DNA of 64,000 bases from a virus: positions 1 through 64,000 of IMG/VR virus record IMGVR_UViG_3300046171_000225; one strand, written 5' to 3'. The translations under genes and the position numbers were made by a program. The notes below the pieces were generated by a model. The model was not told where the DNA came from, searched no databases, and saw nothing but the letters and a program-made list of their open reading frames with translations. Positions 1 to 64,000 of the stretch are shown here, piece after piece (position 1 is the first letter of the stretch; each line of letters starts with the position of its first letter).

Positions 1-2
1 CT

Positions 3-3000
3 GGGTATGTAATTTTGTCTTCCGATGGATGGGGAACGCAATCTAGCGAGACGCAAGGCTGGGGTGTCCCCAATAATCTAGAATATATTGAGCTCTACGG
101 AGGCCCGAACACTTCTTCAAACGGAATGGTTGGTAAAACAATACATTCTGAATTTTCTGCATCGAACATTTATGATGCAGACATTTATGATACTGAGGGT
201 GTTCTATCTCTCGGCAAGCAGGGCACAAGAGAATCAAACCTTAAATTTGACTGGACTAAGGGACAAACTATTGAGTTTTGGCTGAAAAAAGACCAATTTG
301 TTGACTCGTTAACCGAGAAAGAAGTTGTTTTTGACCTCTGGAACGGGGAGACAACAGGTAGTGAAAACCCTTCGTATGGTAGGTTAACACTTTACTTAAC
401 TGGCGCTACCTCGCCTAACACTGCGCCATTTAGGGTTAACTTCATGTCTGGTACCACGGGCTTCCATGACATAAACTTTGATCTTGATCTAACCAAGGCA
501 CAGGTATCTGACGGGACTTGGAGGCATTATGCTTTTGCGTTTAAAAATAATGCTGGTCAGACTACAATTGACGCTTATGTTAATGGGGACAAAAAGCAGA
601 CATTAGGCCCTTTATCGTTAAATGTTCTAGAAGTAACTGGTGCCCTGAGGGCTAGAATAGGTGCTCTCACAACTGCTCCTTCTGGTAACGCTTACCATGG
701 GGTCGATTTAGCAGGCGCAGCTAAACTGTCGGCAGCTTTAGATGAATTTAGATATTGGAAAGTTGAAAGAACTCATGAAGATATATCAAAAAATTATTTC
801 AGACATGTTTACGGTGGCACTAATACAGATATATCAAACACAGAGCTTGGCGTTTACTATAAATTTAATGAAGGTATCACATCTGACTCAACAATCGACG
901 CAACAGTTCTAGATTATTCTGGACGTATAACAAACGGCAGTTGGATAGGGTACCCTGGTAGTAGTGCAAGAAATATCGGTTCTGCCATAGTGTCAGCAAG
1001 TGCTGCCGAAAGAGAAGAGGCAGACCCAATTGTCCACCCAGAACACCCAGACGTAGTGAGCAAAAGAAGTGAACTCTCAACAAGTGGTTCAGCTTACGAC
1101 TACCAGAATAACTCTTCAATATACTACACCCTTCCTACATGGATAATCGAAGAGGATGATGAGGGTGGGGAGGTATTAAATCTTACACAGATCATATCAA
1201 GCTACTTTGATACTCTTCATTCGCAAGTTTCAGAAGTAAATAGACTAAGAGATATAAATTATGTAAGTTCAAGCCAAAAGCCATATCCATTCTCTAGTAG
1301 GTTGCTGGAGTCTGCGGGTTTGTTTGCACCAGAGATATTTGTTGATGCTTCAATCTTAGAACAGTTTAGGGCACAAAGCGAAACTGAATTGTATGAAAAA
1401 GATCTTTTTGAAATAAAAAATCTTATCTATCAAAACATTTATAACAACCTGGTGTACATCTATAAATCAAAAGGCACCGAGAAATCATTTAGAAACATTA
1501 TAAGATGTTACGGGGTAGACGATGAATTAATTAGATTCAATCTTTATGGGAACAATATCACACACAAGATTCGTGATAATTTTAGAACAACCGTAGTAAA
1601 GAAAAAATATGCTGACTTTAATGCAACAAGCAGATTTAATGCTACTGTTACCCATCAAACAGCCAGTGCTAATTCCGACAGCTATGCGACTTATGTGTCT
1701 TCTTCTTCAAGAGATATAGCACGAACATCTGAAATAGAAGTTATTTTTCCGAAGAAATTTGATAAAAATGATCCAAATTATTTTGAAACCTCTTTCCTGA
1801 GTTCGTCTGTCTTTGGTTGGCACAGAGTAGATACCTCTAGAGACGCAGACGATTATACTTGGTATGCCACTGCAGGATCAGACCGCGCACTACAGGTTTA
1901 TGCTGTTCGCCCCACTGAAGAATCTAAAGATGCTTATTTTGTACTTTCTAATCGAGATAAGTCTGTTTTCTTAACAAGCAGTGTATATCAAAATGTTTAC
2001 GATAACACAAAGTGGAATCTTGCAGTAAGGACTTACCTAGGGAAAAAAGACCATGCTGATATGGTGTCAGGATCTGCAGGGACTACTTCTGGAGACAGTG
2101 TTATTCTTGAGTTGTATGGCTGTAATGTAGAGCTAGGCGTGGTTAAAAATCAGTTTAGTATAACAGAGTCTCTTACAAGAAGCAGCCTAACGACACAATA
2201 TATTTATTCAGATAGAAGGTATTACGCTGGAGCGCATCGAGTAAACTTTACTGGTTCTCTAGATACTAGTTCTGACTTAAAGATATCTTCTTTGCGCCAT
2301 TGGGACTCTTTCCTAGAAGACATAGAAATTCAAGCCCATGCGAGAGATGTAGAAAACTACGGTGTGCTACGTCCTAATGAAAGTACTTATCTTTTTGTAG
2401 ATGATCTAAAAGGCTACCATATTCCAAAAATAGAAACTCTTTCCTTACATTGGAATTTTGACGACGTGACAGGGTCTAATGCAGATGGTGAGTTCTTAGT
2501 CAATGACTTTTCTTCTGGCTCTCTGTCCAAGAGTGGTAGGTATCCGAACGCTGCTCAGAAGATTGCATCCATCACAAACCAACACACAGGACGAGGATAT
2601 TTCTTTGAGGCTGATGCTACTGCCTCTGTTGCTGTAGAATACGTGCAGTCTTCTAAACAGACAATTCCTGAGGTTGTCACAAGCGATGACATGACTAACA
2701 TCCTGCAGTTTGATGACGAGACTTTTGACAAGGACAGCAGAAGCATAAATCATTACTTTGCGATTGAAAAGAGTATGTACCAGACCGTTTCGGACGAAAT
2801 GTTAAATATGTTTGGTACGATTGTAGGGTTCAATAACTTAATCGGAGAGCCTGTAAATAAATATAGACAAGAATACAAGGGTCTCGCAAAATTAAGAAAC
2901 CTGTTTTTTGAAAGAGTACAGAACACTCCGGACCTGGATAAATATGTTGACTTCTACAGATGGATTGACTCTTCTTTATCGATTATATTGCGACAGCTGA

Positions 3001-6000
3001 TCCCGGCTTCTGCCAATACCTCCGAAGACATTAGGACCATGGTAGAGAGCCATGCCCTAGAAAGAAATAAGTACCATCACAAGTACCCAGGCCTGGAGCT
3101 TAAGGCAGGAACAATTGAAGCAGGAATGAATGGAATTAATAAATTTGAGCCTGATGAAATTGCAAACTGGAGATTTGCTCATGCTCCTACTAGTGACAGC
3201 GAAGCTGACAACACTATCTATTGGAAATATGCAGAGGCATATCATCCTGTTCTTTCGTCCAGTGTTCTAGGTGTCAATAACACTAGAGACGCCATTATAA
3301 CTTCTAAGAAAGCAGCAAGAGACAGAAGGAATAGCAGACCGTATAAAATGTCCGCAGAACTTCTAGGATCTGAGGATAAAGTCTCAAGATTTGGGACTGG
3401 TAGGAGAACTATCCATGGTGGAGTTAATCTTCCTACAAACACTAGGCCCGGTGCTTTCATTGACAAATACACAGAAAATTATGGTGCTGCTTTAGCTACA
3501 GTCACGAGAGACAGTGATTCAATTAGGGATATAAATGATGTAATTCACCCTATGCATAAAAAATACTTTACTTACTCAGTCGATAGCGCATTTGATGGCT
3601 TAAAAGGACAAAATTATCTTCCATTTAGATACTTAAGTGGTAGCTTAGATGCTGGCTATAACACCACCTTTACTGATTTCCAGGCTGTCAATATACACTC
3701 ATTTGAATCTTACCACTTGGGTGGAGAAATCCCAATGCAAACTCCATTTACTGAAAAATTCGTGGGTGGTTTCTTATCAAGACACCAAAACATTTCAGAT
3801 GGCACTGATGACGCGTCTACAAGAGCAGAGTCTTTTAAAGTAAGTCCTTCCTCTACTACCCTTACGTTCCAAGGCCCAGACGCGACGCCATGGCCTCGTG
3901 CAACAAGGCCGTACTCTGTCTTTACAAGAAATGTAAAAGCCAAAAGACCAGTCAATATTGAAAATCTACAGATAACCACTGGTAGTGAAACCTTAGGAAA
4001 CTACACAAATATTAGAGAAGTTGTACAACTTTCTGGTAGAGCGGGTGGCGATAGTCAGTTTGTGGCAGCTGAAGGAGTTGTGGTCACTAATCTAACTTCT
4101 ACCGAAGTTTCAGGAATAGTGGATACTGAGGTTGCTTTCTTCTCCAGCTCTGCTCATAGTATGATAGAGAGGTTCTCCTCCCCTGGCAGCTTCGACACTG
4201 CCCATGGCGCTCTAGACGCAGCTACAGGACAGTACAGTGTGTATAGCGCTCTCCCGTACAGGAACTTATCAGTTAGAGCACCATTGACAAGACTTTTGTC
4301 AGCCTCCACATCACAGTTTGGCTATAAGCCGGGAGTTTTGGCTAATGCTGATGACTATTCTGGCGTTGCAAACTTTCATAAAATTAATAGGAATACTCTT
4401 AAGAGGATTGAGTTTGGCAACGAGTACCATGGAGATGCTGGGACTATAGTAACGGGGACAGTCAATGACAACGGGTTCCTTTCCAGGCCTCTTCCACAGA
4501 GTGATTTACAATACTCTTGGCTGTCTGCTTCGTACCTTTCAACAGCGACTGGAGGCACAAAAGCAAATAAAAATGTTATGCTCGGATATGCCCCATCTAA
4601 TTTTGAAGTGTCCACTTCTTCTGGCTTTGTTAACGCGATCACCTTTGTAAGCGAAAGTGATCAAACGACTACAACAGGAAATCGTATTGACTTCGTAGGA
4701 TTAAACACACTTTACTATGACCCTACTGATTTAACAACACAGACTCTAGGCCACCCTACTTCAACAGGTATTGTAACTTACTCTACTGTCAACTTCGGAT
4801 ACACAAGTGATATTGGCCAAGGCTTTAACGCCCTCTTGGCTCACAGAGGAGATGTCTTTGGGTTTAACTCTTGGAAACAAATACGAACAGGACATCACCC
4901 GGTAGCAAGATTACTGAGGAGAAACCAGATTATTTCTGTCGAGGAAGGTGACAGACAGAGCTTTACAGAAGATGGTAGAGTCTTGCCGTCTCAAAGATAT
5001 GGAGAGTTTAGGCAGTACAGAGAGTCCCCAGTTATAACAAAATACAAGCCTGTGGTACAAGAATTTGACAGCCTAAGTGTAGAATCATCGTATACAAATA
5101 ATATTTCTTACTTTTCTAATTTGGATTTAAATGAAAATTACGCTGGTACTCCTGACAGCCAAATGTATGACAGAGTAAAAGGACTTTATGGAGACAAGTT
5201 TGAAGCTCTTGTTTATAGGGAGGCTGTCTACCCGGCAGAAAAAAATGCTTATTCAAACAAGATCAGGCAGAGAGAAGGTTACAAGATTGATTTCTGGCAT
5301 TCTGATAGACAGACGAGAGACGACAATAAGGCTGACAAGGTTAGTCTCGGAGGAAGAAGTAAGTATAGTGTTTGGGCTCTAGATACCAGAACCACATTCG
5401 AAACTTATAACTTCCAAGGCGTAAAAGCCATCAATGACGCAACTAATCCAACTGGAGAACTACAGAATTTTGGCTCATACGCACATTTCTCCTCTGAGAA
5501 AGCACACTTGACATCATCTGCTCTATATGCACATAAACATTTTATGGCAACAAGTGCTTCGGTTGTAGCTCCTTCTGGGCTGGATATATCCCAATTTGGA
5601 AATGCCGTAGGAACTGGTAACAACATCTTTGGTAAGATTGACATCGGCAATGGAAACGCGGTATGGCAGGCGGGACAACTCGCAGGAACAGTTAAAGATG
5701 GCGTGTTTGTAACGGGATCACAAGATCGAGCCAACCCTGCATACGACAGCTATGAAGATTATGCCAATGAAATAAGACCACACGGCAAAGATTACTCTAT
5801 CGTTCCAGAGTTTAGAATGAGCGATCATATTCCATACTATGTTTCAACCATGTCCGGTGATTTTCTCGCTCCTAATAGTTCTTCACTTAGTATATTCGGA
5901 GCCTCTGGATCTTCCGATGTACCAACAGATAGTGGATACAAAGATTTTTATAATGTGTACACAAATTCAGATTTCTTGAAATATTTTGATATCATAAAGA

Positions 6001-7040
6001 AAGAGCATGATGGGATCGCAGCAGACAGTGAAATAACCTTGACATGCAAAGCTTTGAAGAAATTCTTGCCGTATAATGGATTTTACCCATCAGAAAGAAC
6101 TCTTCAAATGGCCACACAGTTTTCTTCATCTTACATGCCATATGTAAGTTTTACTGGAGGGGATATCCAGTACGAAAATGCTAAAGTCAGGCCGTTCTTG
6201 GAAACTTTGTATGCCCCTGGTATTGTTTATAACTCGGTCAAGAGCGGAATTGGCGTTCCTTACCCTGTTTTAACAAGTAGTTATGAAGTACAGAGTCTTG
6301 GCGATGATTACTATGCTATTAGTTCTAGCCTTGCTAGTGTTGACCACAAATTCCGAATGATTGATTTTGAAGCTGCTATTGAGCCTGAAAAGTATCTTTC
6401 TGATGTGCCAATTCATGATCCAAGTCCACATCCGTTTACTCACTTAAATCTTACTGCTTCTTGGAATGGAAAGGGAGATCCACTATATCGGATGATGGCA
6501 AACAATTTCTTTGGTGAATGTCCTGAATTCTTCCTTAGAAACTCTAACATGACAACAATCACTTCGCTTCCTGAAAGTGATCCTAGGTTTGGTAATGCAA
6601 TTAGTGGAAATGTATACTGTGGTAGAATCCGCATGTTCAGAAGCATGAACGCACCAAGAAAGTTTTCCACAGACTATGAGTTGCCACAAGACGATCCAGC
6701 ACAAGCGGACCTGCGCGAGACCTTCACTATGTACAGTCGTCCCTCGGCCTTCTACCACCCTGTCACAGGGCGCAATGACTTAGCTCAGTCCGACCATGAC
6801 GGCAGCGATACTCACAGAGGATGCTTGATTCGTACAGCGGGTACAACTGGGTTGGAACCCCTCCTTATTACCATGGCGAAGCATGGCTTGATGTTCAATT
6901 TACTGCTACGGAGACCAAGAAGTACACATTGGCTGAGATTCTTGGCAACATCGATGGCGTCTCTGAATCTGAGGTTCGATAACAGCTGCTACAGGTTGGT
7001 AACGATGGCGGATTTCTACAAGAGCACTCTGGTGGTATAA
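3..7040 (+). CDS. Giant virion protein with LamG/concanavalin-like domains (5'-truncated, 3'-frameshifted)
   Basis: The frame is open to the left window edge: codons GGG TAT GTA ATT precede the TTG at 15, so the true start is probably upstream. About 2,340 codons are visible. Residues ~60-260 look like a LamG_3/concanavalin-type jellyroll (FWLKK near 90, DGTWRHYAFAF near 165, LDEFRYW near 240), and a second lectin-like segment lies around 570-780. The rest has low complexity in Ser, Thr and Tyr, as in phage fibre or baseplate-periphery proteins. The last ~70 residues (after 6820) are out-of-frame noise: the sensible protein continues in another frame (MLDSYSGYNW from 6821) and then through 7056-8092. 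I infer one protein of roughly 2,690 residues interrupted by indels. Role on the virion surface, possibly glycan binding, is inference. Confidence 0.75.
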   Translation, partial: GYVILSSDGWGTQSSETQGWGVPNNLEYIELYGGPNTSSNGMVGKTIHSEFSASNIYDADIYDTEGVLSLGKQGTRESNLKFDWTKGQTIEFWLKKDQFVDSLTEKEVVFDLWNGETTGSENPSYGRLTLYLTGATSPNTAPFRVNFMSGTTGFHDINFDLDLTKAQVSDGTWRHYAFAFKNNAGQTTIDAYVNGDKKQTLGPLSLNVLEVTGALRARIGALTTAPSGNAYHGVDLAGAAKLSAALDEFRYWKVERTHEDISKNYFRHVYGGTNTDISNTELGVYYKFNEGITSDSTIDATVLDYSGRITNGSWIGYPGSSARNIGSAIVSASAAEREEADPIVHPEHPDVVSKRSELSTSGSAYDYQNNSSIYYTLPTWIIEEDDEGGEVLNLTQIISSYFDTLHSQVSEVNRLRDINYVSSSQKPYPFSSRLLESAGLFAPEIFVDASILEQFRAQSETELYEKDLFEIKNLIYQNIYNNLVYIYKSKGTEKSFRNIIRCYGVDDELIRFNLYGNNITHKIRDNFRTTVVKKKYADFNATSRFNATVTHQTASANSDSYATYVSSSSRDIARTSEIEVIFPKKFDKNDPNYFETSFLSSSVFGWHRVDTSRDADDYTWYATAGSDRALQVYAVRPTEESKDAYFVLSNRDKSVFLTSSVYQNVYDNTKWNLAVRTYLGKKDHADMVSGSAGTTSGDSVILELYGCNVELGVVKNQFSITESLTRSSLTTQYIYSDRRYYAGAHRVNFTGSLDTSSDLKISSLRHWDSFLEDIEIQAHARDVENYGVLRPNESTYLFVDDLKGYHIPKIETLSLHWNFDDVTGSNADGEFLVNDFSSGSLSKSGRYPNAAQKIASITNQHTGRGYFFEADATASVAVEYVQSSKQTIPEVVTSDDMTNILQFDDETFDKDSRSINHYFAIEKSMYQTVSDEMLNMFGTIVGFNNLIGEPVNKYRQEYKGLAKLRNLFFERVQNTPDLDKYVDFYRWIDSSLSIILRQLIPASANTSEDIRTMVESHALERNKYHHKYPGLELKAGTIEAGMNGINKFEPDEIANWRFAHAPTSDSEADNTIYWKYAEAYHPVLSSSVLGVNNTRDAIITSKKAARDRRNSRPYKMSAELLGSEDKVSRFGTGRRTIHGGVNLPTNTRPGAFIDKYTENYGAALATVTRDSDSIRDINDVIHPMHKKYFTYSVDSAFDGLKGQNYLPFRYLSGSLDAGYNTTFTDFQAVNIHSFESYHLGGEIPMQTPFTEKFVGGFLSRHQNISDGTDDASTRAESFKVSPSSTTLTFQGPDATPWPRATRPYSVFTRNVKAKRPVNIENLQITTGSETLGNYTNIREVVQLSGRAGGDSQFVAAEGVVVTNLTSTEVSGIVDTEVAFFSSSAHSMIERFSSPGSFDTAHGALDAATGQYSVYSALPYRNLSVRAPLTRLLSASTSQFGYKPGVLANADDYSGVANFHKINRNTLKRIEFGNEYHGDAGTIVTGTVNDNGFLSRPLPQSDLQYSWLSASYLSTATGGTKANKNVMLGYAPSNFEVSTSSGFVNAITFVSESDQTTTTGNRIDFVGLNTLYYDPTDLTTQTLGHPTSTGIVTYSTVNFGYTSDIGQGFNALLAHRGDVFGFNSWKQIRTGHHPVARLLRRNQIISVEEGDRQSFTEDGRVLPSQRYGEFRQYRESPVITKYKPVVQEFDSLSVESSYTNNISYFSNLDLNENYAGTPDSQMYDRVKGLYGDKFEALVYREAVYPAEKNAYSNKIRQREGYKIDFWHSDRQTRDDNKADKVSLGGRSKYSVWALDTRTTFETYNFQGVKAINDATNPTGELQNFGSYAHFSSEKAHLTSSALYAHKHFMATSASVVAPSGLDISQFGNAVGTGNNIFGKIDIGNGNAVWQAGQLAGTVKDGVFVTGSQDRANPAYDSYEDYANEIRPHGKDYSIVPEFRMSDHIPYYVSTMSGDFLAPNSSSLSIFGASGSSDVPTDSGYKDFYNVYTNSDFLKYFDIIKKEHDGIAADSEITLTCKALKKFLPYNGFYPSERTLQMATQFSSSYMPYVSFTGGDIQYENAKVRPFLETLYAPGIVYNSVKSGIGVPYPVLTSSYEVQSLGDDYYAISSSLASVDHKFRMIDFEAAIEPEKYLSDVPIHDPSPHPFTHLNLTASWNGKGDPLYRMMANNFFGECPEFFLRNSNMTTITSLPESDPRFGNAISGNVYCGRIRMFRSMNAPRKFSTDYELPQDDPAQADLRETFTMYSRPSAFYHPVTGRNDLAQSDHDGSDTHRGCLIRTAGTTGLEPLLITMAKHGLMFNLLLRRPRSTHWLRFLATSMASLNLRFDNSCYRLVTMADFYKSTLVV

Positions 7041-7212
7041 GGCAGAACATTATCGACTTGGAGCGATGTTCTCATCACTGACGGGAAGGTCAGGATTAAG
7101 TCTGTATCTTACGATCCTGCCACGGGCGAGGCTCTAGAGGTCAGCGATGACCCGACAGCTAATCATGTTGCGATGGTGATCCAGCCTAAATGGGAAACGC
7201 CTATGTTTAACT

Positions 7213-8052
7213 TTGGCTGAGTCTGCTGTCAATATTGGAGGGAACCTCACTTTGCCAACTTATGGTTCGGAGTCTGTCCCAAGGGGCATGTGGCATCAAT
7301 TTGGGCTGCCGCCAGAGTCACCAGATAAGGGTGTATTCTTGCAGTTTACAGATGTCCCACAAGATTGGATGGAAAATCATCCAAATGTAAATGCTAATTT
7401 CTATGATAATGGTAATGCAAAATCATTTGTAGATTTGTTAGGATTTGATCAAAATCCTAGAAGGCTAGGAGAAGTTGCACAATCTAAAGTTGTGAAAGAG
7501 GCGGTGGTAGCAGTTCCATTCATTGAAGAAGGGGGGAGAAGGAAAATGTTTGATATCCCTAGAGATATCGCAGAACAAGCTCGTCTAAATAAGTTGCCTT
7601 CTGATAACTCGGTGCAGCAGATGTTCAACAAGATGAGCGATTATGTATTCCCACCAACATTTGATTTTGTTACAAACGTAGATCAGAAGCCTTTTGCAAT
7701 GTACATCTTCGAATTTGAGCATACTTTTGACCAAGATGACTTGATTCATATGTGGCAGAACCTACCTCCTAAGTCTATAGAAAGAGTGGAAAAAAGAGAG
7801 GTATCTATTACTCACCCATTCTTGGCGGACCAACTATTAGGGGAAGAGATGCCCGAGAAACTAAAGTGGATGGTATTCAAAGTCAAGCAGAAAGCGGTCA
7901 AGAACTACTTCTCCAAGATTGCCTCCAAGAGTGGCGATAACATCGATGATGATAGATATAAGTTTGATTTCTCAATTGGCGGAAGAAAACAACAACTAGA
8001 TTATAGTTATAACTGGCCATATGACTTTCTTCTCTCTGGTAGAGATGGTTAA
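7213..8052 (+). CDS. C-terminal part of the giant virion protein, separated by frame breaks
   Basis: This frame has no convincing start of its own: the sense peptide TWSDVLITDGKV begins at 7056 in another frame, runs to MFNF at 7203-7214, and then slips into this frame at a TTTGGC stretch (AESAVNIGG). The 3' end slips again in a TTCTTCTCTCT tract near 8030, continuing as FFSLVEMVKIDAEVV to a TGA at 8090-8092. It is therefore the tail of the preceding 5' ORF and not an independent gene. The content is mixed alpha/beta without a recognisable enzyme motif. Its stop overlaps the ATG (8089) of the next reconstructed gene, the ATGA arrangement common in this genome. Confidence 0.65.
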   Translation: MAESAVNIGGNLTLPTYGSESVPRGMWHQFGLPPESPDKGVFLQFTDVPQDWMENHPNVNANFYDNGNAKSFVDLLGFDQNPRRLGEVAQSKVVKEAVVAVPFIEEGGRRKMFDIPRDIAEQARLNKLPSDNSVQQMFNKMSDYVFPPTFDFVTNVDQKPFAMYIFEFEHTFDQDDLIHMWQNLPPKSIERVEKREVSITHPFLADQLLGEEMPEKLKWMVFKVKQKAVKNYFSKIASKSGDNIDDDRYKFDFSIGGRKQQLDYSYNWPYDFLLSGRDG

Positions 8053-8088
8053 AATAGACGCCGAAGTTGTTCTAGAGGGTGACGAAGA

Positions 8089-9201
8089 ATGAAGTTCATG
8101 GATAAAAAAGAGCAAGTTCTTGGACATTCAAATGACACCCTATGGTGAGTATTTACTAGCTCAGGGGGAGTTTAGGCCGGAGTACTACGCATTCTTCGAT
8201 GACAATATTTTGTACGATAGCAGCCACGCAGATGTGCCAGAAGCACAGAACAACACTAGAAGGTAGGGTGCAGGAAGAAACTCCACAGCTTGAAGGGCCA
8301 GGTTGTTTTCTCTGACCGAAATATTTTTTCTAGAAAAGGCCTAACTGCCAAAGCTTGGGGTGGTCAATCAGCTTGGGAAAGTTGTACAGGAAGGACAGAC
8401 ATTGAACAAGACAGCGAAACAGTAACAGACCTTTACTTTGAAAGAAAAATGTATGGCTCTAAAGAATCAACTAGGTACTTCTGACATACTGAAGACAGAC
8501 GCTCCCGCTTGGTCTATCAATATGATTAGAGGAGAAATTGATTCTTCAAGCAAAAGCATCACTGGTTCTGCCACCGTACTTCCCGCTTCAGCCGGGAGCT
8601 GTCAACTGGTATTCAAGCCCTACAATAAACGTCCCGCAAATCAACATTGATCTAGATTACGTACAGTGGGCGTAAAGTCAGATATTCAGTTTGTGTCGGA
8701 TACTGAACTGGCAGTGGAGTACCCTAATTCTCAATACTTAGATGTCAAGCCAGAGTTTGTGTTGGCCCAAATTTTAGAAAGAAACGCAGAGTTTAGTAAA
8801 GACAATTTTGAACTAGAAGTTTTCTTGGTTGAAGATGAGAACTGCCCCTGGTACCTCACTTAAAGGTAGAGAAGCTAAAGAAACTAGAATTTAAAAAGCC
8901 GATCAGCCTGGTCTCAGAGGGGATCCTCCGAGACCCAAGTGAGATACCTCTGTCCTCAGAGCCCATCACCCCAGACTATGTAGAATACTATTTGAATATA
9001 TTGGTGGACAACCAGATAGACACTCAACTTATTTGCTCCTCTCTAGAAGATCTAGAATCCAGAGGGTTCTTCATTGACACAGAAATAGAGTGTAGAGAGA
9101 CCAAAAATATTTCACTTGTGGATATTTATAGTACGGATGCTGTCTCTCCTGAATGCCCAGATCCTGACAATCCTTGCGATAACTTAGGAACGATTTACTG
9201 A
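8089..9201 (+). pseudogene. Frameshifted virion-type gene (reconstructed ~365-residue protein)
   Basis: No single frame covers this stretch, yet all pieces read as one protein. It starts at ATG 8089 and shifts at an A6 run (8104-8109) into SKFLDIQMTPYGEYLLAQG. Further shifts fall near 8262, 8290, 8448, 8583, 8663 and 8850. The final piece ends ...PDNPCDNLGTIY at 9201. The first readable piece (FLD..T..G..LA.G.F) resembles the N-terminus of the structural gene at 15868, so it is probably a virion protein. Either the gene is decayed or, more likely given intact flanking genes, this segment has indel errors. Ends are approximate inside; the terminal stop overlaps the next ATG. Confidence 0.5.
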
Positions 9202-11813
9202 TGTCTAATATTGAAGAGATAAGAAGAATTGTAGGGTACGGTCTACCTTATGTCTATGTACATAGGATTAGAATTGACAACTCTACAATACTGCAAGGCG
9301 ATAAAAATTATTATCAAAACAATAATTTAGAAGTCATTAAAAATAAGTTTGGTAGAAATGTGCCACAACAAAAGACTAATGTAGATGACAAGGAGTACGA
9401 TAACGACAACGTTATTCAAACTACTTTAAACCTAAGGATACCGGAGATGCTTAGGAGAAGAAAGTGGTATCAGAAACTAGAGGGGCAGAGTTTATCTGTT
9501 ACCGTGATTCAAAGCTCCCATCCACAAGTATCTGAGATTCTTAACAGCACAGACAGATATAATGAAGAATTAATCCCACTAGATCTGAGAAAGTTTGTGG
9601 TAGCCCAGACGGTGACCCTTCCACAAAACATTGATCTTCATGGGTACAAAGATAGAGATATGGGAGATGATGTTCTCTGTTTTGTGCCCTTAGAAGTTTC
9701 TTTTAAATCAAATTCTTCTCACCTAAGGTACTTCTTATACTCCGAGATGGCTAACCGTGTCGGTGCAAAGACTATCGAAAAGGTTCTTGATAACAATAAT
9801 ATTAATTCTAAAACAACAACTTTCTATCTTCCTAACGGAGAAGTATGGGCTGGCCCTGTTCACTATCATGAGGGAGTCTGGATGGCAGGGCCTCGTCACA
9901 CAAGAAGGCCACACCCTACCCTAGAAAAAGTTGATCATAACAACGTTAAAATACAAGATTTTAGAACAATTCAAGCGCTAAATAAAATACAAAATGATAT
10001 TTTGTTCAGTGTTGATATGATAGATGTTAGAACATTTTCAAGCCTGTTTCTTTCGAGAGACGCAGAAGGTTCTGCTAGGGGAATCTTCGCAATGAACCCT
10101 ATAGCCCTCTTGGCAAAATCTTCACGGTACAATCGTCTTTTTATTACAGTTGCAAAAGAAAAACTACTTAAATATACAAAGATACAGTCTTTAAAAATAG
10201 TAAGAAGAAAAATAGAAAACAAAAACATTAATGATTACGATTATGTAAATCAGGCTTACCTATATGATATTATCGCTGAGTCTAGTGATGATGACAGAGG
10301 GATTCTGCAGAGAAAAAGTCAGTTTACAGATGCCAATGGTGACGGGATAGTAGAAAAGTATATAGGCTCAGTGTCGGAGAAGCGTTTAACTGGTCTTGGA
10401 AATAAGCGAGCTTTCTCTTTCCACGATCAGGAAATTAAAGATTTCCAAGAAGGCACTTTTCAATATGGAGTGGAGATAACTTCAACTGATCCTACAGTAC
10501 CATACATGAAAAGAGTTATAAAAGGTCTCAAGAGAGCACACAGTTTAATGAAAGAGTATTACGATTTAATGAACAACAAATCGTACTTTGATAACACTGG
10601 TGATTTGAGTGACAGGGCAGTGAGAGTTGTTGGTAAGTTTTATAGTTCGAGAGATAAGATAGAAGCAGTAAATTCTTTTAACGACTTTCCGTGGAGAAGG
10701 TCTATACGCATCTACCTTAGCATCCTGTCAGAGCTTTCTGGGAGAAATGCAAACTCATACGCCAGAAGGCTGTTCTCTATGGTTGGACCTTCGTCTAGAA
10801 GTCTTGAGGGAGTTGAAGCATTTCTGAGCTTACTACAGGGCTTCATCAAAACAATACAGACTTTTGCACCCCCTGACGAGCAAGAGTATTCTAGGGCAAG
10901 GAGTGTTGCGAAGTCAAATAAGAAACAAAATGTTAATACAATAACAACAACTTACTTTTTTGATTCAAAATTTGACAGCGGTATGTTAAACGGTTATGGG
11001 GTAGATTACTACGGAAGTGCATTGGTGAATAATTACACTGGTCCTTTGTCAATCTCATTGCCTTCTTTCTTGGCCAGATTCAGACAAGAAGCAGGAAAGA
11101 GAGGAGTACAGGTACCTTCAGGCCCACAAGCAGTCGGGTACAGAGAGTTCTACTCGAAGCTAAGTCCCGCAACAGTGAGAGCAGGAGCTCAAGTTTATGA
11201 GCTAGACGATCCTAGAAGTGCTAGAGAAGCTAGTATTCATCTATTAGCGAACGAGACAGATCAAAACACAGCCATGTCCAAAGTCCCTAGTGTAAGAACT
11301 ACCACATATGAGACTTTGCAAAAGATATTAGGTCAAAATGGTAAATCTGCAAAAGTTAGAAGGGCTGTAAGGCGAAGAAGAAGAAAAGACTATTCTGATC
11401 CGACGACACACGGTGGCGCACAAGGGAGCCGTTCGTTTGATTCCACTGAGGTCTTACCTAATAAACTAGAGGATGGCTTCAATTCAAACCCAACGAGAGA
11501 CGCAGGGAAAAATGAACCTGAGGTGTTAACGGTAGATGAGACAATGCTCGACAGCATTGTTGGAGTTGGAGCTAACACACTATTAGATGATTATGAAACA
11601 GGCATAAGATACGTTACATCATTTGATGACAACATGGAACCGACAACAGTTGATGCACCGTATGCCTCTCCAGACCCTTACATGGCAATTTTCATTGGAG
11701 ATACACAGGCAGGGGATGACACATTAAATGAAGTTGTAGTTGTACAAGCAGCGCAGCCCGAAGCTCAGCCTGTGCCGGTACAGCAGGAAAAACACTCCAG
11801 TCACAGAAACTGA
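9201..11813 (+). CDS. Large virion structural protein (3' end frame-broken)
   Basis: 870 codons starting at an ATG that overlaps the upstream TGA. I do not recognise the family. Visible features are a basic central region (residues ~315-345), a DxNxDG calcium-loop-like segment near residue 378 (DANGDGIVE), an Arg-rich patch near 718-730 and an acidic, Val/Gln-rich C-terminus. The natural C-terminus is lost because an A5 run at 11788-11792 puts the reader out of frame; with four A's the protein continues into the next entry (QENTPVTETEQAP), giving about 963 residues. Position between other giant structural genes suggests a baseplate, neck or fibre role. Confidence 0.75.
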   Translation: MSNIEEIRRIVGYGLPYVYVHRIRIDNSTILQGDKNYYQNNNLEVIKNKFGRNVPQQKTNVDDKEYDNDNVIQTTLNLRIPEMLRRRKWYQKLEGQSLSVTVIQSSHPQVSEILNSTDRYNEELIPLDLRKFVVAQTVTLPQNIDLHGYKDRDMGDDVLCFVPLEVSFKSNSSHLRYFLYSEMANRVGAKTIEKVLDNNNINSKTTTFYLPNGEVWAGPVHYHEGVWMAGPRHTRRPHPTLEKVDHNNVKIQDFRTIQALNKIQNDILFSVDMIDVRTFSSLFLSRDAEGSARGIFAMNPIALLAKSSRYNRLFITVAKEKLLKYTKIQSLKIVRRKIENKNINDYDYVNQAYLYDIIAESSDDDRGILQRKSQFTDANGDGIVEKYIGSVSEKRLTGLGNKRAFSFHDQEIKDFQEGTFQYGVEITSTDPTVPYMKRVIKGLKRAHSLMKEYYDLMNNKSYFDNTGDLSDRAVRVVGKFYSSRDKIEAVNSFNDFPWRRSIRIYLSILSELSGRNANSYARRLFSMVGPSSRSLEGVEAFLSLLQGFIKTIQTFAPPDEQEYSRARSVAKSNKKQNVNTITTTYFFDSKFDSGMLNGYGVDYYGSALVNNYTGPLSISLPSFLARFRQEAGKRGVQVPSGPQAVGYREFYSKLSPATVRAGAQVYELDDPRSAREASIHLLANETDQNTAMSKVPSVRTTTYETLQKILGQNGKSAKVRRAVRRRRRKDYSDPTTHGGAQGSRSFDSTEVLPNKLEDGFNSNPTRDAGKNEPEVLTVDETMLDSIVGVGANTLLDDYETGIRYVTSFDDNMEPTTVDAPYASPDPYMAIFIGDTQAGDDTLNEVVVVQAAQPEAQPVPVQQEKHSSHRN

Positions 11814-12090
11814 ACAGGCTCCTGTACCAGAAGAATATGAAGAGGAGCCTGTCATTACTCTTACATCGGTTGCAGACAATGCAGAGAGTATCATAGACTC
11901 TGTTTATAATACAGGCGCTGAGGAATCCGTGCGAGTCGAGACAGTTAGAATAACTCGAAATGAGATCACAACTGACGTTGCTCAAACAGTTACGAGCACC
12001 ACCACACAGGTAGAAAACGAACAAGTAGTTGTTACAGGCACTACGACACGGAATCAGGTAACTACAGGAGGAAGTACGGGTGGCTACTAA
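11791..12090 (+). CDS. Thr/Glu/Val-rich C-terminal extension of the 9201 gene, in +1 frame
   Basis: About 99 residues, rich in Thr, Glu and Val, with no start codon or ribosome-binding site at its left end. It continues the composition of the preceding ORF and joins smoothly if one base is removed from the A5 run at 11788-11792. The stop at 12088-12090 overlaps the GTG start of the next gene (12080), matching the overlaps typical of real gene ends here. A homopolymer sequencing error is the simplest explanation; ribosomal frameshifting to make an extended form is possible but unsupported by any classical slippery heptamer. Confidence 0.55.
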   Translation, partial: NTPVTETEQAPVPEEYEEEPVITLTSVADNAESIIDSVYNTGAEESVRVETVRITRNEITTDVAQTVTSTTTQVENEQVVVTGTTTRNQVTTGGSTGGY

Positions 12091-15000
12091 AAAATACATA
12101 AGTCCTGATTCTTTCATAGGATCCATTAGAGATAACCTTCGAAAGGTAACAGGACAATACTGGTACACAACTTCCGATGGAAACCTAGTGTTCGGGGATG
12201 TCAACAGAGTGAGCGATCCTAGATTGCTTAAAGATTTCTCTTCTTTTTCTTACAATACAAAAGAGATCTTTGGAAGAGGTGACGTTGTAAGAACCTTAGA
12301 TATTAAAAAAGTTAAGTCTGATGAGGCAGAAGGAAATGGGTATATAGCATTTCAAGATTATGGAGTTTTAGAGATTCCTGGCACAGCGGAACGCTCTATC
12401 GTCCTTGAAATATTCCATTCCACTGAGGGTGACGGAGAAGACGCACAGCCATACCAAACGCTAACACAGTTCACTGTCGATGTTCAAGAGCTTTTCAAAA
12501 ATCCTGGGGAGGGATTCTTCTTTGAAGAGAGTTTTCAATATGAATTTGCGGACGCCTCAGAAGATTTATACGCTTACTCAGATTACCATTACCTCAATGA
12601 AAAGTACGAGAACTTATCTAACTCTACTATAGAAACAGCATTGCCAAACTTCTATGCTATCTCTTTAATAGACTATGATTTTTCGGCCACACCACAACAC
12701 ATTAAAGATCATGCTCTAGTGCTAGGTAACGTGGATTCTTCCTTAATCATATCACAGGGAGTCTTGAGTGACGACATAGCAACTGTTGTAGACGAGTATG
12801 AATATAGTTTAACAGTTCCATACACAAATTACTTAGATACTTGGGTTGACTCTTATGTTGACCTTACGTTTGCGGAGACTTCTTTAATAATTGATGGAAC
12901 AAAGAGCGTGATCCAGACGTATTCTTCTTACACTGATGGCCTTGGCATAAATGGTGATAAGATCTTTGACTTAAACGAAAGAAAAACAAAATTCCCATTT
13001 GCTGCTGGAATTGTTTTTACCACTGAGGGCAAAACAACAAACGTCATACAAGAACCTGTTGCAGATACGATTGGCTCTCTTGACTTGTTTAGTACATGGA
13101 CATCTCATGTATTATCTTCTTTAGATCCATTTACTTTCTCGGTTGTGGAGGAAGAAGAAGTTTACGAGTTCTCTGCAAAAACTTACTATAACATGGGGTC
13201 AGAACAAGAGTTGTTAAATGCTTCGCCAACTCTATTTGAACTCGAAGCTGGAAGTTTTGATGGCGACACAAACACTAATTCTTTCTCTCACATGCTGTTT
13301 GAAGACTTTGCTGAAGTGACCTCTGAGAATGCTTTCGCTTCTAGGCAAGAAAGAATGTTTTTGGACACGGTTAACTCACCGGAACTACAGAATTCAGATG
13401 CCCTATATGAGGACTTCCAGTCAGGCATCAACGATATGGCTCTGCTAACAGGTTTAGTGGGTCACAATAATAAATTACACACTGACGCTGGATCTTTTGA
13501 GCGGACTGTTGCTTCACGAGATGGCAGAATCTACAACGGCCTCTTCAATAGGGGAGACTACGCAGAGAGTCAAACAGTGGGGTACAGAGTAAGGAAGTAC
13601 AGAGGCCCTTCAGTCGTTGGAACACACATTCAAGAAATGTGGATACCGAACGCTCTTACTAACGAGTCTTTAATCGAGTATATTGATACACAAGTTAGGT
13701 ACGGAGAACAGTATACTTACGACATCCATGCTTACAAATATGTTTTTGGAACAAAGTACAAATACGAAGAAGTAGAAGCTCCAAATGTTAAGCAAATTGA
13801 AGAAGTGTTCAGCGGCGATGGCCAAATAGTTGGCTATAATTTTAGATGGTTCGGTGCAAAAAACCTCTTTGATGTTGCAAGTGTCTCTGGAGGGGATGAG
13901 TTTGGCCCAACCCTGCCAGAACCAGGTAGAGTTGGGGCACAAGTGTGGGAACTTGTAGCTTCTTTTCTAGCACAAGAATCTCCTCTCCTCAATACAATAT
14001 CAAGATATAGTGGTTATGCAGCCAGTTTACCAAATGGTAGTATTTTTGATGTTGATGATAGAATCACTGGCATCCAATCGTTAGAAACCTTCTGGATATT
14101 TAATCATTTTTACGATAGAGAGGTCTACCCTCTTAGGTATGCGGCTCCCAATCCAATATTAAATACTCAAATAACTGATGCTGCTTTACAAGACTTTATC
14201 GATACAGGCACTCCGAACTACTTGTATGGCGCAGACATAAAACAGCTTCCAGCTTGGTCAGATGAAAATGTAAGATTTTTTACTCTCGGGCAAATAAAAG
14301 ATATCATGCAAAAAGCTTGGTACACGAAACCAACTGGATTCCATAATGGCCAAACAGTTACATACCCAAGCTGGCAAGAAATCTGGGGCTTAGAGTGGAA
14401 CGACAATTTTATTCAAGTGGGACAAGACGGCCAGATATCAGAAAGTGATTCTGATGTAAAAGCAGCCATCAGGCGTCTACAGAGAGGAAATGTTAGCTTT
14501 CAGGCTTTCAGAACCGGAGCAGCTGGTGACCCTTCAGCTCTAGATCTAAGCGATTGGTTTAATTTATTTATGGGTTTCGATGATGGCATAATCGAAGGGT
14601 CTATCCCCGGTAACACTAGTCCTATCCCGTTAGCAATGTCTCCTTCGCACCATAGACTTAATGGGCGTCATATTCCGTGGGGCTCTCCTAACAATATAGA
14701 GCCCAGTGGGCCGAAAGAAAGAGTGCAAGATCTACAGTCAAACGTCCCATTTGAGGTTGGATATAACGGTGGATTTTATTCTGGCATAGAAACAAACCAA
14801 GTCATTCAAACTTTTGTAACAAACAATAATTCAGACAAAAATATACTACCGGGAGTTTCAAACGATGAGACTAGTTTTGGCATTGCAGAACTGGCTCCGG
14901 GTGAAGGTCTGCCTATTTTAAATACAATAGGTTACGGCGCTAAATACAGAGTAAGAATGCTCCCTTCTACTAGAATAGTAGAAGTTCCAATCGGCTCTCT

Positions 15001-15784
15001 GACAACATCCGTACTTTCTAATCCTCCTCCCCCTCCTGAGATTGAAATCATACCATACCGTGGAGTAAATGACAAACTATTATTTACCTTTGACGCAACA
15101 TTCTCAGAGGTCTTGCAGGTGGCTATTCCGATTACTCAAGAGGATAGACAACTATTTGACAAGCACTATCAAGCACAAGCAAAAGAAATGGGCCAAGAGA
15201 TATTGTTTAAATCAGATGATATTCCAACTTTCTTTGAAGTGTTTAGAACCGAAACTGCTCCAACGTCCTACTCTGATTTTGACGAGCGTTTGAGAGCAAG
15301 AATTCCTACGCTTATTTCAAGTGAGGATAGGATTATTAGGTCTAGATCAGCAGACTACACTGATGCGATGCAGGCAAATATAAAATATTACTATACTTTC
15401 CGTACAGTTGATTTCCATGGCAACGTGTCTAATCCTACCTTTATCTATGAAGTTGAGCTTGTAGATGATGGTGGAGCTATCTATCCACTTATCAATCTTT
15501 ACACCTTGCCTATCATAGAGTCAAAGGTGGCTTCTAAAGATATGAAGAAGTTAATTCAAGTCTATCCTGTACTAGACAGAGTCACGCCGAACGTAGATCA
15601 AAACTTCTCTGATCCTAATGGCAACACATACTCTGATCCAAATGATGTTCCTGAGGTCCAGTTAGGGGTTCAGGGAGCAGAGCCTGTGTGGGGCAAGACT
15701 TTCAAAATCAGACTGACTTCCAAGAAGACAGGAAAGAAGATTGATATGAACTTGACGTTTAATAAAAAAGACGAGAGAAATTAA
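12080..15784 (+). CDS. Large virion structural protein, 1,234 residues
   Basis: GTG start at 12080 preceded by GGAGGAAG, overlapping the end of the upstream frame by 11 bases. I do not recognise the family. The protein is acidic and aromatic-rich with no membrane segment. The C-terminal third carries a Pro5 hinge near residue 979 followed by a beta-rich segment with fibronectin-III flavour (KYYYTFRTVDFHGNVSNPT near 1100), and a basic C-terminal tail. Such architecture fits a tail-fibre, neck or baseplate-periphery protein. It is the last gene before a gap of about 80 bases that holds two copies of the ACTATTTA element. Confidence 0.75.
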   Translation: MATKKYISPDSFIGSIRDNLRKVTGQYWYTTSDGNLVFGDVNRVSDPRLLKDFSSFSYNTKEIFGRGDVVRTLDIKKVKSDEAEGNGYIAFQDYGVLEIPGTAERSIVLEIFHSTEGDGEDAQPYQTLTQFTVDVQELFKNPGEGFFFEESFQYEFADASEDLYAYSDYHYLNEKYENLSNSTIETALPNFYAISLIDYDFSATPQHIKDHALVLGNVDSSLIISQGVLSDDIATVVDEYEYSLTVPYTNYLDTWVDSYVDLTFAETSLIIDGTKSVIQTYSSYTDGLGINGDKIFDLNERKTKFPFAAGIVFTTEGKTTNVIQEPVADTIGSLDLFSTWTSHVLSSLDPFTFSVVEEEEVYEFSAKTYYNMGSEQELLNASPTLFELEAGSFDGDTNTNSFSHMLFEDFAEVTSENAFASRQERMFLDTVNSPELQNSDALYEDFQSGINDMALLTGLVGHNNKLHTDAGSFERTVASRDGRIYNGLFNRGDYAESQTVGYRVRKYRGPSVVGTHIQEMWIPNALTNESLIEYIDTQVRYGEQYTYDIHAYKYVFGTKYKYEEVEAPNVKQIEEVFSGDGQIVGYNFRWFGAKNLFDVASVSGGDEFGPTLPEPGRVGAQVWELVASFLAQESPLLNTISRYSGYAASLPNGSIFDVDDRITGIQSLETFWIFNHFYDREVYPLRYAAPNPILNTQITDAALQDFIDTGTPNYLYGADIKQLPAWSDENVRFFTLGQIKDIMQKAWYTKPTGFHNGQTVTYPSWQEIWGLEWNDNFIQVGQDGQISESDSDVKAAIRRLQRGNVSFQAFRTGAAGDPSALDLSDWFNLFMGFDDGIIEGSIPGNTSPIPLAMSPSHHRLNGRHIPWGSPNNIEPSGPKERVQDLQSNVPFEVGYNGGFYSGIETNQVIQTFVTNNNSDKNILPGVSNDETSFGIAELAPGEGLPILNTIGYGAKYRVRMLPSTRIVEVPIGSLTTSVLSNPPPPPEIEIIPYRGVNDKLLFTFDATFSEVLQVAIPITQEDRQLFDKHYQAQAKEMGQEILFKSDDIPTFFEVFRTETAPTSYSDFDERLRARIPTLISSEDRIIRSRSADYTDAMQANIKYYYTFRTVDFHGNVSNPTFIYEVELVDDGGAIYPLINLYTLPIIESKVASKDMKKLIQVYPVLDRVTPNVDQNFSDPNGNTYSDPNDVPEVQLGVQGAEPVWGKTFKIRLTSKKTGKKIDMNLTFNKKDERN

Positions 15785-15822
15785 TCATATTTGTTTAAGT
15801 TGCGTATCTTAATATAAAACAA

Positions 15823-15850
15823 ACTATTTAAATTATAAAACTATTTATTA
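15823..15850 (+). promoter_or_regulatory. Two copies of the ACTATTTA late-gene element
   Basis: ACTATTTA occurs at 15823 and ACTATTTATTA at 15840. The second lies 28 bases before the ATG at 15868. The gap is AT-rich and sits at the start of a new group of structural genes. It matches the recurring element described in the findings; promoter function is inference. Confidence 0.4.
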
Positions 15851-15867
15851 GTTAGAGAGGTAAAACT

Positions 15868-16761
15868 ATGGCATTTTTGGACAACAGTGGCGACATCATA
15901 CTTGATGCGGTTCTAACAGACACCGGCAGAAGAAGACTAGCTCGTGGAGACGGTAGCTTTAGGATTGCTAAGTTCGCCCTTGGTGATGACGAGATTAACT
16001 ATCGACTATACAACCCGGCTCATGCAAGTGGGTCTGCTTATTATGACCTGGAGATCCTCCAGACCCCTGTTTTGGAAGGCTTTACTGACCCAGAAGCATC
16101 CATGCACCATCGCCTAGTTACTCTAACAAGAAACGATGTCCTTTACCTGCCAATTTTGGAACTCTTTGAAAGTGCAGCTTTTGGTAGTGTAAGAGATTCC
16201 ACCACAAGCGCCTTCTTAGTGGCAGTTGATAGTGATACTCAAAATGCTGTAGGTACTACTGCTGGGGTTATCTGGGGCGATACACCTTCATCAGTGTCTA
16301 GTACTACGATTGTGGTTGACCAAGGCACTGATACTAACGGTAGCCCTCCTGCTACGTCTCCTCTCTCTGGAGACCTCGTTGAAACAAGGTTCCAGGTTGA
16401 GATTGATAACAGATTTGGTACTGTTTATAACAACGCTGGTAGAAGAGGAAACCCAGCCTATGTGAACGAAGCACAGATGGCAAGTTACTTCTTTACACTT
16501 TCTAACGGCACTTATGTTTCTACAATCACTAGTGTTGGTGCCGCCGACTCTTCAATCAACGGCCCAAGAGGAACTAGGATTCAGTTTAGGATAGGAGCTT
16601 CGCTGGAACTAAATGGAAGTACCACACTATTTACAAGGCTTGGCGGCACTTCTACAGTGGGCTCCACAAGTGTTTACCATATTGATTCTGTTGTCAGAGT
16701 AACAGGCGTTACTACAGGATACAGCATTGATATTCCAGTTAGATTCATCAAGAAGCAATAA
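15868..16761 (+). CDS. Virion structural protein with FLD..T..GR..LA.G.F N-terminal motif
   Basis: 297 residues with an AGAGAGG ribosome-binding site. The N-terminus (FLDNSGDIILDAVLTDTGRR and then LARGDGSF, FALGDDEINY) belongs to a type I associate with structural proteins of large marine myoviruses, but I cannot name its role. The remainder is beta-rich with Thr/Ser/Gly. The same N-terminal pattern recurs in the broken gene at 8089. It heads a run of three structural genes (15868, 16774, 17917) with gaps of only 12 bases, so they are probably co-transcribed from the element just upstream. Confidence 0.75.
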   Translation: MAFLDNSGDIILDAVLTDTGRRRLARGDGSFRIAKFALGDDEINYRLYNPAHASGSAYYDLEILQTPVLEGFTDPEASMHHRLVTLTRNDVLYLPILELFESAAFGSVRDSTTSAFLVAVDSDTQNAVGTTAGVIWGDTPSSVSSTTIVVDQGTDTNGSPPATSPLSGDLVETRFQVEIDNRFGTVYNNAGRRGNPAYVNEAQMASYFFTLSNGTYVSTITSVGAADSSINGPRGTRIQFRIGASLELNGSTTLFTRLGGTSTVGSTSVYHIDSVVRVTGVTTGYSIDIPVRFIKKQ

Positions 16762-16773
16762 GGAAGATAAATA

Positions 16774-17904
16774 ATGGCAACGACATTTAAAACTTTAGGT
16801 AGCAACGACGTAACAACTACTAGGACTTTGCTCCATGAATCTATCCCTGTGACAGGTTCTATCCTCTCAGGAACATACGGAGGAAACACGGTAGCTCTTG
16901 GGTCGGAACCACACATTAAGACGTACTCTCATGGCATGTTTGAAAGTGTTTTTGACTATCCTTACCTTTCTTCTTCCGCAAACCATATTTTCGACATTAC
17001 GTCAGGATATTCGTCAACTTCAACTCTTTCTGGAGCGAGCAATACACAAAACTCTAAGAAGATTAATATCTATAATCAAATGGCACAAGTTCTTATGGGG
17101 TACGATGAGACCGGTGGCGTAAGACTATTTGATGAAGATGGCGATATCATTGCTGGTGGAACAAAGATCAACGAGTGCTACTTCATTAACTTTGCAAGAA
17201 TCTTGACAAAAGATGAAATCAAAAAAGGAACTTTTGAGCTTGAACTAGTTACAAGTGACGGGTTTGCTCATGGCGCTGATTCCTCTGAAAGAATTAAGAT
17301 TACAGATGCCTCAGGATCTGATGGATATTTTGTTAACTCTCCTGCTGGGGAGTACGGTGTTCTTTTTGCCACAGGCTCTGCTGGTGCAAACGTTACTGCT
17401 GCGGATCAGTCTTATAGAGTAGGGCTTCTCTTCTATCAGGCAGGCGTCGCAGTTATCTCAGGATCTGTATTCTCAGATGCGGCAGATGGTGGCATTCTCA
17501 ATAACGCGAAAGGCACTGTTACATTTAGTCCTGCAGGCGGAGGAGTTACTGGCTTTAATACGATTACTGGTTCTACAATCGAGGTTATGGCACAAAACTT
17601 GAGAAACAGAACTTACAATATGCAGTTCAACAACACAACAGAGTTGAATTCTACAATTTACTTCTGTCGTGCCAATAATACAGAGTTTAACTACAGCGCT
17701 AACCCAACCTATCTTTCTACTTCCAACGGTCCTAGTGAGATTGTGGTTAAGGATGGAGACCCTGCGAATAGTCCTGTCTCATACGTCACAAGCGTTGGCC
17801 TGTACTCACCTGATAACGAGCTACTAGCAGTAGCCAAGGTCTCAGAGCCTTTGAAGAAAGACCCAAGTAACGAGTTGACTTTACGAGTACGCCTAGATTA
17901 CTAA
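16774..17904 (+). CDS. Virion structural protein, paralog of the 17917 gene
   Basis: 376 residues, ATG preceded by AAGGAAGATAA. The C-terminal third shares pattern and order with the next gene: an NPTYLS motif, a short Ser/Thr linker, a Y(V/I)(T/S)..G(L/I)Y..D.(E/N)L(L/I)AV segment, and a final (A/S)(K/E)P(L/V)KK....(L/F)....L(D) end. Composition is Ser/Thr/Gly-rich beta structure, no membrane segment. The pair looks like an ancient duplication of a tail or baseplate component. Exact role is unknown. Confidence 0.75.
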   Translation: MATTFKTLGSNDVTTTRTLLHESIPVTGSILSGTYGGNTVALGSEPHIKTYSHGMFESVFDYPYLSSSANHIFDITSGYSSTSTLSGASNTQNSKKINIYNQMAQVLMGYDETGGVRLFDEDGDIIAGGTKINECYFINFARILTKDEIKKGTFELELVTSDGFAHGADSSERIKITDASGSDGYFVNSPAGEYGVLFATGSAGANVTAADQSYRVGLLFYQAGVAVISGSVFSDAADGGILNNAKGTVTFSPAGGGVTGFNTITGSTIEVMAQNLRNRTYNMQFNNTTELNSTIYFCRANNTEFNYSANPTYLSTSNGPSEIVVKDGDPANSPVSYVTSVGLYSPDNELLAVAKVSEPLKKDPSNELTLRVRLDY

Positions 17905-17916
17905 GGGGGTGCTCGT

Positions 17917-19242
17917 ATGTCTTATTATAGGTTTACAAACAACGACCTATTTGTCAACCAGCTAAAAACAACACCATCCTGCAGATTTGACATTTATAAC
18001 TCTCAGATTTTTTACAATAATCAGTCTGAGCAGGCTGGTGCCTTTGTCTCTAATGTTCCGGGTGTTCCAGCAGGACATATAAGCTTATATGAATTGAATG
18101 TTGATAGAACAGAATCTGACACAGGTTTGGTATTTTCGTTCCTCCAGAGAGATAGTTCTCTAACTACATTCAAAACAATCTCAACTGAGAACTACTACTC
18201 ATTAGATTACGGCAGCCAAATTAATGCTGTTAGTGGTGCCGAGTACCCTCTCTCTGCTTCAATAACAAGAGAGTTTTTTGATAATAATCATTCGCAATCT
18301 CTAAGCGATGATAACTATGCATTTTATTACTCTTTGCGTGACCCATCACAGACTGTGAAAGAGCACATTAAATATATAAGAGACAATATCAAGGGTTCTC
18401 ACATCAATGCGTTGAAGGGTACAATAAACCATTACTCTACAATGAGTCCACACTTTAAATACTCCGCCTCTTTCAGCACTGGTTACGAAAGAGACCTAGA
18501 TGTCGTCCCAGTTAACCTAGTTAGTATCCCAAGCATATTTTACGGAAATTCCTTAGAGAAAGGCACTGTAAACTTGAAATATTTCTTAACGGGAACTCTT
18601 ATCGGAGAACTTAGGGATGTTAATAGAAACGGAGAACTTGTACAAGTAGGTCCCGAAGGGAGCACTGGGTCTGGAAGTGTTGCAGGAATGGTCCTTTATA
18701 AAGAGGGGTTTGTGATTCTGACAGGAAGCTGGGATCTGCAAACTACTGGGCCTTCTGCTGAAGCGCAACTAAATTATAAAAATACTGGTACTGCCGTGAC
18801 CTCGTCGTGGCTATTTTACGCTGCTGGTGCTAATGACGGAATCCCAAATGACGGCGAAGGCGCAGACACAAGAGCTTCAGCAAGCTACGGACTACACTTC
18901 TCCGGCTCGCATGAAGTCCCAGTGATGACGATGTTTGCTCACGCTCCGAAGGGCCAGTTGAACTTCTCTAACAACCCAACCTACTTGAGTCATAGTGCCA
19001 CAACAGGCTACTATGATGCGCTAACAAGTTCGATCTCTTACAGAGAGCCGGATCTCCCGACAGCTAATATTGTTAGTTCTTCTTTCTCAAGTCCAACAGC
19101 AAGCTTTGCAAAAGAAACTTATATCTCAAAAATTGGTATTTATGATAAAGATAAAAATTTAATTGCCGTGACAACTGTTGCAAAACCAGTTAAAAAAACA
19201 GAGGACAGAGAATTTAGTTTTAAAATGAAGTTGGATATATGA
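17917..19242 (+). CDS. Virion structural protein, paralog of the 16774 gene
   Basis: 441 residues, ATG preceded by AAGGGGGTG. It shares the C-terminal block with the upstream neighbour (NPTYLS near residue 352, then YISKIGIYDKDKNLIAV near 404 and KPVKK near 424). The N-terminal part differs between the two. Probably a tail or baseplate protein. Its TGA overlaps the ATG of the RuvC-like gene by an ATGA junction, linking virion and recombination genes in one transcript. Confidence 0.75.
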   Translation: MSYYRFTNNDLFVNQLKTTPSCRFDIYNSQIFYNNQSEQAGAFVSNVPGVPAGHISLYELNVDRTESDTGLVFSFLQRDSSLTTFKTISTENYYSLDYGSQINAVSGAEYPLSASITREFFDNNHSQSLSDDNYAFYYSLRDPSQTVKEHIKYIRDNIKGSHINALKGTINHYSTMSPHFKYSASFSTGYERDLDVVPVNLVSIPSIFYGNSLEKGTVNLKYFLTGTLIGELRDVNRNGELVQVGPEGSTGSGSVAGMVLYKEGFVILTGSWDLQTTGPSAEAQLNYKNTGTAVTSSWLFYAAGANDGIPNDGEGADTRASASYGLHFSGSHEVPVMTMFAHAPKGQLNFSNNPTYLSHSATTGYYDALTSSISYREPDLPTANIVSSSFSSPTASFAKETYISKIGIYDKDKNLIAVTTVAKPVKKTEDREFSFKMKLDI

Positions 19243-19763
19243 TACTAGGGTTGGATGTTAGTACATCAGTAATAGGATATACTATTCTTGATGAGGAAGC
19301 AAATATAATAATCTGTGAAGCTTGGGACTTAAGAAATAAAAATAAGTTCCCTGATCTATGGACAAAAGCTAAGTTCATTAAGTTTGAGCTTGAAGCGATA
19401 AAACACAGTTATAATATAAAACATATATGTATAGAGGAAGCATTTACTTTCTTCAAATCAGGAGGCTCAACAGCTAAGACAATGGCCAAGCTTCAAGCGT
19501 TCAATGGCATCGTATCTTGGTTATGTTTAGACGTAGTGGGGGTTACTCCAGAACACATCCCGCCAGCTAGAGCAAGGAAGCTTAATGGCATAAAAGTTTC
19601 TAGAGGAGAAAAGGCAAAAGAAGTCGTTTTGAACTATTTATTGGGGAGCGAAAAGGATTTTATTATCGAATATACTTCGAGAGGAAATCCAAAGCCCACT
19701 TCTTACGATAGAGCAGACAGCTTGGTAATAGCTAGAGCTTGCTATAAATTATCCATGGAATAG
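19239..19763 (+). CDS. RuvC-like Holliday junction resolvase
   Basis: 174 residues, the usual RuvC length. The RNase H-fold acidic residues are in place: Asp6 in GLDVSTS, Glu66/Glu67 in CIEEAF, and Asp157/Asp160 in the DRADS motif near the C-terminus. In phages such enzymes cut branched DNA before packaging or during recombination. T4 uses the unrelated endonuclease VII (gp49) for this, so this phage has probably substituted a RuvC-type nuclease. The start overlaps the upstream structural gene (ATGA). Enzyme type is well supported; the exact substrate is inferred. Confidence 0.85.
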   Translation: MILGLDVSTSVIGYTILDEEANIIICEAWDLRNKNKFPDLWTKAKFIKFELEAIKHSYNIKHICIEEAFTFFKSGGSTAKTMAKLQAFNGIVSWLCLDVVGVTPEHIPPARARKLNGIKVSRGEKAKEVVLNYLLGSEKDFIIEYTSRGNPKPTSYDRADSLVIARACYKLSME

Positions 19764-19776
19764 AGGAAACCCCAAT

Positions 19777-21021
19777 ATGAAAGCCACGGTCCTAACAGAA
19801 GCTTACATCCAACAAATCATTGAAGAAGAGACTAAAAGTATACTGTTCGAAGAACAAGTAAAGTTTTTAATGAGCGAAGGCTTCTATGAAGATGTTACTA
19901 GAGCAGCTGCTGAGGGTGGTGGTGGACTTTGTGGTGCATCTAGAGCCATAGATGCTACAATGGACTATTTCGGCACGCATGTTCGATTTGGCTACGATAT
20001 CGTGATTACTCTTTTTGGAATATTATTCCCTGGGATTGGCGATGTTGCTGACCTCATAGAGGCACTGAGATCAGGTTGCCGAGGCCAGTGTGTGGATATG
20101 TTAGTAGGATTTCTTCAGGCATTTCCTGGGTTCGGTACAGTGCCGGGAGGAGTGAAGCTAATGCTGAAATCCATAAGGAAAGGCGGCACGGACCTAGCAT
20201 CTAGAAAACTAGTTCATAAACAACTAAAGAATATTATGAATGAATTTTCTAAAGACCTTAAAGACTATAAACAATCAATAGAAATGATGAGTAAAAACTC
20301 TCGCAGCATCAGAGACAAACTTCAAGGACTAATTGATGTAGATATTGACGAATTTGAAGAGGCTCTTCAAGAATTTGGCCTACCAAAAGTTAGTAATTTT
20401 GCCCGTCAGATTTTGTATAATACTAATACAGAAGCTGGTTGGCTGATAGACACTGCGTTTAAATTACAAAATAGATTTTTTCAGTCAATGATTTCTATAC
20501 TAAATCTTTTATTCTATCTCGGACCCGCTGAATACAAAAAAAGAGGCCCTGATGGGTATATAATGTGGCTAATGGAGCAGCCGGTTGACAAAATGCTGTG
20601 TGATGCGATGGGAATGGCTCCAGAGGTTGTTATAGGCCTTACAAAAGACGCAGAGCCACTAGACTTGAAAAGCAAGAGACTCGAAAAGTTTGCAGCCCTT
20701 AAAACAGTCACAGGAGAGAAGACTCCTTTGATGGGCTTCGAGGAACTAGCCCAAAAGTGGGGGTACGGTAGCGTAGCAGAGTTGTTTCTAGGAATAAAAG
20801 ATCCGTACAAGGGCTTTCAACTCGATGCTACTAGAATTAATAAAGCTAACGTTGAACAATTTTTAGCGGACCCTGTCGGCTCTATCTTTGGGGACGAAGT
20901 AGAGCAGCTTTATAATGATTACATTTATACGTCGAAAGAAAGAGGTTTCTTTCACGCAGATAGTGATATCGTAAGAACTCCGCAGCAGGTAAAACAAATT
21001 ATAGAGAAAGCAAGACAATAA
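19777..21021 (+). CDS. Unknown protein with hydrophobic toxin-like segment, possible packaged protein
   Basis: 414 residues, AGAGG ribosome-binding site. The N-terminus is an amphipathic helix rich in Ile and Glu with several (I/L)xE sites (LFE near 25), resembling T4 gp21 protease cleavage sites. Residues ~65-130 hold two hydrophobic stretches rich in Gly and Pro (LFGILFPGIGDVADLIEAL and FLQAFPGFGTVPGGV), similar in flavour to the pre-toxin membrane segments of polymorphic toxins. No catalytic motif is seen. It lies directly before another N-terminally similar gene (21042). A prohead-internal, ejected protein is my inference; function unknown. Confidence 0.65.
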   Translation: MKATVLTEAYIQQIIEEETKSILFEEQVKFLMSEGFYEDVTRAAAEGGGGLCGASRAIDATMDYFGTHVRFGYDIVITLFGILFPGIGDVADLIEALRSGCRGQCVDMLVGFLQAFPGFGTVPGGVKLMLKSIRKGGTDLASRKLVHKQLKNIMNEFSKDLKDYKQSIEMMSKNSRSIRDKLQGLIDVDIDEFEEALQEFGLPKVSNFARQILYNTNTEAGWLIDTAFKLQNRFFQSMISILNLLFYLGPAEYKKRGPDGYIMWLMEQPVDKMLCDAMGMAPEVVIGLTKDAEPLDLKSKRLEKFAALKTVTGEKTPLMGFEELAQKWGYGSVAELFLGIKDPYKGFQLDATRINKANVEQFLADPVGSIFGDEVEQLYNDYIYTSKERGFFHADSDIVRTPQQVKQIIEKARQ

Positions 21022-21041
21022 GCTACAAATGAGGGCAACTG

Positions 21042-23009
21042 ATGAAGATCAACGACAATAAACTCGAAAGTATCATACTAGAAGAAACAGTCGCAGCGAT
21101 TAATGAAATAGAAACTAAAACCTCTGGGAAACTGTTAGGTCAGTTTTTTGATTTCCTTGGCATAGGGGTAGAAAAGATTTCTTCGCTGGAGTCGTTAAAA
21201 AAGAGACTTAAAGCGGACGCTGGCCCAAGAAGTAAATTGGTGCTGAGAGCTTTGGAGGGAGACCCGGACCTTAAAGTTTTATATAATGAAGACATGTTAG
21301 AATTGTTTAAAATGCTAAGAGATAGTCCATTTGACTATCACAAACAACTCCTAGATCAGCTTAGAACTAAAAGAATGCAATTTAAACGAGGTATATTAAA
21401 AAAACTTAAACTTCAAAACCTTGTAGATCAGGAAGATGACAAAGAGATTCTTTCTATTTTCCGGCAGGTTAGGGACGCGGTCGATGAACAAGCTCTTTTA
21501 GGCGAGTTGCCAGAGTCAGCCCTAGAAGGGGTAAATGATTTTCTAGGAGCATTTGGAGAAGACTTGCGGATAGCTATGGGTAGCAGGAAAGCACTTGAGC
21601 GTAGAATCATAGATCTTAGCTTGGAAGGTGATGCCCTAGATCTTATGATGGCGGAAGCCGAGCTTTTTGAGGCGGCAGCACGAGCTACCAGCCCAGTCGT
21701 ACAAAACATATTGTATACCATGGCAGCAATGGCAGGCACAGGCGTAGCGTACAGCATGCTCTACAGACCAGGAGAAGATGGGAAAGGGTCTGTTGATATA
21801 AAATCGAAAAAAACTTTAGATTTTAAAACATCAGTAAAAGATTTGCCAACTACTAGTGGCCCAACAAAGATCCCAGTCTTTGTCAGTACGAAAGAAAAGC
21901 CTGAGGTCAAAGATAAAAAGCCGCAACCAGCCAAACCTGAGCAGCAAGCTCAACGTGTTGGCGGTATTGCACCCAAAGATGGCGAATCTAAAATCGATTT
22001 TGTGAGGAGGGCAGGCTTTACTACTGGTACTAATGAAGAAGCTATTGACGCATTTAACAAAGTTTATCCAGATTATGGCGAAGAGGACGCCGAAGCTGGC
22101 ATACCTTTGCCCCAGAGATCTTTAAGAGAGGGGTTTGATAAAGAAGATCTAGATGAGCCTCTTCTCAAAACACCAGTCACTCCTGAGATAGAAGACGACG
22201 CCCCAGAATACAAAGATCCTGTTCCTGTTGTCGGGCTTGAAGATGAAGGCTTTACTGTTGAGGTGGCTGAGGGTCCTTTCGCACCAATTTATAGAAAAAA
22301 TGGTAGAAAGGTTTCGAAAAACCTTGTAGATATTGCTTATAAAAAACTATACCTTGCCCCCCTTCCTGCTCTTGAGGACGAAGGGTATACTCGCTTAATG
22401 ATGCCTGCTGGTCAAAAAGAAAGATACTTTGACCCTGACGGACAAGAAGTGTCTGAGGAAGAGATTGCCAGACTAATAGCTACAGCAGCAGAGGATAAAG
22501 AAGCCATAAGACAGGCTACACTAAGTTCCTATGAGCGTGGGAAAAAGCAAGACCTCGAAGACAGAGAGGCGATAACACAGGCAGTATTAAGATCTTACGA
22601 GCGTGGGAAAAAGAAAGGCCTTAGGCAAGTCGCTACAACTCTAGATGATGTAGCCAAAGGTGAGGTAATGCTGCCTGGACAAATGGGCGATGGTATTAAA
22701 GCGATGCAAACAATGATCGCTGGCATTTTTGCTGATACGGGGAGAGAAGATATTCTTCCCAAGTACGGCGCAGATGGCAAGTATGGTCGTGAGACAAGAA
22801 ATGCCGTGACCGTCCTCCAGAGAGATGTTCTTGGGTTTACTGGCAAAGATATAGATGGTAAGTATGGGCCTAAGACACACAAGGCTCTTAAAGCTTATAA
22901 AGAAGCGTCAGCCAAGCTTCCTATTTCAGTGAGTCCAGAGATAGAGGGACCACCAAGCCTAGTGAACGAATCTATCCTAAACCGTTGGAAGAAAATCATT
23001 AAGGGCTAG
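21042..23009 (+). CDS. Putative packaged/ejected protein with C-terminal peptidoglycan-binding domain
   Basis: 655 residues. The N-terminus (LESIILEE) has the same Ile/Glu helix with ILE and INE sites as its neighbour. A single hydrophobic segment lies near residues 225-245. Residues ~265-420 are a Pro/Glu/Lys linker. A 22-residue tandem repeat sits near 487-530, and residues ~550-640 match a PG_binding_1 fold (two DGKYG turns followed by ETR.AV..LQ and KTHKALKAY). The protein ends in NRWKKIIKG. Membrane segment plus peptidoglycan binding suggests a protein acting at the cell envelope on infection or at lysis. No lytic catalytic domain is visible. Confidence 0.65.
   Translation: MKINDNKLESIILEETVAAINEIETKTSGKLLGQFFDFLGIGVEKISSLESLKKRLKADAGPRSKLVLRALEGDPDLKVLYNEDMLELFKMLRDSPFDYHKQLLDQLRTKRMQFKRGILKKLKLQNLVDQEDDKEILSIFRQVRDAVDEQALLGELPESALEGVNDFLGAFGEDLRIAMGSRKALERRIIDLSLEGDALDLMMAEAELFEAAARATSPVVQNILYTMAAMAGTGVAYSMLYRPGEDGKGSVDIKSKKTLDFKTSVKDLPTTSGPTKIPVFVSTKEKPEVKDKKPQPAKPEQQAQRVGGIAPKDGESKIDFVRRAGFTTGTNEEAIDAFNKVYPDYGEEDAEAGIPLPQRSLREGFDKEDLDEPLLKTPVTPEIEDDAPEYKDPVPVVGLEDEGFTVEVAEGPFAPIYRKNGRKVSKNLVDIAYKKLYLAPLPALEDEGYTRLMMPAGQKERYFDPDGQEVSEEEIARLIATAAEDKEAIRQATLSSYERGKKQDLEDREAITQAVLRSYERGKKKGLRQVATTLDDVAKGEVMLPGQMGDGIKAMQTMIAGIFADTGREDILPKYGADGKYGRETRNAVTVLQRDVLGFTGKDIDGKYGPKTHKALKAYKEASAKLPISVSPEIEGPPSLVNESILNRWKKIIKG
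22499..22630 (+). repeat. Two-copy 66-base tandem repeat inside the 21042 gene
   Basis: Two adjacent 66-base units encode EAI.QA.L.SYERGKK. The 15-mer GAGCGTGGGAAAAAG occurs once in each unit at a 66-base spacing (about 22532 and 22598). The protein repeat is a charged helix, probably a spacer before the peptidoglycan-binding domain. Confidence 0.6.
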
Positions 23010-23013
23010 TCTC

Positions 23014-23042
23014 TTGACACCCAAATTAGGCAGTGCTACTAC
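23014..23042 (+). promoter_or_regulatory. Candidate sigma70-type promoter before primase
   Basis: TTGACA at 23014, 17-base spacer, TACTAC at 23037. The -35 box is perfect, the -10 box is weak. It lies in the 39-base gap before the primase ATG at 23049, where virion-type genes give way to replication genes. A second TTGACAC box precedes uvsX. Confidence 0.3.
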
Positions 23043-23048
23043 AGTGGC

Positions 23049-23981
23049 ATGCCTGAAAAACTAAACATTCTCAAAGGTATTCTTGGTCGCTACCGTTCTT
23101 CGGGCCAGGAGTACCTTTTTACTTGTCCTTACTGTGGGCACCACAAGCTCAAGTTCTCAGTGAATATTGAGAAGAATATGTATAAGTGCTGGGTTTGTGA
23201 CCAGCGCGGCAAGGACATATATAAAGTCATTAAGCGTTATGGAACTTTCCGCGACATTCAAGAGTGGAGAGTCCTTACAAACATGGTTGAACTTTCTGAG
23301 TTCGACGGAATGTTCGACGGACCAGAAGAAGAAAAAGAAGAGATCTTAGATCTTCCGCCTGAGTTCCGGTCCCTTGCGAACACGAACACAATCGCAGCTC
23401 AGAACGCTCTGAATTACCTTAGGGGTAGAGGGGTGACAGATAAAGATATTCTTCGATGGAAGATCGGCTTTTGTGATGACGGAGAATATAAAAACAGAAT
23501 TATTGTTCCCTCTTTCGGAATGACCGGCAAAGCAAACTTTTTTGTTGCCCGTTCTTACTCAGGCGATTGGATGAGATACAAGAATCCAAAGGTCAACAGA
23601 AATATAATATTCAATGAACTATATATGGATTGGGGTAGAGATGTTGTCTTAGTGGAGGGCATCTTCGATGCGATCAGAGCCCACAATATTGGGTCTCCGA
23701 TTCCACTTTTGGGTTCGACTCTTAGGGTAGAGTCAAAACTATTCCAAAACATAGTCAGGAATGATTCAAGAGTTTTCCTGGCTCTCGATGACGATGCCAA
23801 AAAGAAAGCAATGAAAGTTGCTTCAAGTCTTAATAAGTACGGCATTGAAGTCTACGATATCGACACCTCGGGATACGAAGATGTGGCAGAAATGCCGCAC
23901 GATATCTTGCAAGAAAGAAAAGAAACAGCTAAGATAATAAATCCCAATAATCGCTTGTACGAACTTATAAGGAACATCTAA
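23049..23981 (+). CDS. DnaG-type DNA primase (gp61-like)
   Basis: 310 residues. An N-terminal zinc ribbon (CPYC near residue 25, CWVC near 48) is followed by a helical region and a TOPRIM domain: the acidic motif LVEGIFDA near residue 201 and ALDDDA near 246. This is the zinc-binding plus RNA polymerase core of a bacterial-type primase, compact as in T4 gp61. It would synthesise RNA primers for lagging-strand synthesis together with the DnaB-type helicase at 61932. The stop is followed immediately by the ATG of the Mre11/Rad50 fusion. Confidence 0.85.
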   Translation: MPEKLNILKGILGRYRSSGQEYLFTCPYCGHHKLKFSVNIEKNMYKCWVCDQRGKDIYKVIKRYGTFRDIQEWRVLTNMVELSEFDGMFDGPEEEKEEILDLPPEFRSLANTNTIAAQNALNYLRGRGVTDKDILRWKIGFCDDGEYKNRIIVPSFGMTGKANFFVARSYSGDWMRYKNPKVNRNIIFNELYMDWGRDVVLVEGIFDAIRAHNIGSPIPLLGSTLRVESKLFQNIVRNDSRVFLALDDDAKKKAMKVASSLNKYGIEVYDIDTSGYEDVAEMPHDILQERKETAKIINPNNRLYELIRNI

Positions 23982-26900
23982 ATGCGTTTTGCCCATATTG
24001 CTGACACTCACATCCGGAATCTAAAGTACCACAAAGAGTACAAAGAAGTGTTCAGGCAGTTATATGAATCTATTCGGCAAGAGAATGTCGATTACATTAT
24101 TCATTGTGGAGACATCGCTCACACTAAGACACAGATCTCTCCAGAGTTCGTGGATATGTGCTCAGATTTTCTAAGCAATCTAGCAGATATTGCTCCCACG
24201 TATGTGATTCTGGGCAACCACGATGGTAACCTCAAGAACACAGGCCGTCTCGACGCCTTAACGCCTATTGTAGAGGCCCTTGAGCATCCGGACCTACATT
24301 TGCTCAAGAACGCTCAAGAAGTCTACCTAAGGGACGGTTTTGCGCTTAATGTGCTGTCTGTGTTCGATGAAAGCAACTGGGATGATCCATCTAACTACGA
24401 CAACGTTAATATTGCTCTGTACCATGGCTCCATCTCTAACTGTCAGACAGATAGTGGCTGGGTCATGGAAAAGGGCGAGCATGACATAAGTATTTTTGAA
24501 GAGTTCGACTACGCTTTCCTGGGCGATATCCACAAACCACAAGCAATGGATAAAGCTGGTAGAATCCGATACGCTGGGTCCACGGTACAGCAAGGGTTTG
24601 GAGAGTCAGAAGACAAGGGTATTCTTGTTTGGGATATTCAAGATCGTGATAACTTTGAAGTCAAAAGGGTGACTTTCCAAAATCCCAAGCCATTCGTAAC
24701 GGTCGAGCTTATAGATGGCAAACTACCAAGCGTAGAACTAGAGAAGGGTGCTCGTGTTCGTTTGCTTTCTAATGAGAGTATCACATTAGAGAACATGAAG
24801 AAAGCAGTGGACGTAGCTCAGCATCGGTTCAAGCCAGAGAGCATTACCTTCTTGAATAGAAATATCAGCCAGAACAGCCTAAACGCTAACACGGCAGACC
24901 ATATTAGACACGATGACCTGCGCGATATTGTTGTCCAGAGGAGATTGATCAAGGAGTTTCTTTCGGATTACCAACTCAGCGCTGCCGTTATGGATAAGAT
25001 CTTAGAGCTAAATGACAAGTACAATCTCATGGCTGAGGAGAGTGAAGAAGTTCTTCGTAATGTTAACTGGAAGATTCGTAAGCTTAAGTTTGATAACTTG
25101 TTTAACTACGGAGAGGATAATGAGATTAACTTTGCGGCTCTCAACGGAATTATTGGAATCTTTGGAAAGAACTACTCTGGCAAATCAAGCGTAATCGACA
25201 GCTTGCTTTTCACCCTGTTCAATACAACTTCCAAGAACGAGAGGAAAAATCTAAATGTGATCAACTTCGATAAGGAGTATGCCTCTGGGCACCTTGAGTT
25301 GATGACCGAAGACGGAACTGTTTGGAACATCAATAGGCAAACAGACAAGTACACAAAGAAGTCTAGAGGCAAATTGGTCACCGAAGCAAAGACCGATCTA
25401 AATTTTACCTCTACTCTTATTGACGGTACGACTGAAGAGAGAAATGGTCTGACAAGGAATGATACTGACAAAGAGATTAGAAAGGTTTTTGGAACTGTAG
25501 ATGACTTCTTGCTAACCTCGATGTCGTCACAGCTAGACTCATTGTCGTTCATTCGCGAAGGGTCTACCAAGCGTAAAGAAATCTTTGCTAAGTTCTTGGA
25601 CCTTGAACTTTTCGATAAAAAGTACAAGCTTGCTAAAGTCGAGGCTTCTGATTTACGTGGTGCTCTCAAGCGCCTAGAGGGTAAAAACTATGCTTCCGAC
25701 ATAGATGAGGCCCTATATGAGCTAGAGCAGTGTGTGCTAGATAGCGAAGAAGCTCAGAAAGAAATAAAAGAAAACGGCACACTTATTGACTCTAGCCAAA
25801 AGAGTTTGACTGACCTTGAGGTAAAGATCAAAGCTACGCCCACTGAGTTGATTGACATAGTAGCTTTGCGAAGAGAACTAAAAGATAAAAAGAACCAACT
25901 GGTATCTGTGAATTCCAACACAGGAGAGCTCGAAGATAAGTCAGTTAGATACGAAGAGATTCGTCAGACTCTTGTGGGGTATATAGAAGAGTTTGATGGC
26001 ACACCTTATGAGTATAGGATTGATACATGCTCGAAGATCGATGGCTTGTTGGCAGAGATCAAGACTAAAGTAAATGAGCGCACGCGTTCCAAGAGGGAGA
26101 ATGAGAGGCAAGCTAAGATTTTGGACGACATCCCTTGCGGCACCTCTTACCCAACTTGTAAGTTTATTAAAGATGCTTACGTGGCAAAAGCGAATATTCC
26201 CCAAGACCAGAAGGAATTGGATAAGTATAATAGTGATTCTGCGATTCTAGAAGAGAAGAAAGAAGCACTCGCACCAGGAGAAGCCCAAGAACAGCTCGAC
26301 AAGCACCAAGCTTTGGTTGACAAGCACAGGGAATATGTGACGTCTCTTGATAAAATCAAGTTGACGCTTGAAAAAAACAAAGCGATTGCCGTAACTTTGG
26401 TATCTGAGATCTCCTCTCTGGAAGAAAGAGAGAAGCAGTACACGGTGAACAAAGAGGCTATCGATAATTTAAACACTCTTCTGTCTGACAAAGCTAAGCT
26501 TGCGAAGACGTTAAGGGATTTTGAAGCAGAAAAGAGAAACCTAGACAGCCGCTCTAAGATTGTCAATAGAAAGATAGGCTCGCTGGAGCAGAAGATTGAA
26601 AACCTCCGCGAGCAACAGACAGAACTAACAAGACTGCAAGAAGAATATTCTGCATACGACCTTTACTCGAAGTGCATGCACAGTAACGGAATTGCATACG
26701 ACATTATCAAGAGTAAGCTTCCGGCTATCAACGAAGAGATCACTAAGTTCCTTATGAATATTGTAGAGTTTGATGTCTACTTCGAAGACGAAGGTAAAAA
26801 GCTGAACATCTATATCCAGCATCCAGAACAAGATCCAAGGCCTCTTGAGATGGGCTCCGGAGCAGAAAAGACGATTGCTGCTATGGCTATCAGATTGGCA

Positions 26901-27125
26901 CTTCTATCTGTTTCTAATTTGCCCAAAGGGGATATTTTTATATTAGACGAACCAGGGACTGCCCTTGACGAGGAAAATATGGAAGGCTTTACTCGGATGC
27001 TTGAAATGATTAAGAGCCATTTTAAGACCGTATTACTTATCTCTCATCTTGAGGCTCTAAAAGATTGCGTAGACAAGCAGATAAGTATAGAACAGAAGGA
27101 CGGGTATGCTTTTGTTAACTGTTAG
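23982..27125 (+). CDS. Fused Mre11/Rad50 (SbcD-SbcC, gp47-gp46) recombination nuclease
   Basis: 1,047 residues in one frame. Residues 1-~340 are a metallophosphoesterase of the SbcD/gp47 type: ADTH (7-10), HCGD (42-45), GNHD near 77 and LGDIHKP near 184. From ~355 on it is an SbcC/Rad50/gp46 ATPase: Walker A GKNYSGKS (395-402), two long coiled-coil arms, an apex with CGTSYPTC (Cys719, Cys726), a Walker B FILDEPG near 985 and a switch LLISHLE near 1018. In T4 these are two genes. The protein processes DNA ends for recombination-dependent replication. The apex has C-x6-C and not the usual CxxC zinc hook. Confidence 0.88.
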   Translation: MRFAHIADTHIRNLKYHKEYKEVFRQLYESIRQENVDYIIHCGDIAHTKTQISPEFVDMCSDFLSNLADIAPTYVILGNHDGNLKNTGRLDALTPIVEALEHPDLHLLKNAQEVYLRDGFALNVLSVFDESNWDDPSNYDNVNIALYHGSISNCQTDSGWVMEKGEHDISIFEEFDYAFLGDIHKPQAMDKAGRIRYAGSTVQQGFGESEDKGILVWDIQDRDNFEVKRVTFQNPKPFVTVELIDGKLPSVELEKGARVRLLSNESITLENMKKAVDVAQHRFKPESITFLNRNISQNSLNANTADHIRHDDLRDIVVQRRLIKEFLSDYQLSAAVMDKILELNDKYNLMAEESEEVLRNVNWKIRKLKFDNLFNYGEDNEINFAALNGIIGIFGKNYSGKSSVIDSLLFTLFNTTSKNERKNLNVINFDKEYASGHLELMTEDGTVWNINRQTDKYTKKSRGKLVTEAKTDLNFTSTLIDGTTEERNGLTRNDTDKEIRKVFGTVDDFLLTSMSSQLDSLSFIREGSTKRKEIFAKFLDLELFDKKYKLAKVEASDLRGALKRLEGKNYASDIDEALYELEQCVLDSEEAQKEIKENGTLIDSSQKSLTDLEVKIKATPTELIDIVALRRELKDKKNQLVSVNSNTGELEDKSVRYEEIRQTLVGYIEEFDGTPYEYRIDTCSKIDGLLAEIKTKVNERTRSKRENERQAKILDDIPCGTSYPTCKFIKDAYVAKANIPQDQKELDKYNSDSAILEEKKEALAPGEAQEQLDKHQALVDKHREYVTSLDKIKLTLEKNKAIAVTLVSEISSLEEREKQYTVNKEAIDNLNTLLSDKAKLAKTLRDFEAEKRNLDSRSKIVNRKIGSLEQKIENLREQQTELTRLQEEYSAYDLYSKCMHSNGIAYDIIKSKLPAINEEITKFLMNIVEFDVYFEDEGKKLNIYIQHPEQDPRPLEMGSGAEKTIAAMAIRLALLSVSNLPKGDIFILDEPGTALDEENMEGFTRMLEMIKSHFKTVLLISHLEALKDCVDKQISIEQKDGYAFVNC

Positions 27126-27136
27126 ACTAATTATTA
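27126..27136 (+). promoter_or_regulatory. ACTAATTATTA late-gene element
   Basis: ACTAATTATTA starts directly after the TAG of the recombination nuclease gene and 26 bases before the ATG at 27152. It is a member of the recurring element and marks the change from recombination to late genes. Confidence 0.35.
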
Positions 27137-27151
27137 AGAACATGAGAGGTT

Positions 27152-27532
27152 ATGATGGACCCTTTTTTGGGCTTTGCGCTAAAATACTGGAGAGAAACTT
27201 TAATTATATTATTGCTTTCAACCGCTGCTGCCTCATGGTATTCTGATAGATCTTCTCTTATCAAATCGTTTGACAAGGCTACGGAACGCTACGAAAAAGA
27301 GTTGGCAACTGTAAAGGAAAGTCATGCTCGGGAAGTCGAGAGGCAAGAGAAAGTTCTCAAAGAATATCAGAAGAAAGTGTCTGAGATAGAGAGAGACTAC
27401 GCAGCTGTTCAAGATGAACTTCAAGATGTACAAGATTCTAGAGTTGGGGAGATCGTGAGACTAAGGAGCGATGACCCTAAAAAGCTTGCGACTCAAATAG
27501 AAGAAGCATTTGGATTTGAATATGTTAAATAA
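27152..27532 (+). CDS. Small inner-membrane coiled-coil protein, possible i-spanin (Rz-like)
   Basis: 126 residues starting ATGATG after GAGAGG. An N-terminal membrane segment (LIILLLSTAAASWY, residues ~16-29) is followed by a ~70-residue charged coiled coil rich in Glu, Lys and Gln. This is the layout of Rz-type inner-membrane spanins, which join inner and outer membrane at lysis. It overlaps the next signal-peptide gene by 11 bases, as spanin partners often overlap. Family assignment is by architecture only. Confidence 0.5.
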   Translation: MMDPFLGFALKYWRETLIILLLSTAAASWYSDRSSLIKSFDKATERYEKELATVKESHAREVERQEKVLKEYQKKVSEIERDYAAVQDELQDVQDSRVGEIVRLRSDDPKKLATQIEEAFGFEYVK

Positions 27533-27968
27533 AATTACACTATTCCTGGGTCTAGTTTTGTCGTTGTGGAGTACCCCAGCGTATGGTAACGATGGTAAAT
27601 TTACTCTTGTTCCACGGGGTGGCAGAGTTTCGTTTCAAGCCACTTGCTTTGATGACGTGGCTACCGCAAAGCTTTTGGCTTGGAAAGAGTTTCAAAAAAT
27701 AGAGTTTGATAATAGATTAAAATTTGAACTAGATCTGCAAAGAGAGAAACTTTCCTTGGAGCTTAAAACTAATCAAATTAAGTTTGATGAGGCTACGATT
27801 AGATATGAAGAGAAAATTAGACTGAGGGACGAAGAAATTAAGGACCTCAGGGACCTAATTAAAAAAGACAGGAAGGTTAATCTTCCTCTAATTATAGCAG
27901 GTAGTATCGCTGCCGGAATAGCAGTAGGAGTGGGGTCAGCATATGCGATTGATAGAGCTTTTCAGTGA
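27522..27968 (+). CDS. Exported coiled-coil protein with signal peptide and C-terminal membrane segment
   Basis: 148 residues from ATG 27522; this start gives a clean signal peptide (LNK, hydrophobic core, cleavage-like AYG near residue 22). The middle is a Lys/Glu coiled coil (~55-115). The C-terminus is a hydrophobic Gly/Ala/Ile segment (LPLIIAGSIAAGIAVGVGSA) ending IDRAFQ. There is no lipobox, so it is not a classical o-spanin. Overlap with the preceding Rz-like gene and the following DUF6356-like gene suggests a shared envelope job, possibly lysis. Function is inference. Confidence 0.5.
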   Translation: MLNKITLFLGLVLSLWSTPAYGNDGKFTLVPRGGRVSFQATCFDDVATAKLLAWKEFQKIEFDNRLKFELDLQREKLSLELKTNQIKFDEATIRYEEKIRLRDEEIKDLRDLIKKDRKVNLPLIIAGSIAAGIAVGVGSAYAIDRAFQ

Positions 27969-28146
27969 GCATCCAAACAGTATTGGGATGAGTTATTTCG
28001 CACATATGGTTAGAGCATTTGGTTTCTCTTTCGTAATGATGTATGGAAGTGTGGTTTGTTTTATCCACGCTATTTTCCCTTTTTTATTAGAGCACGATGC
28101 ATCTAGACTGGTTTCTACTCTTTATGAGAAGATGGGGGAGAAGTGA
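27943..28146 (+). CDS. DUF6356-like small membrane protein
   Basis: 67 residues. The pattern (L)F.EHP.S.G.SYF.HM..A.GFSF followed by a hydrophobic stretch, HA.FPFL and ASR.V..LY..M is the signature I associate with DUF6356, a small membrane family known mainly from alphaproteobacteria. One or two membrane segments lie at residues ~27-50. It overlaps both neighbours. In this position it could be a holin-like protein or a modifier of the host envelope. The biochemical function of the family is not known to me. Confidence 0.6.
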   Translation: MRLIELFSEHPNSIGMSYFAHMVRAFGFSFVMMYGSVVCFIHAIFPFLLEHDASRLVSTLYEKMGEK

Positions 28147-28529
28147 AAGATCCAAATCGTATTGCAAGATTTGAAAAAGCCATCTCCAAAAAATACGGAC
28201 ACGAAGCCATTGAAAATCCTCGCAAGCACTGGAACGATGAAAAAGAGGAAGATTTCAAGGAACAATTGAAGAAGATTGCCGAAAGAGAGCGATCTTATGA
28301 AGAAAGCCAACAGAAAGAAGAAGTGAATGGCGTTTTAATTTCTAAAAAACTACTTACTAGAGAAGTAATAAGGAGAGATTGTCCAGTTTGTGAAACTTTT
28401 TCTTTTAGTCTGCGAGATGACGCCTACATGTTAAAGTACGATTGTTGTTATAATTGTTATTTAGAGTGGGTTGACGGAAGAGAAGAGAGATGGGAAACAG
28501 GCTGGCGACCACCAAAGGGAGACAGATAA
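28143..28529 (+). CDS. Small zinc-ribbon protein upstream of terminase
   Basis: 128 residues with a GTG start overlapping the previous stop (GTGA) and a GGGGGAG ribosome-binding site. The N-terminal half is a charged helix, while the C-terminal half carries CPVC (near residue 81) and CCYNC (near 102) as a four-cysteine zinc ribbon followed by a Trp/Arg-rich tail. I do not recognise a named family. Zinc ribbons next to terminase genes are common in large myoviruses; a packaging or DNA-binding role is possible. Confidence 0.65.
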   Translation: MKDPNRIARFEKAISKKYGHEAIENPRKHWNDEKEEDFKEQLKKIAERERSYEESQQKEEVNGVLISKKLLTREVIRRDCPVCETFSFSLRDDAYMLKYDCCYNCYLEWVDGREERWETGWRPPKGDR

Positions 28530-29077
28530 TGGCAACCACTTTAGAGATTATTAGAGGTATTTCACAAGCTGCTGCTAACGCCTATGATGGAGCACACATG
28601 GAGGAGTATTCCGCCGATGGTAAGGCTCGCAAGATAGGGCTCAAGAGAGAAGAGGGTAATCCAATAACTGATAAAAGAGTTATGGATGGCTTTGGTGTCT
28701 CTTTCCATGGGGATATGTTGAAGATCAACTACCACGCGGAAGTTCAACTCAAAGAGGTCTATAGGGGCGGATTTGAGAGCGAAGTAGAGAGCATGATCAA
28801 TGAAATTTCTAACTTCCTAAAAAGAGAGTACAGAGATATTACTGGTGACTCTCTAACTCTGACTGCTGACGGCGATGTAGAAGTCATGGTACAGAATACT
28901 TCTAGAGTTCGCACTTGGTGTCAGGCCCATAGATTCTACAAAATTGGTGTTCTGAGCGAAGTAGAGGGCGTTAAATCTCCTTCCGAAGACCGTATGGATG
29001 TCCAGTTTAGAAGCTTCCTAGGTCGGGGCGGGTTTGCAGGCGAAAGACCAGAGAACGATTCAAGAAAAGCAGAGTAG
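28529..29077 (+). CDS. Conserved-type phage protein preceding terminase
   Basis: 182 residues from ATG 28529, preceded by GGGAGACAG; this start overlaps the upstream TAA and avoids a 13-codon extension in another gene. Soluble alpha/beta protein without recognised motifs. Its place directly before the large terminase is where T4 has the small terminase gp16, but no coiled-coil ring signature is evident, so I do not assign it. Confidence 0.6.
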   Translation: MATTLEIIRGISQAAANAYDGAHMEEYSADGKARKIGLKREEGNPITDKRVMDGFGVSFHGDMLKINYHAEVQLKEVYRGGFESEVESMINEISNFLKREYRDITGDSLTLTADGDVEVMVQNTSRVRTWCQAHRFYKIGVLSEVEGVKSPSEDRMDVQFRSFLGRGGFAGERPENDSRKAE

Positions 29078-29083
29078 TTCAGC

Positions 29084-30664
29084 ATGTCTTTTGAGCTGAG
29101 CAAAAAGCAAATCCTAAAAGAGGTTATCAAGTCTGGCAAGGATCCAGAGTATTTTATTAACAACTACTGTAGGATCTCACATCCTATTGAAGGCTTGATA
29201 CCTTTTAGGACTTATCCTTACCAGGATGAGATGCTTAAGAACTTTAATGACCACCGTTTTAATATTGTTCTGAAAGCACGTCAGCTTGGTCTATCTACAA
29301 TTGTCGCTGCCTATGTTGTATGGATGCTCTTGTTTCACAGAGACAAGAATGTATTAGTTATGGCAACCAAGTTTGCAACTGCAACTAACTTGGTAAAGAA
29401 AGTAAAGAACATTATGAAGAACCTTCCTGACTGGGTTCGTATCGCAGAAATAAAAATCGATAACCGCTCTTCTTTCGAGCTTAATAACGGTTCACAAATT
29501 AAAGCAGCCTCAACTTCCGGTGACGCAGGACGTTCAGAGGCTCTTTCTCTTTTGGTATTGGACGAGGCCGCTCACATTGATGGGCTCGCTGAACTTTGGA
29601 CAGGCCTGTATCCTACGCTATCAACAGGTGGTCGTTGCATTGCTTTGTCAACTCCAAATGGTGTAGGTAACTGGTTCCACAAAACATATGTGGATGCCGA
29701 GCTTGAAGATAACGACTTCTTCCCGTCTAATTTGCCATGGGATGTCCATCCAGAAAGAGATAAAGCTTGGTTCCAGAAAGAAACAAGAAACATGTCCAGA
29801 AGACAGATTGCGCAGGAGCTAGAGTGCAACTTCAACACTTCTGGTGAGACGGTGATCCATCCGGACGATATTGAGTTTATCAAATCAACTGTTCAAGAGC
29901 CAAAGTATCGAACAGGCTTTGATAGAAACTACTGGATTTGGGAAGGGTTTGTACAGGGCGAAGAGTATATGCTTATCGCAGACGTTGCCCGAGGTGATGG
30001 TAAAGACCACTCAGCTTTTCATGTATTTAAGATCTCTACAATGGAGCAGGTGGCCGAATACCAAGGAAAACCAACACTAGACATGTATTCGAATATTTTA
30101 TGTAATGTTGGCAAAGAGTACGGAAATGCACTCCTAGTAGTAGAGAATATTGGTATTGGAATTTCTGTTTTAGAGAAGCTTGAACTTCTTGGTTATTCAA
30201 ATTTATATTTCTCTATGAAGGGTACACACGAGTTTGTTGAGCAGCAAGTTGCGTACACCAGTGAAAACTCGGTACCTGGCTTCTCTACGACAACTAAGAC
30301 AAGACCACTTATAGTGGCCAAAATGGAAGAGTTTATTAGAAATAAACTAGTTATTGTACGCTCTAACAGACTATGTAAGGAAATGGAGACTTTTATTTGG
30401 TATAATGGCAAAGCTCAATCCATGCGAGGCTACAACGACGATTTAACAATGTCCTTGGCTATTTCATGTTGGGTTAGAGACACTGCCATGACAGTTAACC
30501 AAAAAGAATCTGAGTATAGAGAAGCATTTTTTAGTTCTCTCGTCACAGCAAATAAAAAGTTTGACACGACCATATCTGGCATGTTAGGACATAATAGCTT
30601 TGAAAACAAAACTGAAAATGCAATGCAAGAAATACAACAGTATATGTGGCTTTTAAAGGGGTGA
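29084..30664 (+). CDS. terL: Terminase large subunit (gp17-like)
   Basis: 526 residues. The ATPase part shows the deviant Walker A KARQLGLST (~65-73), Walker B LLVLDEAAH (~154-162) and coupling motif ALSTPNG (~186). The nuclease part shows IADVARGDGKDHS (~298-310), VVENIGIG and the later acidic cluster YNDD (~450). It packages DNA through the portal encoded next door and cuts concatemers. Length is near the T4 family size. Spacing to the neighbours is 3-6 bases. Confidence 0.92.
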   Translation: MSFELSKKQILKEVIKSGKDPEYFINNYCRISHPIEGLIPFRTYPYQDEMLKNFNDHRFNIVLKARQLGLSTIVAAYVVWMLLFHRDKNVLVMATKFATATNLVKKVKNIMKNLPDWVRIAEIKIDNRSSFELNNGSQIKAASTSGDAGRSEALSLLVLDEAAHIDGLAELWTGLYPTLSTGGRCIALSTPNGVGNWFHKTYVDAELEDNDFFPSNLPWDVHPERDKAWFQKETRNMSRRQIAQELECNFNTSGETVIHPDDIEFIKSTVQEPKYRTGFDRNYWIWEGFVQGEEYMLIADVARGDGKDHSAFHVFKISTMEQVAEYQGKPTLDMYSNILCNVGKEYGNALLVVENIGIGISVLEKLELLGYSNLYFSMKGTHEFVEQQVAYTSENSVPGFSTTTKTRPLIVAKMEEFIRNKLVIVRSNRLCKEMETFIWYNGKAQSMRGYNDDLTMSLAISCWVRDTAMTVNQKESEYREAFFSSLVTANKKFDTTISGMLGHNSFENKTENAMQEIQQYMWLLKG

Positions 30665-30667
30665 CAA

Positions 30668-32599
30668 ATGGCTGAAGAAGACGATAAGAAAAATCCAAGG
30701 AACCCATCATCAGACCTGTACAAGAGATTGACAAAGCTCTTCTCTGGTCCGATTGTGAGCCGCAGAACACAACACGGCAGAAGAATCAGGAAGCAACAGT
30801 TAGATAAGTACTCTAGCATGTTCCGCTCTGCTAGTGGGCAAGAATTTAAGAGATCTCACTATAATCCTTTTGAGTCTATGAACTCGAACTACATGGCAAG
30901 CCAGAATAGAACTGAGCGCTATGTGGATTCGGATCAAATGGAGTACATGCCTGAGATTGCTTCCGCCCTTGACATTTACGCAGACGAGATGACAACTTCT
31001 TCTGGCTTGGTCGATATGTTACACATTAAGTGCCCAAACGAAGAGATTAAAGGAATACTAGACTCTCTATACAACGATATCTTAAATGTTCGATTCAACC
31101 TATTTGGCTGGGCACGAACAATGTGCAAGTATGGAGACTTCTTTTTATATCTTGACATTGATGAGACTTACGGCGTCAAGCATGCAATTGGTCTGCCTCC
31201 AAATGAGATGGAAAGATTAGAGGGCGAGGACAAGACCAATCCTAACTACGTTCAATTCCAATGGAATGCAGCAGGTATGACCTTCGAGAACTGGCAAGTT
31301 GCTCACTTTCGCATCCTTGGAAATGACAAATATCACCCGTATGGCTCCTCTGTTCTAGAGCCTGCTCGTCGTATTTGGCGTCAGCTGACTTTAATGGAAG
31401 ATGCTATGATGGCGTACCGTATCGTCAGAGCCCCAGCTAGAAAAGCTTTTTATGTTGATGTTGGTAACATTCCTCCGCAGGATGTTGAGCAGTACATGCA
31501 AAGAGTGATCACTGCGATGAAGCGTAATCAAGTTGTGAATCAAGATACTGGGCGTGTAGACCTTAGATACAACCCGATGAGCGTTGAGGAGGACTATTAT
31601 ATTCCAACACGAGGCGGAAACAAGTTTGCTGATATCCAGGAGATCGGTGGACAAAATAGAAACCACGATATCGATGACGTGAAGTACCTTAGAGATAAGT
31701 TGTTCTCTGCTCTAAAGATACCTGCCTCCTATTTAACTCAAGGAGAGGGTGGTACTGAAGATAAAACTACCTTGGCAATGAAAGATGTTCGTTTTGCTAG
31801 AACGGTACAGCGTCTACAGAGACCACTTATTTCTGAGCTAGAGAAAGTTGGTATTGTTCACTTGCACACTCTAGGTTTTAGAGGTGAAGACCTTGTCAAG
31901 TTCAAGCTATCTTTGAACAACCCTTCCAAGATCGCAGAGATCCAAGAGCTAGAGCACTGGAACCAGAAGTTCACAATCGCAACAAACGCTTCCGAGGGAT
32001 ACTTCAGCAGAAGATGGATCTCCGAGAATATCTTTGGTATGTCTGAGGAACAGTTCCTTAGAAACAAGAGAGAGATGTACACTGATCGCAAGTACGAGGC
32101 TGAGCTCAATGCTGTTGGCGAGGTTGCCGCAGAAGTTGCAGCTGCCACAGCTGGAGGGGCGCTTGGACTACCACCGGGGGACGAGCTGCCTACTGGTATC
32201 GAAACAGACTTTGGACTACCTCCTGCAGAAACAGGTCTACCACCAGAGCCTGCGCCTGAGGCAGAAACTGGAGCAGAAGCTGGTGCAGAGGCACCAGCAG
32301 ATGATGTTCTCTTGGCAACGCCCGGAAATAGGGACAATAACAAAGACGGCAGAAAGACTGCAGGAAGGTCAAAAAATATAAGAAGTGCAGCTCTCCCGGA
32401 GGTCGGCACTGCTAGATCAACTTTCCCTGGATTTAAGGGTCATGACAGTTTAGATACGTTAAGTCGTTTAGTTACAGAAAAAGAAACTAATTATGATACT
32501 GAAGAGATTTTTCAAGAGCAAAGAATTTTTGCCATTGATCATCAGACTAGAAAACTAATTGAAAATTTAGAAAAACTGGAGAGCAATGATGAAACATAA
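30668..32599 (+). CDS. 20: Portal vertex protein (gp20-like)
   Basis: 643 residues. The core resembles T4 gp20: YMPEIASALDIYADE (~96-110), the wing and clip regions, and the conserved LFSALKIPASYL (~348). The ~100 C-terminal residues form an added Ala/Pro/Gly/Glu-rich linker and a short acidic tail. It forms the dodecameric ring at the unique capsid vertex, docks terminase and later the neck. Start ATG 30668 is four bases after the terminase stop. Confidence 0.92.
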   Translation: MAEEDDKKNPRNPSSDLYKRLTKLFSGPIVSRRTQHGRRIRKQQLDKYSSMFRSASGQEFKRSHYNPFESMNSNYMASQNRTERYVDSDQMEYMPEIASALDIYADEMTTSSGLVDMLHIKCPNEEIKGILDSLYNDILNVRFNLFGWARTMCKYGDFFLYLDIDETYGVKHAIGLPPNEMERLEGEDKTNPNYVQFQWNAAGMTFENWQVAHFRILGNDKYHPYGSSVLEPARRIWRQLTLMEDAMMAYRIVRAPARKAFYVDVGNIPPQDVEQYMQRVITAMKRNQVVNQDTGRVDLRYNPMSVEEDYYIPTRGGNKFADIQEIGGQNRNHDIDDVKYLRDKLFSALKIPASYLTQGEGGTEDKTTLAMKDVRFARTVQRLQRPLISELEKVGIVHLHTLGFRGEDLVKFKLSLNNPSKIAEIQELEHWNQKFTIATNASEGYFSRRWISENIFGMSEEQFLRNKREMYTDRKYEAELNAVGEVAAEVAAATAGGALGLPPGDELPTGIETDFGLPPAETGLPPEPAPEAETGAEAGAEAPADDVLLATPGNRDNNKDGRKTAGRSKNIRSAALPEVGTARSTFPGFKGHDSLDTLSRLVTEKETNYDTEEIFQEQRIFAIDHQTRKLIENLEKLESNDET

Positions 32600-33395
32600 T
32601 AAAAAAAGAAATACAGCTTTTCTGTTTGAGTGCTTGGTTAAGGAGTTAACTAAAGCAACTTTGCGATCCGACACTAAAACAAAGCACGCTATCGTATCTA
32701 TCCTAAGAGAACACTTTCACACAAATTCGGTGCTACAGAAAGAGCTAACACTCTACAAAACACTTTGTGAGATCTCAGAAGTCGAGAAGATTGTTGCAGA
32801 AAAGATTCTTGTAGAGGTAAAGAGAGTGTACCACACTCTCGGAGAGCAGGACATTTTTGATGAGCAGACAGAAGTAGTTAAGAAAATAAACACCGATCTA
32901 TCAAAGAGCGTTTTTAAGAACTTCGTATCCAACTATAAAACACTTGCTTCTATATCACAGTTGTTTAATCCGAAGACACCTATCCCTAATAGAGTCTTGT
33001 TAGAGCAAAATATAATCGATTCGATGTGTGCCTCTAGAGAAAAGACTGATGTACTCAAGCCAATCGATAACTTAACTTACAACGTATTCGTTAAAAAGTT
33101 CAACGAGAAGTATGGCACTACTCTAAACGAGTCCCAGAAAGATCTGATCAGTAGGTACGTTGTCCTATCTCCAGAGAGTGCAACTGAGTTTAAGATGTAC
33201 GTTAGTGAAGAGATAGGTAGATTAAAAGAGAAGCTTAGTGCCTTTCATCTTACCGAAGAAGCAAAGAAAGATGGCTCCTTGGTTCACAAGAATCTAGAAA
33301 TCCTTGAAATACTATCAGACTTCAGTAGCCAACAGATCAACGATAATATGATTAAAAAGATTTTAAAGATACAAGGTCTTGTATCGGAGATTTGA
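32586..33395 (+). CDS. Helical capsid-operon protein of unknown function
   Basis: 269 residues overlapping the end of the portal gene. Predicted almost entirely helical and charged, with a basic N-terminus (KHNKKRN). No motif recognised. In T4 the small prohead core proteins gp67 and gp68 lie between portal and protease, so a prohead core or assembly role is plausible from position only. Confidence 0.65.
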   Translation: MMKHNKKRNTAFLFECLVKELTKATLRSDTKTKHAIVSILREHFHTNSVLQKELTLYKTLCEISEVEKIVAEKILVEVKRVYHTLGEQDIFDEQTEVVKKINTDLSKSVFKNFVSNYKTLASISQLFNPKTPIPNRVLLEQNIIDSMCASREKTDVLKPIDNLTYNVFVKKFNEKYGTTLNESQKDLISRYVVLSPESATEFKMYVSEEIGRLKEKLSAFHLTEEAKKDGSLVHKNLEILEILSDFSSQQINDNMIKKILKIQGLVSEI

Positions 33396-33396
33396 T

Positions 33397-33972
33397 ATGC
33401 CTAAACTAAATATAAAATTTCTCCCATCTCAAAAGAAACTAAAGGTCAAAGTCTATGACGAAGATCAGGTTCTAAAAACTTTTTCTCTCAAAGCAAAGAA
33501 GAGTTTGGATGGAAATATTATAGTTTATGATCATCATGATATCGATATTGTGGTTAGGCCAGAACTAAAGAAGATCACAACCTTCAAAAAAGAAGAGACC
33601 ACTGGGAATATTGCTTATGGTGCTTCTGACAGACTCTTTAATTACTTGGCCGACAAAGGCGTGATCAGCCTTGAGTCTGTCCAAGGTGGTAATGTGGCAG
33701 ACTCATATGAGGCAACTATATTAAAAACAAACGTCAAGATTCCTATTAAGATAGCTCTTCTATGTATATCGCGATGGATAGAGACTGAAAGGCCATACTT
33801 CGAATACGCTGAAGAATACGAAGATATGCAAGATGAGCGCCTGACAAGTCCAGACGCTGAAGAGTCAACAGAGCTTGGTGAAGTGCCCCAAGGTACCCAG
33901 AAGGGTTCTATCGTTCCGGGCTATTACAGAAGCCCCTACTGGATGAGCTATATTTTAGAAAATCAGGAGTGA
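33397..33972 (+). CDS. Capsid-operon protein of unknown function
   Basis: 191 residues from ATG 33397, one base after the upstream stop; the longer frame would start inside the upstream gene without a ribosome-binding site. The first half is beta-rich and basic, the last ~45 residues are acidic. No recognised motif. Located in the portal-protease interval. Confidence 0.6.
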   Translation: MPKLNIKFLPSQKKLKVKVYDEDQVLKTFSLKAKKSLDGNIIVYDHHDIDIVVRPELKKITTFKKEETTGNIAYGASDRLFNYLADKGVISLESVQGGNVADSYEATILKTNVKIPIKIALLCISRWIETERPYFEYAEEYEDMQDERLTSPDAEESTELGEVPQGTQKGSIVPGYYRSPYWMSYILENQE

Positions 33973-33974
33973 TT

Positions 33975-34298
33975 ATGGACTTACTTTGGTTTGTATTAGC
34001 CTGTTACGGGCTGACTTATCTTGTTGTATATGCTAGTATTTTTAACAGAATTAGACCCTCAAAAGAATGGCTCTGGGGGTTTGGTAAACTTTTCCACTGC
34101 ACTTTGTGCTTTGGATTTCATGCAGGATGGTTTTTGTTTGTCATAAACAGGTGGACAGAACTATTTACTTTTGACTACACTCTTGCGAATTTTTTAATTT
34201 GTGGGTGTGTAGGTTCAGGGACTTCTTATATGTTGAGCCAAATAATACAAGATGAGGGGGTGAGATATGCCACAATTGTGCAACACTCGCGGTCGTAA
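33975..34298 (+). CDS. Small membrane protein, DUF1360-like
   Basis: 107 residues from ATG 33975 after AGGAGTGATT. Three hydrophobic segments (~3-20, ~38-55, ~68-88). A CTLCFGFHAGW motif resembles the CPFCLGFWVG core of DUF1360 membrane proteins. A membrane protein between portal and protease genes is unusual, though T4 prohead assembly starts on the inner membrane with the help of gp40. A role in membrane-bound prohead initiation is speculative. Confidence 0.6.
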   Translation: MDLLWFVLACYGLTYLVVYASIFNRIRPSKEWLWGFGKLFHCTLCFGFHAGWFLFVINRWTELFTFDYTLANFLICGCVGSGTSYMLSQIIQDEGVRYATIVQHSRS

Positions 34299-34341
34299 TT
34301 GGTACTTACGACCTGTCGCACGCTGCTGTTCCGGTTCGTAA
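34267..34341 (+). CDS. Putative 24-residue Cys/Arg-rich microprotein
   Basis: ATG 34267 lies six bases after a strong GAGGGGGTGA ribosome-binding site and gives 24 codons ending TAA at 34339-34341. The peptide has three cysteines and five arginines (CNTRGRNWYLRP, then RCCSGS). It overlaps the membrane-protein gene by 32 bases in another frame. The strong ribosome-binding site is the main support. The same bases form a perfect hairpin, so an RNA role is the alternative. Confidence 0.4.
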   Translation: MPQLCNTRGRNWYLRPVARCCSGS

Positions 34342-34361
34342 CTCAAGCGGGTAGCGCCCGC
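34291..34361 (+). other. Two hairpins between membrane-protein gene and prohead protease
   Basis: GGTCGTAA (34291-34298) pairs perfectly with TTACGACC (34306-34313) around a 7-base loop. GCGGG (34347-34351) pairs with CCCGC (34357-34361) around TAGCG. No U-run follows either, so these are not ordinary terminators. They could control readthrough, RNA processing or translation of the protease gene 26 bases downstream. Confidence 0.45.
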
Positions 34362-34386
34362 ATTTAACAAGTAAAGGTTTTTCATT

Positions 34387-35016
34387 ATGTCTAAACAACT
34401 ACTAACAGAATATTTTGCTCTTTGCGACGGTGGAGTTTGTCCCGACTATCTGACTGAGGGTGAAAAAAGAAGAATGTCCGAAGGAGTATCCTTCTATATG
34501 ACCGGCAAGATCCAGGAAGCTGACGCTCTTAATGGTAATGGAAGAGTTTACCCAAAACATGTTCTTGCTAGAGAAATGGAAAACTACCAAAAGCTCATAG
34601 ACACACGTCGTGCCTTGGGCGAACTTGACCATCCAGATTCCTCTGTAGTCGAATTGAAGAATTGTTCTCATTTGATTACAGAGGTCTGGTGGGAAGGTAA
34701 CAACGTGATGGGCAAGATTGAAGTGCTCAACACACCATCCGGTAGAACACTTAGAGCTCTTGCAGAGTCTGCGTGTGGTATCGGTATTTCCTCTAGAGGG
34801 TTAGGGTCAGTGAAGCAACGTGGCAAACACGTTGTCGTAGAAGACGATTTTAACCTAATTTGCTTTGACGTAGTATCTGACCCTTCTGCTCCGGGTGCCT
34901 TTATCAAACCAATGGACGGGATTTCACTACAGAGCAAGCCAGCTATAGGTATTAGCTTGGGAGAAAACAAAACTCGAAACCTGCACTCTTTGATGAATGA
35001 GATTCTAAGGAAGTAA
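34387..35016 (+). CDS. 21: Prohead maturation protease (gp21-like, S78/S80 type)
   Basis: 209 residues, close to T4 gp21. Signature pieces: GRVYP (52-56), ELDHP with catalytic His82, GISSRG with catalytic Ser135/136, and FDVVSDPSAPGA with Asp161. It cleaves scaffold and capsid proteins after (I/L)xE during head maturation and then itself. Start ATG after TAAAGG. It is followed after one base by the 35018 gene. Confidence 0.9.
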   Translation: MSKQLLTEYFALCDGGVCPDYLTEGEKRRMSEGVSFYMTGKIQEADALNGNGRVYPKHVLAREMENYQKLIDTRRALGELDHPDSSVVELKNCSHLITEVWWEGNNVMGKIEVLNTPSGRTLRALAESACGIGISSRGLGSVKQRGKHVVVEDDFNLICFDVVSDPSAPGAFIKPMDGISLQSKPAIGISLGENKTRNLHSLMNEILRK

Positions 35017-35017
35017 G

Positions 35018-35437
35018 ATGAAGAAGTCAGAATTAAAAAAGATACTTAAGCCTCTAGTAAAAGAGTGTATTAAAGAAAGCATTCTAGAAGAAGGAATTTT
35101 ATCTGGGATCATTTCTGAGGTGACTAAGGGACTTAGTTCAAAGATTGTTGTAGAGCAGAAGGCTGCACAGACGCCTGCTCCTGTAGAGGCACAAGTCCAA
35201 GCACCTTCGGTCAATGAGAGGATTGCAGAACACAGAAAGAAGCTGATGTCTGCAATTGGAGGAGATGCATATAATGGCATCGACCTTTTCGAGGGAACAA
35301 TTCCTGCACCAGCAGCAAGATCACCTGAAGCACAAGCCGGTAGCCCTCTGGGTGGTATGGACCCTAATGACTCTGGAATTGACATCGCAGGTATCATGGC
35401 TGTAGGCGGCAATAAATGGAAGGATCTAATTAAATGA
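35018..35437 (+). CDS. Small prohead core-like protein
   Basis: 139 residues. The basic, Ile/Leu/Glu N-terminal helix (ILKPLVKECIKESILEE) carries an ILE cleavage-type site. The middle is Ala/Pro/Gln-rich and the end (NKWKDLIK) resembles the C-terminus of the 21042 protein (NRWKKIIKG). Position after the protease and the N-terminal helix suggest an internal or scaffold protein targeted to the prohead. Not assignable to a T4 gene. Confidence 0.6.
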   Translation: MKKSELKKILKPLVKECIKESILEEGILSGIISEVTKGLSSKIVVEQKAAQTPAPVEAQVQAPSVNERIAEHRKKLMSAIGGDAYNGIDLFEGTIPAPAARSPEAQAGSPLGGMDPNDSGIDIAGIMAVGGNKWKDLIK

Positions 35438-35688
35438 CAAGAACCTTCAGAGCAACGTTTACTTGGACTGACAGTCATGTAGATATCATTAGATATATCT
35501 ACGCTCCTGAGCACACTAAGGAGATTTCTGCCGATGATTTCAAGGTTCTGAACGCTGCTCTGGTTGGAACAAAGATTAGCACTTGGTCACAAGCAGAGAA
35601 AGACAGATTTGAAGAGCCACTAACAGACAGTGCTTATATAGCTTCCCACGGTGGCGACGCAACCTTTACCTCATTTGTGGAAGAATAA
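35434..35688 (+). CDS. Small unknown protein, capsid operon
   Basis: 84 residues, ATG overlapping the previous stop by four bases, stop overlapping the next ATG. Compact alpha/beta protein with no cysteine and no recognised motif. Coupled translation with its neighbours suggests a virion or assembly role. Confidence 0.6.
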   Translation: MTRTFRATFTWTDSHVDIIRYIYAPEHTKEISADDFKVLNAALVGTKISTWSQAEKDRFEEPLTDSAYIASHGGDATFTSFVEE

Positions 35689-36419
35689 TGCCGAACATTA
35701 ATGCCGCTGCTACAGATACAACTTTGATCGCGACTGAGCATTCCACTTGGTCTGCTGCTCGTGGTGCCTCGTCGGCAAATACGGCAGTCCCAGATGCTGC
35801 CCCCTTCTTTGGCTCTGACCGAGCAAACATTGCTGTCCGTGTTGGATTCGACGGGTCGGAGTACACTATTAACCGAACGATGATGGCTTTTGATGTAAGC
35901 GGCATCAGTCAAGTTCCAGCATCTGCGACCCTAAAGATTTACGGCTTCCAGTTAGCAAGTTCAGATGTTGTTATTATAAAAGTTGATGATAGTGCGACAG
36001 GAAATACTTCTTCAAACTTTGTTGTAGGAGATTATAGTAAAGTTACAACAACTAAGTATTCAGCAGAAAACCTTAGTTGGCAAGTAGGCCAGTATAACGA
36101 GATTCCCCTAAACCTTGCTTGTCGCGCCGCGATACAAACTCAAAGTACGTTGAAGATAGCCATTGTGAACTCTACATACGATTTTAGCAACTCAGACCCC
36201 GGCACAACCATAAATCACAGGGCCGGTATGTATTTTGCTGGCTTTTCGGACGCCAACTTTCGACCTTTTATTTCTTATACCACTGGTGTATCTAAACTAC
36301 AGAAGAGAAACAGAAGAAGAAAAAGAAGAACAAAGGGCGCAAGATCAAGAGGCTTTTCTGCCAAAAGCATTGTATCGACCACAGGCGGAAAAACAGTTGC
36401 TAATGGTTTTGAGGATTAA
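35688..36419 (+). CDS. Beta-rich structural protein with basic C-terminal patch
   Basis: 243 residues. Residues ~20-200 form a Ser/Thr/Ala-rich beta pattern like a jellyroll decoration or fibre domain (TLKIYGF, WQVGQYNEIPLNL). Residues ~205-222 are a strongly basic cluster (KRNRRRKRRTKGARSR), which could bind DNA or the acidic capsid interior. No named family recognised. Confidence 0.65.
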   Translation: MPNINAAATDTTLIATEHSTWSAARGASSANTAVPDAAPFFGSDRANIAVRVGFDGSEYTINRTMMAFDVSGISQVPASATLKIYGFQLASSDVVIIKVDDSATGNTSSNFVVGDYSKVTTTKYSAENLSWQVGQYNEIPLNLACRAAIQTQSTLKIAIVNSTYDFSNSDPGTTINHRAGMYFAGFSDANFRPFISYTTGVSKLQKRNRRRKRRTKGARSRGFSAKSIVSTTGGKTVANGFED

Positions 36420-36431
36420 AGTAAATTTGGA

Positions 36432-36439
36432 ACTATTTA
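36432..36439 (+). promoter_or_regulatory. ACTATTTA late-gene element
   Basis: ACTATTTA 31 bases before the ATG at 36463, in a 43-base gap. A ribosome-binding site GGAGATG lies between it and the start. Confidence 0.35.
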
Positions 36440-36462
36440 AAGTAGTTAATTGGAGATGTTAA

Positions 36463-36912
36463 ATGGCCAGTAATACAGACAGCAAAACAGGACAGCCTAT
36501 ATTTGGCTACCATGAGCCAGGATTTAATCATGTCGGCAGTTACCAAGTAAGTTGCAGACCTTTTGCAACCGCGTCTGTGGAAGTGCCAGCCTCAGCTTCA
36601 GCCGGAGGCCTAGCTTTTGATTTTCCGGGAGCTACAAAGTTTATTGTGGTTAGAAACGAAGAGCATGACACAATCGCTGATTCAAAAGTTCGTTTAGCTT
36701 TCGCATCAGGCGGTATGAATAATTACAACTACATTTTGATCAACCCAAGTTCATCCTTCAGTGCAGACTATAGGATCTCAAAGCTTTATGTAATGAGTGA
36801 TACGTCTACACAACCAAAAGTTTCAGTGATTGCTGGTATCACTAACATTAAAGCAGCAAGAGTTCCTTCAGGTTCTTGGGAGAACACTGTCGGCGTAGAT
36901 AAGACAAGCTAG
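36463..36912 (+). CDS. Small beta-rich virion protein
   Basis: 149 residues, beta-rich with Ser/Ala/Gly, no membrane segment or cysteine pair. Segments such as TKFIVVRNEEHD and YRISKLYVMSD resemble receptor- or capsid-decoration folds, but I recognise no family. It is followed by the bS21 homolog after eight bases, so both probably share the element at 36432. Confidence 0.65.
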   Translation: MASNTDSKTGQPIFGYHEPGFNHVGSYQVSCRPFATASVEVPASASAGGLAFDFPGATKFIVVRNEEHDTIADSKVRLAFASGGMNNYNYILINPSSSFSADYRISKLYVMSDTSTQPKVSVIAGITNIKAARVPSGSWENTVGVDKTS

Positions 36913-36920
36913 AGGAATTA

Positions 36921-37190
36921 ATGGCATACCGAAATAATAGATCTCGGGAAAGAAATAGTAACAGACATCAAATTTCTTCCAAGAGACCAAGCAACGTCAC
37001 AACTCTTCCAAAAGAGGGAGAGCATGTGGACCGAACAATAAAAAGATTTTTACGAAAAGTTAAAAAGTCGGGTATCGGGGACATTTTGAAGAAAAGAAGA
37101 TTCTTTGAAAAGCCTTCTGTAAAGAGACGAAAGAAGAGGAAACAAAGAGATGCGACTATGAGAAAGTTGCGTGCAAAGACTCAATCTTAA
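36921..37190 (+). CDS. rpsU: Ribosomal protein bS21 homolog
   Basis: 89 residues, very basic. Residues ~37-75 follow the bS21 pattern: an (A/T)(L/I)(K/R)RF helix, a second helix (KKSGI..ILKKRRF), the hallmark (F/Y)EKP(S/T)..R(K/R), then a Lys/Arg tail. A ~35-residue basic N-terminal extension precedes it. bS21 sits near the 16S anti-Shine-Dalgarno and exchanges easily; phage copies have been reported, notably in pelagiphages. A phage copy could enter host ribosomes and bias translation initiation. Its place in the capsid operon, before the scaffold, suggests late expression. Confidence 0.82.
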   Translation: MAYRNNRSRERNSNRHQISSKRPSNVTTLPKEGEHVDRTIKRFLRKVKKSGIGDILKKRRFFEKPSVKRRKKRKQRDATMRKLRAKTQS

Positions 37191-37227
37191 TACAGTAATG
37201 TAAAATAGGAATTTACTCTTTTATTGT

Positions 37228-37236
37228 ACTATTTAC
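37228..37236 (+). promoter_or_regulatory. ACTATTTAC late-gene element
   Basis: ACTATTTAC 38 bases before the scaffold ATG at 37266, in a 75-base gap. Matches the recurrent element. Confidence 0.35.
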
Positions 37237-37265
37237 TGATGAACGACTATTGTGAGGATTTTTTT

Positions 37266-38528
37266 ATGTCATCTTTACTTGATGAGGCTATCGTAGACGC
37301 TAAAGCTCTTAGAGAAGCAGTTCTTAAGAGTGCTGAAGCTTCTCTACTAGAGGCTTATGCGCCTAAAATACAAGAAGCAGTTGAGCAAATGCTAGAGCAG
37401 GACGAGATGGATCCTCTCGCTGCTATGGGAGAGCCAGCACCAGAGGGCGCTGAGGAAGAGACAGGTGATGTCTTCTCTGACCAAAAGGAAGAAGATCTCC
37501 CCGAGGAACTAGTTCAGGCAGCTATGATGGACGATGAGGATCAGGAAATTGATTTCGATCTTAGTGCTGGTGAGCTTCGCTCTATGATGGAGTCGGTACT
37601 TAAAGAGGTTGAGTCTGAGGACGAGACCTCTGAGGTCATCGAAGAGGGTATTGAGATTGATGAAGAAATTATTGCTCTTTTTGAGTCTGAGGAAGTAACC
37701 GAGACTACCGAAGAAGTCATCGAGGAAGCGAAAGAAGACGCTGACCCAGATGAGCTCTCCGACGAGGATGTCCTTGACACCACAGAGCCAAAGCATGATG
37801 ACGAAGGCAGCGCAATGCAGAAGCTGCTTAACAGATTGATGATGAGAGCTAAGGTTGATGGCATGGAGCCAGAGGTTGCCGCACAAGAGCTTGGATTGGA
37901 AGATGATCCTGAAGTTCTTGATCTTATCCGTGATATTCAAGATGATCAATTGCTAGACAATCCTAACATGGGCGATCTAGATGGCCTTCTTGAGAGGCTT
38001 GTCGTAGACATTATGCCACAGAAAAGCGGTTGGGCAGGCACACCAGAGTCTGTCATGAAGCACAATGAGAAGCTTGCAGCTGCAATGGCACAGTCTGACG
38101 AGTACAAAGAAGAAAGAGATGAACTTTTAAAAGTTGGTAGAGAGCTAGCTGAGTCCAACGAGAAGTTCCAGAATGCTAATACTAAGCTAATGGAAACCGT
38201 TGAGACTCTTGAGCAGAAGCTCAATGAGACTAACCTCTCCAACGCTAAACTACTTTATACGAACCGTATTTTGAGAAAGTCCTCCCTGAATGAGCGACAA
38301 AAGGAGACGATTGTCGAAGCTCTCTCTAATGCAGGTTCGGTAAACGAGGCGAAGGTAATTTTTGAGACCCTTCAAAGCACGGTGGGTTCGACTCGCAAGA
38401 GCGCACCACAATCACTAAGCGAAGCAGTATCTAGACCTTCATCTACTATACCGAGAAGAACAGTCCAAAGTGATTTCAATCCGTTTTCGGAAAGAATGAG
38501 ACTCTTGGCAGGTATCAATAAAAAATAA
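37266..38528 (+). CDS. 22: Prohead core scaffolding protein (gp22-like)
   Basis: 420 residues from ATG 37266, chosen for its GAGGA ribosome-binding site 8 bases upstream; the longer frame has no such site. Strongly acidic (Glu/Asp-rich, residues ~50-185), then a coiled coil (~275-330) and a basic C-terminal segment ending RLLAGINKK. Multiple (I/L)xE sites fit cleavage by gp21. It lies directly before the major capsid protein as gp22 does in T4. It shapes the head core and is degraded on maturation. Confidence 0.82.
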   Translation: MSSLLDEAIVDAKALREAVLKSAEASLLEAYAPKIQEAVEQMLEQDEMDPLAAMGEPAPEGAEEETGDVFSDQKEEDLPEELVQAAMMDDEDQEIDFDLSAGELRSMMESVLKEVESEDETSEVIEEGIEIDEEIIALFESEEVTETTEEVIEEAKEDADPDELSDEDVLDTTEPKHDDEGSAMQKLLNRLMMRAKVDGMEPEVAAQELGLEDDPEVLDLIRDIQDDQLLDNPNMGDLDGLLERLVVDIMPQKSGWAGTPESVMKHNEKLAAAMAQSDEYKEERDELLKVGRELAESNEKFQNANTKLMETVETLEQKLNETNLSNAKLLYTNRILRKSSLNERQKETIVEALSNAGSVNEAKVIFETLQSTVGSTRKSAPQSLSEAVSRPSSTIPRRTVQSDFNPFSERMRLLAGINKK

Positions 38529-38547
38529 CTATTAGGAGGATTTTAAC

Positions 38548-40377
38548 ATGTCTATTTTGAATAAATTGACTGAAGGCATTGTTAGCCGCGACCTCGCAAA
38601 AGAGGGAGCTGCACTTCAGTCCAAGTGGGAGAAGACTGGCCTACTAGAGGGCCTCACAGATGATCGTGAGCGCGCTTCTATGTCACGTCTTCTCGAGAAC
38701 CAAGCAAAGGAGCTTCTACGTGAGGTCTCCACCATGGCAGCTGGCGACGTCGAGGGTTTCGCTGCTGTTGCTTTCCCAATCGTTCGTCGCGTTTTCGGTG
38801 GCCTTCTCGCCAACGATCTCGTTAGCGTTCAGCCAATGAGCCTTCCATCAGGTCTCATTTTCTTCCTCGACTTTACATACAACACTGCACGCGGTGGCCT
38901 TGCTGCTGATGGCTCGTTGTATGGTGGTGGCGTTGTTGCTAGTCAGTTGACTGGTGGTGTGACGGACGTCACAGAAGCAGGTGGTGGTTTCTACAACCTT
39001 GCTAACGCTTATTCGCAAGGTACCGGATCACTCTCTATCGATGCTGATACATCAGCGGCTGGCTTCGCCAACATCACGGCTGATGATTACAGTACTGTTG
39101 CAACCGCGATTAGTGCATTCAACGGCTCAGAAGTTCAGATTGATGCTCTTTCGGAAGCTCAAAAGACTGCTCTTCGTTACGATCCTGATCTGCTTGCAGG
39201 CGGCCCGAATAAATTGACGACTGATGATGTTGTTGAGTTAATCGTTCGCGTGTCTAAGGCTGAAGCTGATAAGATGGATTTCAGAAACATGGGCGCATTT
39301 GACCTTGGTACGCTCCCTAACAGTGCTACCTTGTTACGCCGTCTCACGCACCTTGGAACCAAGGGAACTGATGGTGTCACTTTGTCGAATGCCAATCCTG
39401 AGTCTGCTCACGTTGCTATCACATTCTACATGGTAGGAACGGGTATCACGGCTGCTGGTCAGGATGCTACAACCCCCTTGACCTTGAGCTTCCCATTCAA
39501 GGATAGCTTTGCTACTGCTGACGCGATTGGCGGTGTAAAGGGTTCCCAGTTCCCACTTGAGCTTGCAACTGATACAGCTGCTGAGGCTGGAGCGCTAATT
39601 GATGTCATCCCTGAGATTGACATTAAGGTAGACAGCATCGCTGTCACAGCGGTTACCAAAAAGCTCAAGGCTAAGTGGTCACCTGAGCTTGGGCAGGATC
39701 TAAATGCGTACCACAACCTTGATGCTGAGGTTGAGCTTACGTCGATCCTTTCTGAGCAGATTGCTCTTGAGATTGACCGCGAGATCGTAGCTGATCTTAT
39801 TCAGGGTGCTACTGCTGGTACATTCTACTGGTCACGCTCCCCAGGTCTCTTCGTGAACCGCGTTACCGGTGCTGAGCTTGGCGCAACTTCGGCTGCTCCA
39901 GACTTCACTGGTACGGTTAGCGAGTGGTACGAGACTCTGATCGAGACCATCAACGATGTGTCGGCTCAGATCCACAGAAAGACACTACGTGGCGGTGCAA
40001 ACTTCCTCGTTACGTCTCCTGAGGTTGCCAACATCCTTGAGTTCACTGCCGGTTTCCGTGCTAATGTGACTCACGACTCTGATCGTGGCACTGTTGGTGC
40101 TGTTAACGTTGGTTCACTCTCCAAGAAGTTCGACGTGTACGTCGATCCATACTTCCCACGGAACGTTGTTCTTGTTGGCCGTAAGGGTGGTAGCTTCCTT
40201 GAGAGCGGCTACGTCTACGCTCCATACGTCCCACTACAGGTCACACCTACAATCTTCGGTGTCGAGGACTTCGTACCTCGCAAGGGCGTGATGACACGCT
40301 ACGCTAAGAAGATGGTACGTCCTGATATGTACGGACTTGTTGTATGTCGCGGCCTCCTCGGTGAGGAAGGTAGCTGA
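38548..40377 (+). CDS. 23: Major capsid protein (gp23-like)
   Basis: 609 residues, longer than T4 gp23 (521). A perfect AGGAGG lies upstream. N-terminal segment with candidate cleavage sites (LTE, LLE, LRE in the first ~60 residues), then the conserved AFPIVRRVFGGLLANDLVSVQPM and the late VDPYFPRNVVLVGRKG and YAPYVPLQ blocks. Codons are markedly more C/G-ending than in neighbours, as expected for the most highly expressed gene. It forms the hexameric shell. A strong terminator follows. Confidence 0.93.
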   Translation: MSILNKLTEGIVSRDLAKEGAALQSKWEKTGLLEGLTDDRERASMSRLLENQAKELLREVSTMAAGDVEGFAAVAFPIVRRVFGGLLANDLVSVQPMSLPSGLIFFLDFTYNTARGGLAADGSLYGGGVVASQLTGGVTDVTEAGGGFYNLANAYSQGTGSLSIDADTSAAGFANITADDYSTVATAISAFNGSEVQIDALSEAQKTALRYDPDLLAGGPNKLTTDDVVELIVRVSKAEADKMDFRNMGAFDLGTLPNSATLLRRLTHLGTKGTDGVTLSNANPESAHVAITFYMVGTGITAAGQDATTPLTLSFPFKDSFATADAIGGVKGSQFPLELATDTAAEAGALIDVIPEIDIKVDSIAVTAVTKKLKAKWSPELGQDLNAYHNLDAEVELTSILSEQIALEIDREIVADLIQGATAGTFYWSRSPGLFVNRVTGAELGATSAAPDFTGTVSEWYETLIETINDVSAQIHRKTLRGGANFLVTSPEVANILEFTAGFRANVTHDSDRGTVGAVNVGSLSKKFDVYVDPYFPRNVVLVGRKGGSFLESGYVYAPYVPLQVTPTIFGVEDFVPRKGVMTRYAKKMVRPDMYGLVVCRGLLGEEGS

Positions 40378-40402
40378 TCTAAAAACTAGTCTATAAAGAC
40401 TG

Positions 40403-40434
40403 GCCCTGCCCCTAAAAAGGCAGGGCTTTTTTTT
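40403..40434 (+). terminator. Rho-independent terminator after the major capsid gene
   Basis: GCCCTGCC (40403-40410), 8-base loop, GGCAGGGC (40419-40426), then eight T's. Perfect 8-bp GC-rich stem. It separates capsid from decoration and tail genes. Confidence 0.92.
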
Positions 40435-40452
40435 CTTTTAGAATATGAAGAC

Positions 40453-40461
40453 ACTATTTAT
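40453..40461 (+). promoter_or_regulatory. ACTATTTAT late-gene element
   Basis: ACTATTTAT 63 bases before the ATG at 40516, just past the capsid terminator, where a new promoter is needed. Confidence 0.4.
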
Positions 40462-40515
40462 AAGTGTGAACAGGGTATAAACCCGGTTAGAGTATATAAC
40501 AGGAGATTATTAAAT

Positions 40516-41022
40516 ATGTCTAAAGTAGCAAGAGCGGCCAGAGAGGGCGCAAGAAAAAACATTCTAGAGTTGACCGCCGATAAGACGCTTGCGTTTACCG
40601 ACACTGGTAAGACAATTCTTCTTAATTCTACCTCGGCCTTGGCTGTTACCCTTCCTGATGTAGCCACTGCCCCAGTGGGTACGTTCTATCGCTTTGTAGT
40701 TATAACTGCCAACAACAACGCTTACACGATTACCACTGCTGACACGACTGACAGTACTGGCGACATGTTTATTGGTGGCGTGACATACGGCGACAACGCT
40801 GCTGCTGGCGATGGCGACGGTACCGATAATATTTCTTTGATCGTACCAGGTGCGGACGACAACAAAATCACCTTAGACGCCAACTTAACCGATGGAGGCG
40901 GCCAGCCTGGAACACGCATAGAGTGCTTAAGAGTCTCCGCAACTCAATGGCTAGTGAGTGGTGTCGTGATCACCTCCGACGCTGACGGAACTGGCGCTGC
41001 AATATTCTCCGATGTTGACTAA
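40516..41022 (+). CDS. Beta-rich capsid decoration-like protein
   Basis: 168 residues with an AGGAG ribosome-binding site. Ser/Thr/Ala/Gly-rich beta pattern (FYRFVVITANNNAYTITTAD, TRIECLRVSATQWLVSG) typical of small phage decoration or tail-spike trimer folds. Flanked by terminators on both sides, so it is an independent transcription unit, as expected for an abundant virion protein. Role is inferred. Confidence 0.65.
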   Translation: MSKVARAAREGARKNILELTADKTLAFTDTGKTILLNSTSALAVTLPDVATAPVGTFYRFVVITANNNAYTITTADTTDSTGDMFIGGVTYGDNAAAGDGDGTDNISLIVPGADDNKITLDANLTDGGGQPGTRIECLRVSATQWLVSGVVITSDADGTGAAIFSDVD

Positions 41023-41048
41023 AGCTCGTTAGTCACCATCTTAACAAA

Positions 41049-41076
41049 CCCCCAACCATCCGGTTGGGGGTTTTTT
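41049..41076 (+). terminator. Rho-independent terminator
   Basis: CCCCCAACC (41049-41057), loop ATCC, GGTTGGGGG (41062-41070), then six T's. Perfect 9-bp stem. Confidence 0.93.
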
Positions 41077-41084
41077 ATTTATAG

Positions 41085-41095
41085 AACTAATTATT
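41085..41095 (+). promoter_or_regulatory. ACTAATTATTA late-gene element
   Basis: ACTAATTATTA 30 bases before the ATG at 41115 and directly after a terminator. Confidence 0.4.
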
Positions 41096-41114
41096 ATGTC
41101 CAAAAGGAGTTATT

Positions 41115-41486
41115 ATGGGCAAGAGAAAAAAGCGCCTAACCATGGCGAGATATGCTAAAAAGTATGCTAAGGTAAGAAGCTTAATTGCTGCTAAGCTGGA
41201 AAAGACTAAAGAAGATGCAATGGCAGATGGCATTGTAACCGAGCAAGAGGCAGCTGAAATAAATAAATTAGAGGTTGAAGTAGAGCGACTGCGTGTCTTG
41301 GAAGAAGCCCCAGAGGCAGAACAAGAAGCAGCAATGGAAGAAAAGGAAGTTGTTCTTGAGTCTGATGAAAAAGAACCTATTCCTCCTAAGCCAGAGCCAG
41401 CGGTTAAGCGAAAGCCACGAGCAAAGAAAGCCCCAACAGCTAAGCGTAAGCCTAGAAAAACAAGAGCCCCCAAGAAGACTGAGTAG
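41115..41486 (+). CDS. Lys/Ala/Pro-rich histone-H1-like protein
   Basis: 123 residues with an AAAGGAG ribosome-binding site. Basic N-terminus (GKRKKRLTMARYAKKYAKVR), an acidic coiled-coil centre (residues ~37-95), then a basic tail with repeated KRKPR.KKAP units resembling histone H1 tails. It could bind packaged DNA, the capsid interior or nucleoid DNA. Length and charge layout are directly visible; function is inference. Confidence 0.65.
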   Translation: MGKRKKRLTMARYAKKYAKVRSLIAAKLEKTKEDAMADGIVTEQEAAEINKLEVEVERLRVLEEAPEAEQEAAMEEKEVVLESDEKEPIPPKPEPAVKRKPRAKKAPTAKRKPRKTRAPKKTE

Positions 41487-41526
41487 GCAGAATAATAGTA
41501 GCCATAGGGGGTTTTAACATAATCAA

Positions 41527-41536
41527 ACTAATTACT
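41527..41536 (+). promoter_or_regulatory. ACTAATTACT late-gene element
   Basis: ACTAATTACT 31 bases before the ATG at 41558. A CCCCC/GGGGG pair spanning 41467-41513 and followed by TTTT may form a weak terminator just before it. Confidence 0.35.
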
Positions 41537-41557
41537 ATGTATTAGGAGAAACCCCCA

Positions 41558-42880
41558 ATGGCTCTTCCAACCTTCACCCCTAAAAGCAACTCAAGCAAGG
41601 TAATACTTCCTTCCACAGGAAGTACGATTGTTACGGCAGATGGTGCCGGTAATGCTTCTAATTATCCTCTTGGCATTTATACTACCGGAGGTGATCTCTT
41701 TGACGAAAACTTTGTTTCTGGAGCTGCGGACCAAGTTGCTTTCGTATTTAAAAAGCTTGGTGGTGATGTTCTTGATATTGAAATAACACCAGCGAATGTT
41801 TACTCTGCCTACGAAGAAGCAGTTTTAGAATATTCTTATCAGATCAATTTACATCAGTCAAAGAACGCGCTTCCTAATGTACTAGGCCAAGCAACAGCTT
41901 CGTTTGACCATGACGGACAGATGACTGGTGGAGATGCCAGCGCAAGCTATGGTTCTAAAGTTAATCTTAAATACCCAAGGTTCCGTTTTGACTATGCTAG
42001 AAAAGTTGGAGATGGTGTTTCGGAGTACGCTGGATTTGGAGGTAGTCTTACCGAGTATTCTGCTTCGTTCAATACTACAGCCAGTCTTTCAACTTATGAT
42101 TTACAAACGATTATATCGGGGGCGTCAGCTACTGGTCTTGATCAAGGGACGGGCGACCCTGTAGATTTCAGTGGTCTAGTGGGAAATAATAAAGTTCGTA
42201 TTACTAGAGTTTATTACAAGACACCTTTGGCCATGTGGAGATTTTTTGGCTACTACGGCGGTATTAATGTTATTGGAAACATGATGACTTATGGTCAATT
42301 TGCCGATGACTCTACGTTTGAGATCATCCCAGCTTGGCAAAACAAGATGCAGGCTATGGCATACGAAGATCATATTTACACTAGAGTGTCGCATTACTCA
42401 TATGAGGTCATCAACAATAAGCTTACCCTTTATCCTCCACCTAGCAACACTAGTCCGGATAGATTCTTTGTCAAGTTCACTGTTGAGAGAAATGCGTGGG
42501 AAGAGGATGGCGATATTGATTCTGGCATTGCTGGCATTAATAATATCAACTCTTTGCCTTTTGATAATATTGCTTATTCGAGCATCAACGCCATTGGCAA
42601 ACATTGGATCAGAAGATATGCTTTAGCTCTGTGCAAAGAAATGCTAGGACAGATCAGAGGTAAGTTTGGAGGAGCAGTCCCTATTCCTGGTGACAATGTT
42701 ACTCTTAATGCTGGTGCTCTTCTATCGCAAGCAGCCGCAGAGAAAACTTCTTTGATTGATGAAATTAAGAAGATTCTAGATGAAACAACTTATCTGCAGT
42801 TGGCGAAGAACGACGCAGAGATCATGGAAGCAGCCAGTAACGTCAATAAGAAAGTTCCTTCACCCATATTTGTAGGATAA
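41558..42880 (+). CDS. Neck protein (gp13-like position)
   Basis: 440 residues, ATG after AGGAGAAA. The segment DVLDIEITPANVYSAYEEAVLEYSYQ (read in parts near residue 70-95) is the helix I associate with neck/head-completion adaptor proteins of marine T4-like phages. Gene order (this, 42885, 43363, sheath, tube) parallels T4 genes 13, 14, 15, 18, 19. It would join the portal to the tail. Assignment rests on order more than on motif. Confidence 0.6.
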   Translation: MALPTFTPKSNSSKVILPSTGSTIVTADGAGNASNYPLGIYTTGGDLFDENFVSGAADQVAFVFKKLGGDVLDIEITPANVYSAYEEAVLEYSYQINLHQSKNALPNVLGQATASFDHDGQMTGGDASASYGSKVNLKYPRFRFDYARKVGDGVSEYAGFGGSLTEYSASFNTTASLSTYDLQTIISGASATGLDQGTGDPVDFSGLVGNNKVRITRVYYKTPLAMWRFFGYYGGINVIGNMMTYGQFADDSTFEIIPAWQNKMQAMAYEDHIYTRVSHYSYEVINNKLTLYPPPSNTSPDRFFVKFTVERNAWEEDGDIDSGIAGINNINSLPFDNIAYSSINAIGKHWIRRYALALCKEMLGQIRGKFGGAVPIPGDNVTLNAGALLSQAAAEKTSLIDEIKKILDETTYLQLAKNDAEIMEAASNVNKKVPSPIFVG

Positions 42881-42884
42881 CTAA

Positions 42885-43373
42885 ATGGCTAAAAAGTGGA
42901 CACAACCTGATGCCCCTCCTCCTCCTCTCTTCACAGGAGCCAAGGAGCGTGACCTTGTCAAACAAATAAATGACGAAATCATTGAGAGAGTTGTAGGACA
43001 AACAATTGGGTACTATCCGATTGATTTAGAGGCAACTAAGTTTCATGATTTATATGGTGAAGCAATACAAAAAACTTTCTTACCACCTGTAGCAGTCAAA
43101 GCTTTGGTTGAGTTTGGCGGGCTAACAACAGAATATTCTAAGAACATTGGTTTGGACAAGACACAGAGCATTACTGTTCACTTCCATAAAAGAAGACTGA
43201 CAGAAGATCAAAATCTTTTTGTTCGAGAAGGAGACTTTGTTTTGTACGGTGATTCTTTTTATGAGATCGTTACGCTGTCTGAGCCGAAGCTGCTCTACGG
43301 ACAGATCGATCATAAGTTAGAAATTTCAGCTAAATGCATAAGAGCAAGAGAGGGACTATTCGATGGCACCTGA
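42885..43373 (+). CDS. Neck protein (gp14-like)
   Basis: 162 residues starting four bases after the upstream stop. The segment IGYYPIDLEATKFHDLYGEA and a beta-barrel-like REGDFVLYGDSFYEIV are typical of gp14-type head-closure proteins in distant T4 relatives. A Pro-rich N-terminus precedes it. Its 3' end overlaps the gp15-like gene by 11 bases. Role: closes the head at the portal. Confidence 0.65.
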   Translation: MAKKWTQPDAPPPPLFTGAKERDLVKQINDEIIERVVGQTIGYYPIDLEATKFHDLYGEAIQKTFLPPVAVKALVEFGGLTTEYSKNIGLDKTQSITVHFHKRRLTEDQNLFVREGDFVLYGDSFYEIVTLSEPKLLYGQIDHKLEISAKCIRAREGLFDGT

Positions 43374-44274
43374 TAGGAAGTACACCAGAATACCAAACGC
43401 TGATAGCCTGCTGAAAGACGTCTCTTTTATGCCATCCACCGTAGAGACGATTGATAGGGCTATGTTTAGGTTTGTTGATGAAGATCTAAATCTTTTTACC
43501 ACAACAAACAAAGGGTCAGAAAAGGTGCCAGTTCTATGGGTCTCAGCTGAGAGGTCTTTTCAGATCAAGAGGGATAAGGGACTAAGAGACTCTAACGGAG
43601 TTCTGAAGCTCCCCATTATAACTGTCGAAAGAAAGAGTATGGAGAAAGATCCTAATTTCAAGGGAGTTGCGTGGTCACATATTCCAGAATTTAACGATGA
43701 AAAAGGCGGTGCTCTTGTTGTTGCGAGAAGAATAAACCAAGAGAAAACATCAAATTTTATAAATGCAGACTCCGCAAAACTAAGAGGATCAATGACGGAT
43801 CCAAATGTAGGTACAGGCCAACAAAACTTTCCATCTTCAGCAACAGCCAAAGTTGTTTACGAAACAATCTCTATCCCTGTACCGACATATGTTGCGGTAA
43901 ACTACGACATAACTATTAGAACCGAGTATCAGCAGCAGATAAATGATCTTATTACACCCTTCATCACTAGAACAGGTCAAGTAAGAGCAATTGACCTAAA
44001 ACACGAAGGCCATAAGTACGAAGCCTTTATTGGTGGCAATTTTACTCAAGCAAGTAACGTAGCGCAGATGAATGATCAAGAAAGAATGTATGAAACTTCT
44101 GTCTCCGTTAAAGTACTGGGCTACTTAATAGGCGAGGGTCCGAATAGGGAGCGTCCAAAGTTAACAGTCAGAGAGAACGCTGTCGAAGTAAAAATCCCTA
44201 GAGAAAGAGTAATTGTTGGCGACATACCGGACTTTGACGCGACAATGTCTATTCCATTGTTTTATAAAGAGTAA
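43363..44274 (+). CDS. 15: Tail sheath stabiliser/completion protein (gp15-like)
   Basis: 303 residues. Conserved-type features: PIITVERKS near residue 85, ISIPVPTYVAVNYDITIRTEYQQQIN near 165-190 (read in parts), and SVSVKVLGYLIGEG near 245. These match the gp15 family that caps the contracted tail and joins it to the neck. Overlaps the previous gene and precedes the sheath gene, as expected. Confidence 0.75.
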   Translation: MAPDRKYTRIPNADSLLKDVSFMPSTVETIDRAMFRFVDEDLNLFTTTNKGSEKVPVLWVSAERSFQIKRDKGLRDSNGVLKLPIITVERKSMEKDPNFKGVAWSHIPEFNDEKGGALVVARRINQEKTSNFINADSAKLRGSMTDPNVGTGQQNFPSSATAKVVYETISIPVPTYVAVNYDITIRTEYQQQINDLITPFITRTGQVRAIDLKHEGHKYEAFIGGNFTQASNVAQMNDQERMYETSVSVKVLGYLIGEGPNRERPKLTVRENAVEVKIPRERVIVGDIPDFDATMSIPLFYKE

Positions 44275-44298
44275 TTTAGGGCTTTGGGCTTTTAAAAT

Positions 44299-44309
44299 AC
44301 TATTTATTA
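44299..44309 (+). promoter_or_regulatory. ACTATTTATTA late-gene element
   Basis: ACTATTTATTA 43 bases before the sheath ATG at 44342, in a 67-base gap. Confidence 0.4.
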
Positions 44310-44341
44310 CGTGAATATATCTATTTAGGAGATCATACCCT

Positions 44342-47266
44342 ATGGCTGAAAAAAAGTTTAGATTTGTGTCACCAGGAATTTTTATTAACGAGGTTGATAA
44401 CTCACAACTTCCAAACGATTTACCTGATGTTGGACCTATCATCATCGGACGAGCAGAGTACGGCCCTGCGATGCGTCCAATCAGAATTAACTCACCTTCA
44501 GAGTTCGTTGAATTCTACGGTAACCCAATTGCCGGTGGTCGTGGCGATGACGTTTGGAGAGATGGAAACTATGTAGGCCCTACATACGGTGCTTACGCAG
44601 CTATGGCTTACCTCAGAGCAGGTGTTGGTCCTGTAAACTACGTTAGACTATTGGGTGCTGATACTGCAACTGCAACTGGCAACGGACAAGCAGGTTGGGG
44701 CACTGGTGGCGGAGCCTCTAATGAGATGGCTACTAATAAAACAGCACTAGGGCTCTTCTTATTCAACTCTTCCTCAGCTACCATGTACGATAATGATATT
44801 GGCACTGGTAATCTGGCTGCTGTATTTTACACTAATGGAGCTACTGTTGGCCTTGTTGGAAAGAATGGAGGTACCGCTTCCGACGAAGGCGTATTAGGTC
44901 TCATCGAATCTTCCGGTGATGGCCTAGAATTCACCGCAGCTGTGTCAGGGAGTGACAATACCCAATATAAGACGTCATTTAACTTTGATAGAAACTCTTC
45001 CAAGTACATTAGAAAAGTTTTTAATACCAATCCGCAATTGGTGCAAAGTGGGAGAGGAGCAACTCACACAAAAGCTTCTGACATTAGAAACTTAGCTGAT
45101 AAGTATTTCCTTGGAGAAACTTTTGAGAGATTTGCAACTTTAAGCACTACCGAAGGCGGTAATATCGCCAACACTAGTGCTGGTAAAGTGTATGGAATAA
45201 TCGTTCCTCTCGGCAAGACAACTTCTGAGGCTGATAACTTCGGATACAAGAGAAGAGGATTTGAAGACGGTCAAACAGGATTTGTTTTTTCACAAGATAC
45301 CTCAACTACTTCCACTGGGTTTGACGCAGTGAGTAGAACTCAACCCCTCTTCAAGATAAAAGCGCTTAATCATGCTGAGTGGGCCTCAAAGAATCTTAAG
45401 GTGTCTATCTCTGACATTAGAGCTGCTAGGAATGATATTGATGGATACGGCACCTTCACTGTTGAAGTTAGAATGGCAGGCGATAGCGATAATGTCCCAG
45501 AGATAATCGAACAATTCACCGGTTGTAACTTGAACCCTGCGTCAGAAGACTACATTGCTAAGAAAATTGGTGATAAGTACCTAGAGTGGAGAGAGTCAGA
45601 GCGTAGGCTAGTTCAGAGAGGCGAGTTTAATAACCAGTCTAAATACGTTTATATAGAAATGAATCAGCTAGTTGCTGATGGTTTGGCACCTCAGTCCTTG
45701 GTACCATTTGGCTTCTTCGGCCCAGTTAAGCCTAAGAACTTCTCTGTCTTCTCTGGAAGTGTTCACACATTCTTGAGTGGTGCTGGAGTTAACACGACAA
45801 GTACAAAAATAACGACTTTTGCGACCGGCACTTTTGCAGTGACAGGCGGATATGGAGTTTCTTCACCAGCAGTTGGTGGTGCGTTCATGCAGCAGATCGC
45901 AGACGGGTCAGGAAATGAGTTTACTGCTTCATTTGCATTCCCAAGTCTTTCTCTTCGCGAAAAGGCTTCTGATGGTGGAATGTCAGATCCAACAAGAGCA
46001 TATTTTGGTATTCAGACAACAATTACAAAAGACTCAATTAGATTTGACCCTGGATACGCTGATTATGTAAGAGGTGCTCCTGGCTCCGCTGGCGTCTTCA
46101 CTACTGGCTCTTCCTTCGAGTACTCATTCGTGTTTACTCTTGATGATGTTAAGAGCGGCGGTGAGTATGTCTCAGGCTCCAGATTGGCAGGAACTTCTAT
46201 CTCAGCCGTTAATAGCTCCCATAAGAACACTCTTGATAGCGGCTACAACAGATTCACAATGCCACTATGGGGTGGTCACGATGGTGTTGATATCAGTGAG
46301 CAGGAGCCATTTAACAATGTGGCTATCGGTAGCACTGCTAATCAAGATACAAGCTATGCTTACAACACTGTTAAGAGAGCAATTGATACCGTTGCAGACC
46401 CAGAGTTTGTAGAGGCTAACATTCTTTCTGTTCCAGGCGTAACACAGCCTATTGTTACAGATCATGTTCTTTCAGTTGCTGAAGGTCGAGCAGACTGTCT
46501 AGCAGTTATCGACATTCAGAATGTTTACGACCCTTCAACAGAGTCTACAAATACTTTTGCAGATAGAGTTGGATCAGTTTCAAGTGCCGTCTCCTCTCTA
46601 GAGCAGAGAAGAATTAACTCAAGCTACGGCTGTACATTCTACCCATGGGTTAGAATTAGAGACGACATTTCTAATGCTTCACTTTGGGTACCTCCTTCAG
46701 TCATCGCGATTGGTACATTTGCTTCCTCCGAGGCAAGAGCAGAGCTATGGTTTGCTCCAGCTGGATTCACAAGAGGTGGCTTGAGCACTGGAGCGGGTGG
46801 CTTCCCTGTACTCTCCACAACAGAGAGATTGAGAAGAGAAGACAGAGATGATCTATACGAAGTCAATGTCAACCCAATTGCTACATTCCCATCAGAGGGT
46901 ATCGTGGTCTTTGGCCAGAAGACACTTCAGGTAACTCCTTCTGCTCTTGACAGAATCAATGTTCGTAGACTTCTCATCTTCCTCAAGAAGAGAATTTCAA
47001 GAATCGCTGCATCGATCTTGTTCGACCAGAATGTTAGAACAACTTGGACTAGATTCAAGGCTGAGGCTGACAAGTTCCTCGGCTCTGTCCAAGCAAGACT
47101 CGGCCTTTCAGAGTTCAGAGTTCTTCTTGACGAGACAACTACAACACCAGATTTAGTAGATAGAAACATTTTGTACGCTAAGATTTTCCTCAAGCCTGCA
47201 AGATCTATTGAGTTCATCGCAATTGACTTTGTCATCACAAGGTCTGGTGCTTCTTTTGACGACTAA
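44342..47266 (+). CDS. 18: Tail sheath protein (gp18-like)
   Basis: 974 residues, longer than T4 gp18 (659). N-terminal SPGIFINEVDNSQ and GPIIIGRAEYGP are the sheath signature; the C-terminal block (ATFPSEGIVVFGQKTL, RINVRRLLIFLKK, FKAEADKFLGSVQARLG) is the conserved core that interacts with the tube. The extra ~300 residues in the middle are beta-rich insertions likely exposed on the sheath surface. Forms the contractile sheath. Confidence 0.92.
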   Translation: MAEKKFRFVSPGIFINEVDNSQLPNDLPDVGPIIIGRAEYGPAMRPIRINSPSEFVEFYGNPIAGGRGDDVWRDGNYVGPTYGAYAAMAYLRAGVGPVNYVRLLGADTATATGNGQAGWGTGGGASNEMATNKTALGLFLFNSSSATMYDNDIGTGNLAAVFYTNGATVGLVGKNGGTASDEGVLGLIESSGDGLEFTAAVSGSDNTQYKTSFNFDRNSSKYIRKVFNTNPQLVQSGRGATHTKASDIRNLADKYFLGETFERFATLSTTEGGNIANTSAGKVYGIIVPLGKTTSEADNFGYKRRGFEDGQTGFVFSQDTSTTSTGFDAVSRTQPLFKIKALNHAEWASKNLKVSISDIRAARNDIDGYGTFTVEVRMAGDSDNVPEIIEQFTGCNLNPASEDYIAKKIGDKYLEWRESERRLVQRGEFNNQSKYVYIEMNQLVADGLAPQSLVPFGFFGPVKPKNFSVFSGSVHTFLSGAGVNTTSTKITTFATGTFAVTGGYGVSSPAVGGAFMQQIADGSGNEFTASFAFPSLSLREKASDGGMSDPTRAYFGIQTTITKDSIRFDPGYADYVRGAPGSAGVFTTGSSFEYSFVFTLDDVKSGGEYVSGSRLAGTSISAVNSSHKNTLDSGYNRFTMPLWGGHDGVDISEQEPFNNVAIGSTANQDTSYAYNTVKRAIDTVADPEFVEANILSVPGVTQPIVTDHVLSVAEGRADCLAVIDIQNVYDPSTESTNTFADRVGSVSSAVSSLEQRRINSSYGCTFYPWVRIRDDISNASLWVPPSVIAIGTFASSEARAELWFAPAGFTRGGLSTGAGGFPVLSTTERLRREDRDDLYEVNVNPIATFPSEGIVVFGQKTLQVTPSALDRINVRRLLIFLKKRISRIAASILFDQNVRTTWTRFKAEADKFLGSVQARLGLSEFRVLLDETTTTPDLVDRNILYAKIFLKPARSIEFIAIDFVITRSGASFDD

Positions 47267-47279
47267 AAATAAATTTTAA

Positions 47280-47290
47280 ACTAATTACAT
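47280..47290 (+). promoter_or_regulatory. ACTAATTACAT late-gene element
   Basis: ACTAATTACAT 33 bases before the tube ATG at 47313, in the 46-base gap after the sheath gene. Confidence 0.35.
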
Positions 47291-47312
47291 TAGATAAGGG
47301 AGACAACAACTC

Positions 47313-47771
47313 ATGGCATCAGGTTTCTGGACATCCACAGATGTTTCACCAAAAAGAAAGTTTAGGTTTTTGCTTACCATTGGTAACATGCCTAATGGAG
47401 CTACGTGGTACACGAAAAGTGTTAACAAGCCAAAAGTGAGCATTAACTCTGTCGATCACAAGTTTTTGAACCACACTTTCAAATACCCTGGAAGTGTGAC
47501 TTGGAACGACATTACAGTTACTCTTGTCGACCCAGTTAGCCCTGATGCTGCTGCAAACCTCTCTAGAATTATACGAGAGTCGGGTTACCGCCCTCCTGTG
47601 GACGTTAACGATACTACTACAATATCTAAAAAGAACGCTGTAGAGGCTCTTGGTGCTGTTGTTATCACCCAGATTGACTCTGAGGGTGAGCCAGTCGAGA
47701 CATGGACACTTAACAATGCTTTCATTCTAGATGTCAACTATGGAGGCGATCTTGGCATACGGCTCAGATGA
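47313..47771 (+). CDS. 19: Tail tube protein (gp19-like), C-terminus frame-broken
   Basis: The open frame gives 152 residues with the gp19 pattern (FRFLLTI, ARISKKNAVEALG-like helix region, NNAFILDVNYG). The reading frame breaks at CTTGG (47751-47755); dropping one G restores LAYGSDDLTDVTIIFKYDW. It then meets TGA at 47836-47838, and a second one-base shift yields SEAGPLLGEASSRYWMPGQSS ending at 47899. The true protein is thus probably ~190-195 residues and ends near 47899. An essential, abundant virion protein is unlikely to be truly broken, so base-call errors are likely. Confidence 0.85.
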   Translation: MASGFWTSTDVSPKRKFRFLLTIGNMPNGATWYTKSVNKPKVSINSVDHKFLNHTFKYPGSVTWNDITVTLVDPVSPDAAANLSRIIRESGYRPPVDVNDTTTISKKNAVEALGAVVITQIDSEGEPVETWTLNNAFILDVNYGGDLGIRLR

Positions 47772-47915
47772 TCTGACTGACGTCACAATCATATTCAAAT
47801 ACGATTGGGCTTCTATTGAGACAGCTAATCGCATCTGAGGCTGGCCCACTCCTTGGTGAGGCTTCCAGCAGATACTGGATGCCTGGACAGTCAAGCTAAT
47901 TAGAAGAGGTGTTTT

Positions 47916-48740
47916 TTGACTAGAAGAAATAACCGGGCTAGGACAAGCTCTCCTGCCCCATTCGTGGCCGATGCTGGCCCGAAGCCACAGATAGACATGG
48001 CAAATCCCACAGAGTTTGTGGCTTTGCCTACCGGTGGCAAACTATATCCTCCTGGCCATCCTTTCTATCTGAGAGAGGAAGTAGAAATAAGATTCATGAC
48101 AGCAAAGCATGAAGACATTCTTTCTTCACAGGCACTCATTACAAGAGGAGTGGTACTTGACAGGCTCTTAGAGGCCCTTCTGGTCGATGATGTCGATGTC
48201 GATACCCTCTTGACTGGGGACAGAAATGCCATCTTCCTAGCGGCTAGAATCACGGCCTATGGCTCTGAATATCCTACTATCATAACATGCCCCTCATGTG
48301 GTGCAAAGAATGAATCTGAAGTAGATTTAAATACTTTTACACTTAGAGAGATACCAGAAGATATCCGACTCACAGAGAACGGAACATTCCTTGTAAAGCT
48401 ACCAAGATCTGGTAGAGAGCTAGAGATCAAGTGTTTGAGTATGAGAGAGCAAGAATACTTAACTAAGAATGCAGAAGCAAGAAGAAAGAATAATTTACCA
48501 GAAACTGCTAGAACTGACTTTTTGAAAATGGTTGTTGTTTCTATTGATGGAGAAACAAGTAAAACTATGATCAACTCTTTTATTAATGGACTACCAGCCG
48601 GTGACTCCTTACATCTAAGAAAAGTATACTCCTCCGTATCTCCTGACATAGACACAAAGCAAGATTACGAATGCCCCTCTTGCGGCACTACAACGGCTCT
48701 TGAGGTGCCGTTGGGTCTTAGCTTTTTTTGGCCTGTCTAA
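47916..48740 (+). CDS. 26: gp26-like baseplate hub/tail assembly chaperone
   Basis: 274 residues, TTG start with AGAGG upstream. Two zinc-type CPSCG pairs (near residues 127 and 250) flank a helical core, the layout of the T4_baseplate family that includes T4 gp26. It lies between the tail tube and the tape-measure-like gene. The 0-frame ends at 48738-48740 shortly after a T7 run. A second frame downstream encodes the gp51-like segment, as in chaperone pairs made by frameshifting. Confidence 0.7.
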   Translation: MTRRNNRARTSSPAPFVADAGPKPQIDMANPTEFVALPTGGKLYPPGHPFYLREEVEIRFMTAKHEDILSSQALITRGVVLDRLLEALLVDDVDVDTLLTGDRNAIFLAARITAYGSEYPTIITCPSCGAKNESEVDLNTFTLREIPEDIRLTENGTFLVKLPRSGRELEIKCLSMREQEYLTKNAEARRKNNLPETARTDFLKMVVVSIDGETSKTMINSFINGLPAGDSLHLRKVYSSVSPDIDTKQDYECPSCGTTTALEVPLGLSFFWPV

Positions 48741-48906
48741 TAATTACATAGAGCAAGTCTATGAGCAGTTTTTCTTCCTGTCTTACCATGGAGGATGGTC
48801 TTTCATGGAAGCCTATAATCTCCCTATCCCGATCCGAGATTGGTTTGTTAAGCGACTTATAAAGCAAAAGAAGCAAGAAATGCCCCAGGATAAACAAGAA
48901 GCATAA
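48700..48906 (+). CDS. gp51-like chaperone segment in +1 frame, candidate frameshift product
   Basis: The readable protein (GLSNNYIEQVYEQFFFLSY, GGWSFMEAYNLP, then IRDWFVKRLIKQKK) starts at the T7 run (48723-48729) and ends at 48906. Upstream in this frame only a TTG (48700) without a ribosome-binding site is available, and the first in-frame ATG lies too far inside. It is most simply read as a C-terminal extension of the gp26-like protein after a +1 or -2 shift at T7. A homopolymer error is the alternative. Confidence 0.6.
   Translation: MRCRWVLAFFGLSNNYIEQVYEQFFFLSYHGGWSFMEAYNLPIPIRDWFVKRLIKQKKQEMPQDKQEA
48723..48729 (+). promoter_or_regulatory. T7 run, candidate slippery site
   Basis: The 0-frame reads AGC TTT TTT TGG; reading TTT GGC from 48727 enters the gp51-like frame. 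Seven T's directly at the frame junction permit re-pairing of tRNA-Phe. Confidence 0.4.
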
Positions 48907-48919
48907 TATTGTATTCTAT

Positions 48920-48930
48920 ACTATTTATAG
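48920..48930 (+). promoter_or_regulatory. ACTATTTATAG late-gene element
   Basis: ACTATTTATAG 29 bases before the ATG at 48949, in a 42-base gap. Confidence 0.4.
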
Positions 48931-48948
48931 TGATGGGGGCGTCTTAAT

Positions 48949-50481
48949 ATGATAGAACAAGTTCTGATAGATCAAGTTAAAGAGGCAATAAAAGACGGCT
49001 TCGCAGAGGTTGCAAGGTCTAACCCTGATGCCGTCCGAAAAGTCGTGGGAGGAGTGCAAGATGCTCAAGACCTAATTGATAATCTTAAACCTGAACTGTT
49101 AGAGCAAAACTTAAACCTTTTTAAGGGTCTGGGTACAGGTGCAGTCGAACTAACTGAAGGTATGTTGGGGTTATCGGTTGCCAGTAAAGCGCTGAGTACG
49201 GATCTTAATGCTTTGTCAGATCCATTTTTTGCAGTGGGGCAACAAGCAAAGGAAGCAGCAATACAATTTAATGCTGCTACTGGTTTTGGTGGTGAGTTTG
49301 ATGATGCTATTTTTTCTTTGAGAGAAAGCTTAAAAGGGTTTCCAGTCGATGCTCAGGATGTAAGTCAAGCAACCCAGCAACTATCTAAAGGGTTTACTGA
49401 CTTTACTCTTGGGGGGATTGGCCCAGCAGAAGAACGTATAGCAAAAACTGTAACTATACTTGGAAAGTTGGGCGCATCCATAGAAGACCAAACTACAATT
49501 GTTCAAGGCCTTAGAAAAGGTTTTTCTCAATCAGATGCTCAAATAGATATGTCTTTGAGAGAATTTGAAGCTCTGGCGGATACAATAAATGTAGATGTTG
49601 GGACAGTTATGTCCAACTTCGCAGCTCAAATTCCATTATTTGGAGCGTTTGGAGATAATGCAGTTAGTGCATTTAGAAGGCTGCAAATACAATCAAAAGG
49701 CACAGGATTGGAACTTAATAAGCTAGTTGGGATCAGTGAGAAGTTCACAACCTTTGAAGGGGCTACAGGTACAATTGGACAACTTAATCAATTACTTGGA
49801 GATATTGGGCTTTTGCCGACCGATCTTGTTGCAGCAGCAATGGAAGATCCTGCAGAAGCTGTGGCTCTGCTACAAGAAGCTCTTGGTGGCTTTGACGTAG
49901 AAAACCTTGGCGGAGGTATGAAGAGAGTTTTGGCAGACATCCTTGGTTTTGGAAATGATATCACAGGGTTTATCTCTTTTGCCAGAGGCAGCACTGATGC
50001 TCTTGAAGAACTGGGAATGCAAGCTGCTAAAACAGACACTGAGCTTCTTGACAGTATTAGGAAGGGCACTGATCCTGGGGCTATGGCGACAGCTATGGGA
50101 AGACTAGGGCTTTCTGTGGACGGCGTGGCAGAGCAAATATCAATACTTGAAGATGTAACTTTCGATAAAGCTATCACAGGAGCAGCGACACTCAGAGAAA
50201 CGATGGGAGCGATAAGTTTAGAGGCTGTAAAAACAAATGAAGCTGTACAAAAAATCTTACAGAAGGCAGGAAAAAATCCAATCACGACTCTGACAGACAA
50301 AGTAGATAGTCTTACGGGTGTTGATGTAAACGCACAGCTTACTCGAATCATAGAAGCAGAAAGAGAAGAGATGAAAAAAGCTCTTGTAGACTCTATTTCT
50401 AATATACAGGTCCATGTTTATCTAGACAGAAGCCAGTTGGCACAACAGATAGCCGCAGAATTTAGCACTGGAGGTATGTAG
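48949..50481 (+). CDS. Tape-measure-like tail protein
   Basis: 510 residues, near the size of T4 gp29 (590). Long helical stretches with many Ala/Gly/Leu, including LEQNLNLFKGLGTGAVEL, SQATQQLSKGF and AMGRLGLS motifs typical of tape-measure segments. It follows the chaperone pair, the standard order for tape measures. It would set tail length and help start tube assembly. The C-terminus (VHVYLDRSQLAQQIA) resembles ends of several phage tape-measure proteins. Confidence 0.7.
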   Translation: MIEQVLIDQVKEAIKDGFAEVARSNPDAVRKVVGGVQDAQDLIDNLKPELLEQNLNLFKGLGTGAVELTEGMLGLSVASKALSTDLNALSDPFFAVGQQAKEAAIQFNAATGFGGEFDDAIFSLRESLKGFPVDAQDVSQATQQLSKGFTDFTLGGIGPAEERIAKTVTILGKLGASIEDQTTIVQGLRKGFSQSDAQIDMSLREFEALADTINVDVGTVMSNFAAQIPLFGAFGDNAVSAFRRLQIQSKGTGLELNKLVGISEKFTTFEGATGTIGQLNQLLGDIGLLPTDLVAAAMEDPAEAVALLQEALGGFDVENLGGGMKRVLADILGFGNDITGFISFARGSTDALEELGMQAAKTDTELLDSIRKGTDPGAMATAMGRLGLSVDGVAEQISILEDVTFDKAITGAATLRETMGAISLEAVKTNEAVQKILQKAGKNPITTLTDKVDSLTGVDVNAQLTRIIEAEREEMKKALVDSISNIQVHVYLDRSQLAQQIAAEFSTGGM

Positions 50482-50483
50482 TA

Positions 50484-51290
50484 ATGGTTGCATTTAGCAC
50501 AGATCCATCTGATGTCCTAGAATCAAAAGGTCAAGTTTTAGAATTTTATCAAACTTTTTCTGGTGCTAATGTTGCTTTTAAGGCTTTTCTAAAGAATTAT
50601 TCTGAGACCTTTAACAGTGCTTGGACCCAGTCCCAAACACTTGGTCGTCCTGATCCCATTCAGACATTTCGTGGAACCAGCAGGTCGATACAACTTGGGT
50701 GGGTAGTCCCGGCCTTTGATCTACAAGACGCAGAAGCAAACTTAGTTAAAACTTCTACATTAGCTAGAATGTTATATCCCGAGTATTCTAAAATTGACAA
50801 CGCCTCAACTATGTCAAAAGGTCCATTAATAAAGATTAAATTTGCTAACTTAATCTTTGATGCCTCCAGAGGCCCAGCTGGAGATGTACGAACATCTGGT
50901 CTATTGGGAGTGATAACTTCTTATGCTTGGAACCCTATTATAGACGAGGGATTCTTTGACCCTGGAAAAAATCTTTTCCCCAAAGCTATTACACTTTCTA
51001 TAAACTTTAATGTCCTACATCAACATACTCTTGGTTGGGAAAAGGCAGAAGCCGTCCAGCTTTCGGAAAGAAGGAGAAACGGTAAGGAAAGAAAACGAGA
51101 TGTAAACAAAGTCAACGAAAGAAGAGAAGCGAATGCTTCAAACGCAGCGCCCGAATGGGGCTCAGATGCTGCTCTTTTCCCGTGGTCAGCAGGGTTGCAG
51201 AGAGCAAATACTATAATTGGCACAAACACTGTTGGCGATAACCCTACAATAGAACAAGCAAATGATGAAGTTTTAGGGGGAAATGACTAA
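50484..51290 (+). CDS. Baseplate/tube-initiator-like protein
   Basis: 268 residues starting two bases after the upstream stop. Pattern LGWVVPAFDL..A..N......LARMLYPEYSK, PLIKIKFANLI and GLLGVITSYAWNP suggests a tail-tube-like fold, as in T4 gp48/gp54 baseplate tube initiators. The C-terminus is Lys/Arg-rich then acidic. Stop overlaps the next ATG. T4 counterpart uncertain. Confidence 0.6.
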   Translation: MVAFSTDPSDVLESKGQVLEFYQTFSGANVAFKAFLKNYSETFNSAWTQSQTLGRPDPIQTFRGTSRSIQLGWVVPAFDLQDAEANLVKTSTLARMLYPEYSKIDNASTMSKGPLIKIKFANLIFDASRGPAGDVRTSGLLGVITSYAWNPIIDEGFFDPGKNLFPKAITLSINFNVLHQHTLGWEKAEAVQLSERRRNGKERKRDVNKVNERREANASNAAPEWGSDAALFPWSAGLQRANTIIGTNTVGDNPTIEQANDEVLGGND

Positions 51291-51625
51291 TGTCTAGATA
51301 TTTTGGTAGAACTAAATTTTTTAACAACAAAAGAATGTATGAAGATACGTTCCAAGAACGTGGAGTAGAAGGCATTCAGCAGTATACAACACCAAACTTG
51401 AAGCACATAACAAAAGATCAAATTGCTTCTCTGACTGTCATAAGCCATGTTTGGAAAACAGGAGATAGGTTTTTTAAGCTTGCTCACGATCACTATGGCG
51501 ATTCTACTAAGTGGTGGGTGATAGCTTGGTACAACAGAACTCCAACTGAAAGTCACGTAAAATACGGTGATATAATCTATATACCACACCCTCTAGAACA
51601 AGTGTTAATATATCTAGGAGTTTAG
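51290..51625 (+). CDS. 53: Baseplate wedge protein gp53-like, LysM-type fold
   Basis: 111 residues. The C-terminal ~60 residues follow the LysM/tail-protein-X pattern: VWKTGDRFFKLAHDHYGDST, WWVIAWYN..P and GDIIYIPHP. T4 gp53 and P2 gpX share this fold in the wedge. Its start overlaps the previous stop, and its stop is followed by the hub gene. Confidence 0.75.
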   Translation: MSRYFGRTKFFNNKRMYEDTFQERGVEGIQQYTTPNLKHITKDQIASLTVISHVWKTGDRFFKLAHDHYGDSTKWWVIAWYNRTPTESHVKYGDIIYIPHPLEQVLIYLGV

Positions 51626-51626
51626 G

Positions 51627-54600
51627 ATGTCAGACAGAGAATCGGTAGACCCAAGACAGCAGGTGCCGAACGAACAACAATCTGAAGTTACGCAAGTCCC
51701 ACAGGGGCTTGATCTTAGTCTATATGATATTGACGTCTCTGAGCCTTTTGGGTTTGGTACAGGACGTGACGACCCCCAACATCCTTCGATCATTTACGAT
51801 AAAGAAACAGGGTTTGCTATAAACAATAACCCAGTAGATGGCGAGTTTGGAGATCCGAGAGTCAGAGATCTTCAAATCTTAATGATTAACGAGCTAGATT
51901 CTAAAGGTAGAACGAATCAGCCAAGTGATGTACTCCCAGACTTTGGTGTTGATGGCATTTGGCGCTGCGAGACCCAGGCTGCGTTCAACAGGCTCTTAGA
52001 TGAAAAAGGTGTACAAAATAAAACAGTTGGTAATTCTGAAAGCTACGACTGTCCCGGATTGGAGCAGTTTGTTTTAGATGAGAAAACTCTTGAACAGCTA
52101 AAAGGAAAAAAGGGCGAGGAAGAAAGTTCAACCTCAAAAGATGGAGGTGCAACTGATAAAGACGCAGAAGCAGCAAATGAAGTAGTAGATCTGAACGATC
52201 AATGTATCGTTATATCAAACTTAAGGCAGATTCTTAAAGAAAGCAGTGCTCCAAAAGGAGATAAATATCCATCTTTCTTTATGGGATCGGCAGACGAGTC
52301 ATTGAGTAGGGATCAGATAAGGTACAACAGGATACACAAAATAACTACAACAGACCCTGCCACAATGATGAACAGATTGCGGATGACCAGGGGTGCCCTA
52401 GAGTTCTTGGGCATTAGGCATTGGCAACTTTCTCAGCTTGTTCCCACTATTAGAATCTATAAGCAATACCCGCAAGGTAAAAATAAACCACCGAGAGAGG
52501 TGGAAATCAAATTTAATTCTTTTGTAGATCCAATAACTGATTTACAAGACATGCTTAATAGTAGAGAACAAAGAGGTGTAGGAGTTGGAATTGAGTATCT
52601 TCAATATAGTCTAATAGGTCCTAACCCAGACGTAGCAAAAAAGCAGGTAATTGGAAAATTAGCTATTTATGCTCAAAACTTTAACGAACTTTTTAAAACA
52701 AGGAGAGGCTTTGATCAAGACGGCGTAGAATTTGAGGGAGGATATAGAATCATAGACCTTCTCCTGCAATCTTTAGGAACTGCGGGTAGAATAAACGATC
52801 CAAATAATTATTCCTTAAAAATAGTTGTTGGATGGGGCGCTAGTGGAGGCGGAGGTATTTTAGAACCAGCGTTAGTAAGTGCGATAAAAGAAATGCAACT
52901 CACAACGATTGTTTCTGTAGGAGACTATGATATTGACATTCAAGATGATCAAGGCGGCTCTGTCAGGGTGGTACTAGATTTTTATCCAAGATTAGAAGCA
53001 GTCACTCTTGCTCGGGGCTCAGATGTTCTTGCCGATGAAGCAACAAGAAAAAAAAGAAAACAAAGAAAAAACATCTTTGATAAATTAGTAAGAAGTGAAA
53101 AACTTGTAGACCCTGAAAAGCCTGATGGAGGCAGTGAAAGGTGTCTTTCTGCGGAACAGACAAGAGAACTGAAAGCTTCTTATGACAAGGATGTCCGCAG
53201 AGATATACAAAATTCTCAATCCACACTCTTAAGAAAATTACAAGAATCTAATCTTATTTACTCGCTAATATTACGCACACCAACAGACGAAGAGGTCAAA
53301 GAGCAGATTAATGCTATAGCTACACAAACAGCCAGCTCGCTAACAGGGGAGCTTGCAGGCAGTTTAGATTTAGCGAGGCTCATGCTTGAGTTTAAAAAGA
53401 ATCAAGTAGTAGAAGTTTTAAATGATCCCTTTAATGATGAAAGACTGAAAAATGACAGAGACTTGCTATTAAACCCAGAGACACGCATGGTTCAGTATTT
53501 CTTCTTAGGAGATTTGCTTGCTGTAGCTTTGGATAATGTTTTTGAAGGCGAAGACAAAGATATTTATCTTGGAAATGTTAAATATATTATGGGACCGGTT
53601 ACTTTCCGGGATAATAATGGGCAAGACATAACAATAAATATAGCGGATATTCCCATATCGGTTGACCTGTTTGTAGATTTCATGGCTAAAAAAATGCCAA
53701 CAGGGATAGAATCAGGAACAGCTTATCCTCTCTATCTGTTTACAAGAGACGTTGTAAAAGACTTAGCGTTTGAAGCGTTTGGGCCTGAATGTAATTTTGG
53801 ATTAGACAGAAAAAATGTTGTCTTAGCAACTGATATTATGGGAGTTGATTCTGGGAGTGGAGGGACAGATCAACTAGATTCAAAATACAACGTAAAGGGG
53901 TCTGTTGATGGTCGTAAAAAAGATAGAAAATCAAAAGATTCTTCCCAAAACGTAGAGATGAATTCAAAAAATGGTTCGGGATTGTTAGACATTGACCAAT
54001 TTAAGATCGATTTTGACAACCCAGATAATAGTACATTCATTTTTGATACAAGAAACCAAAAGAGCCTAAGAGATAGATATACTTACCTTGTAATCTATGC
54101 CAATACTGAAGACCCAGATTTGGGACCGCCGAGCGAAGGTGAGACTAGGTTCCGTAGAGATGCTGCACAAGGAGTTTACCATGTAACTAGTGGCTTAGAT
54201 CGTGGACTGTTGAAAAGTGTGTCATTTAGTAAGGCTAGTAATACCTCTAAATATTTGAGAGCTACTCGTGTACAACAAAACAGAGAGTTACCGGACCTTC
54301 AACTAGCAAATTATTTCGAAATTACTGCCGAGATGTATGGGAATGCTTTATTTTGGCCAGGAAGCTATATCTACCTGAACACAAGAGGTCTAGGGTCAGA
54401 CCTCTTGGGAGACCCCTCTGATAATCAGACTCCGTCTCCATCGAACATTCTTGGAATTGGTGGTTACCACCAGATCAAAAGAATTGATAATACAATAAAC
54501 ACCTCCGGATTTAACACTAAAGTGTCTGCTCTATTTTTTAAAAGTGGAGATGGCCGACCTAAAAATCTGGTTAAGAGCCCGACTCCACCAGAGCTTGTTA

Positions 54601-54683
54601 ACAAGTCCTGCGAAGATAATTTCTTTGCAAAAGCGAAAGAACAATTAAATGATGCATTACTTAATACTGGGGAGGACAAGTAA
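51627..54683 (+). CDS. Large baseplate hub protein with N-terminal peptidoglycan-binding motif
   Basis: 1,018 residues. Residues ~70-125 look like PG_binding_1 repeats (NNPVDGEFGDPRVRDLQ and FGVDGIWRCETQAAFNRLL), followed by a charged linker (~150-180). The remainder is alpha/beta, with YFEITAEMYGNALFWPGSYI near the C-terminus resembling hub/tube-cap folds. A peptidoglycan-binding domain at the hub fits cell-wall penetration by the tail tip, the role of gp5/gp27 in T4. No lysozyme catalytic motif is seen. Confidence 0.65.
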   Translation: MSDRESVDPRQQVPNEQQSEVTQVPQGLDLSLYDIDVSEPFGFGTGRDDPQHPSIIYDKETGFAINNNPVDGEFGDPRVRDLQILMINELDSKGRTNQPSDVLPDFGVDGIWRCETQAAFNRLLDEKGVQNKTVGNSESYDCPGLEQFVLDEKTLEQLKGKKGEEESSTSKDGGATDKDAEAANEVVDLNDQCIVISNLRQILKESSAPKGDKYPSFFMGSADESLSRDQIRYNRIHKITTTDPATMMNRLRMTRGALEFLGIRHWQLSQLVPTIRIYKQYPQGKNKPPREVEIKFNSFVDPITDLQDMLNSREQRGVGVGIEYLQYSLIGPNPDVAKKQVIGKLAIYAQNFNELFKTRRGFDQDGVEFEGGYRIIDLLLQSLGTAGRINDPNNYSLKIVVGWGASGGGGILEPALVSAIKEMQLTTIVSVGDYDIDIQDDQGGSVRVVLDFYPRLEAVTLARGSDVLADEATRKKRKQRKNIFDKLVRSEKLVDPEKPDGGSERCLSAEQTRELKASYDKDVRRDIQNSQSTLLRKLQESNLIYSLILRTPTDEEVKEQINAIATQTASSLTGELAGSLDLARLMLEFKKNQVVEVLNDPFNDERLKNDRDLLLNPETRMVQYFFLGDLLAVALDNVFEGEDKDIYLGNVKYIMGPVTFRDNNGQDITINIADIPISVDLFVDFMAKKMPTGIESGTAYPLYLFTRDVVKDLAFEAFGPECNFGLDRKNVVLATDIMGVDSGSGGTDQLDSKYNVKGSVDGRKKDRKSKDSSQNVEMNSKNGSGLLDIDQFKIDFDNPDNSTFIFDTRNQKSLRDRYTYLVIYANTEDPDLGPPSEGETRFRRDAAQGVYHVTSGLDRGLLKSVSFSKASNTSKYLRATRVQQNRELPDLQLANYFEITAEMYGNALFWPGSYIYLNTRGLGSDLLGDPSDNQTPSPSNILGIGGYHQIKRIDNTINTSGFNTKVSALFFKSGDGRPKNLVKSPTPPELVNKSCEDNFFAKAKEQLNDALLNTGEDK

Positions 54684-55963
54684 TGTCTATAAGAAAGTTC
54701 ATAGGCAGCAATAGTTTGAGCAATTCTAGAATTTTGTTTAATGAAAGAGCAAAATATAGAAACGAAGCAATCAGTAAAAGACTTCAAGCAGAGTATCCAG
54801 GAGTTTTTAGGGACTTTTGGTTTATTGAAAATATGTATTACGGTAAAATAAACAGATTGCACGAGTTTATGATTCCAAAAGAGTCTAAAATAAAAACTGT
54901 TCAACTAGATGGTGGTGAAAGTTTATTTGTTCTTGACTTTGTTGCTGACGCTATAAATGGTTTCCTCAAAAGCTATGACCAAGCCTTGAGCAACGGGAAG
55001 ATATCTAGACAAGATCAGATTTTATCTTCTTTGGTACCTGTAAAAGGTTATACAAATGTTTTATTCGACTATGAAAAGAATGTGAGATTATTAAGAGATA
55101 CTATCCATCCTATTTTAATTCAAAAAGAAAAACAAATTCATGATTTTGAATCTTTTGTTGATCTGTTTATGGAGATGCTCTTTGAAAATTATACTAATAA
55201 TCCATTTACTCTTACTGGATTTGTTTCTAGTAAACTTTCTCCCCTATCCATGACTGGCTTATTCGTTGAGATGTCTAATCTAGACTACGGAAAGGATCAA
55301 GAAAAAATAACAGAACTTATTGATAAACCAAGTTATACTTTCTTTATAAAGAATTGTGCTAAGCATGGATTTTTAATTGATGTTAACGTCCCATGGAGAG
55401 TCTGTGCTAACATCGGCTCACTAGAAATGGAAAGCTACATGGCGAAGTACGATTCTAACAAAGACAAAGTCTTCAACGATTACTATGATGTATCGTACAA
55501 TAGAGATATAGAATATATGATGAATTATCTATTATCTTTTTATAATAGATTTGTTACATTTAGACCTTTTATTCAGAATGAAAAAGTAGATGGCTTTAAT
55601 ATACATAGATATGTCACTCGAAGAAAGAAGTTGACTAAAGAAGAACTAGACTTTAAGTATGATAATAAATTTAGATTAAATTTATATATTGATTTAAGAA
55701 ATAGAGAGACCAATAGTCGGTATAAAAAAGCCTTAATAAATAAAATAAAGAACAATGCTATGGGATATCTTGACTCTCTAGGAATGCAGTCAGCGATGTC
55801 GTACATAGATCAGCAGTTCAAAGGGTTTTTAAACGACAGAGGGGCGTACAACAGTCTCAATATTGCCTCAGAGTTGGAGCTAGAAAACGCACAAGCTTCT
55901 GGACAGGACTTGCAGGAAGTGCTAGACCGTTCGGTAGCAGAGTCTAGAAAGACGATTTACTAG
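54683..55963 (+). CDS. Large helical tail/baseplate protein of unknown function
   Basis: 426 residues, ATG overlapping the upstream stop. Aromatic- and Lys-rich, with no motif I can name. The C-terminus is acidic and helical (ELELENAQASGQDLQEVL). Position after hub genes suggests a wedge or baseplate part. It is the last virion-type gene before the replication genes, with ten bases to the polymerase start. Confidence 0.6.
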   Translation: MSIRKFIGSNSLSNSRILFNERAKYRNEAISKRLQAEYPGVFRDFWFIENMYYGKINRLHEFMIPKESKIKTVQLDGGESLFVLDFVADAINGFLKSYDQALSNGKISRQDQILSSLVPVKGYTNVLFDYEKNVRLLRDTIHPILIQKEKQIHDFESFVDLFMEMLFENYTNNPFTLTGFVSSKLSPLSMTGLFVEMSNLDYGKDQEKITELIDKPSYTFFIKNCAKHGFLIDVNVPWRVCANIGSLEMESYMAKYDSNKDKVFNDYYDVSYNRDIEYMMNYLLSFYNRFVTFRPFIQNEKVDGFNIHRYVTRRKKLTKEELDFKYDNKFRLNLYIDLRNRETNSRYKKALINKIKNNAMGYLDSLGMQSAMSYIDQQFKGFLNDRGAYNSLNIASELELENAQASGQDLQEVLDRSVAESRKTIY

Positions 55964-55973
55964 CGGAGTTAGT

Positions 55974-57155
55974 GTGCTGTTCCAAACGTTAGACGATAAA
56001 AACGAGTGTGTTGCGTTCTACGAAGATGGTGAGTTTGTCGAGTCTTACCGTGATTCTATGACACACAGCTGGACTGCACCTGCTTATTTGCAGGGATACG
56101 ATATCGAGTACGCTTACCTTTACGCGAAGTCAAGCTTGAAGGATGTTTGTCCTGAGCACCTGACCAAGGAGCTGACCGAATGTTTAGACTTGCTGCGTGC
56201 CTACACACTCTCGATGATGGAAGCACAGCTAGACCTGAATCAGCACTGCTTCTACGATTTGGTGCCCGAGAGTTTTCTGAAGAGATTTTGTGAAATCAAA
56301 AACAAGGTTGCAGCACATGTATTTGAGAACTTCAAGAAGCCAAAAGAGTATAAGTTTTTAAAGCAACTGCACGAACTAACACAAGAGATTTCTAATAGGA
56401 AACTAAATTTAGACTTCGAAGATAGCATTAGATTAGCGGATCTCTCTAAGCCATCTCGTAGTAAGCTTCGTAGTGTCAAGAGGTCGGCACCCTACGTCAG
56501 GTATAATATCTTTGGCTCTAGGACAGGGAGGCTCACTACTAGGCCAAACAGTTTTCCGATCCTGAACATCAATAAGGAGTTTCGGAGTGCTATCCGGCCT
56601 ACTAATGATTTCTTCGTAGAGCTTGACTACAATGCTTTTGAACTAAGAGTTCTACTCTATCTTATGGATAAAGAGCAGCCCAACATCGATATCCATGAGT
56701 GGAATATTCAAAATGTTTATCGAGGGGCTGGCAGCAGAGACGAAGCTAAAACAAGAATCTTTTCTTGGCTTTACAACTTAGAGTCTGACGATCATTTATC
56801 CGAGCGTGCATATAACAGGCAGGAAATCATTGACAGGTACTGGGATGGCCAAAGAATTATCAATCCTTTCGGAAGATCGATAGAGGCTGATAAGTTCCAT
56901 GCCTTGTCGTACCTAATCCAGAGCACTGCCGCTGATATAGTCTTGAGGCAGATGGTAAAGCTGCACAAAATGTTAACTGAGGTTAAGTCACACATTGCCT
57001 TTACAATTCACGATTCTGTAGTGATCGACATGTCATACGACGATGCACATCTATTGCCGGAACTTAAGAAACAGTTCTCTACTTATAGGGGCACAGAGTT
57101 CTTGACCAATATGTCAGTCGGGGCTAACTTTGGAAACATGGAGACCAGAAAATGA
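55974..57155 (+). CDS. polA: Family A DNA polymerase, polymerase domain only
   Basis: 393 residues, GTG start with GCGGAG upstream. Polymerase motifs are clear: TGRLTTRPNSFPILN (184-198), motif A LDYNAFELRVL with Asp218, O-helix RDEAKTRIFSWLY with Arg255, Lys259, Phe263 and Tyr267, QSTAADIV (316-323) and motif C IHDS with His346 and Asp347. The equivalent of E. coli Phe762 is Phe263. The 3'-5' exonuclease domain is absent; the 5' nuclease is a separate gene (60946). T4 uses family B gp43, so this is a replacement or an additional polymerase. Motif C has HDS and not the usual HDE. Confidence 0.85.
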   Translation: MLFQTLDDKNECVAFYEDGEFVESYRDSMTHSWTAPAYLQGYDIEYAYLYAKSSLKDVCPEHLTKELTECLDLLRAYTLSMMEAQLDLNQHCFYDLVPESFLKRFCEIKNKVAAHVFENFKKPKEYKFLKQLHELTQEISNRKLNLDFEDSIRLADLSKPSRSKLRSVKRSAPYVRYNIFGSRTGRLTTRPNSFPILNINKEFRSAIRPTNDFFVELDYNAFELRVLLYLMDKEQPNIDIHEWNIQNVYRGAGSRDEAKTRIFSWLYNLESDDHLSERAYNRQEIIDRYWDGQRIINPFGRSIEADKFHALSYLIQSTAADIVLRQMVKLHKMLTEVKSHIAFTIHDSVVIDMSYDDAHLLPELKKQFSTYRGTEFLTNMSVGANFGNMETRK

Positions 57156-57412
57156 AGCCAACACCAGAAGAGATTGCATCTATCAACGAGGAAGCACTAA
57201 TAGCAGATGGGCTAGGTGATGCTATAATTGGCTACGGGAATCAGTATCCAAAGAACCCTGTAGTTATCTACGACTACGATAAGTGCGTGGATATACTCAT
57301 AACGCAGGGAATGTCTTACCATGACGCAGTAGAGTGGATGGAATTCAATGTTGTTTGCTCATACATGGGAGAGGGCACACCAATTTTTATGAGGAATTTC
57401 GAATGGATGTAG
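57152..57412 (+). CDS. Conserved small phage protein
   Basis: 86 residues, ATG overlapping the polymerase stop. The C-terminal YDYDKCVDILITQGMSYHDA, VEWMEFNV and GEGTPIF pattern is a widespread small phage family with no known function to me. The stop overlaps the tubulin-like gene start, so the three are translationally coupled. Confidence 0.7.
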   Translation: MKPTPEEIASINEEALIADGLGDAIIGYGNQYPKNPVVIYDYDKCVDILITQGMSYHDAVEWMEFNVVCSYMGEGTPIFMRNFEWM

Positions 57413-58233
57413 TAGGACTTGGCACAGCAGCATGTAATATTGCGGATCATTTTTCGAGATACCCACAGTACACAGTCCATAAGATTGATGTGGGTATTGA
57501 AGGAGATCGCTGTTTTTCTGTAGGTCAGCAAAGAAATGCTGAGGATTACGAATCTAATGTTCCGGTTATGAACGATTTCTTTTCTGGTTTTGGTGACGAG
57601 GTACTGTTCATCATAGCAGGATCAGGCAATATCTCCGGGATGGCTCTCAGAGTCCTAGAGCAAATAAAGAACAAGAGAATAACAATTCTGTATATTAGCC
57701 CAAACAAGAAGACCTTAACAGGGAAGAAAAAGCTTCTAGAAAGAGCAACCTTTGGTATTCTTCAAGAGTATGCTAGATCCGGGCTTCTGGAAGAAGTTGT
57801 TATTGTTAGCAATGAAAAAGTTGCGGAGATCGTAGGGGACTTACCAGTAATCGGATACTACAGGAAGATTAACGAGCTCATAGTATCTACTCTACACTTC
57901 ATAAATATTTTCAACAGAACAGAACATGTTTACGGCGTCTTAGAAGACAAAGATGATGTGTGTGCAATAACAACAATCGGTATACTGAATCCGGAGACAT
58001 CTAAAGAACAAATGCTCTTTGATCTTGACCTTATTCGCGAAAAGGACTACCAGTACGCTCTTAGAAACAGTGTGCTCATGAGTGAATCAAAGGTTATACC
58101 TACCATTGAAGGCCATATGGAAGAAAAAACAGAAACCTGGTTGACAAAAATATCGTATAGGATATACTCCACCGAGTACGAGACAGACTATGGGTATGTG
58201 ATGTACAGAACATCTAAGGTACAGGGGGAGTAG
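57403..58233 (+). CDS. Tubulin/FtsZ-superfamily-like protein
   Basis: 276 residues from ATG 57403, ten bases inside the previous gene; the longer frame starts within that gene without a ribosome-binding site. The nucleotide-binding half follows FtsZ in order: T1-type GLGTAACN (residues 5-12, FtsZ GxGx4N), LFIIAGSGNISG (68-79) for FtsZ AGxGGGTGTG, ITILYISPN (93-101), then VSNEKVAEIVGDLP (135-148) for IPNDKLLEV...LP, and INELI (156-160) for the guanine-contacting ADEVL. The T7 catalytic loop is not recognisable and the G-loop lacks the TG core, so GTP hydrolysis may be weak or lost. The C-terminal ~100 residues are unassigned. Alignment is by eye. Confidence 0.65.
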   Translation: MDVVGLGTAACNIADHFSRYPQYTVHKIDVGIEGDRCFSVGQQRNAEDYESNVPVMNDFFSGFGDEVLFIIAGSGNISGMALRVLEQIKNKRITILYISPNKKTLTGKKKLLERATFGILQEYARSGLLEEVVIVSNEKVAEIVGDLPVIGYYRKINELIVSTLHFINIFNRTEHVYGVLEDKDDVCAITTIGILNPETSKEQMLFDLDLIREKDYQYALRNSVLMSESKVIPTIEGHMEEKTETWLTKISYRIYSTEYETDYGYVMYRTSKVQGE

Positions 58234-58482
58234 GTGAAAGCGTATATGGTTTCTTTTCGTAAGTCTGATGGTTCAATCAGGCAAATGATCTTTTCGAAAA
58301 TAAAAGACTTGCCATCTTCTTTCGTTAATGGTAAACTAACCGGCACCGGAAAGCAAAAGACTCTGTCTGAGGGTCGAGAGCTTGTCTGGGATTTGGAAAA
58401 GAACGCATTTAGAGTTGTAAATTATAATACACTTGTTGGCAATATTGTCGAAGTGAATTATGATGAAGGAAAGTTAATTTAA
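58234..58482 (+). CDS. Small SH3-barrel-type phage protein
   Basis: 82 residues with GTG start after GGGGGAGTAG. A beta-strand pattern (MVSFRKSDGSIRQMIF, ELVWDLEKNAFRVVNY) resembles the SH3-barrel small proteins found in many phage replication regions. No motif indicates function. Sits between tubulin-like and gp32-like genes. Confidence 0.6.
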   Translation: MKAYMVSFRKSDGSIRQMIFSKIKDLPSSFVNGKLTGTGKQKTLSEGRELVWDLEKNAFRVVNYNTLVGNIVEVNYDEGKLI

Positions 58483-58553
58483 ATAGTTAGTGCGTAAGAA
58501 TACCTCTTGCGTAACTATAGGGTAACCACCCACATAACAATAGGAGTACCAAA

Positions 58554-59327
58554 ATGGGTATCAATCTAGATAAGATGAGAGCAAAGTTGGATCGACTTGA
58601 GGGCAAGAACGCTCGCAAGGAGAGCATTTTTTGGAAGCCTACCGATGGCGAGCAGACCATCCGTATTCTTCCGGTAGCGGACGGCGACCCCTTCAAGGAG
58701 TTCTGGTTCCACTACAACCTTGGCAACAATCGTGGATTCCTTTCGCCAAAGCGTAACTACGGCGAGGCAGACCCACTCGATGATTTTGTCCGTAAGCTTT
58801 TTAACGAAGGCACTGATGACTCTGTCAAGATGGCCAAGAACCTCATGGCACGCCAGCGATTCTTCTCCGCAGTTATTGTTCGCGGTGAGGAAGAGAAGGG
58901 TGTTCGTCTCTGGGGCTATGGCAAGACAGCATACAAGGATCTTCTCGACCTTGTCATGAACGAGGACTATGGGGACATTACAGACCCTGAGACAGGCACT
59001 GACCTCGTTCTCAAGTACGGCAAGCCTCCTGGAGCTTCCTACCCACAGACAAGCCTTACACCGCGTCGTCGTCCGTCTCCCTTGAGCAGTAACGAAGATC
59101 AGATGGCTGATTGGGTTCATACTGTACCAGACTTCGACAAGGCATTCGCAGAGTCTCGCAAGACCCCAGACGAGGTTGGCCAAATGCTAGACGAGTGGCT
59201 TGCAAGCGAGTCTGATGGTGGAGAGACAGAGCGTTATGGCGATAATTCTGCTAAAAAAGAGTCCAATTCCTTCAATAGTGTGGACGATAAGCTAAACGAA
59301 CTACTAAATAGTAGCGCAACCATTTGA
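58554..59327 (+). CDS. 32: Single-stranded DNA-binding protein (gp32-like)
   Basis: 257 residues, AGGAG upstream. N-terminal KLDRLEGKN basic segment (T4 gp32 cooperative region), an OB-fold core (IRILPVADGDPFKEFWFHYNL, SAVIVRG, VRLWGYGK) and an acidic Ser-rich C-terminus ending LNELLNSSATI. T4 gp32 carries a zinc-binding Cys/His cluster; this protein has no cysteine, so the zinc site is lost. It coats ssDNA in replication and recombination. Codon use is C-ending, suggesting high expression. A terminator follows. Confidence 0.88.
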   Translation: MGINLDKMRAKLDRLEGKNARKESIFWKPTDGEQTIRILPVADGDPFKEFWFHYNLGNNRGFLSPKRNYGEADPLDDFVRKLFNEGTDDSVKMAKNLMARQRFFSAVIVRGEEEKGVRLWGYGKTAYKDLLDLVMNEDYGDITDPETGTDLVLKYGKPPGASYPQTSLTPRRRPSPLSSNEDQMADWVHTVPDFDKAFAESRKTPDEVGQMLDEWLASESDGGETERYGDNSAKKESNSFNSVDDKLNELLNSSATI

Positions 59328-59343
59328 TTCCCCCCGCCGCAGG

Positions 59344-59398
59344 TAGGCACGGGCTGAGAAGCGATCCCAAGCTTCTTTAACAGGTGCCTAATTTTTTT
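59344..59398 (+). terminator. Branched rho-independent terminator after gp32
   Basis: TAGGCAC (59344-59350) pairs with GTGCCTA (59384-59390), enclosing an AGAAGC/GCTTCT hairpin (59357-59376), followed by seven T's. Ends the gp32 unit. Confidence 0.85.
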
Positions 59399-59415
59399 GA
59401 TAAAGGAAAAATAAA

Positions 59416-59643
59416 ATGATAAACATTAACATCATGTCGGCTCTACAAGATCGTAGAGTCCAGGTTGGTCTAGCAGCTGTAGGGCTTTTCTTCATTGCCC
59501 TTATCCTTGCTGACTGCGATACATCGAGAGCAGATGTAGCTGCAACAACTCATGCACCAACCACCGTGCCAACAGTAAGTGTTACCCCTCCTACCCAGGA
59601 TGAAGACACACTAGAGATTGTCTCAGAAAACACTGAAAACTGA
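59416..59643 (+). CDS. Small membrane-anchored protein
   Basis: 75 residues. One hydrophobic segment (VGLAAVGLFFIALILA, residues ~17-32) followed by ADC and a Thr/Pro/Glu-rich tail exposed outside. ADC has Asp before Cys, so it is not a standard lipobox. Flanked by terminators before and after, so it is its own transcription unit. Function unknown; o-spanin-like or envelope protein are possibilities. Confidence 0.5.
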   Translation: MININIMSALQDRRVQVGLAAVGLFFIALILADCDTSRADVAATTHAPTTVPTVSVTPPTQDEDTLEIVSENTEN

Positions 59644-59672
59644 TTGACACACGGCAGGGCATCTAATATAGG
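59644..59672 (+). promoter_or_regulatory. Candidate sigma70-type promoter before uvsX
   Basis: TTGACA (59644-59649), 17-base spacer, TATAGG (59667-59672), overlapping the terminator hairpin. Distance to the uvsX GTG is about 30 bases. Confidence 0.35.
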
Positions 59673-59690
59673 TGTCCTGTCTTTTTATTT
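59653..59690 (+). terminator. Rho-independent terminator before uvsX
   Basis: GGCAGGGCA (59653-59661) pairs with TGTCCTGTC (59673-59681), nine pairs including two G-T, with an 11-base loop and then TTTTTATTTT. Ends the small membrane-protein unit. Confidence 0.75.
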
Positions 59691-59702
59691 TATGGAGGTA
59701 AC

Positions 59703-60833
59703 GTGGCGAAGAAGCAAAAGACTGGTTCCGTATCCGTAGGCGATATGATGAAGAGAATGAATAAGCGATACGGAATGCAGGTAGCCCATGATCTGACACA
59801 AGAGAACCCAACAGAGGTTAAGGGATGGATCCCAACTGGTTCACGATGGCTAGATTCGATCATTTGCAAAGGCAAGAAAGCAGGAATCCCTATGGGCAAG
59901 ATTACTGAGATTGCTGGACTTTCCGCAACTGGCAAGAGTTACATGGCCGCTTGCATTGCAGCAAACGCTCAGAAGATGGGCCAGTATGTTGTTTACTTCG
60001 ACTCAGAGAGTGCGATTGATCCTTCGTTCCTATCCAAAGCTGGTATAGATACTAGTCCTGAATACTTTATGTATGTTCAAGCTATTACTGTAGAGCAAGT
60101 TTTGGAGATGGTCGAAGAGTTTATTGGGATGGATCAGCCTATGGTTTTCATCTGGGACTCGATTGCAAACACCCCAACGGACTCTGATAAAGAGGGTAGC
60201 TTCAATCCAAATGCCTCGGTTGGCAAAAAAGCAAGAACTCTTTCTTTGGCATTTCAAAAGCTTACTATTCCTCTTGCGAATGCAAAATGTACATTGCTTT
60301 GTCTAAACCAGTTAAAGCAAAAGATTGCTTCCACCCACGCCGAAAGAATGGAAGCCATGTCTGAGCCTCTGACCACGCCGGGAGGTAAGTCTGTTGTTTA
60401 TGCGTCTTCTCTCCGTATTTGGTTAACTAAGCGTAAGTCTAAGGCTTCTTTTGTTCTTGACGACAATGGATTTACGATTGGTTCGGAAGTTAAGGCTACT
60501 CTTAAGAAGTCTCGGTTCGGCACTGAACGCCGCCAGTGCACTTTCCAGATTACTTGGGGAGATGATGAAGTTAGAATCATGGACGAGGAATCTTGGTTTG
60601 AGGCTATCAAAGGATCAGAATACATTAAGCAAAGCGGAGCTTGGTACACTCTTGTTTACGACAATGGCGACGAACAGAGATTCCAAGCTACAAAGTGGAT
60701 GAAACTTCTAGAAGATCCAAAATTCCGAAGCAGAGTTGAGGAGTTGATGGATCTTGAAGTTATTGGAAAGTATAAGGATAGAAAGGGCGATATCACAGCA
60801 TTTGAAGATGTTGACGCTCATCTTCCTGACTAA
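59703..60833 (+). CDS. uvsX: UvsX/RecA-type recombinase
   Basis: 376 residues; GTG start with TGGAGGT upstream. Walker A GLSATGKS (72-79), FDSESAID (catalytic Glu region), Walker B MVFIWDSIAN, and the DNA-binding loop with LNQLKQKI and EPLTTPGGKSVVYASSLR. T4 UvsX is 391 residues. It drives strand invasion with gp32 and the Mre11/Rad50 fusion for recombination-dependent replication. Followed by tRNA-Ser. Confidence 0.92.
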   Translation: MAKKQKTGSVSVGDMMKRMNKRYGMQVAHDLTQENPTEVKGWIPTGSRWLDSIICKGKKAGIPMGKITEIAGLSATGKSYMAACIAANAQKMGQYVVYFDSESAIDPSFLSKAGIDTSPEYFMYVQAITVEQVLEMVEEFIGMDQPMVFIWDSIANTPTDSDKEGSFNPNASVGKKARTLSLAFQKLTIPLANAKCTLLCLNQLKQKIASTHAERMEAMSEPLTTPGGKSVVYASSLRIWLTKRKSKASFVLDDNGFTIGSEVKATLKKSRFGTERRQCTFQITWGDDEVRIMDEESWFEAIKGSEYIKQSGAWYTLVYDNGDEQRFQATKWMKLLEDPKFRSRVEELMDLEVIGKYKDRKGDITAFEDVDAHLPD

Positions 60834-60841
60834 TAGTATTA

Positions 60842-60928
60842 GGTGAGGTGTCCGAGTGGCTTAAGGATCCGGTCTTGAAAACCGGTGAGGGTTAACGCCC
60901 TCCGTGGGTTCGAATCCCACCCTCACCG
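60842..60928 (+). tRNA. tRNA-Ser (anticodon TGA)
   Basis: 87 bases. Acceptor GGTGAGG pairs with CCTCACC, discriminator G. Anticodon stem around the CTTGAAA loop gives TGA. A long variable arm (GAGGG/CCCTC) marks a class II serine tRNA, and the T-arm GTGGG-TTCGAAT-CCCAC is perfect. CCA is not encoded (TTT follows). It lies between uvsX and the flap exonuclease gene. Confidence 0.95.
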
Positions 60929-60945
60929 TTTTTTCTGGGGGAAAA

Positions 60946-61908
60946 ATGAAAAGGGCAATGATAATAGACTGCATGAATATATATCTGCGGTCATATATAG
61001 TAGACCCAAGTCTCTCTACAAATGGCCACCCAATTGGTGGCTTTAAAGGTTTTCTGAAAACACTCCAGAAACTTTGTAGAGAGATAAAGCCTGATAAGGT
61101 TATAATTGCTTGGGACTGTGGCGGAGGGTCAAGAAAGCGAAAGACTCTTAACAAGAACTATAAAGCTGGTAGGTCCCCTGTTCGACTCAACAGAGAAGTA
61201 AGGAACATGACTCTGAGGGAAGAACAAGACAACAAGATATGGCAACAGATCAGGCTTTCTGAGTATCTAAATCAACTTGCTGTAATTCAGTATTGTATCG
61301 AAGACGTAGAAGCTGACGATATTATTTCATATCTGGTGCAAAACAAAAGACTGGCAGACTGGCAAAAGATTATCATCTCTAGTGACAAAGACTTTTACCA
61401 ATTGTGCGACGATAAGACGGTCATTTATAGGCCAACTCAAAAAGAAGTCTTAAACAAGTACTCGATTATTGAACAACACGGCATTCATCCTGTAAACTTT
61501 GCTCTTGCCAGAGCCATTGCCGGTGACCCTTCAGACAACTTAAAGGGTGTTAAAGGCGCTGGGCTGAAAACGATATCTAAAAGATTTCCTTTCATGATAG
61601 AAAACGAAGACTACTTAATAGAAGATATCGTAAAGGCATGCAAAGAAGAAGAGAAGAAGTTAGTAGTACATAATAGAATTCTGGAAAACGTCAGTTTGAT
61701 ACAGAACAACTATAGGTTGATGCAACTCTATAGTCCATCGTTATCTCCTACTGTTAAATCAAAGATCAACTACATACTAGAAAATGCAGACATAGAATTT
61801 AATTTAACTGAGCTTAGGAAAATGATGCTAGAAGATGGGTTTGGCGAGTGGGATAACACGGACCTCACAATCGCCATGAGAAAGATAGTTGCCAACGAAA
61901 AACAGTAG
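60946..61908 (+). CDS. 5'-3' exonuclease / flap endonuclease (T4 RNase H type)
   Basis: 320 residues from ATG 60946 after GGGGGAAAA; a longer frame would start inside the tRNA. The FEN pattern is complete: IIDCMNIYLRS, KVIIAWDCGGGSRKRK (Asp-containing loop), the acidic block EDVEADDIISYL, SSDKDFYQL and the helix-hairpin GDPSDNLKGVKGAGLKT. It would remove RNA primers and flaps. It replaces the 5' nuclease domain missing from the polymerase. Confidence 0.9.
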   Translation: MKRAMIIDCMNIYLRSYIVDPSLSTNGHPIGGFKGFLKTLQKLCREIKPDKVIIAWDCGGGSRKRKTLNKNYKAGRSPVRLNREVRNMTLREEQDNKIWQQIRLSEYLNQLAVIQYCIEDVEADDIISYLVQNKRLADWQKIIISSDKDFYQLCDDKTVIYRPTQKEVLNKYSIIEQHGIHPVNFALARAIAGDPSDNLKGVKGAGLKTISKRFPFMIENEDYLIEDIVKACKEEEKKLVVHNRILENVSLIQNNYRLMQLYSPSLSPTVKSKINYILENADIEFNLTELRKMMLEDGFGEWDNTDLTIAMRKIVANEKQ

Positions 61909-61931
61909 GTTAATAGTAGAGAGGGGGAATC

Positions 61932-63293
61932 ATGGAAAAAACAAACTTTAGTCATTTTGGTAAGAACTTCCAAGAGGTACTTTGTTACCTCATTCTTGAA
62001 GACAGGCCGTTCGCAGATCAGATATTTGAAGTATTTGACATTACCTTTCTAGAGCTATCATATCTTCGTCTCTTCGTGAGCAAGATCATGGACTACAGAG
62101 AGAAGTACAGCGTTCATCCAACCACCAAGATCATGATGACTATTCTCAAGTCTGACTTGGAGAAAGAAAATGACATGCTTCAGAAACAAGTCAGAGATTA
62201 CTTTGCAAGAATTCAGATCATGGACTCTGTGCGAGAGACAGACTTTGTAAAAGATAAGTCTCTTGATTTCTGCCGGAAGCAGAAGCTTAAGGGTGCGATG
62301 CTAAAGTCAGTAGACCTACTTCAATCATCTTCCTTTGATGAGATTTCTAAGATCATTAATGACGCTCTTATTTTGGGAAGTGATTCTAATTTTGGCTACG
62401 ATTACTTAAAAGACTTTGAGAAGAGGTTTGAGCTGAAGGCCCGCAGTCCTGTATCTACAGGATGGTCTGAGATGGACGCTATCTGTCAAAGTGGTCTTGG
62501 TGTTGGTGAGCTAGGTGTCGTGATTGCTCCGACCGGTGCTGGAAAGTCTATGCACCTTACTCACTTGGGCTCTCAAGCTTTGATTAACGGCGTTAACGTT
62601 GTTCACTATACGCTTGAGCTTAGTGACACCACGATTGCATCAAGATACGATTCTTGCATCACAGGGGTGCCACTGAACGACTTGAGATCGTTCAAAGAAC
62701 TGATTTATGAAAGAGTAGAGAAGGTAAAGGGCACACTTATTGTAAAAGAGTACCCAACCAAGTCCGCTTCAACCAGAACCATTAGAAACCATTTGGAAAA
62801 GCTTTCTAACCGTGGTATAGATCCCGGCCTTATCATCGTAGACTACGGGGACCTCTTGAGGCCTGTTGTAAACAGAAAAGAGAAAAGAACTGAGTTAGAG
62901 TCAATCTACGAAGAACTTCGCGGTATCGCTCAGGATTACAACTGCCCAGTTTGGACTGCATCTCAGACAAACCGTTCTGGTTTGAATGCAGAGGTCATTA
63001 CCATGGAATCAATTTCAGAAGCATTTAGTAAGTGTTTCGTCGCAGATTTTATTTACACGGTATCTAGAACTGCTGACGACAAGACTTCTAATTCTGGTAG
63101 AGTTTATGTCGCTAAAAATAGAAATGGGCCTGACGGTCTCGTCTATCCCATCTTTATGGATACTAGCAATGTAAAAATTAGAGTTCTTCCGCCAAGCGAT
63201 GAAGAGGCAGAAGAAGTTAGTGTTAAGAGTCAGGCAGATGTCCTGAAAGAGAAATACAAGAAATTTAGACAGCAGCAAAGGGAGAATGCATAA
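61932..63293 (+). CDS. 41: Replicative DnaB-type helicase (gp41-like)
   Basis: 453 residues, GAGAGGGGG upstream. N-terminal helical domain, then RecA core: Walker A APTGAGKS (199-206), HYTLELSD, Walker B LIIVDYGDLL (~294-303), WTASQTNR and VAKNRNGPDG (arginine finger region). Close in size to T4 gp41. It unwinds the fork and partners with the primase at 23049. Confidence 0.9.
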   Translation: MEKTNFSHFGKNFQEVLCYLILEDRPFADQIFEVFDITFLELSYLRLFVSKIMDYREKYSVHPTTKIMMTILKSDLEKENDMLQKQVRDYFARIQIMDSVRETDFVKDKSLDFCRKQKLKGAMLKSVDLLQSSSFDEISKIINDALILGSDSNFGYDYLKDFEKRFELKARSPVSTGWSEMDAICQSGLGVGELGVVIAPTGAGKSMHLTHLGSQALINGVNVVHYTLELSDTTIASRYDSCITGVPLNDLRSFKELIYERVEKVKGTLIVKEYPTKSASTRTIRNHLEKLSNRGIDPGLIIVDYGDLLRPVVNRKEKRTELESIYEELRGIAQDYNCPVWTASQTNRSGLNAEVITMESISEAFSKCFVADFIYTVSRTADDKTSNSGRVYVAKNRNGPDGLVYPIFMDTSNVKIRVLPPSDEEAEEVSVKSQADVLKEKYKKFRQQQRENA

Positions 63294-63294
63294 A

Positions 63295-64000
63295 ATGGAA
63301 ATTTCATCACAGATACTATCAGATATCACTGTTCACATGAAGTACGCAAAGTACCGAGAAGACCTTCTTCGTCGCGAGACGTTTAAAGAAATCGTAGACA
63401 GAAACAAGGCGATGCACATCAAGAAGTTCCCTGTTTGGGAAGACCAGATTGAGCACGCATACAGTTTTGTTTATGACAAGATGGTTCTACCCTCTATGCG
63501 TTCAATGCAGTTTGGTGGAAAGCCAATTGAAGTGGCTCCTAACCGAGTTTTCAACTGTGCTTACATGCCGATTGATGACCCTCGCGCCTTCTCTGAGGCT
63601 ATGTTTTTGCTGCTTGGCGGTACTGGAGTCGGGTTCTCGGTGCAGTCGCATCACGTCGATAAGCTTCCAGAGATTAGTCGTCCAAATCCTAAGCGAACTC
63701 GTCGTTACCTCATTGGGGATTCTATCGAAGGTTGGGCAGATGCTGTAAAGGTACTTATTCTTTCTTACTTTAACGGTACTTCAAAGCTGCGTTTCGATTT
63801 CTCGGACATCAGGCCCAAAGGTGCGCGACTTGTAACATCAGGTGGAAAGGCACCCGGCCCACAGCCTCTTAAGGAATGCTTAGTCAAGGTTGAGGGTATC
63901 CTCGACCGAAAAGAGAATGGCGAGAAGCTAACTCCTATTGAAGTCCATGATATTGTCTGTCACATTGCCGATGCAGTTCTAGCAGGCGGTATCCGCCGTG
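63295..64000 (+). CDS. Class II (B12-dependent) ribonucleotide reductase, truncated by window end
   Basis: ATG 63295 is two bases after the helicase stop. The 235 visible residues match the N-terminus of adenosylcobalamin-dependent ribonucleoside-triphosphate reductase: MRSMQFGG, a conserved NCAY with Cys88, LLLGGTGVGFS, and GARLVTSGGKAPGP, ending AGGIRR. The second and radical cysteines lie outside the window. It makes deoxynucleotides and would depend on host cobalamin. T4 uses class I NrdA/B, so this is a different type. Confidence 0.85.
   Translation, partial: MEISSQILSDITVHMKYAKYREDLLRRETFKEIVDRNKAMHIKKFPVWEDQIEHAYSFVYDKMVLPSMRSMQFGGKPIEVAPNRVFNCAYMPIDDPRAFSEAMFLLLGGTGVGFSVQSHHVDKLPEISRPNPKRTRRYLIGDSIEGWADAVKVLILSYFNGTSKLRFDFSDIRPKGARLVTSGGKAPGPQPLKECLVKVEGILDRKENGEKLTPIEVHDIVCHIADAVLAGGIRR

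Follow-up and report, generated by a model that had tools for sequence, protein, structure and literature searches.

A predicted tubulin/FtsZ-fold protein encoded between DNA polymerase and SSB in the replication operon of uncultured T4-type phages

What kind of protein is encoded between the DNA polymerase and the single-stranded DNA-binding protein (SSB) of an uncultured phage, and what would a relative of tubulin be doing there? The window analysed here, the opening 64,000 nucleotides of a 163-kb virus record, carries at this place an ORF of 276 codons plus stop, named TubL here, amid the features listed in Table 1. TubL is a genuine gene on which purifying selection acts strongly, with dN/dS at ~0.07 or less in close pairs with usable dS. 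The 86-aa ORF upstream reaches past the TubL ATG, with an overlap of 10 bp up to its stop, the ORF that follows begins on the base directly past the TubL stop, and the reverse strand has many stops across this stretch. An alternative GTG start at 57334 would give a product of 299 aa; the alignments of relatives start at the ATG. Apparent internal stops in three relatives were rejected, since they lie upstream of the true start.

Table 1. Features of the replication region in the window and landmarks within TubL (window coordinates; conservation among 140 aligned relatives).
Feature	Coordinates	Strand	Basis or remark
Compact family-A DNA polymerase (PolA), 393 aa	55974..57155	+	Pfam PF00476, E 2.2e-14
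86-aa ORF, function unknown	57152..57412	+	PHROG 13182; confined to close relatives
TubL, tubulin/FtsZ-fold protein (by prediction), 276 aa	57403..58233	+	models, Foldseek, 142 distinct relatives in IMG/VR loci
T1 loop GLGTAACN, residues 5-12, start of nucleotide site	57415..57438	+	G5 98%, G7 98%, A9 95%
T4-position glycine-rich loop AGSGNISG, residues 72-79	57616..57639	+	family consensus GSGKISGA, not GGGTG(S/T)G
Family signature LQEYARSG, end of helix H5, residues 120-127	57760..57783	+	Q121 99%, R125 100%, S126 97%
T6 loop VSNEKV, residues 135-140	57805..57822	+	N137 99%; aligns with Asn of FtsZ PND
Core helix H7, residues 152-171	57856..57915	+	helix in model; N157 98%, aligns with Asp of FtsZ ADDVL
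Shortened, non-acidic T7/H8 region, residues 172-188	57916..57966	+	model and conservation
C-terminal (activation-type) domain	57967..58230	+	strands and helices in model, Foldseek alignments; ends at last strand and TSKVQGE
82-aa ORF (g82)	58234..58482	+	PHROG 1086; weak Sm-like/WYL_2 match
SSB	58554..59327	+	PHROG 1192, E 1.5e-25
UvsX-type recombinase	59703..60833	+	PHROG 97, E 1.3e-62
5'-3' exonuclease	60946..61908	+	PHROG 107, E 1.1e-25
DnaB-type replicative helicase	61932..63293	+	PHROG 19, E 6.6e-74

An AlphaFold2 model of the window TubL, made with an alignment of 12 family members (pLDDT 90.8, pTM 0.90), gave 643 matches at E ≤ 0.001 when compared with the PDB by Foldseek. All 50 of the listed best matches were FtsZ, TubZ, CetZ or tubulin, with 1fsz at the top (E 5.7e-12) and TM-scores of 0.65–0.74 on the query. 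Because the alignments span ~313 columns, that is, the whole chain, both domains are covered. Secondary-structure elements follow one another in superfamily order in the model and, as judged from two predicted structures and Foldseek, a nucleotide domain is joined by helix H7 to a C-terminal domain (residues 189–270); a C-terminal tail like those of PhuZ and TubZ is not present in the model. Among viral models, the best match, and the best structural match overall, was A0A6J5RW92 (E 2e-13, TM 0.79), a BFVD entry named 'FtsZ cell division GTPase' that comes from an uncultured Caudovirales phage; other leading matches there were phage tubulins including PhuZ. A0A6J5RW92 differs from TubL in having 452 aa and shares 13% identity with it; the likeness is structural, with kinship unestablished. 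A model of the distant relative L016 (~26–28% identical to the window TubL; pLDDT 88.2), built from a separate 40-sequence alignment, served as an independent check, and again all 50 listed PDB matches were FtsZ, CetZ, TubZ or tubulin (Foldseek; best E 2.2e-10). At the level of predicted fold, TubL is thus a distant relative of tubulin and FtsZ and, judging from the loops described below, a catalytically altered one.

The alternative that TubL is an ordinary Rossmann/NAD-type nucleotide-binding protein draws on its GxGxxG-like N-terminal motif and on Pfam TrkA_N, a Rossmann model, which matches nine of 48 members (best E 6e-5). Against it, the 50 listed structural matches of each of the two models are all FtsZ/tubulin and extend along the entire chain, H7 and C-terminal domain included, a dehydrogenase-type fold is not the best match for either model among these listed PDB entries, and FtsZ and PhuZ profiles put the TubL family first. 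We regard this reading as all but excluded.

Sequence evidence for the kinship between TubL and FtsZ is weak piece by piece and clear when taken together. No significant match to curated FtsZ/tubulin family models was found in Pfam or NCBIfam: the NCBIfam FtsZ model TIGR00065 scores the window TubL at E 0.0083 and 15.5 bits, against a cut-off of 295, and is seen in seven of 48 members, and Pfam Tubulin (PF00091) matches two of the 48 (best 0.065). Likewise, single-sequence searches of Pfam, PHROG and PDB (phmmer) with the window TubL yielded no significant match, profiles of 12 and 48 members found only chance matches among PDB sequences, and hhalign did not match the family to alignments of FtsZ and PhuZ, which were small (seven and six sequences); the method did recover PhuZ–FtsZ. 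The loci that were retrieved contain 1,904 ORFs with 150 codons or more, 199 of them TubL family. When profiles were used to rank these ORFs, the FtsZ profile placed TubL members in every one of ranks 1–50 (AUC 0.978) and the PhuZ profile in 44 of the top 50 (AUC 0.942); as members are not independent of one another, we count this as one family-level observation rather than 50. Moreover, HMM alignments repeatedly pair the FtsZ T6 segment ipNdkL with vsNkxv of the TubL family, and AFkaaDdvL with YYdKlNelI. The original prediction had placed TubL in the FtsZ/tubulin superfamily and named two results that would refute this, a plain Rossmann dehydrogenase fold and the lack of any FtsZ/tubulin match in sensitive profile searches. 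The kinship held at the level of predicted fold (two models, Foldseek), where the first of these is excluded; the second is half met, with single profiles below threshold and hhalign null, and the family ranking positive.

The landmarks on which that prediction rested, GLGTAACN, AGSGNISG, VSNEKV and INELI (residues 156–160, within H7), do occur in the order it gave, and conservation among the 140 aligned relatives shows that they are not due to chance. In the T4-position loop, G73 is conserved in 96% and G75 in 89%; the GGGTG(S/T)G signature of the FtsZ/tubulin superfamily (PMC2875224) is absent from the family consensus. The T6 loop comes after a strand at residues 131–136 in the model. Other conserved columns are D29 at the T2 position (91%), Y49 (96%), E50 (78%; acidic in 99%), L82 (100%), Y97 (97%), P100 (97%) and Q274 (92%), and the LQEYARSG signature has no recognised counterpart in FtsZ. 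The T7 region offers two columns, 176 and 179, as best-aligned candidates for the catalytic positions; an acidic residue occupies them in only 16% and 2% of relatives, respectively, and helix H8 is missing from the window TubL model. The claim that the catalytic loops are degenerate therefore held for T4 and T7. Column 185 is acidic in 70% of relatives and might take over part of the T7 role, a possibility that cannot be excluded. In S. aureus FtsZ, the T7-loop changes N208L, D210N and D213N each suppress assembly (PMC8936486). With the putative base-side landmarks conserved, the T7 acids gone and those FtsZ residues essential for assembly, we infer that the nucleotide side has been kept and the hydrolysis/assembly side rebuilt. 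The residue equivalences between TubL and FtsZ rest on weak HMM alignments and secondary-structure order, and pocket geometry was not inspected. A subclade (L134, L140, L145 and L150) has D/E-F-G where FtsZ has VDFAD; the T7 acid may have been retained or regained there, which would make these proteins a natural comparison set.

Relatives were located in IMG/VR through the neighbouring UvsX and PolA genes, by then reading the adjoining genes, which reaches down to 26–30% identity; two alignment-based scans confirmed at least 580 and at least 569 relatives. None was detected in isolate phages by tblastn with three members, nor in a scan of GTDB genomes. Over the 142 distinct loci, PolA is the nearest annotated gene upstream of TubL in 99 of the 101 with enough sequence, and downstream come SSB, with or without g82, and then UvsX; about half of the loci have g82 in the gap between TubL and SSB. 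When loci were picked by PolA alone, TubL was present in all 77 whose sequence shows the region, a set drawn from the best 80 by similarity and so covering relatives at roughly ≥42% PolA identity. One locus, L194, has no TubL within 2.3 kb after PolA; small inserted genes take up the end of its stretch, which leaves presence there undecided. All 12 large contigs carry TubL, in single copy in 11. The twelfth, the 84-kb record L022, has an intact TubL and, ~1 kb downstream, a 44-aa fragment of a second copy (L022:444-575), a partial duplication; a possible loss of TubL in L022 was rejected, the intact copy being in the record along with the fragment. Mean pairwise identity is 38% for TubL and 44% for PolA, and the two are correlated (Spearman 0.73). 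A fixed place between polymerase and SSB and a near-universal single copy are thus shown, as is purifying selection; the fold is shown by prediction.

Structural genes of the phage are T4-type (gp17-like terminase, gp20-like portal, gp23-like capsid protein), and the terminases closest among isolates are those of the Flavobacterium phages 'immuto'. These are only 47% identical, which makes the phage a very distant T4 relative. Membership of the Far-T4 group is possible and no more than a lead; the Far-T4 survey makes no mention of tubulin or FtsZ. The original prediction was right that this is a T4-type phage (gp17-, gp20- and gp23-type genes) and that TubL lies beside the polymerase and SSB (PF00476 and PHROG matches, synteny). 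Its proposed role, positioning replication or organising virion assembly, remains inference only, and synteny favours replication over virion assembly.

What, then, might TubL do? By a modest margin, we favour the view that it belongs to a new family within the FtsZ/tubulin superfamily, one borne by phages and at the core of the replication operon in a large clade of uncultured T4-type phages, and serves as a nucleotide-loaded scaffold or switch, with no nucleotide-binding or assembly data as yet. TubL would still bind guanine nucleotide, inferred from the kept T1, T4, T6 and H7 landmarks; without binding data, we judge this rather more probable than its opposite. It probably does not hydrolyse nucleotide by the usual FtsZ/tubulin route, an inference from the loss of the acidic T7 loop. 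From binding without the usual hydrolysis would follow a nucleotide-loaded scaffold or switch, either monomeric or in static or non-canonical assemblies, that may organise or regulate phage DNA synthesis rather than form a dynamic cytoskeletal filament. For this replication role the balance of inference is moderately favourable; operon position suggests it and is no proof. Against the scaffold/switch reading stand the absent GGGTG(S/T)G signature, the null hhalign result and Immutovirus, which does without TubL despite a similar polymerase-to-helicase operon, where PolA is followed by two small ORFs, SSB, RecA, exonuclease and DnaB. HMM searches found no TubL in Immutovirus or RM378, both of them T4-type phages in culture whose family-A polymerase genes are short. 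A bolder version, in which a tubulin became a fixed component of the phage replication machine, acting as a switch or scaffold that carries guanine nucleotide without hydrolysing it and has LQxYARSG as a new interface, is one we lean slightly against.

The main rival holds that TubL is a cytomotive phage tubulin like PhuZ and TubZ, which would polymerise and hydrolyse GTP with its interface re-engineered, and would position or segregate phage DNA as it replicates. In its favour are the shared superfamily fold, the acidic residue before F-G that some members (for example L134, L140 and L145) keep at the T7 position, and a precedent in known phage tubulins, which centre the DNA of the phage (PMC4244570). 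Against it, the T7 acidic residues and H8 are missing in the window TubL and most relatives, TubL is without the C-terminal tail that PhuZ and TubZ use in filaments (PMC3678025), and its match to Pfam Tubulin is no better than noise, against 5e-7 and 4e-6 for two PhuZ controls. We consider this reading unlikely.

Two further alternatives seem very unlikely. TubL could be a poison of host division that mimics FtsZ, using one face to bind or cap the filaments of host FtsZ and so stopping division. An FtsZ fold with the nucleotide face kept and the T7 face changed would suit such a role, and several phages do block FtsZ, such as lambda with Kil and P1 with Icd (PMC3961180, PMC11897509). However, the 9–16% identity to FtsZ in structure alignments is too low to expect co-assembly, and a fixed place in a replication operon would be unusual, as anti-host genes usually come and go. 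Known phage FtsZ inhibitors, moreover, are small unrelated proteins. Alternatively, TubL could be a nucleotide-free accessory of the replisome, such as a factor that binds SSB or the polymerase, with the fold only a structural body. The loss of the T4 signature and T7 fits this, as does the strongest conserved feature, LQ(E/Q)YARSG, which lies outside known nucleotide contacts and resembles a new binding surface; nonetheless, the near-invariant N137, N157, G5 and G7, together with D29 (91%), are expected on the nucleotide side and are hard to explain without a ligand.

Compared with FtsZ (1fsz, 2vap, 3wgj and others), TubL has the two-domain fold, core H7, T1 GxG and, by alignment, the T6 Asn and the position of the H7 base-side residue, but lacks GGGTG(S/T)G, the acidic T7 loop, H8 and the C-terminal linker/peptide; listed structural alignments show the 9–16% identity already given. 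Among phages, tubulins are already known in the phiKZ-like jumbo group and in plasmid-like phages. Like PhuZ of the former, TubL is a phage-encoded superfamily protein, and the PhuZ profile ranks its family highly; unlike PhuZ, it has no TubZ_C_2 domain, tail or T7 acid and sits in a T4-type replication operon. TubZ_C_2 was not found in the window TubL by a Pfam scan with positive controls and was absent from the 13 virus records tested. TubZ of Bacillus plasmids (4ei7, 2xka) matches in fold (E 8.2e-12), but TubL is much shorter and tail-less, and no partition locus was seen in its operon. FtsZl1 (Makarova and Koonin, 2010; PMC2875224), suspected of forming filaments in a non-standard way or not at all, is likewise a diverged FtsZ–tubulin branch, but it keeps the T4 signature and is without recognisable T6–H7, the opposite of the TubL family.

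TubL thus represents a separate and far more diverged family, missing two superfamily hallmarks and not recognised by Pfam, NCBIfam or PHROGs, and no tubulin had been described for such a phage group or operon in the literature searched. As a single-copy operon gene in a widespread group of uncultured T4-type phages, it widens the FtsZ/tubulin superfamily and ties it directly to an operon with DNA polymerase and SSB. The family offers natural variants, with the catalytic loop lost and the nucleotide side kept, in which the tubulin fold without GTP hydrolysis could be tested; if the bolder version is true, this would be a tubulin serving DNA replication instead of acting as a cytoskeletal filament.

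Several minor features of these loci were also apparent. The window PolA has no evident 3'-5' exonuclease domain, and PolA genes are also short in Immutovirus (441 aa) and RM378. Nearly all relatives have, immediately upstream of PolA, two large proteins, 1018 aa (51627-54683) and 426 aa (54683-55963) in the window, with no PHROG match. The small g82 protein is conserved, and about half of the loci have its gene adjoining that of TubL or SSB; it may be a partner, which is no more than a possibility. Finally, the PolA–TubL junction may hold inserts of 1.5–2.5 kb of small ORFs (L194:6183-8467, and upstream of TubL in L063, L085 and L042), and several small ORFs in the L194 insert start behind a repeated GERRM-coding sequence.
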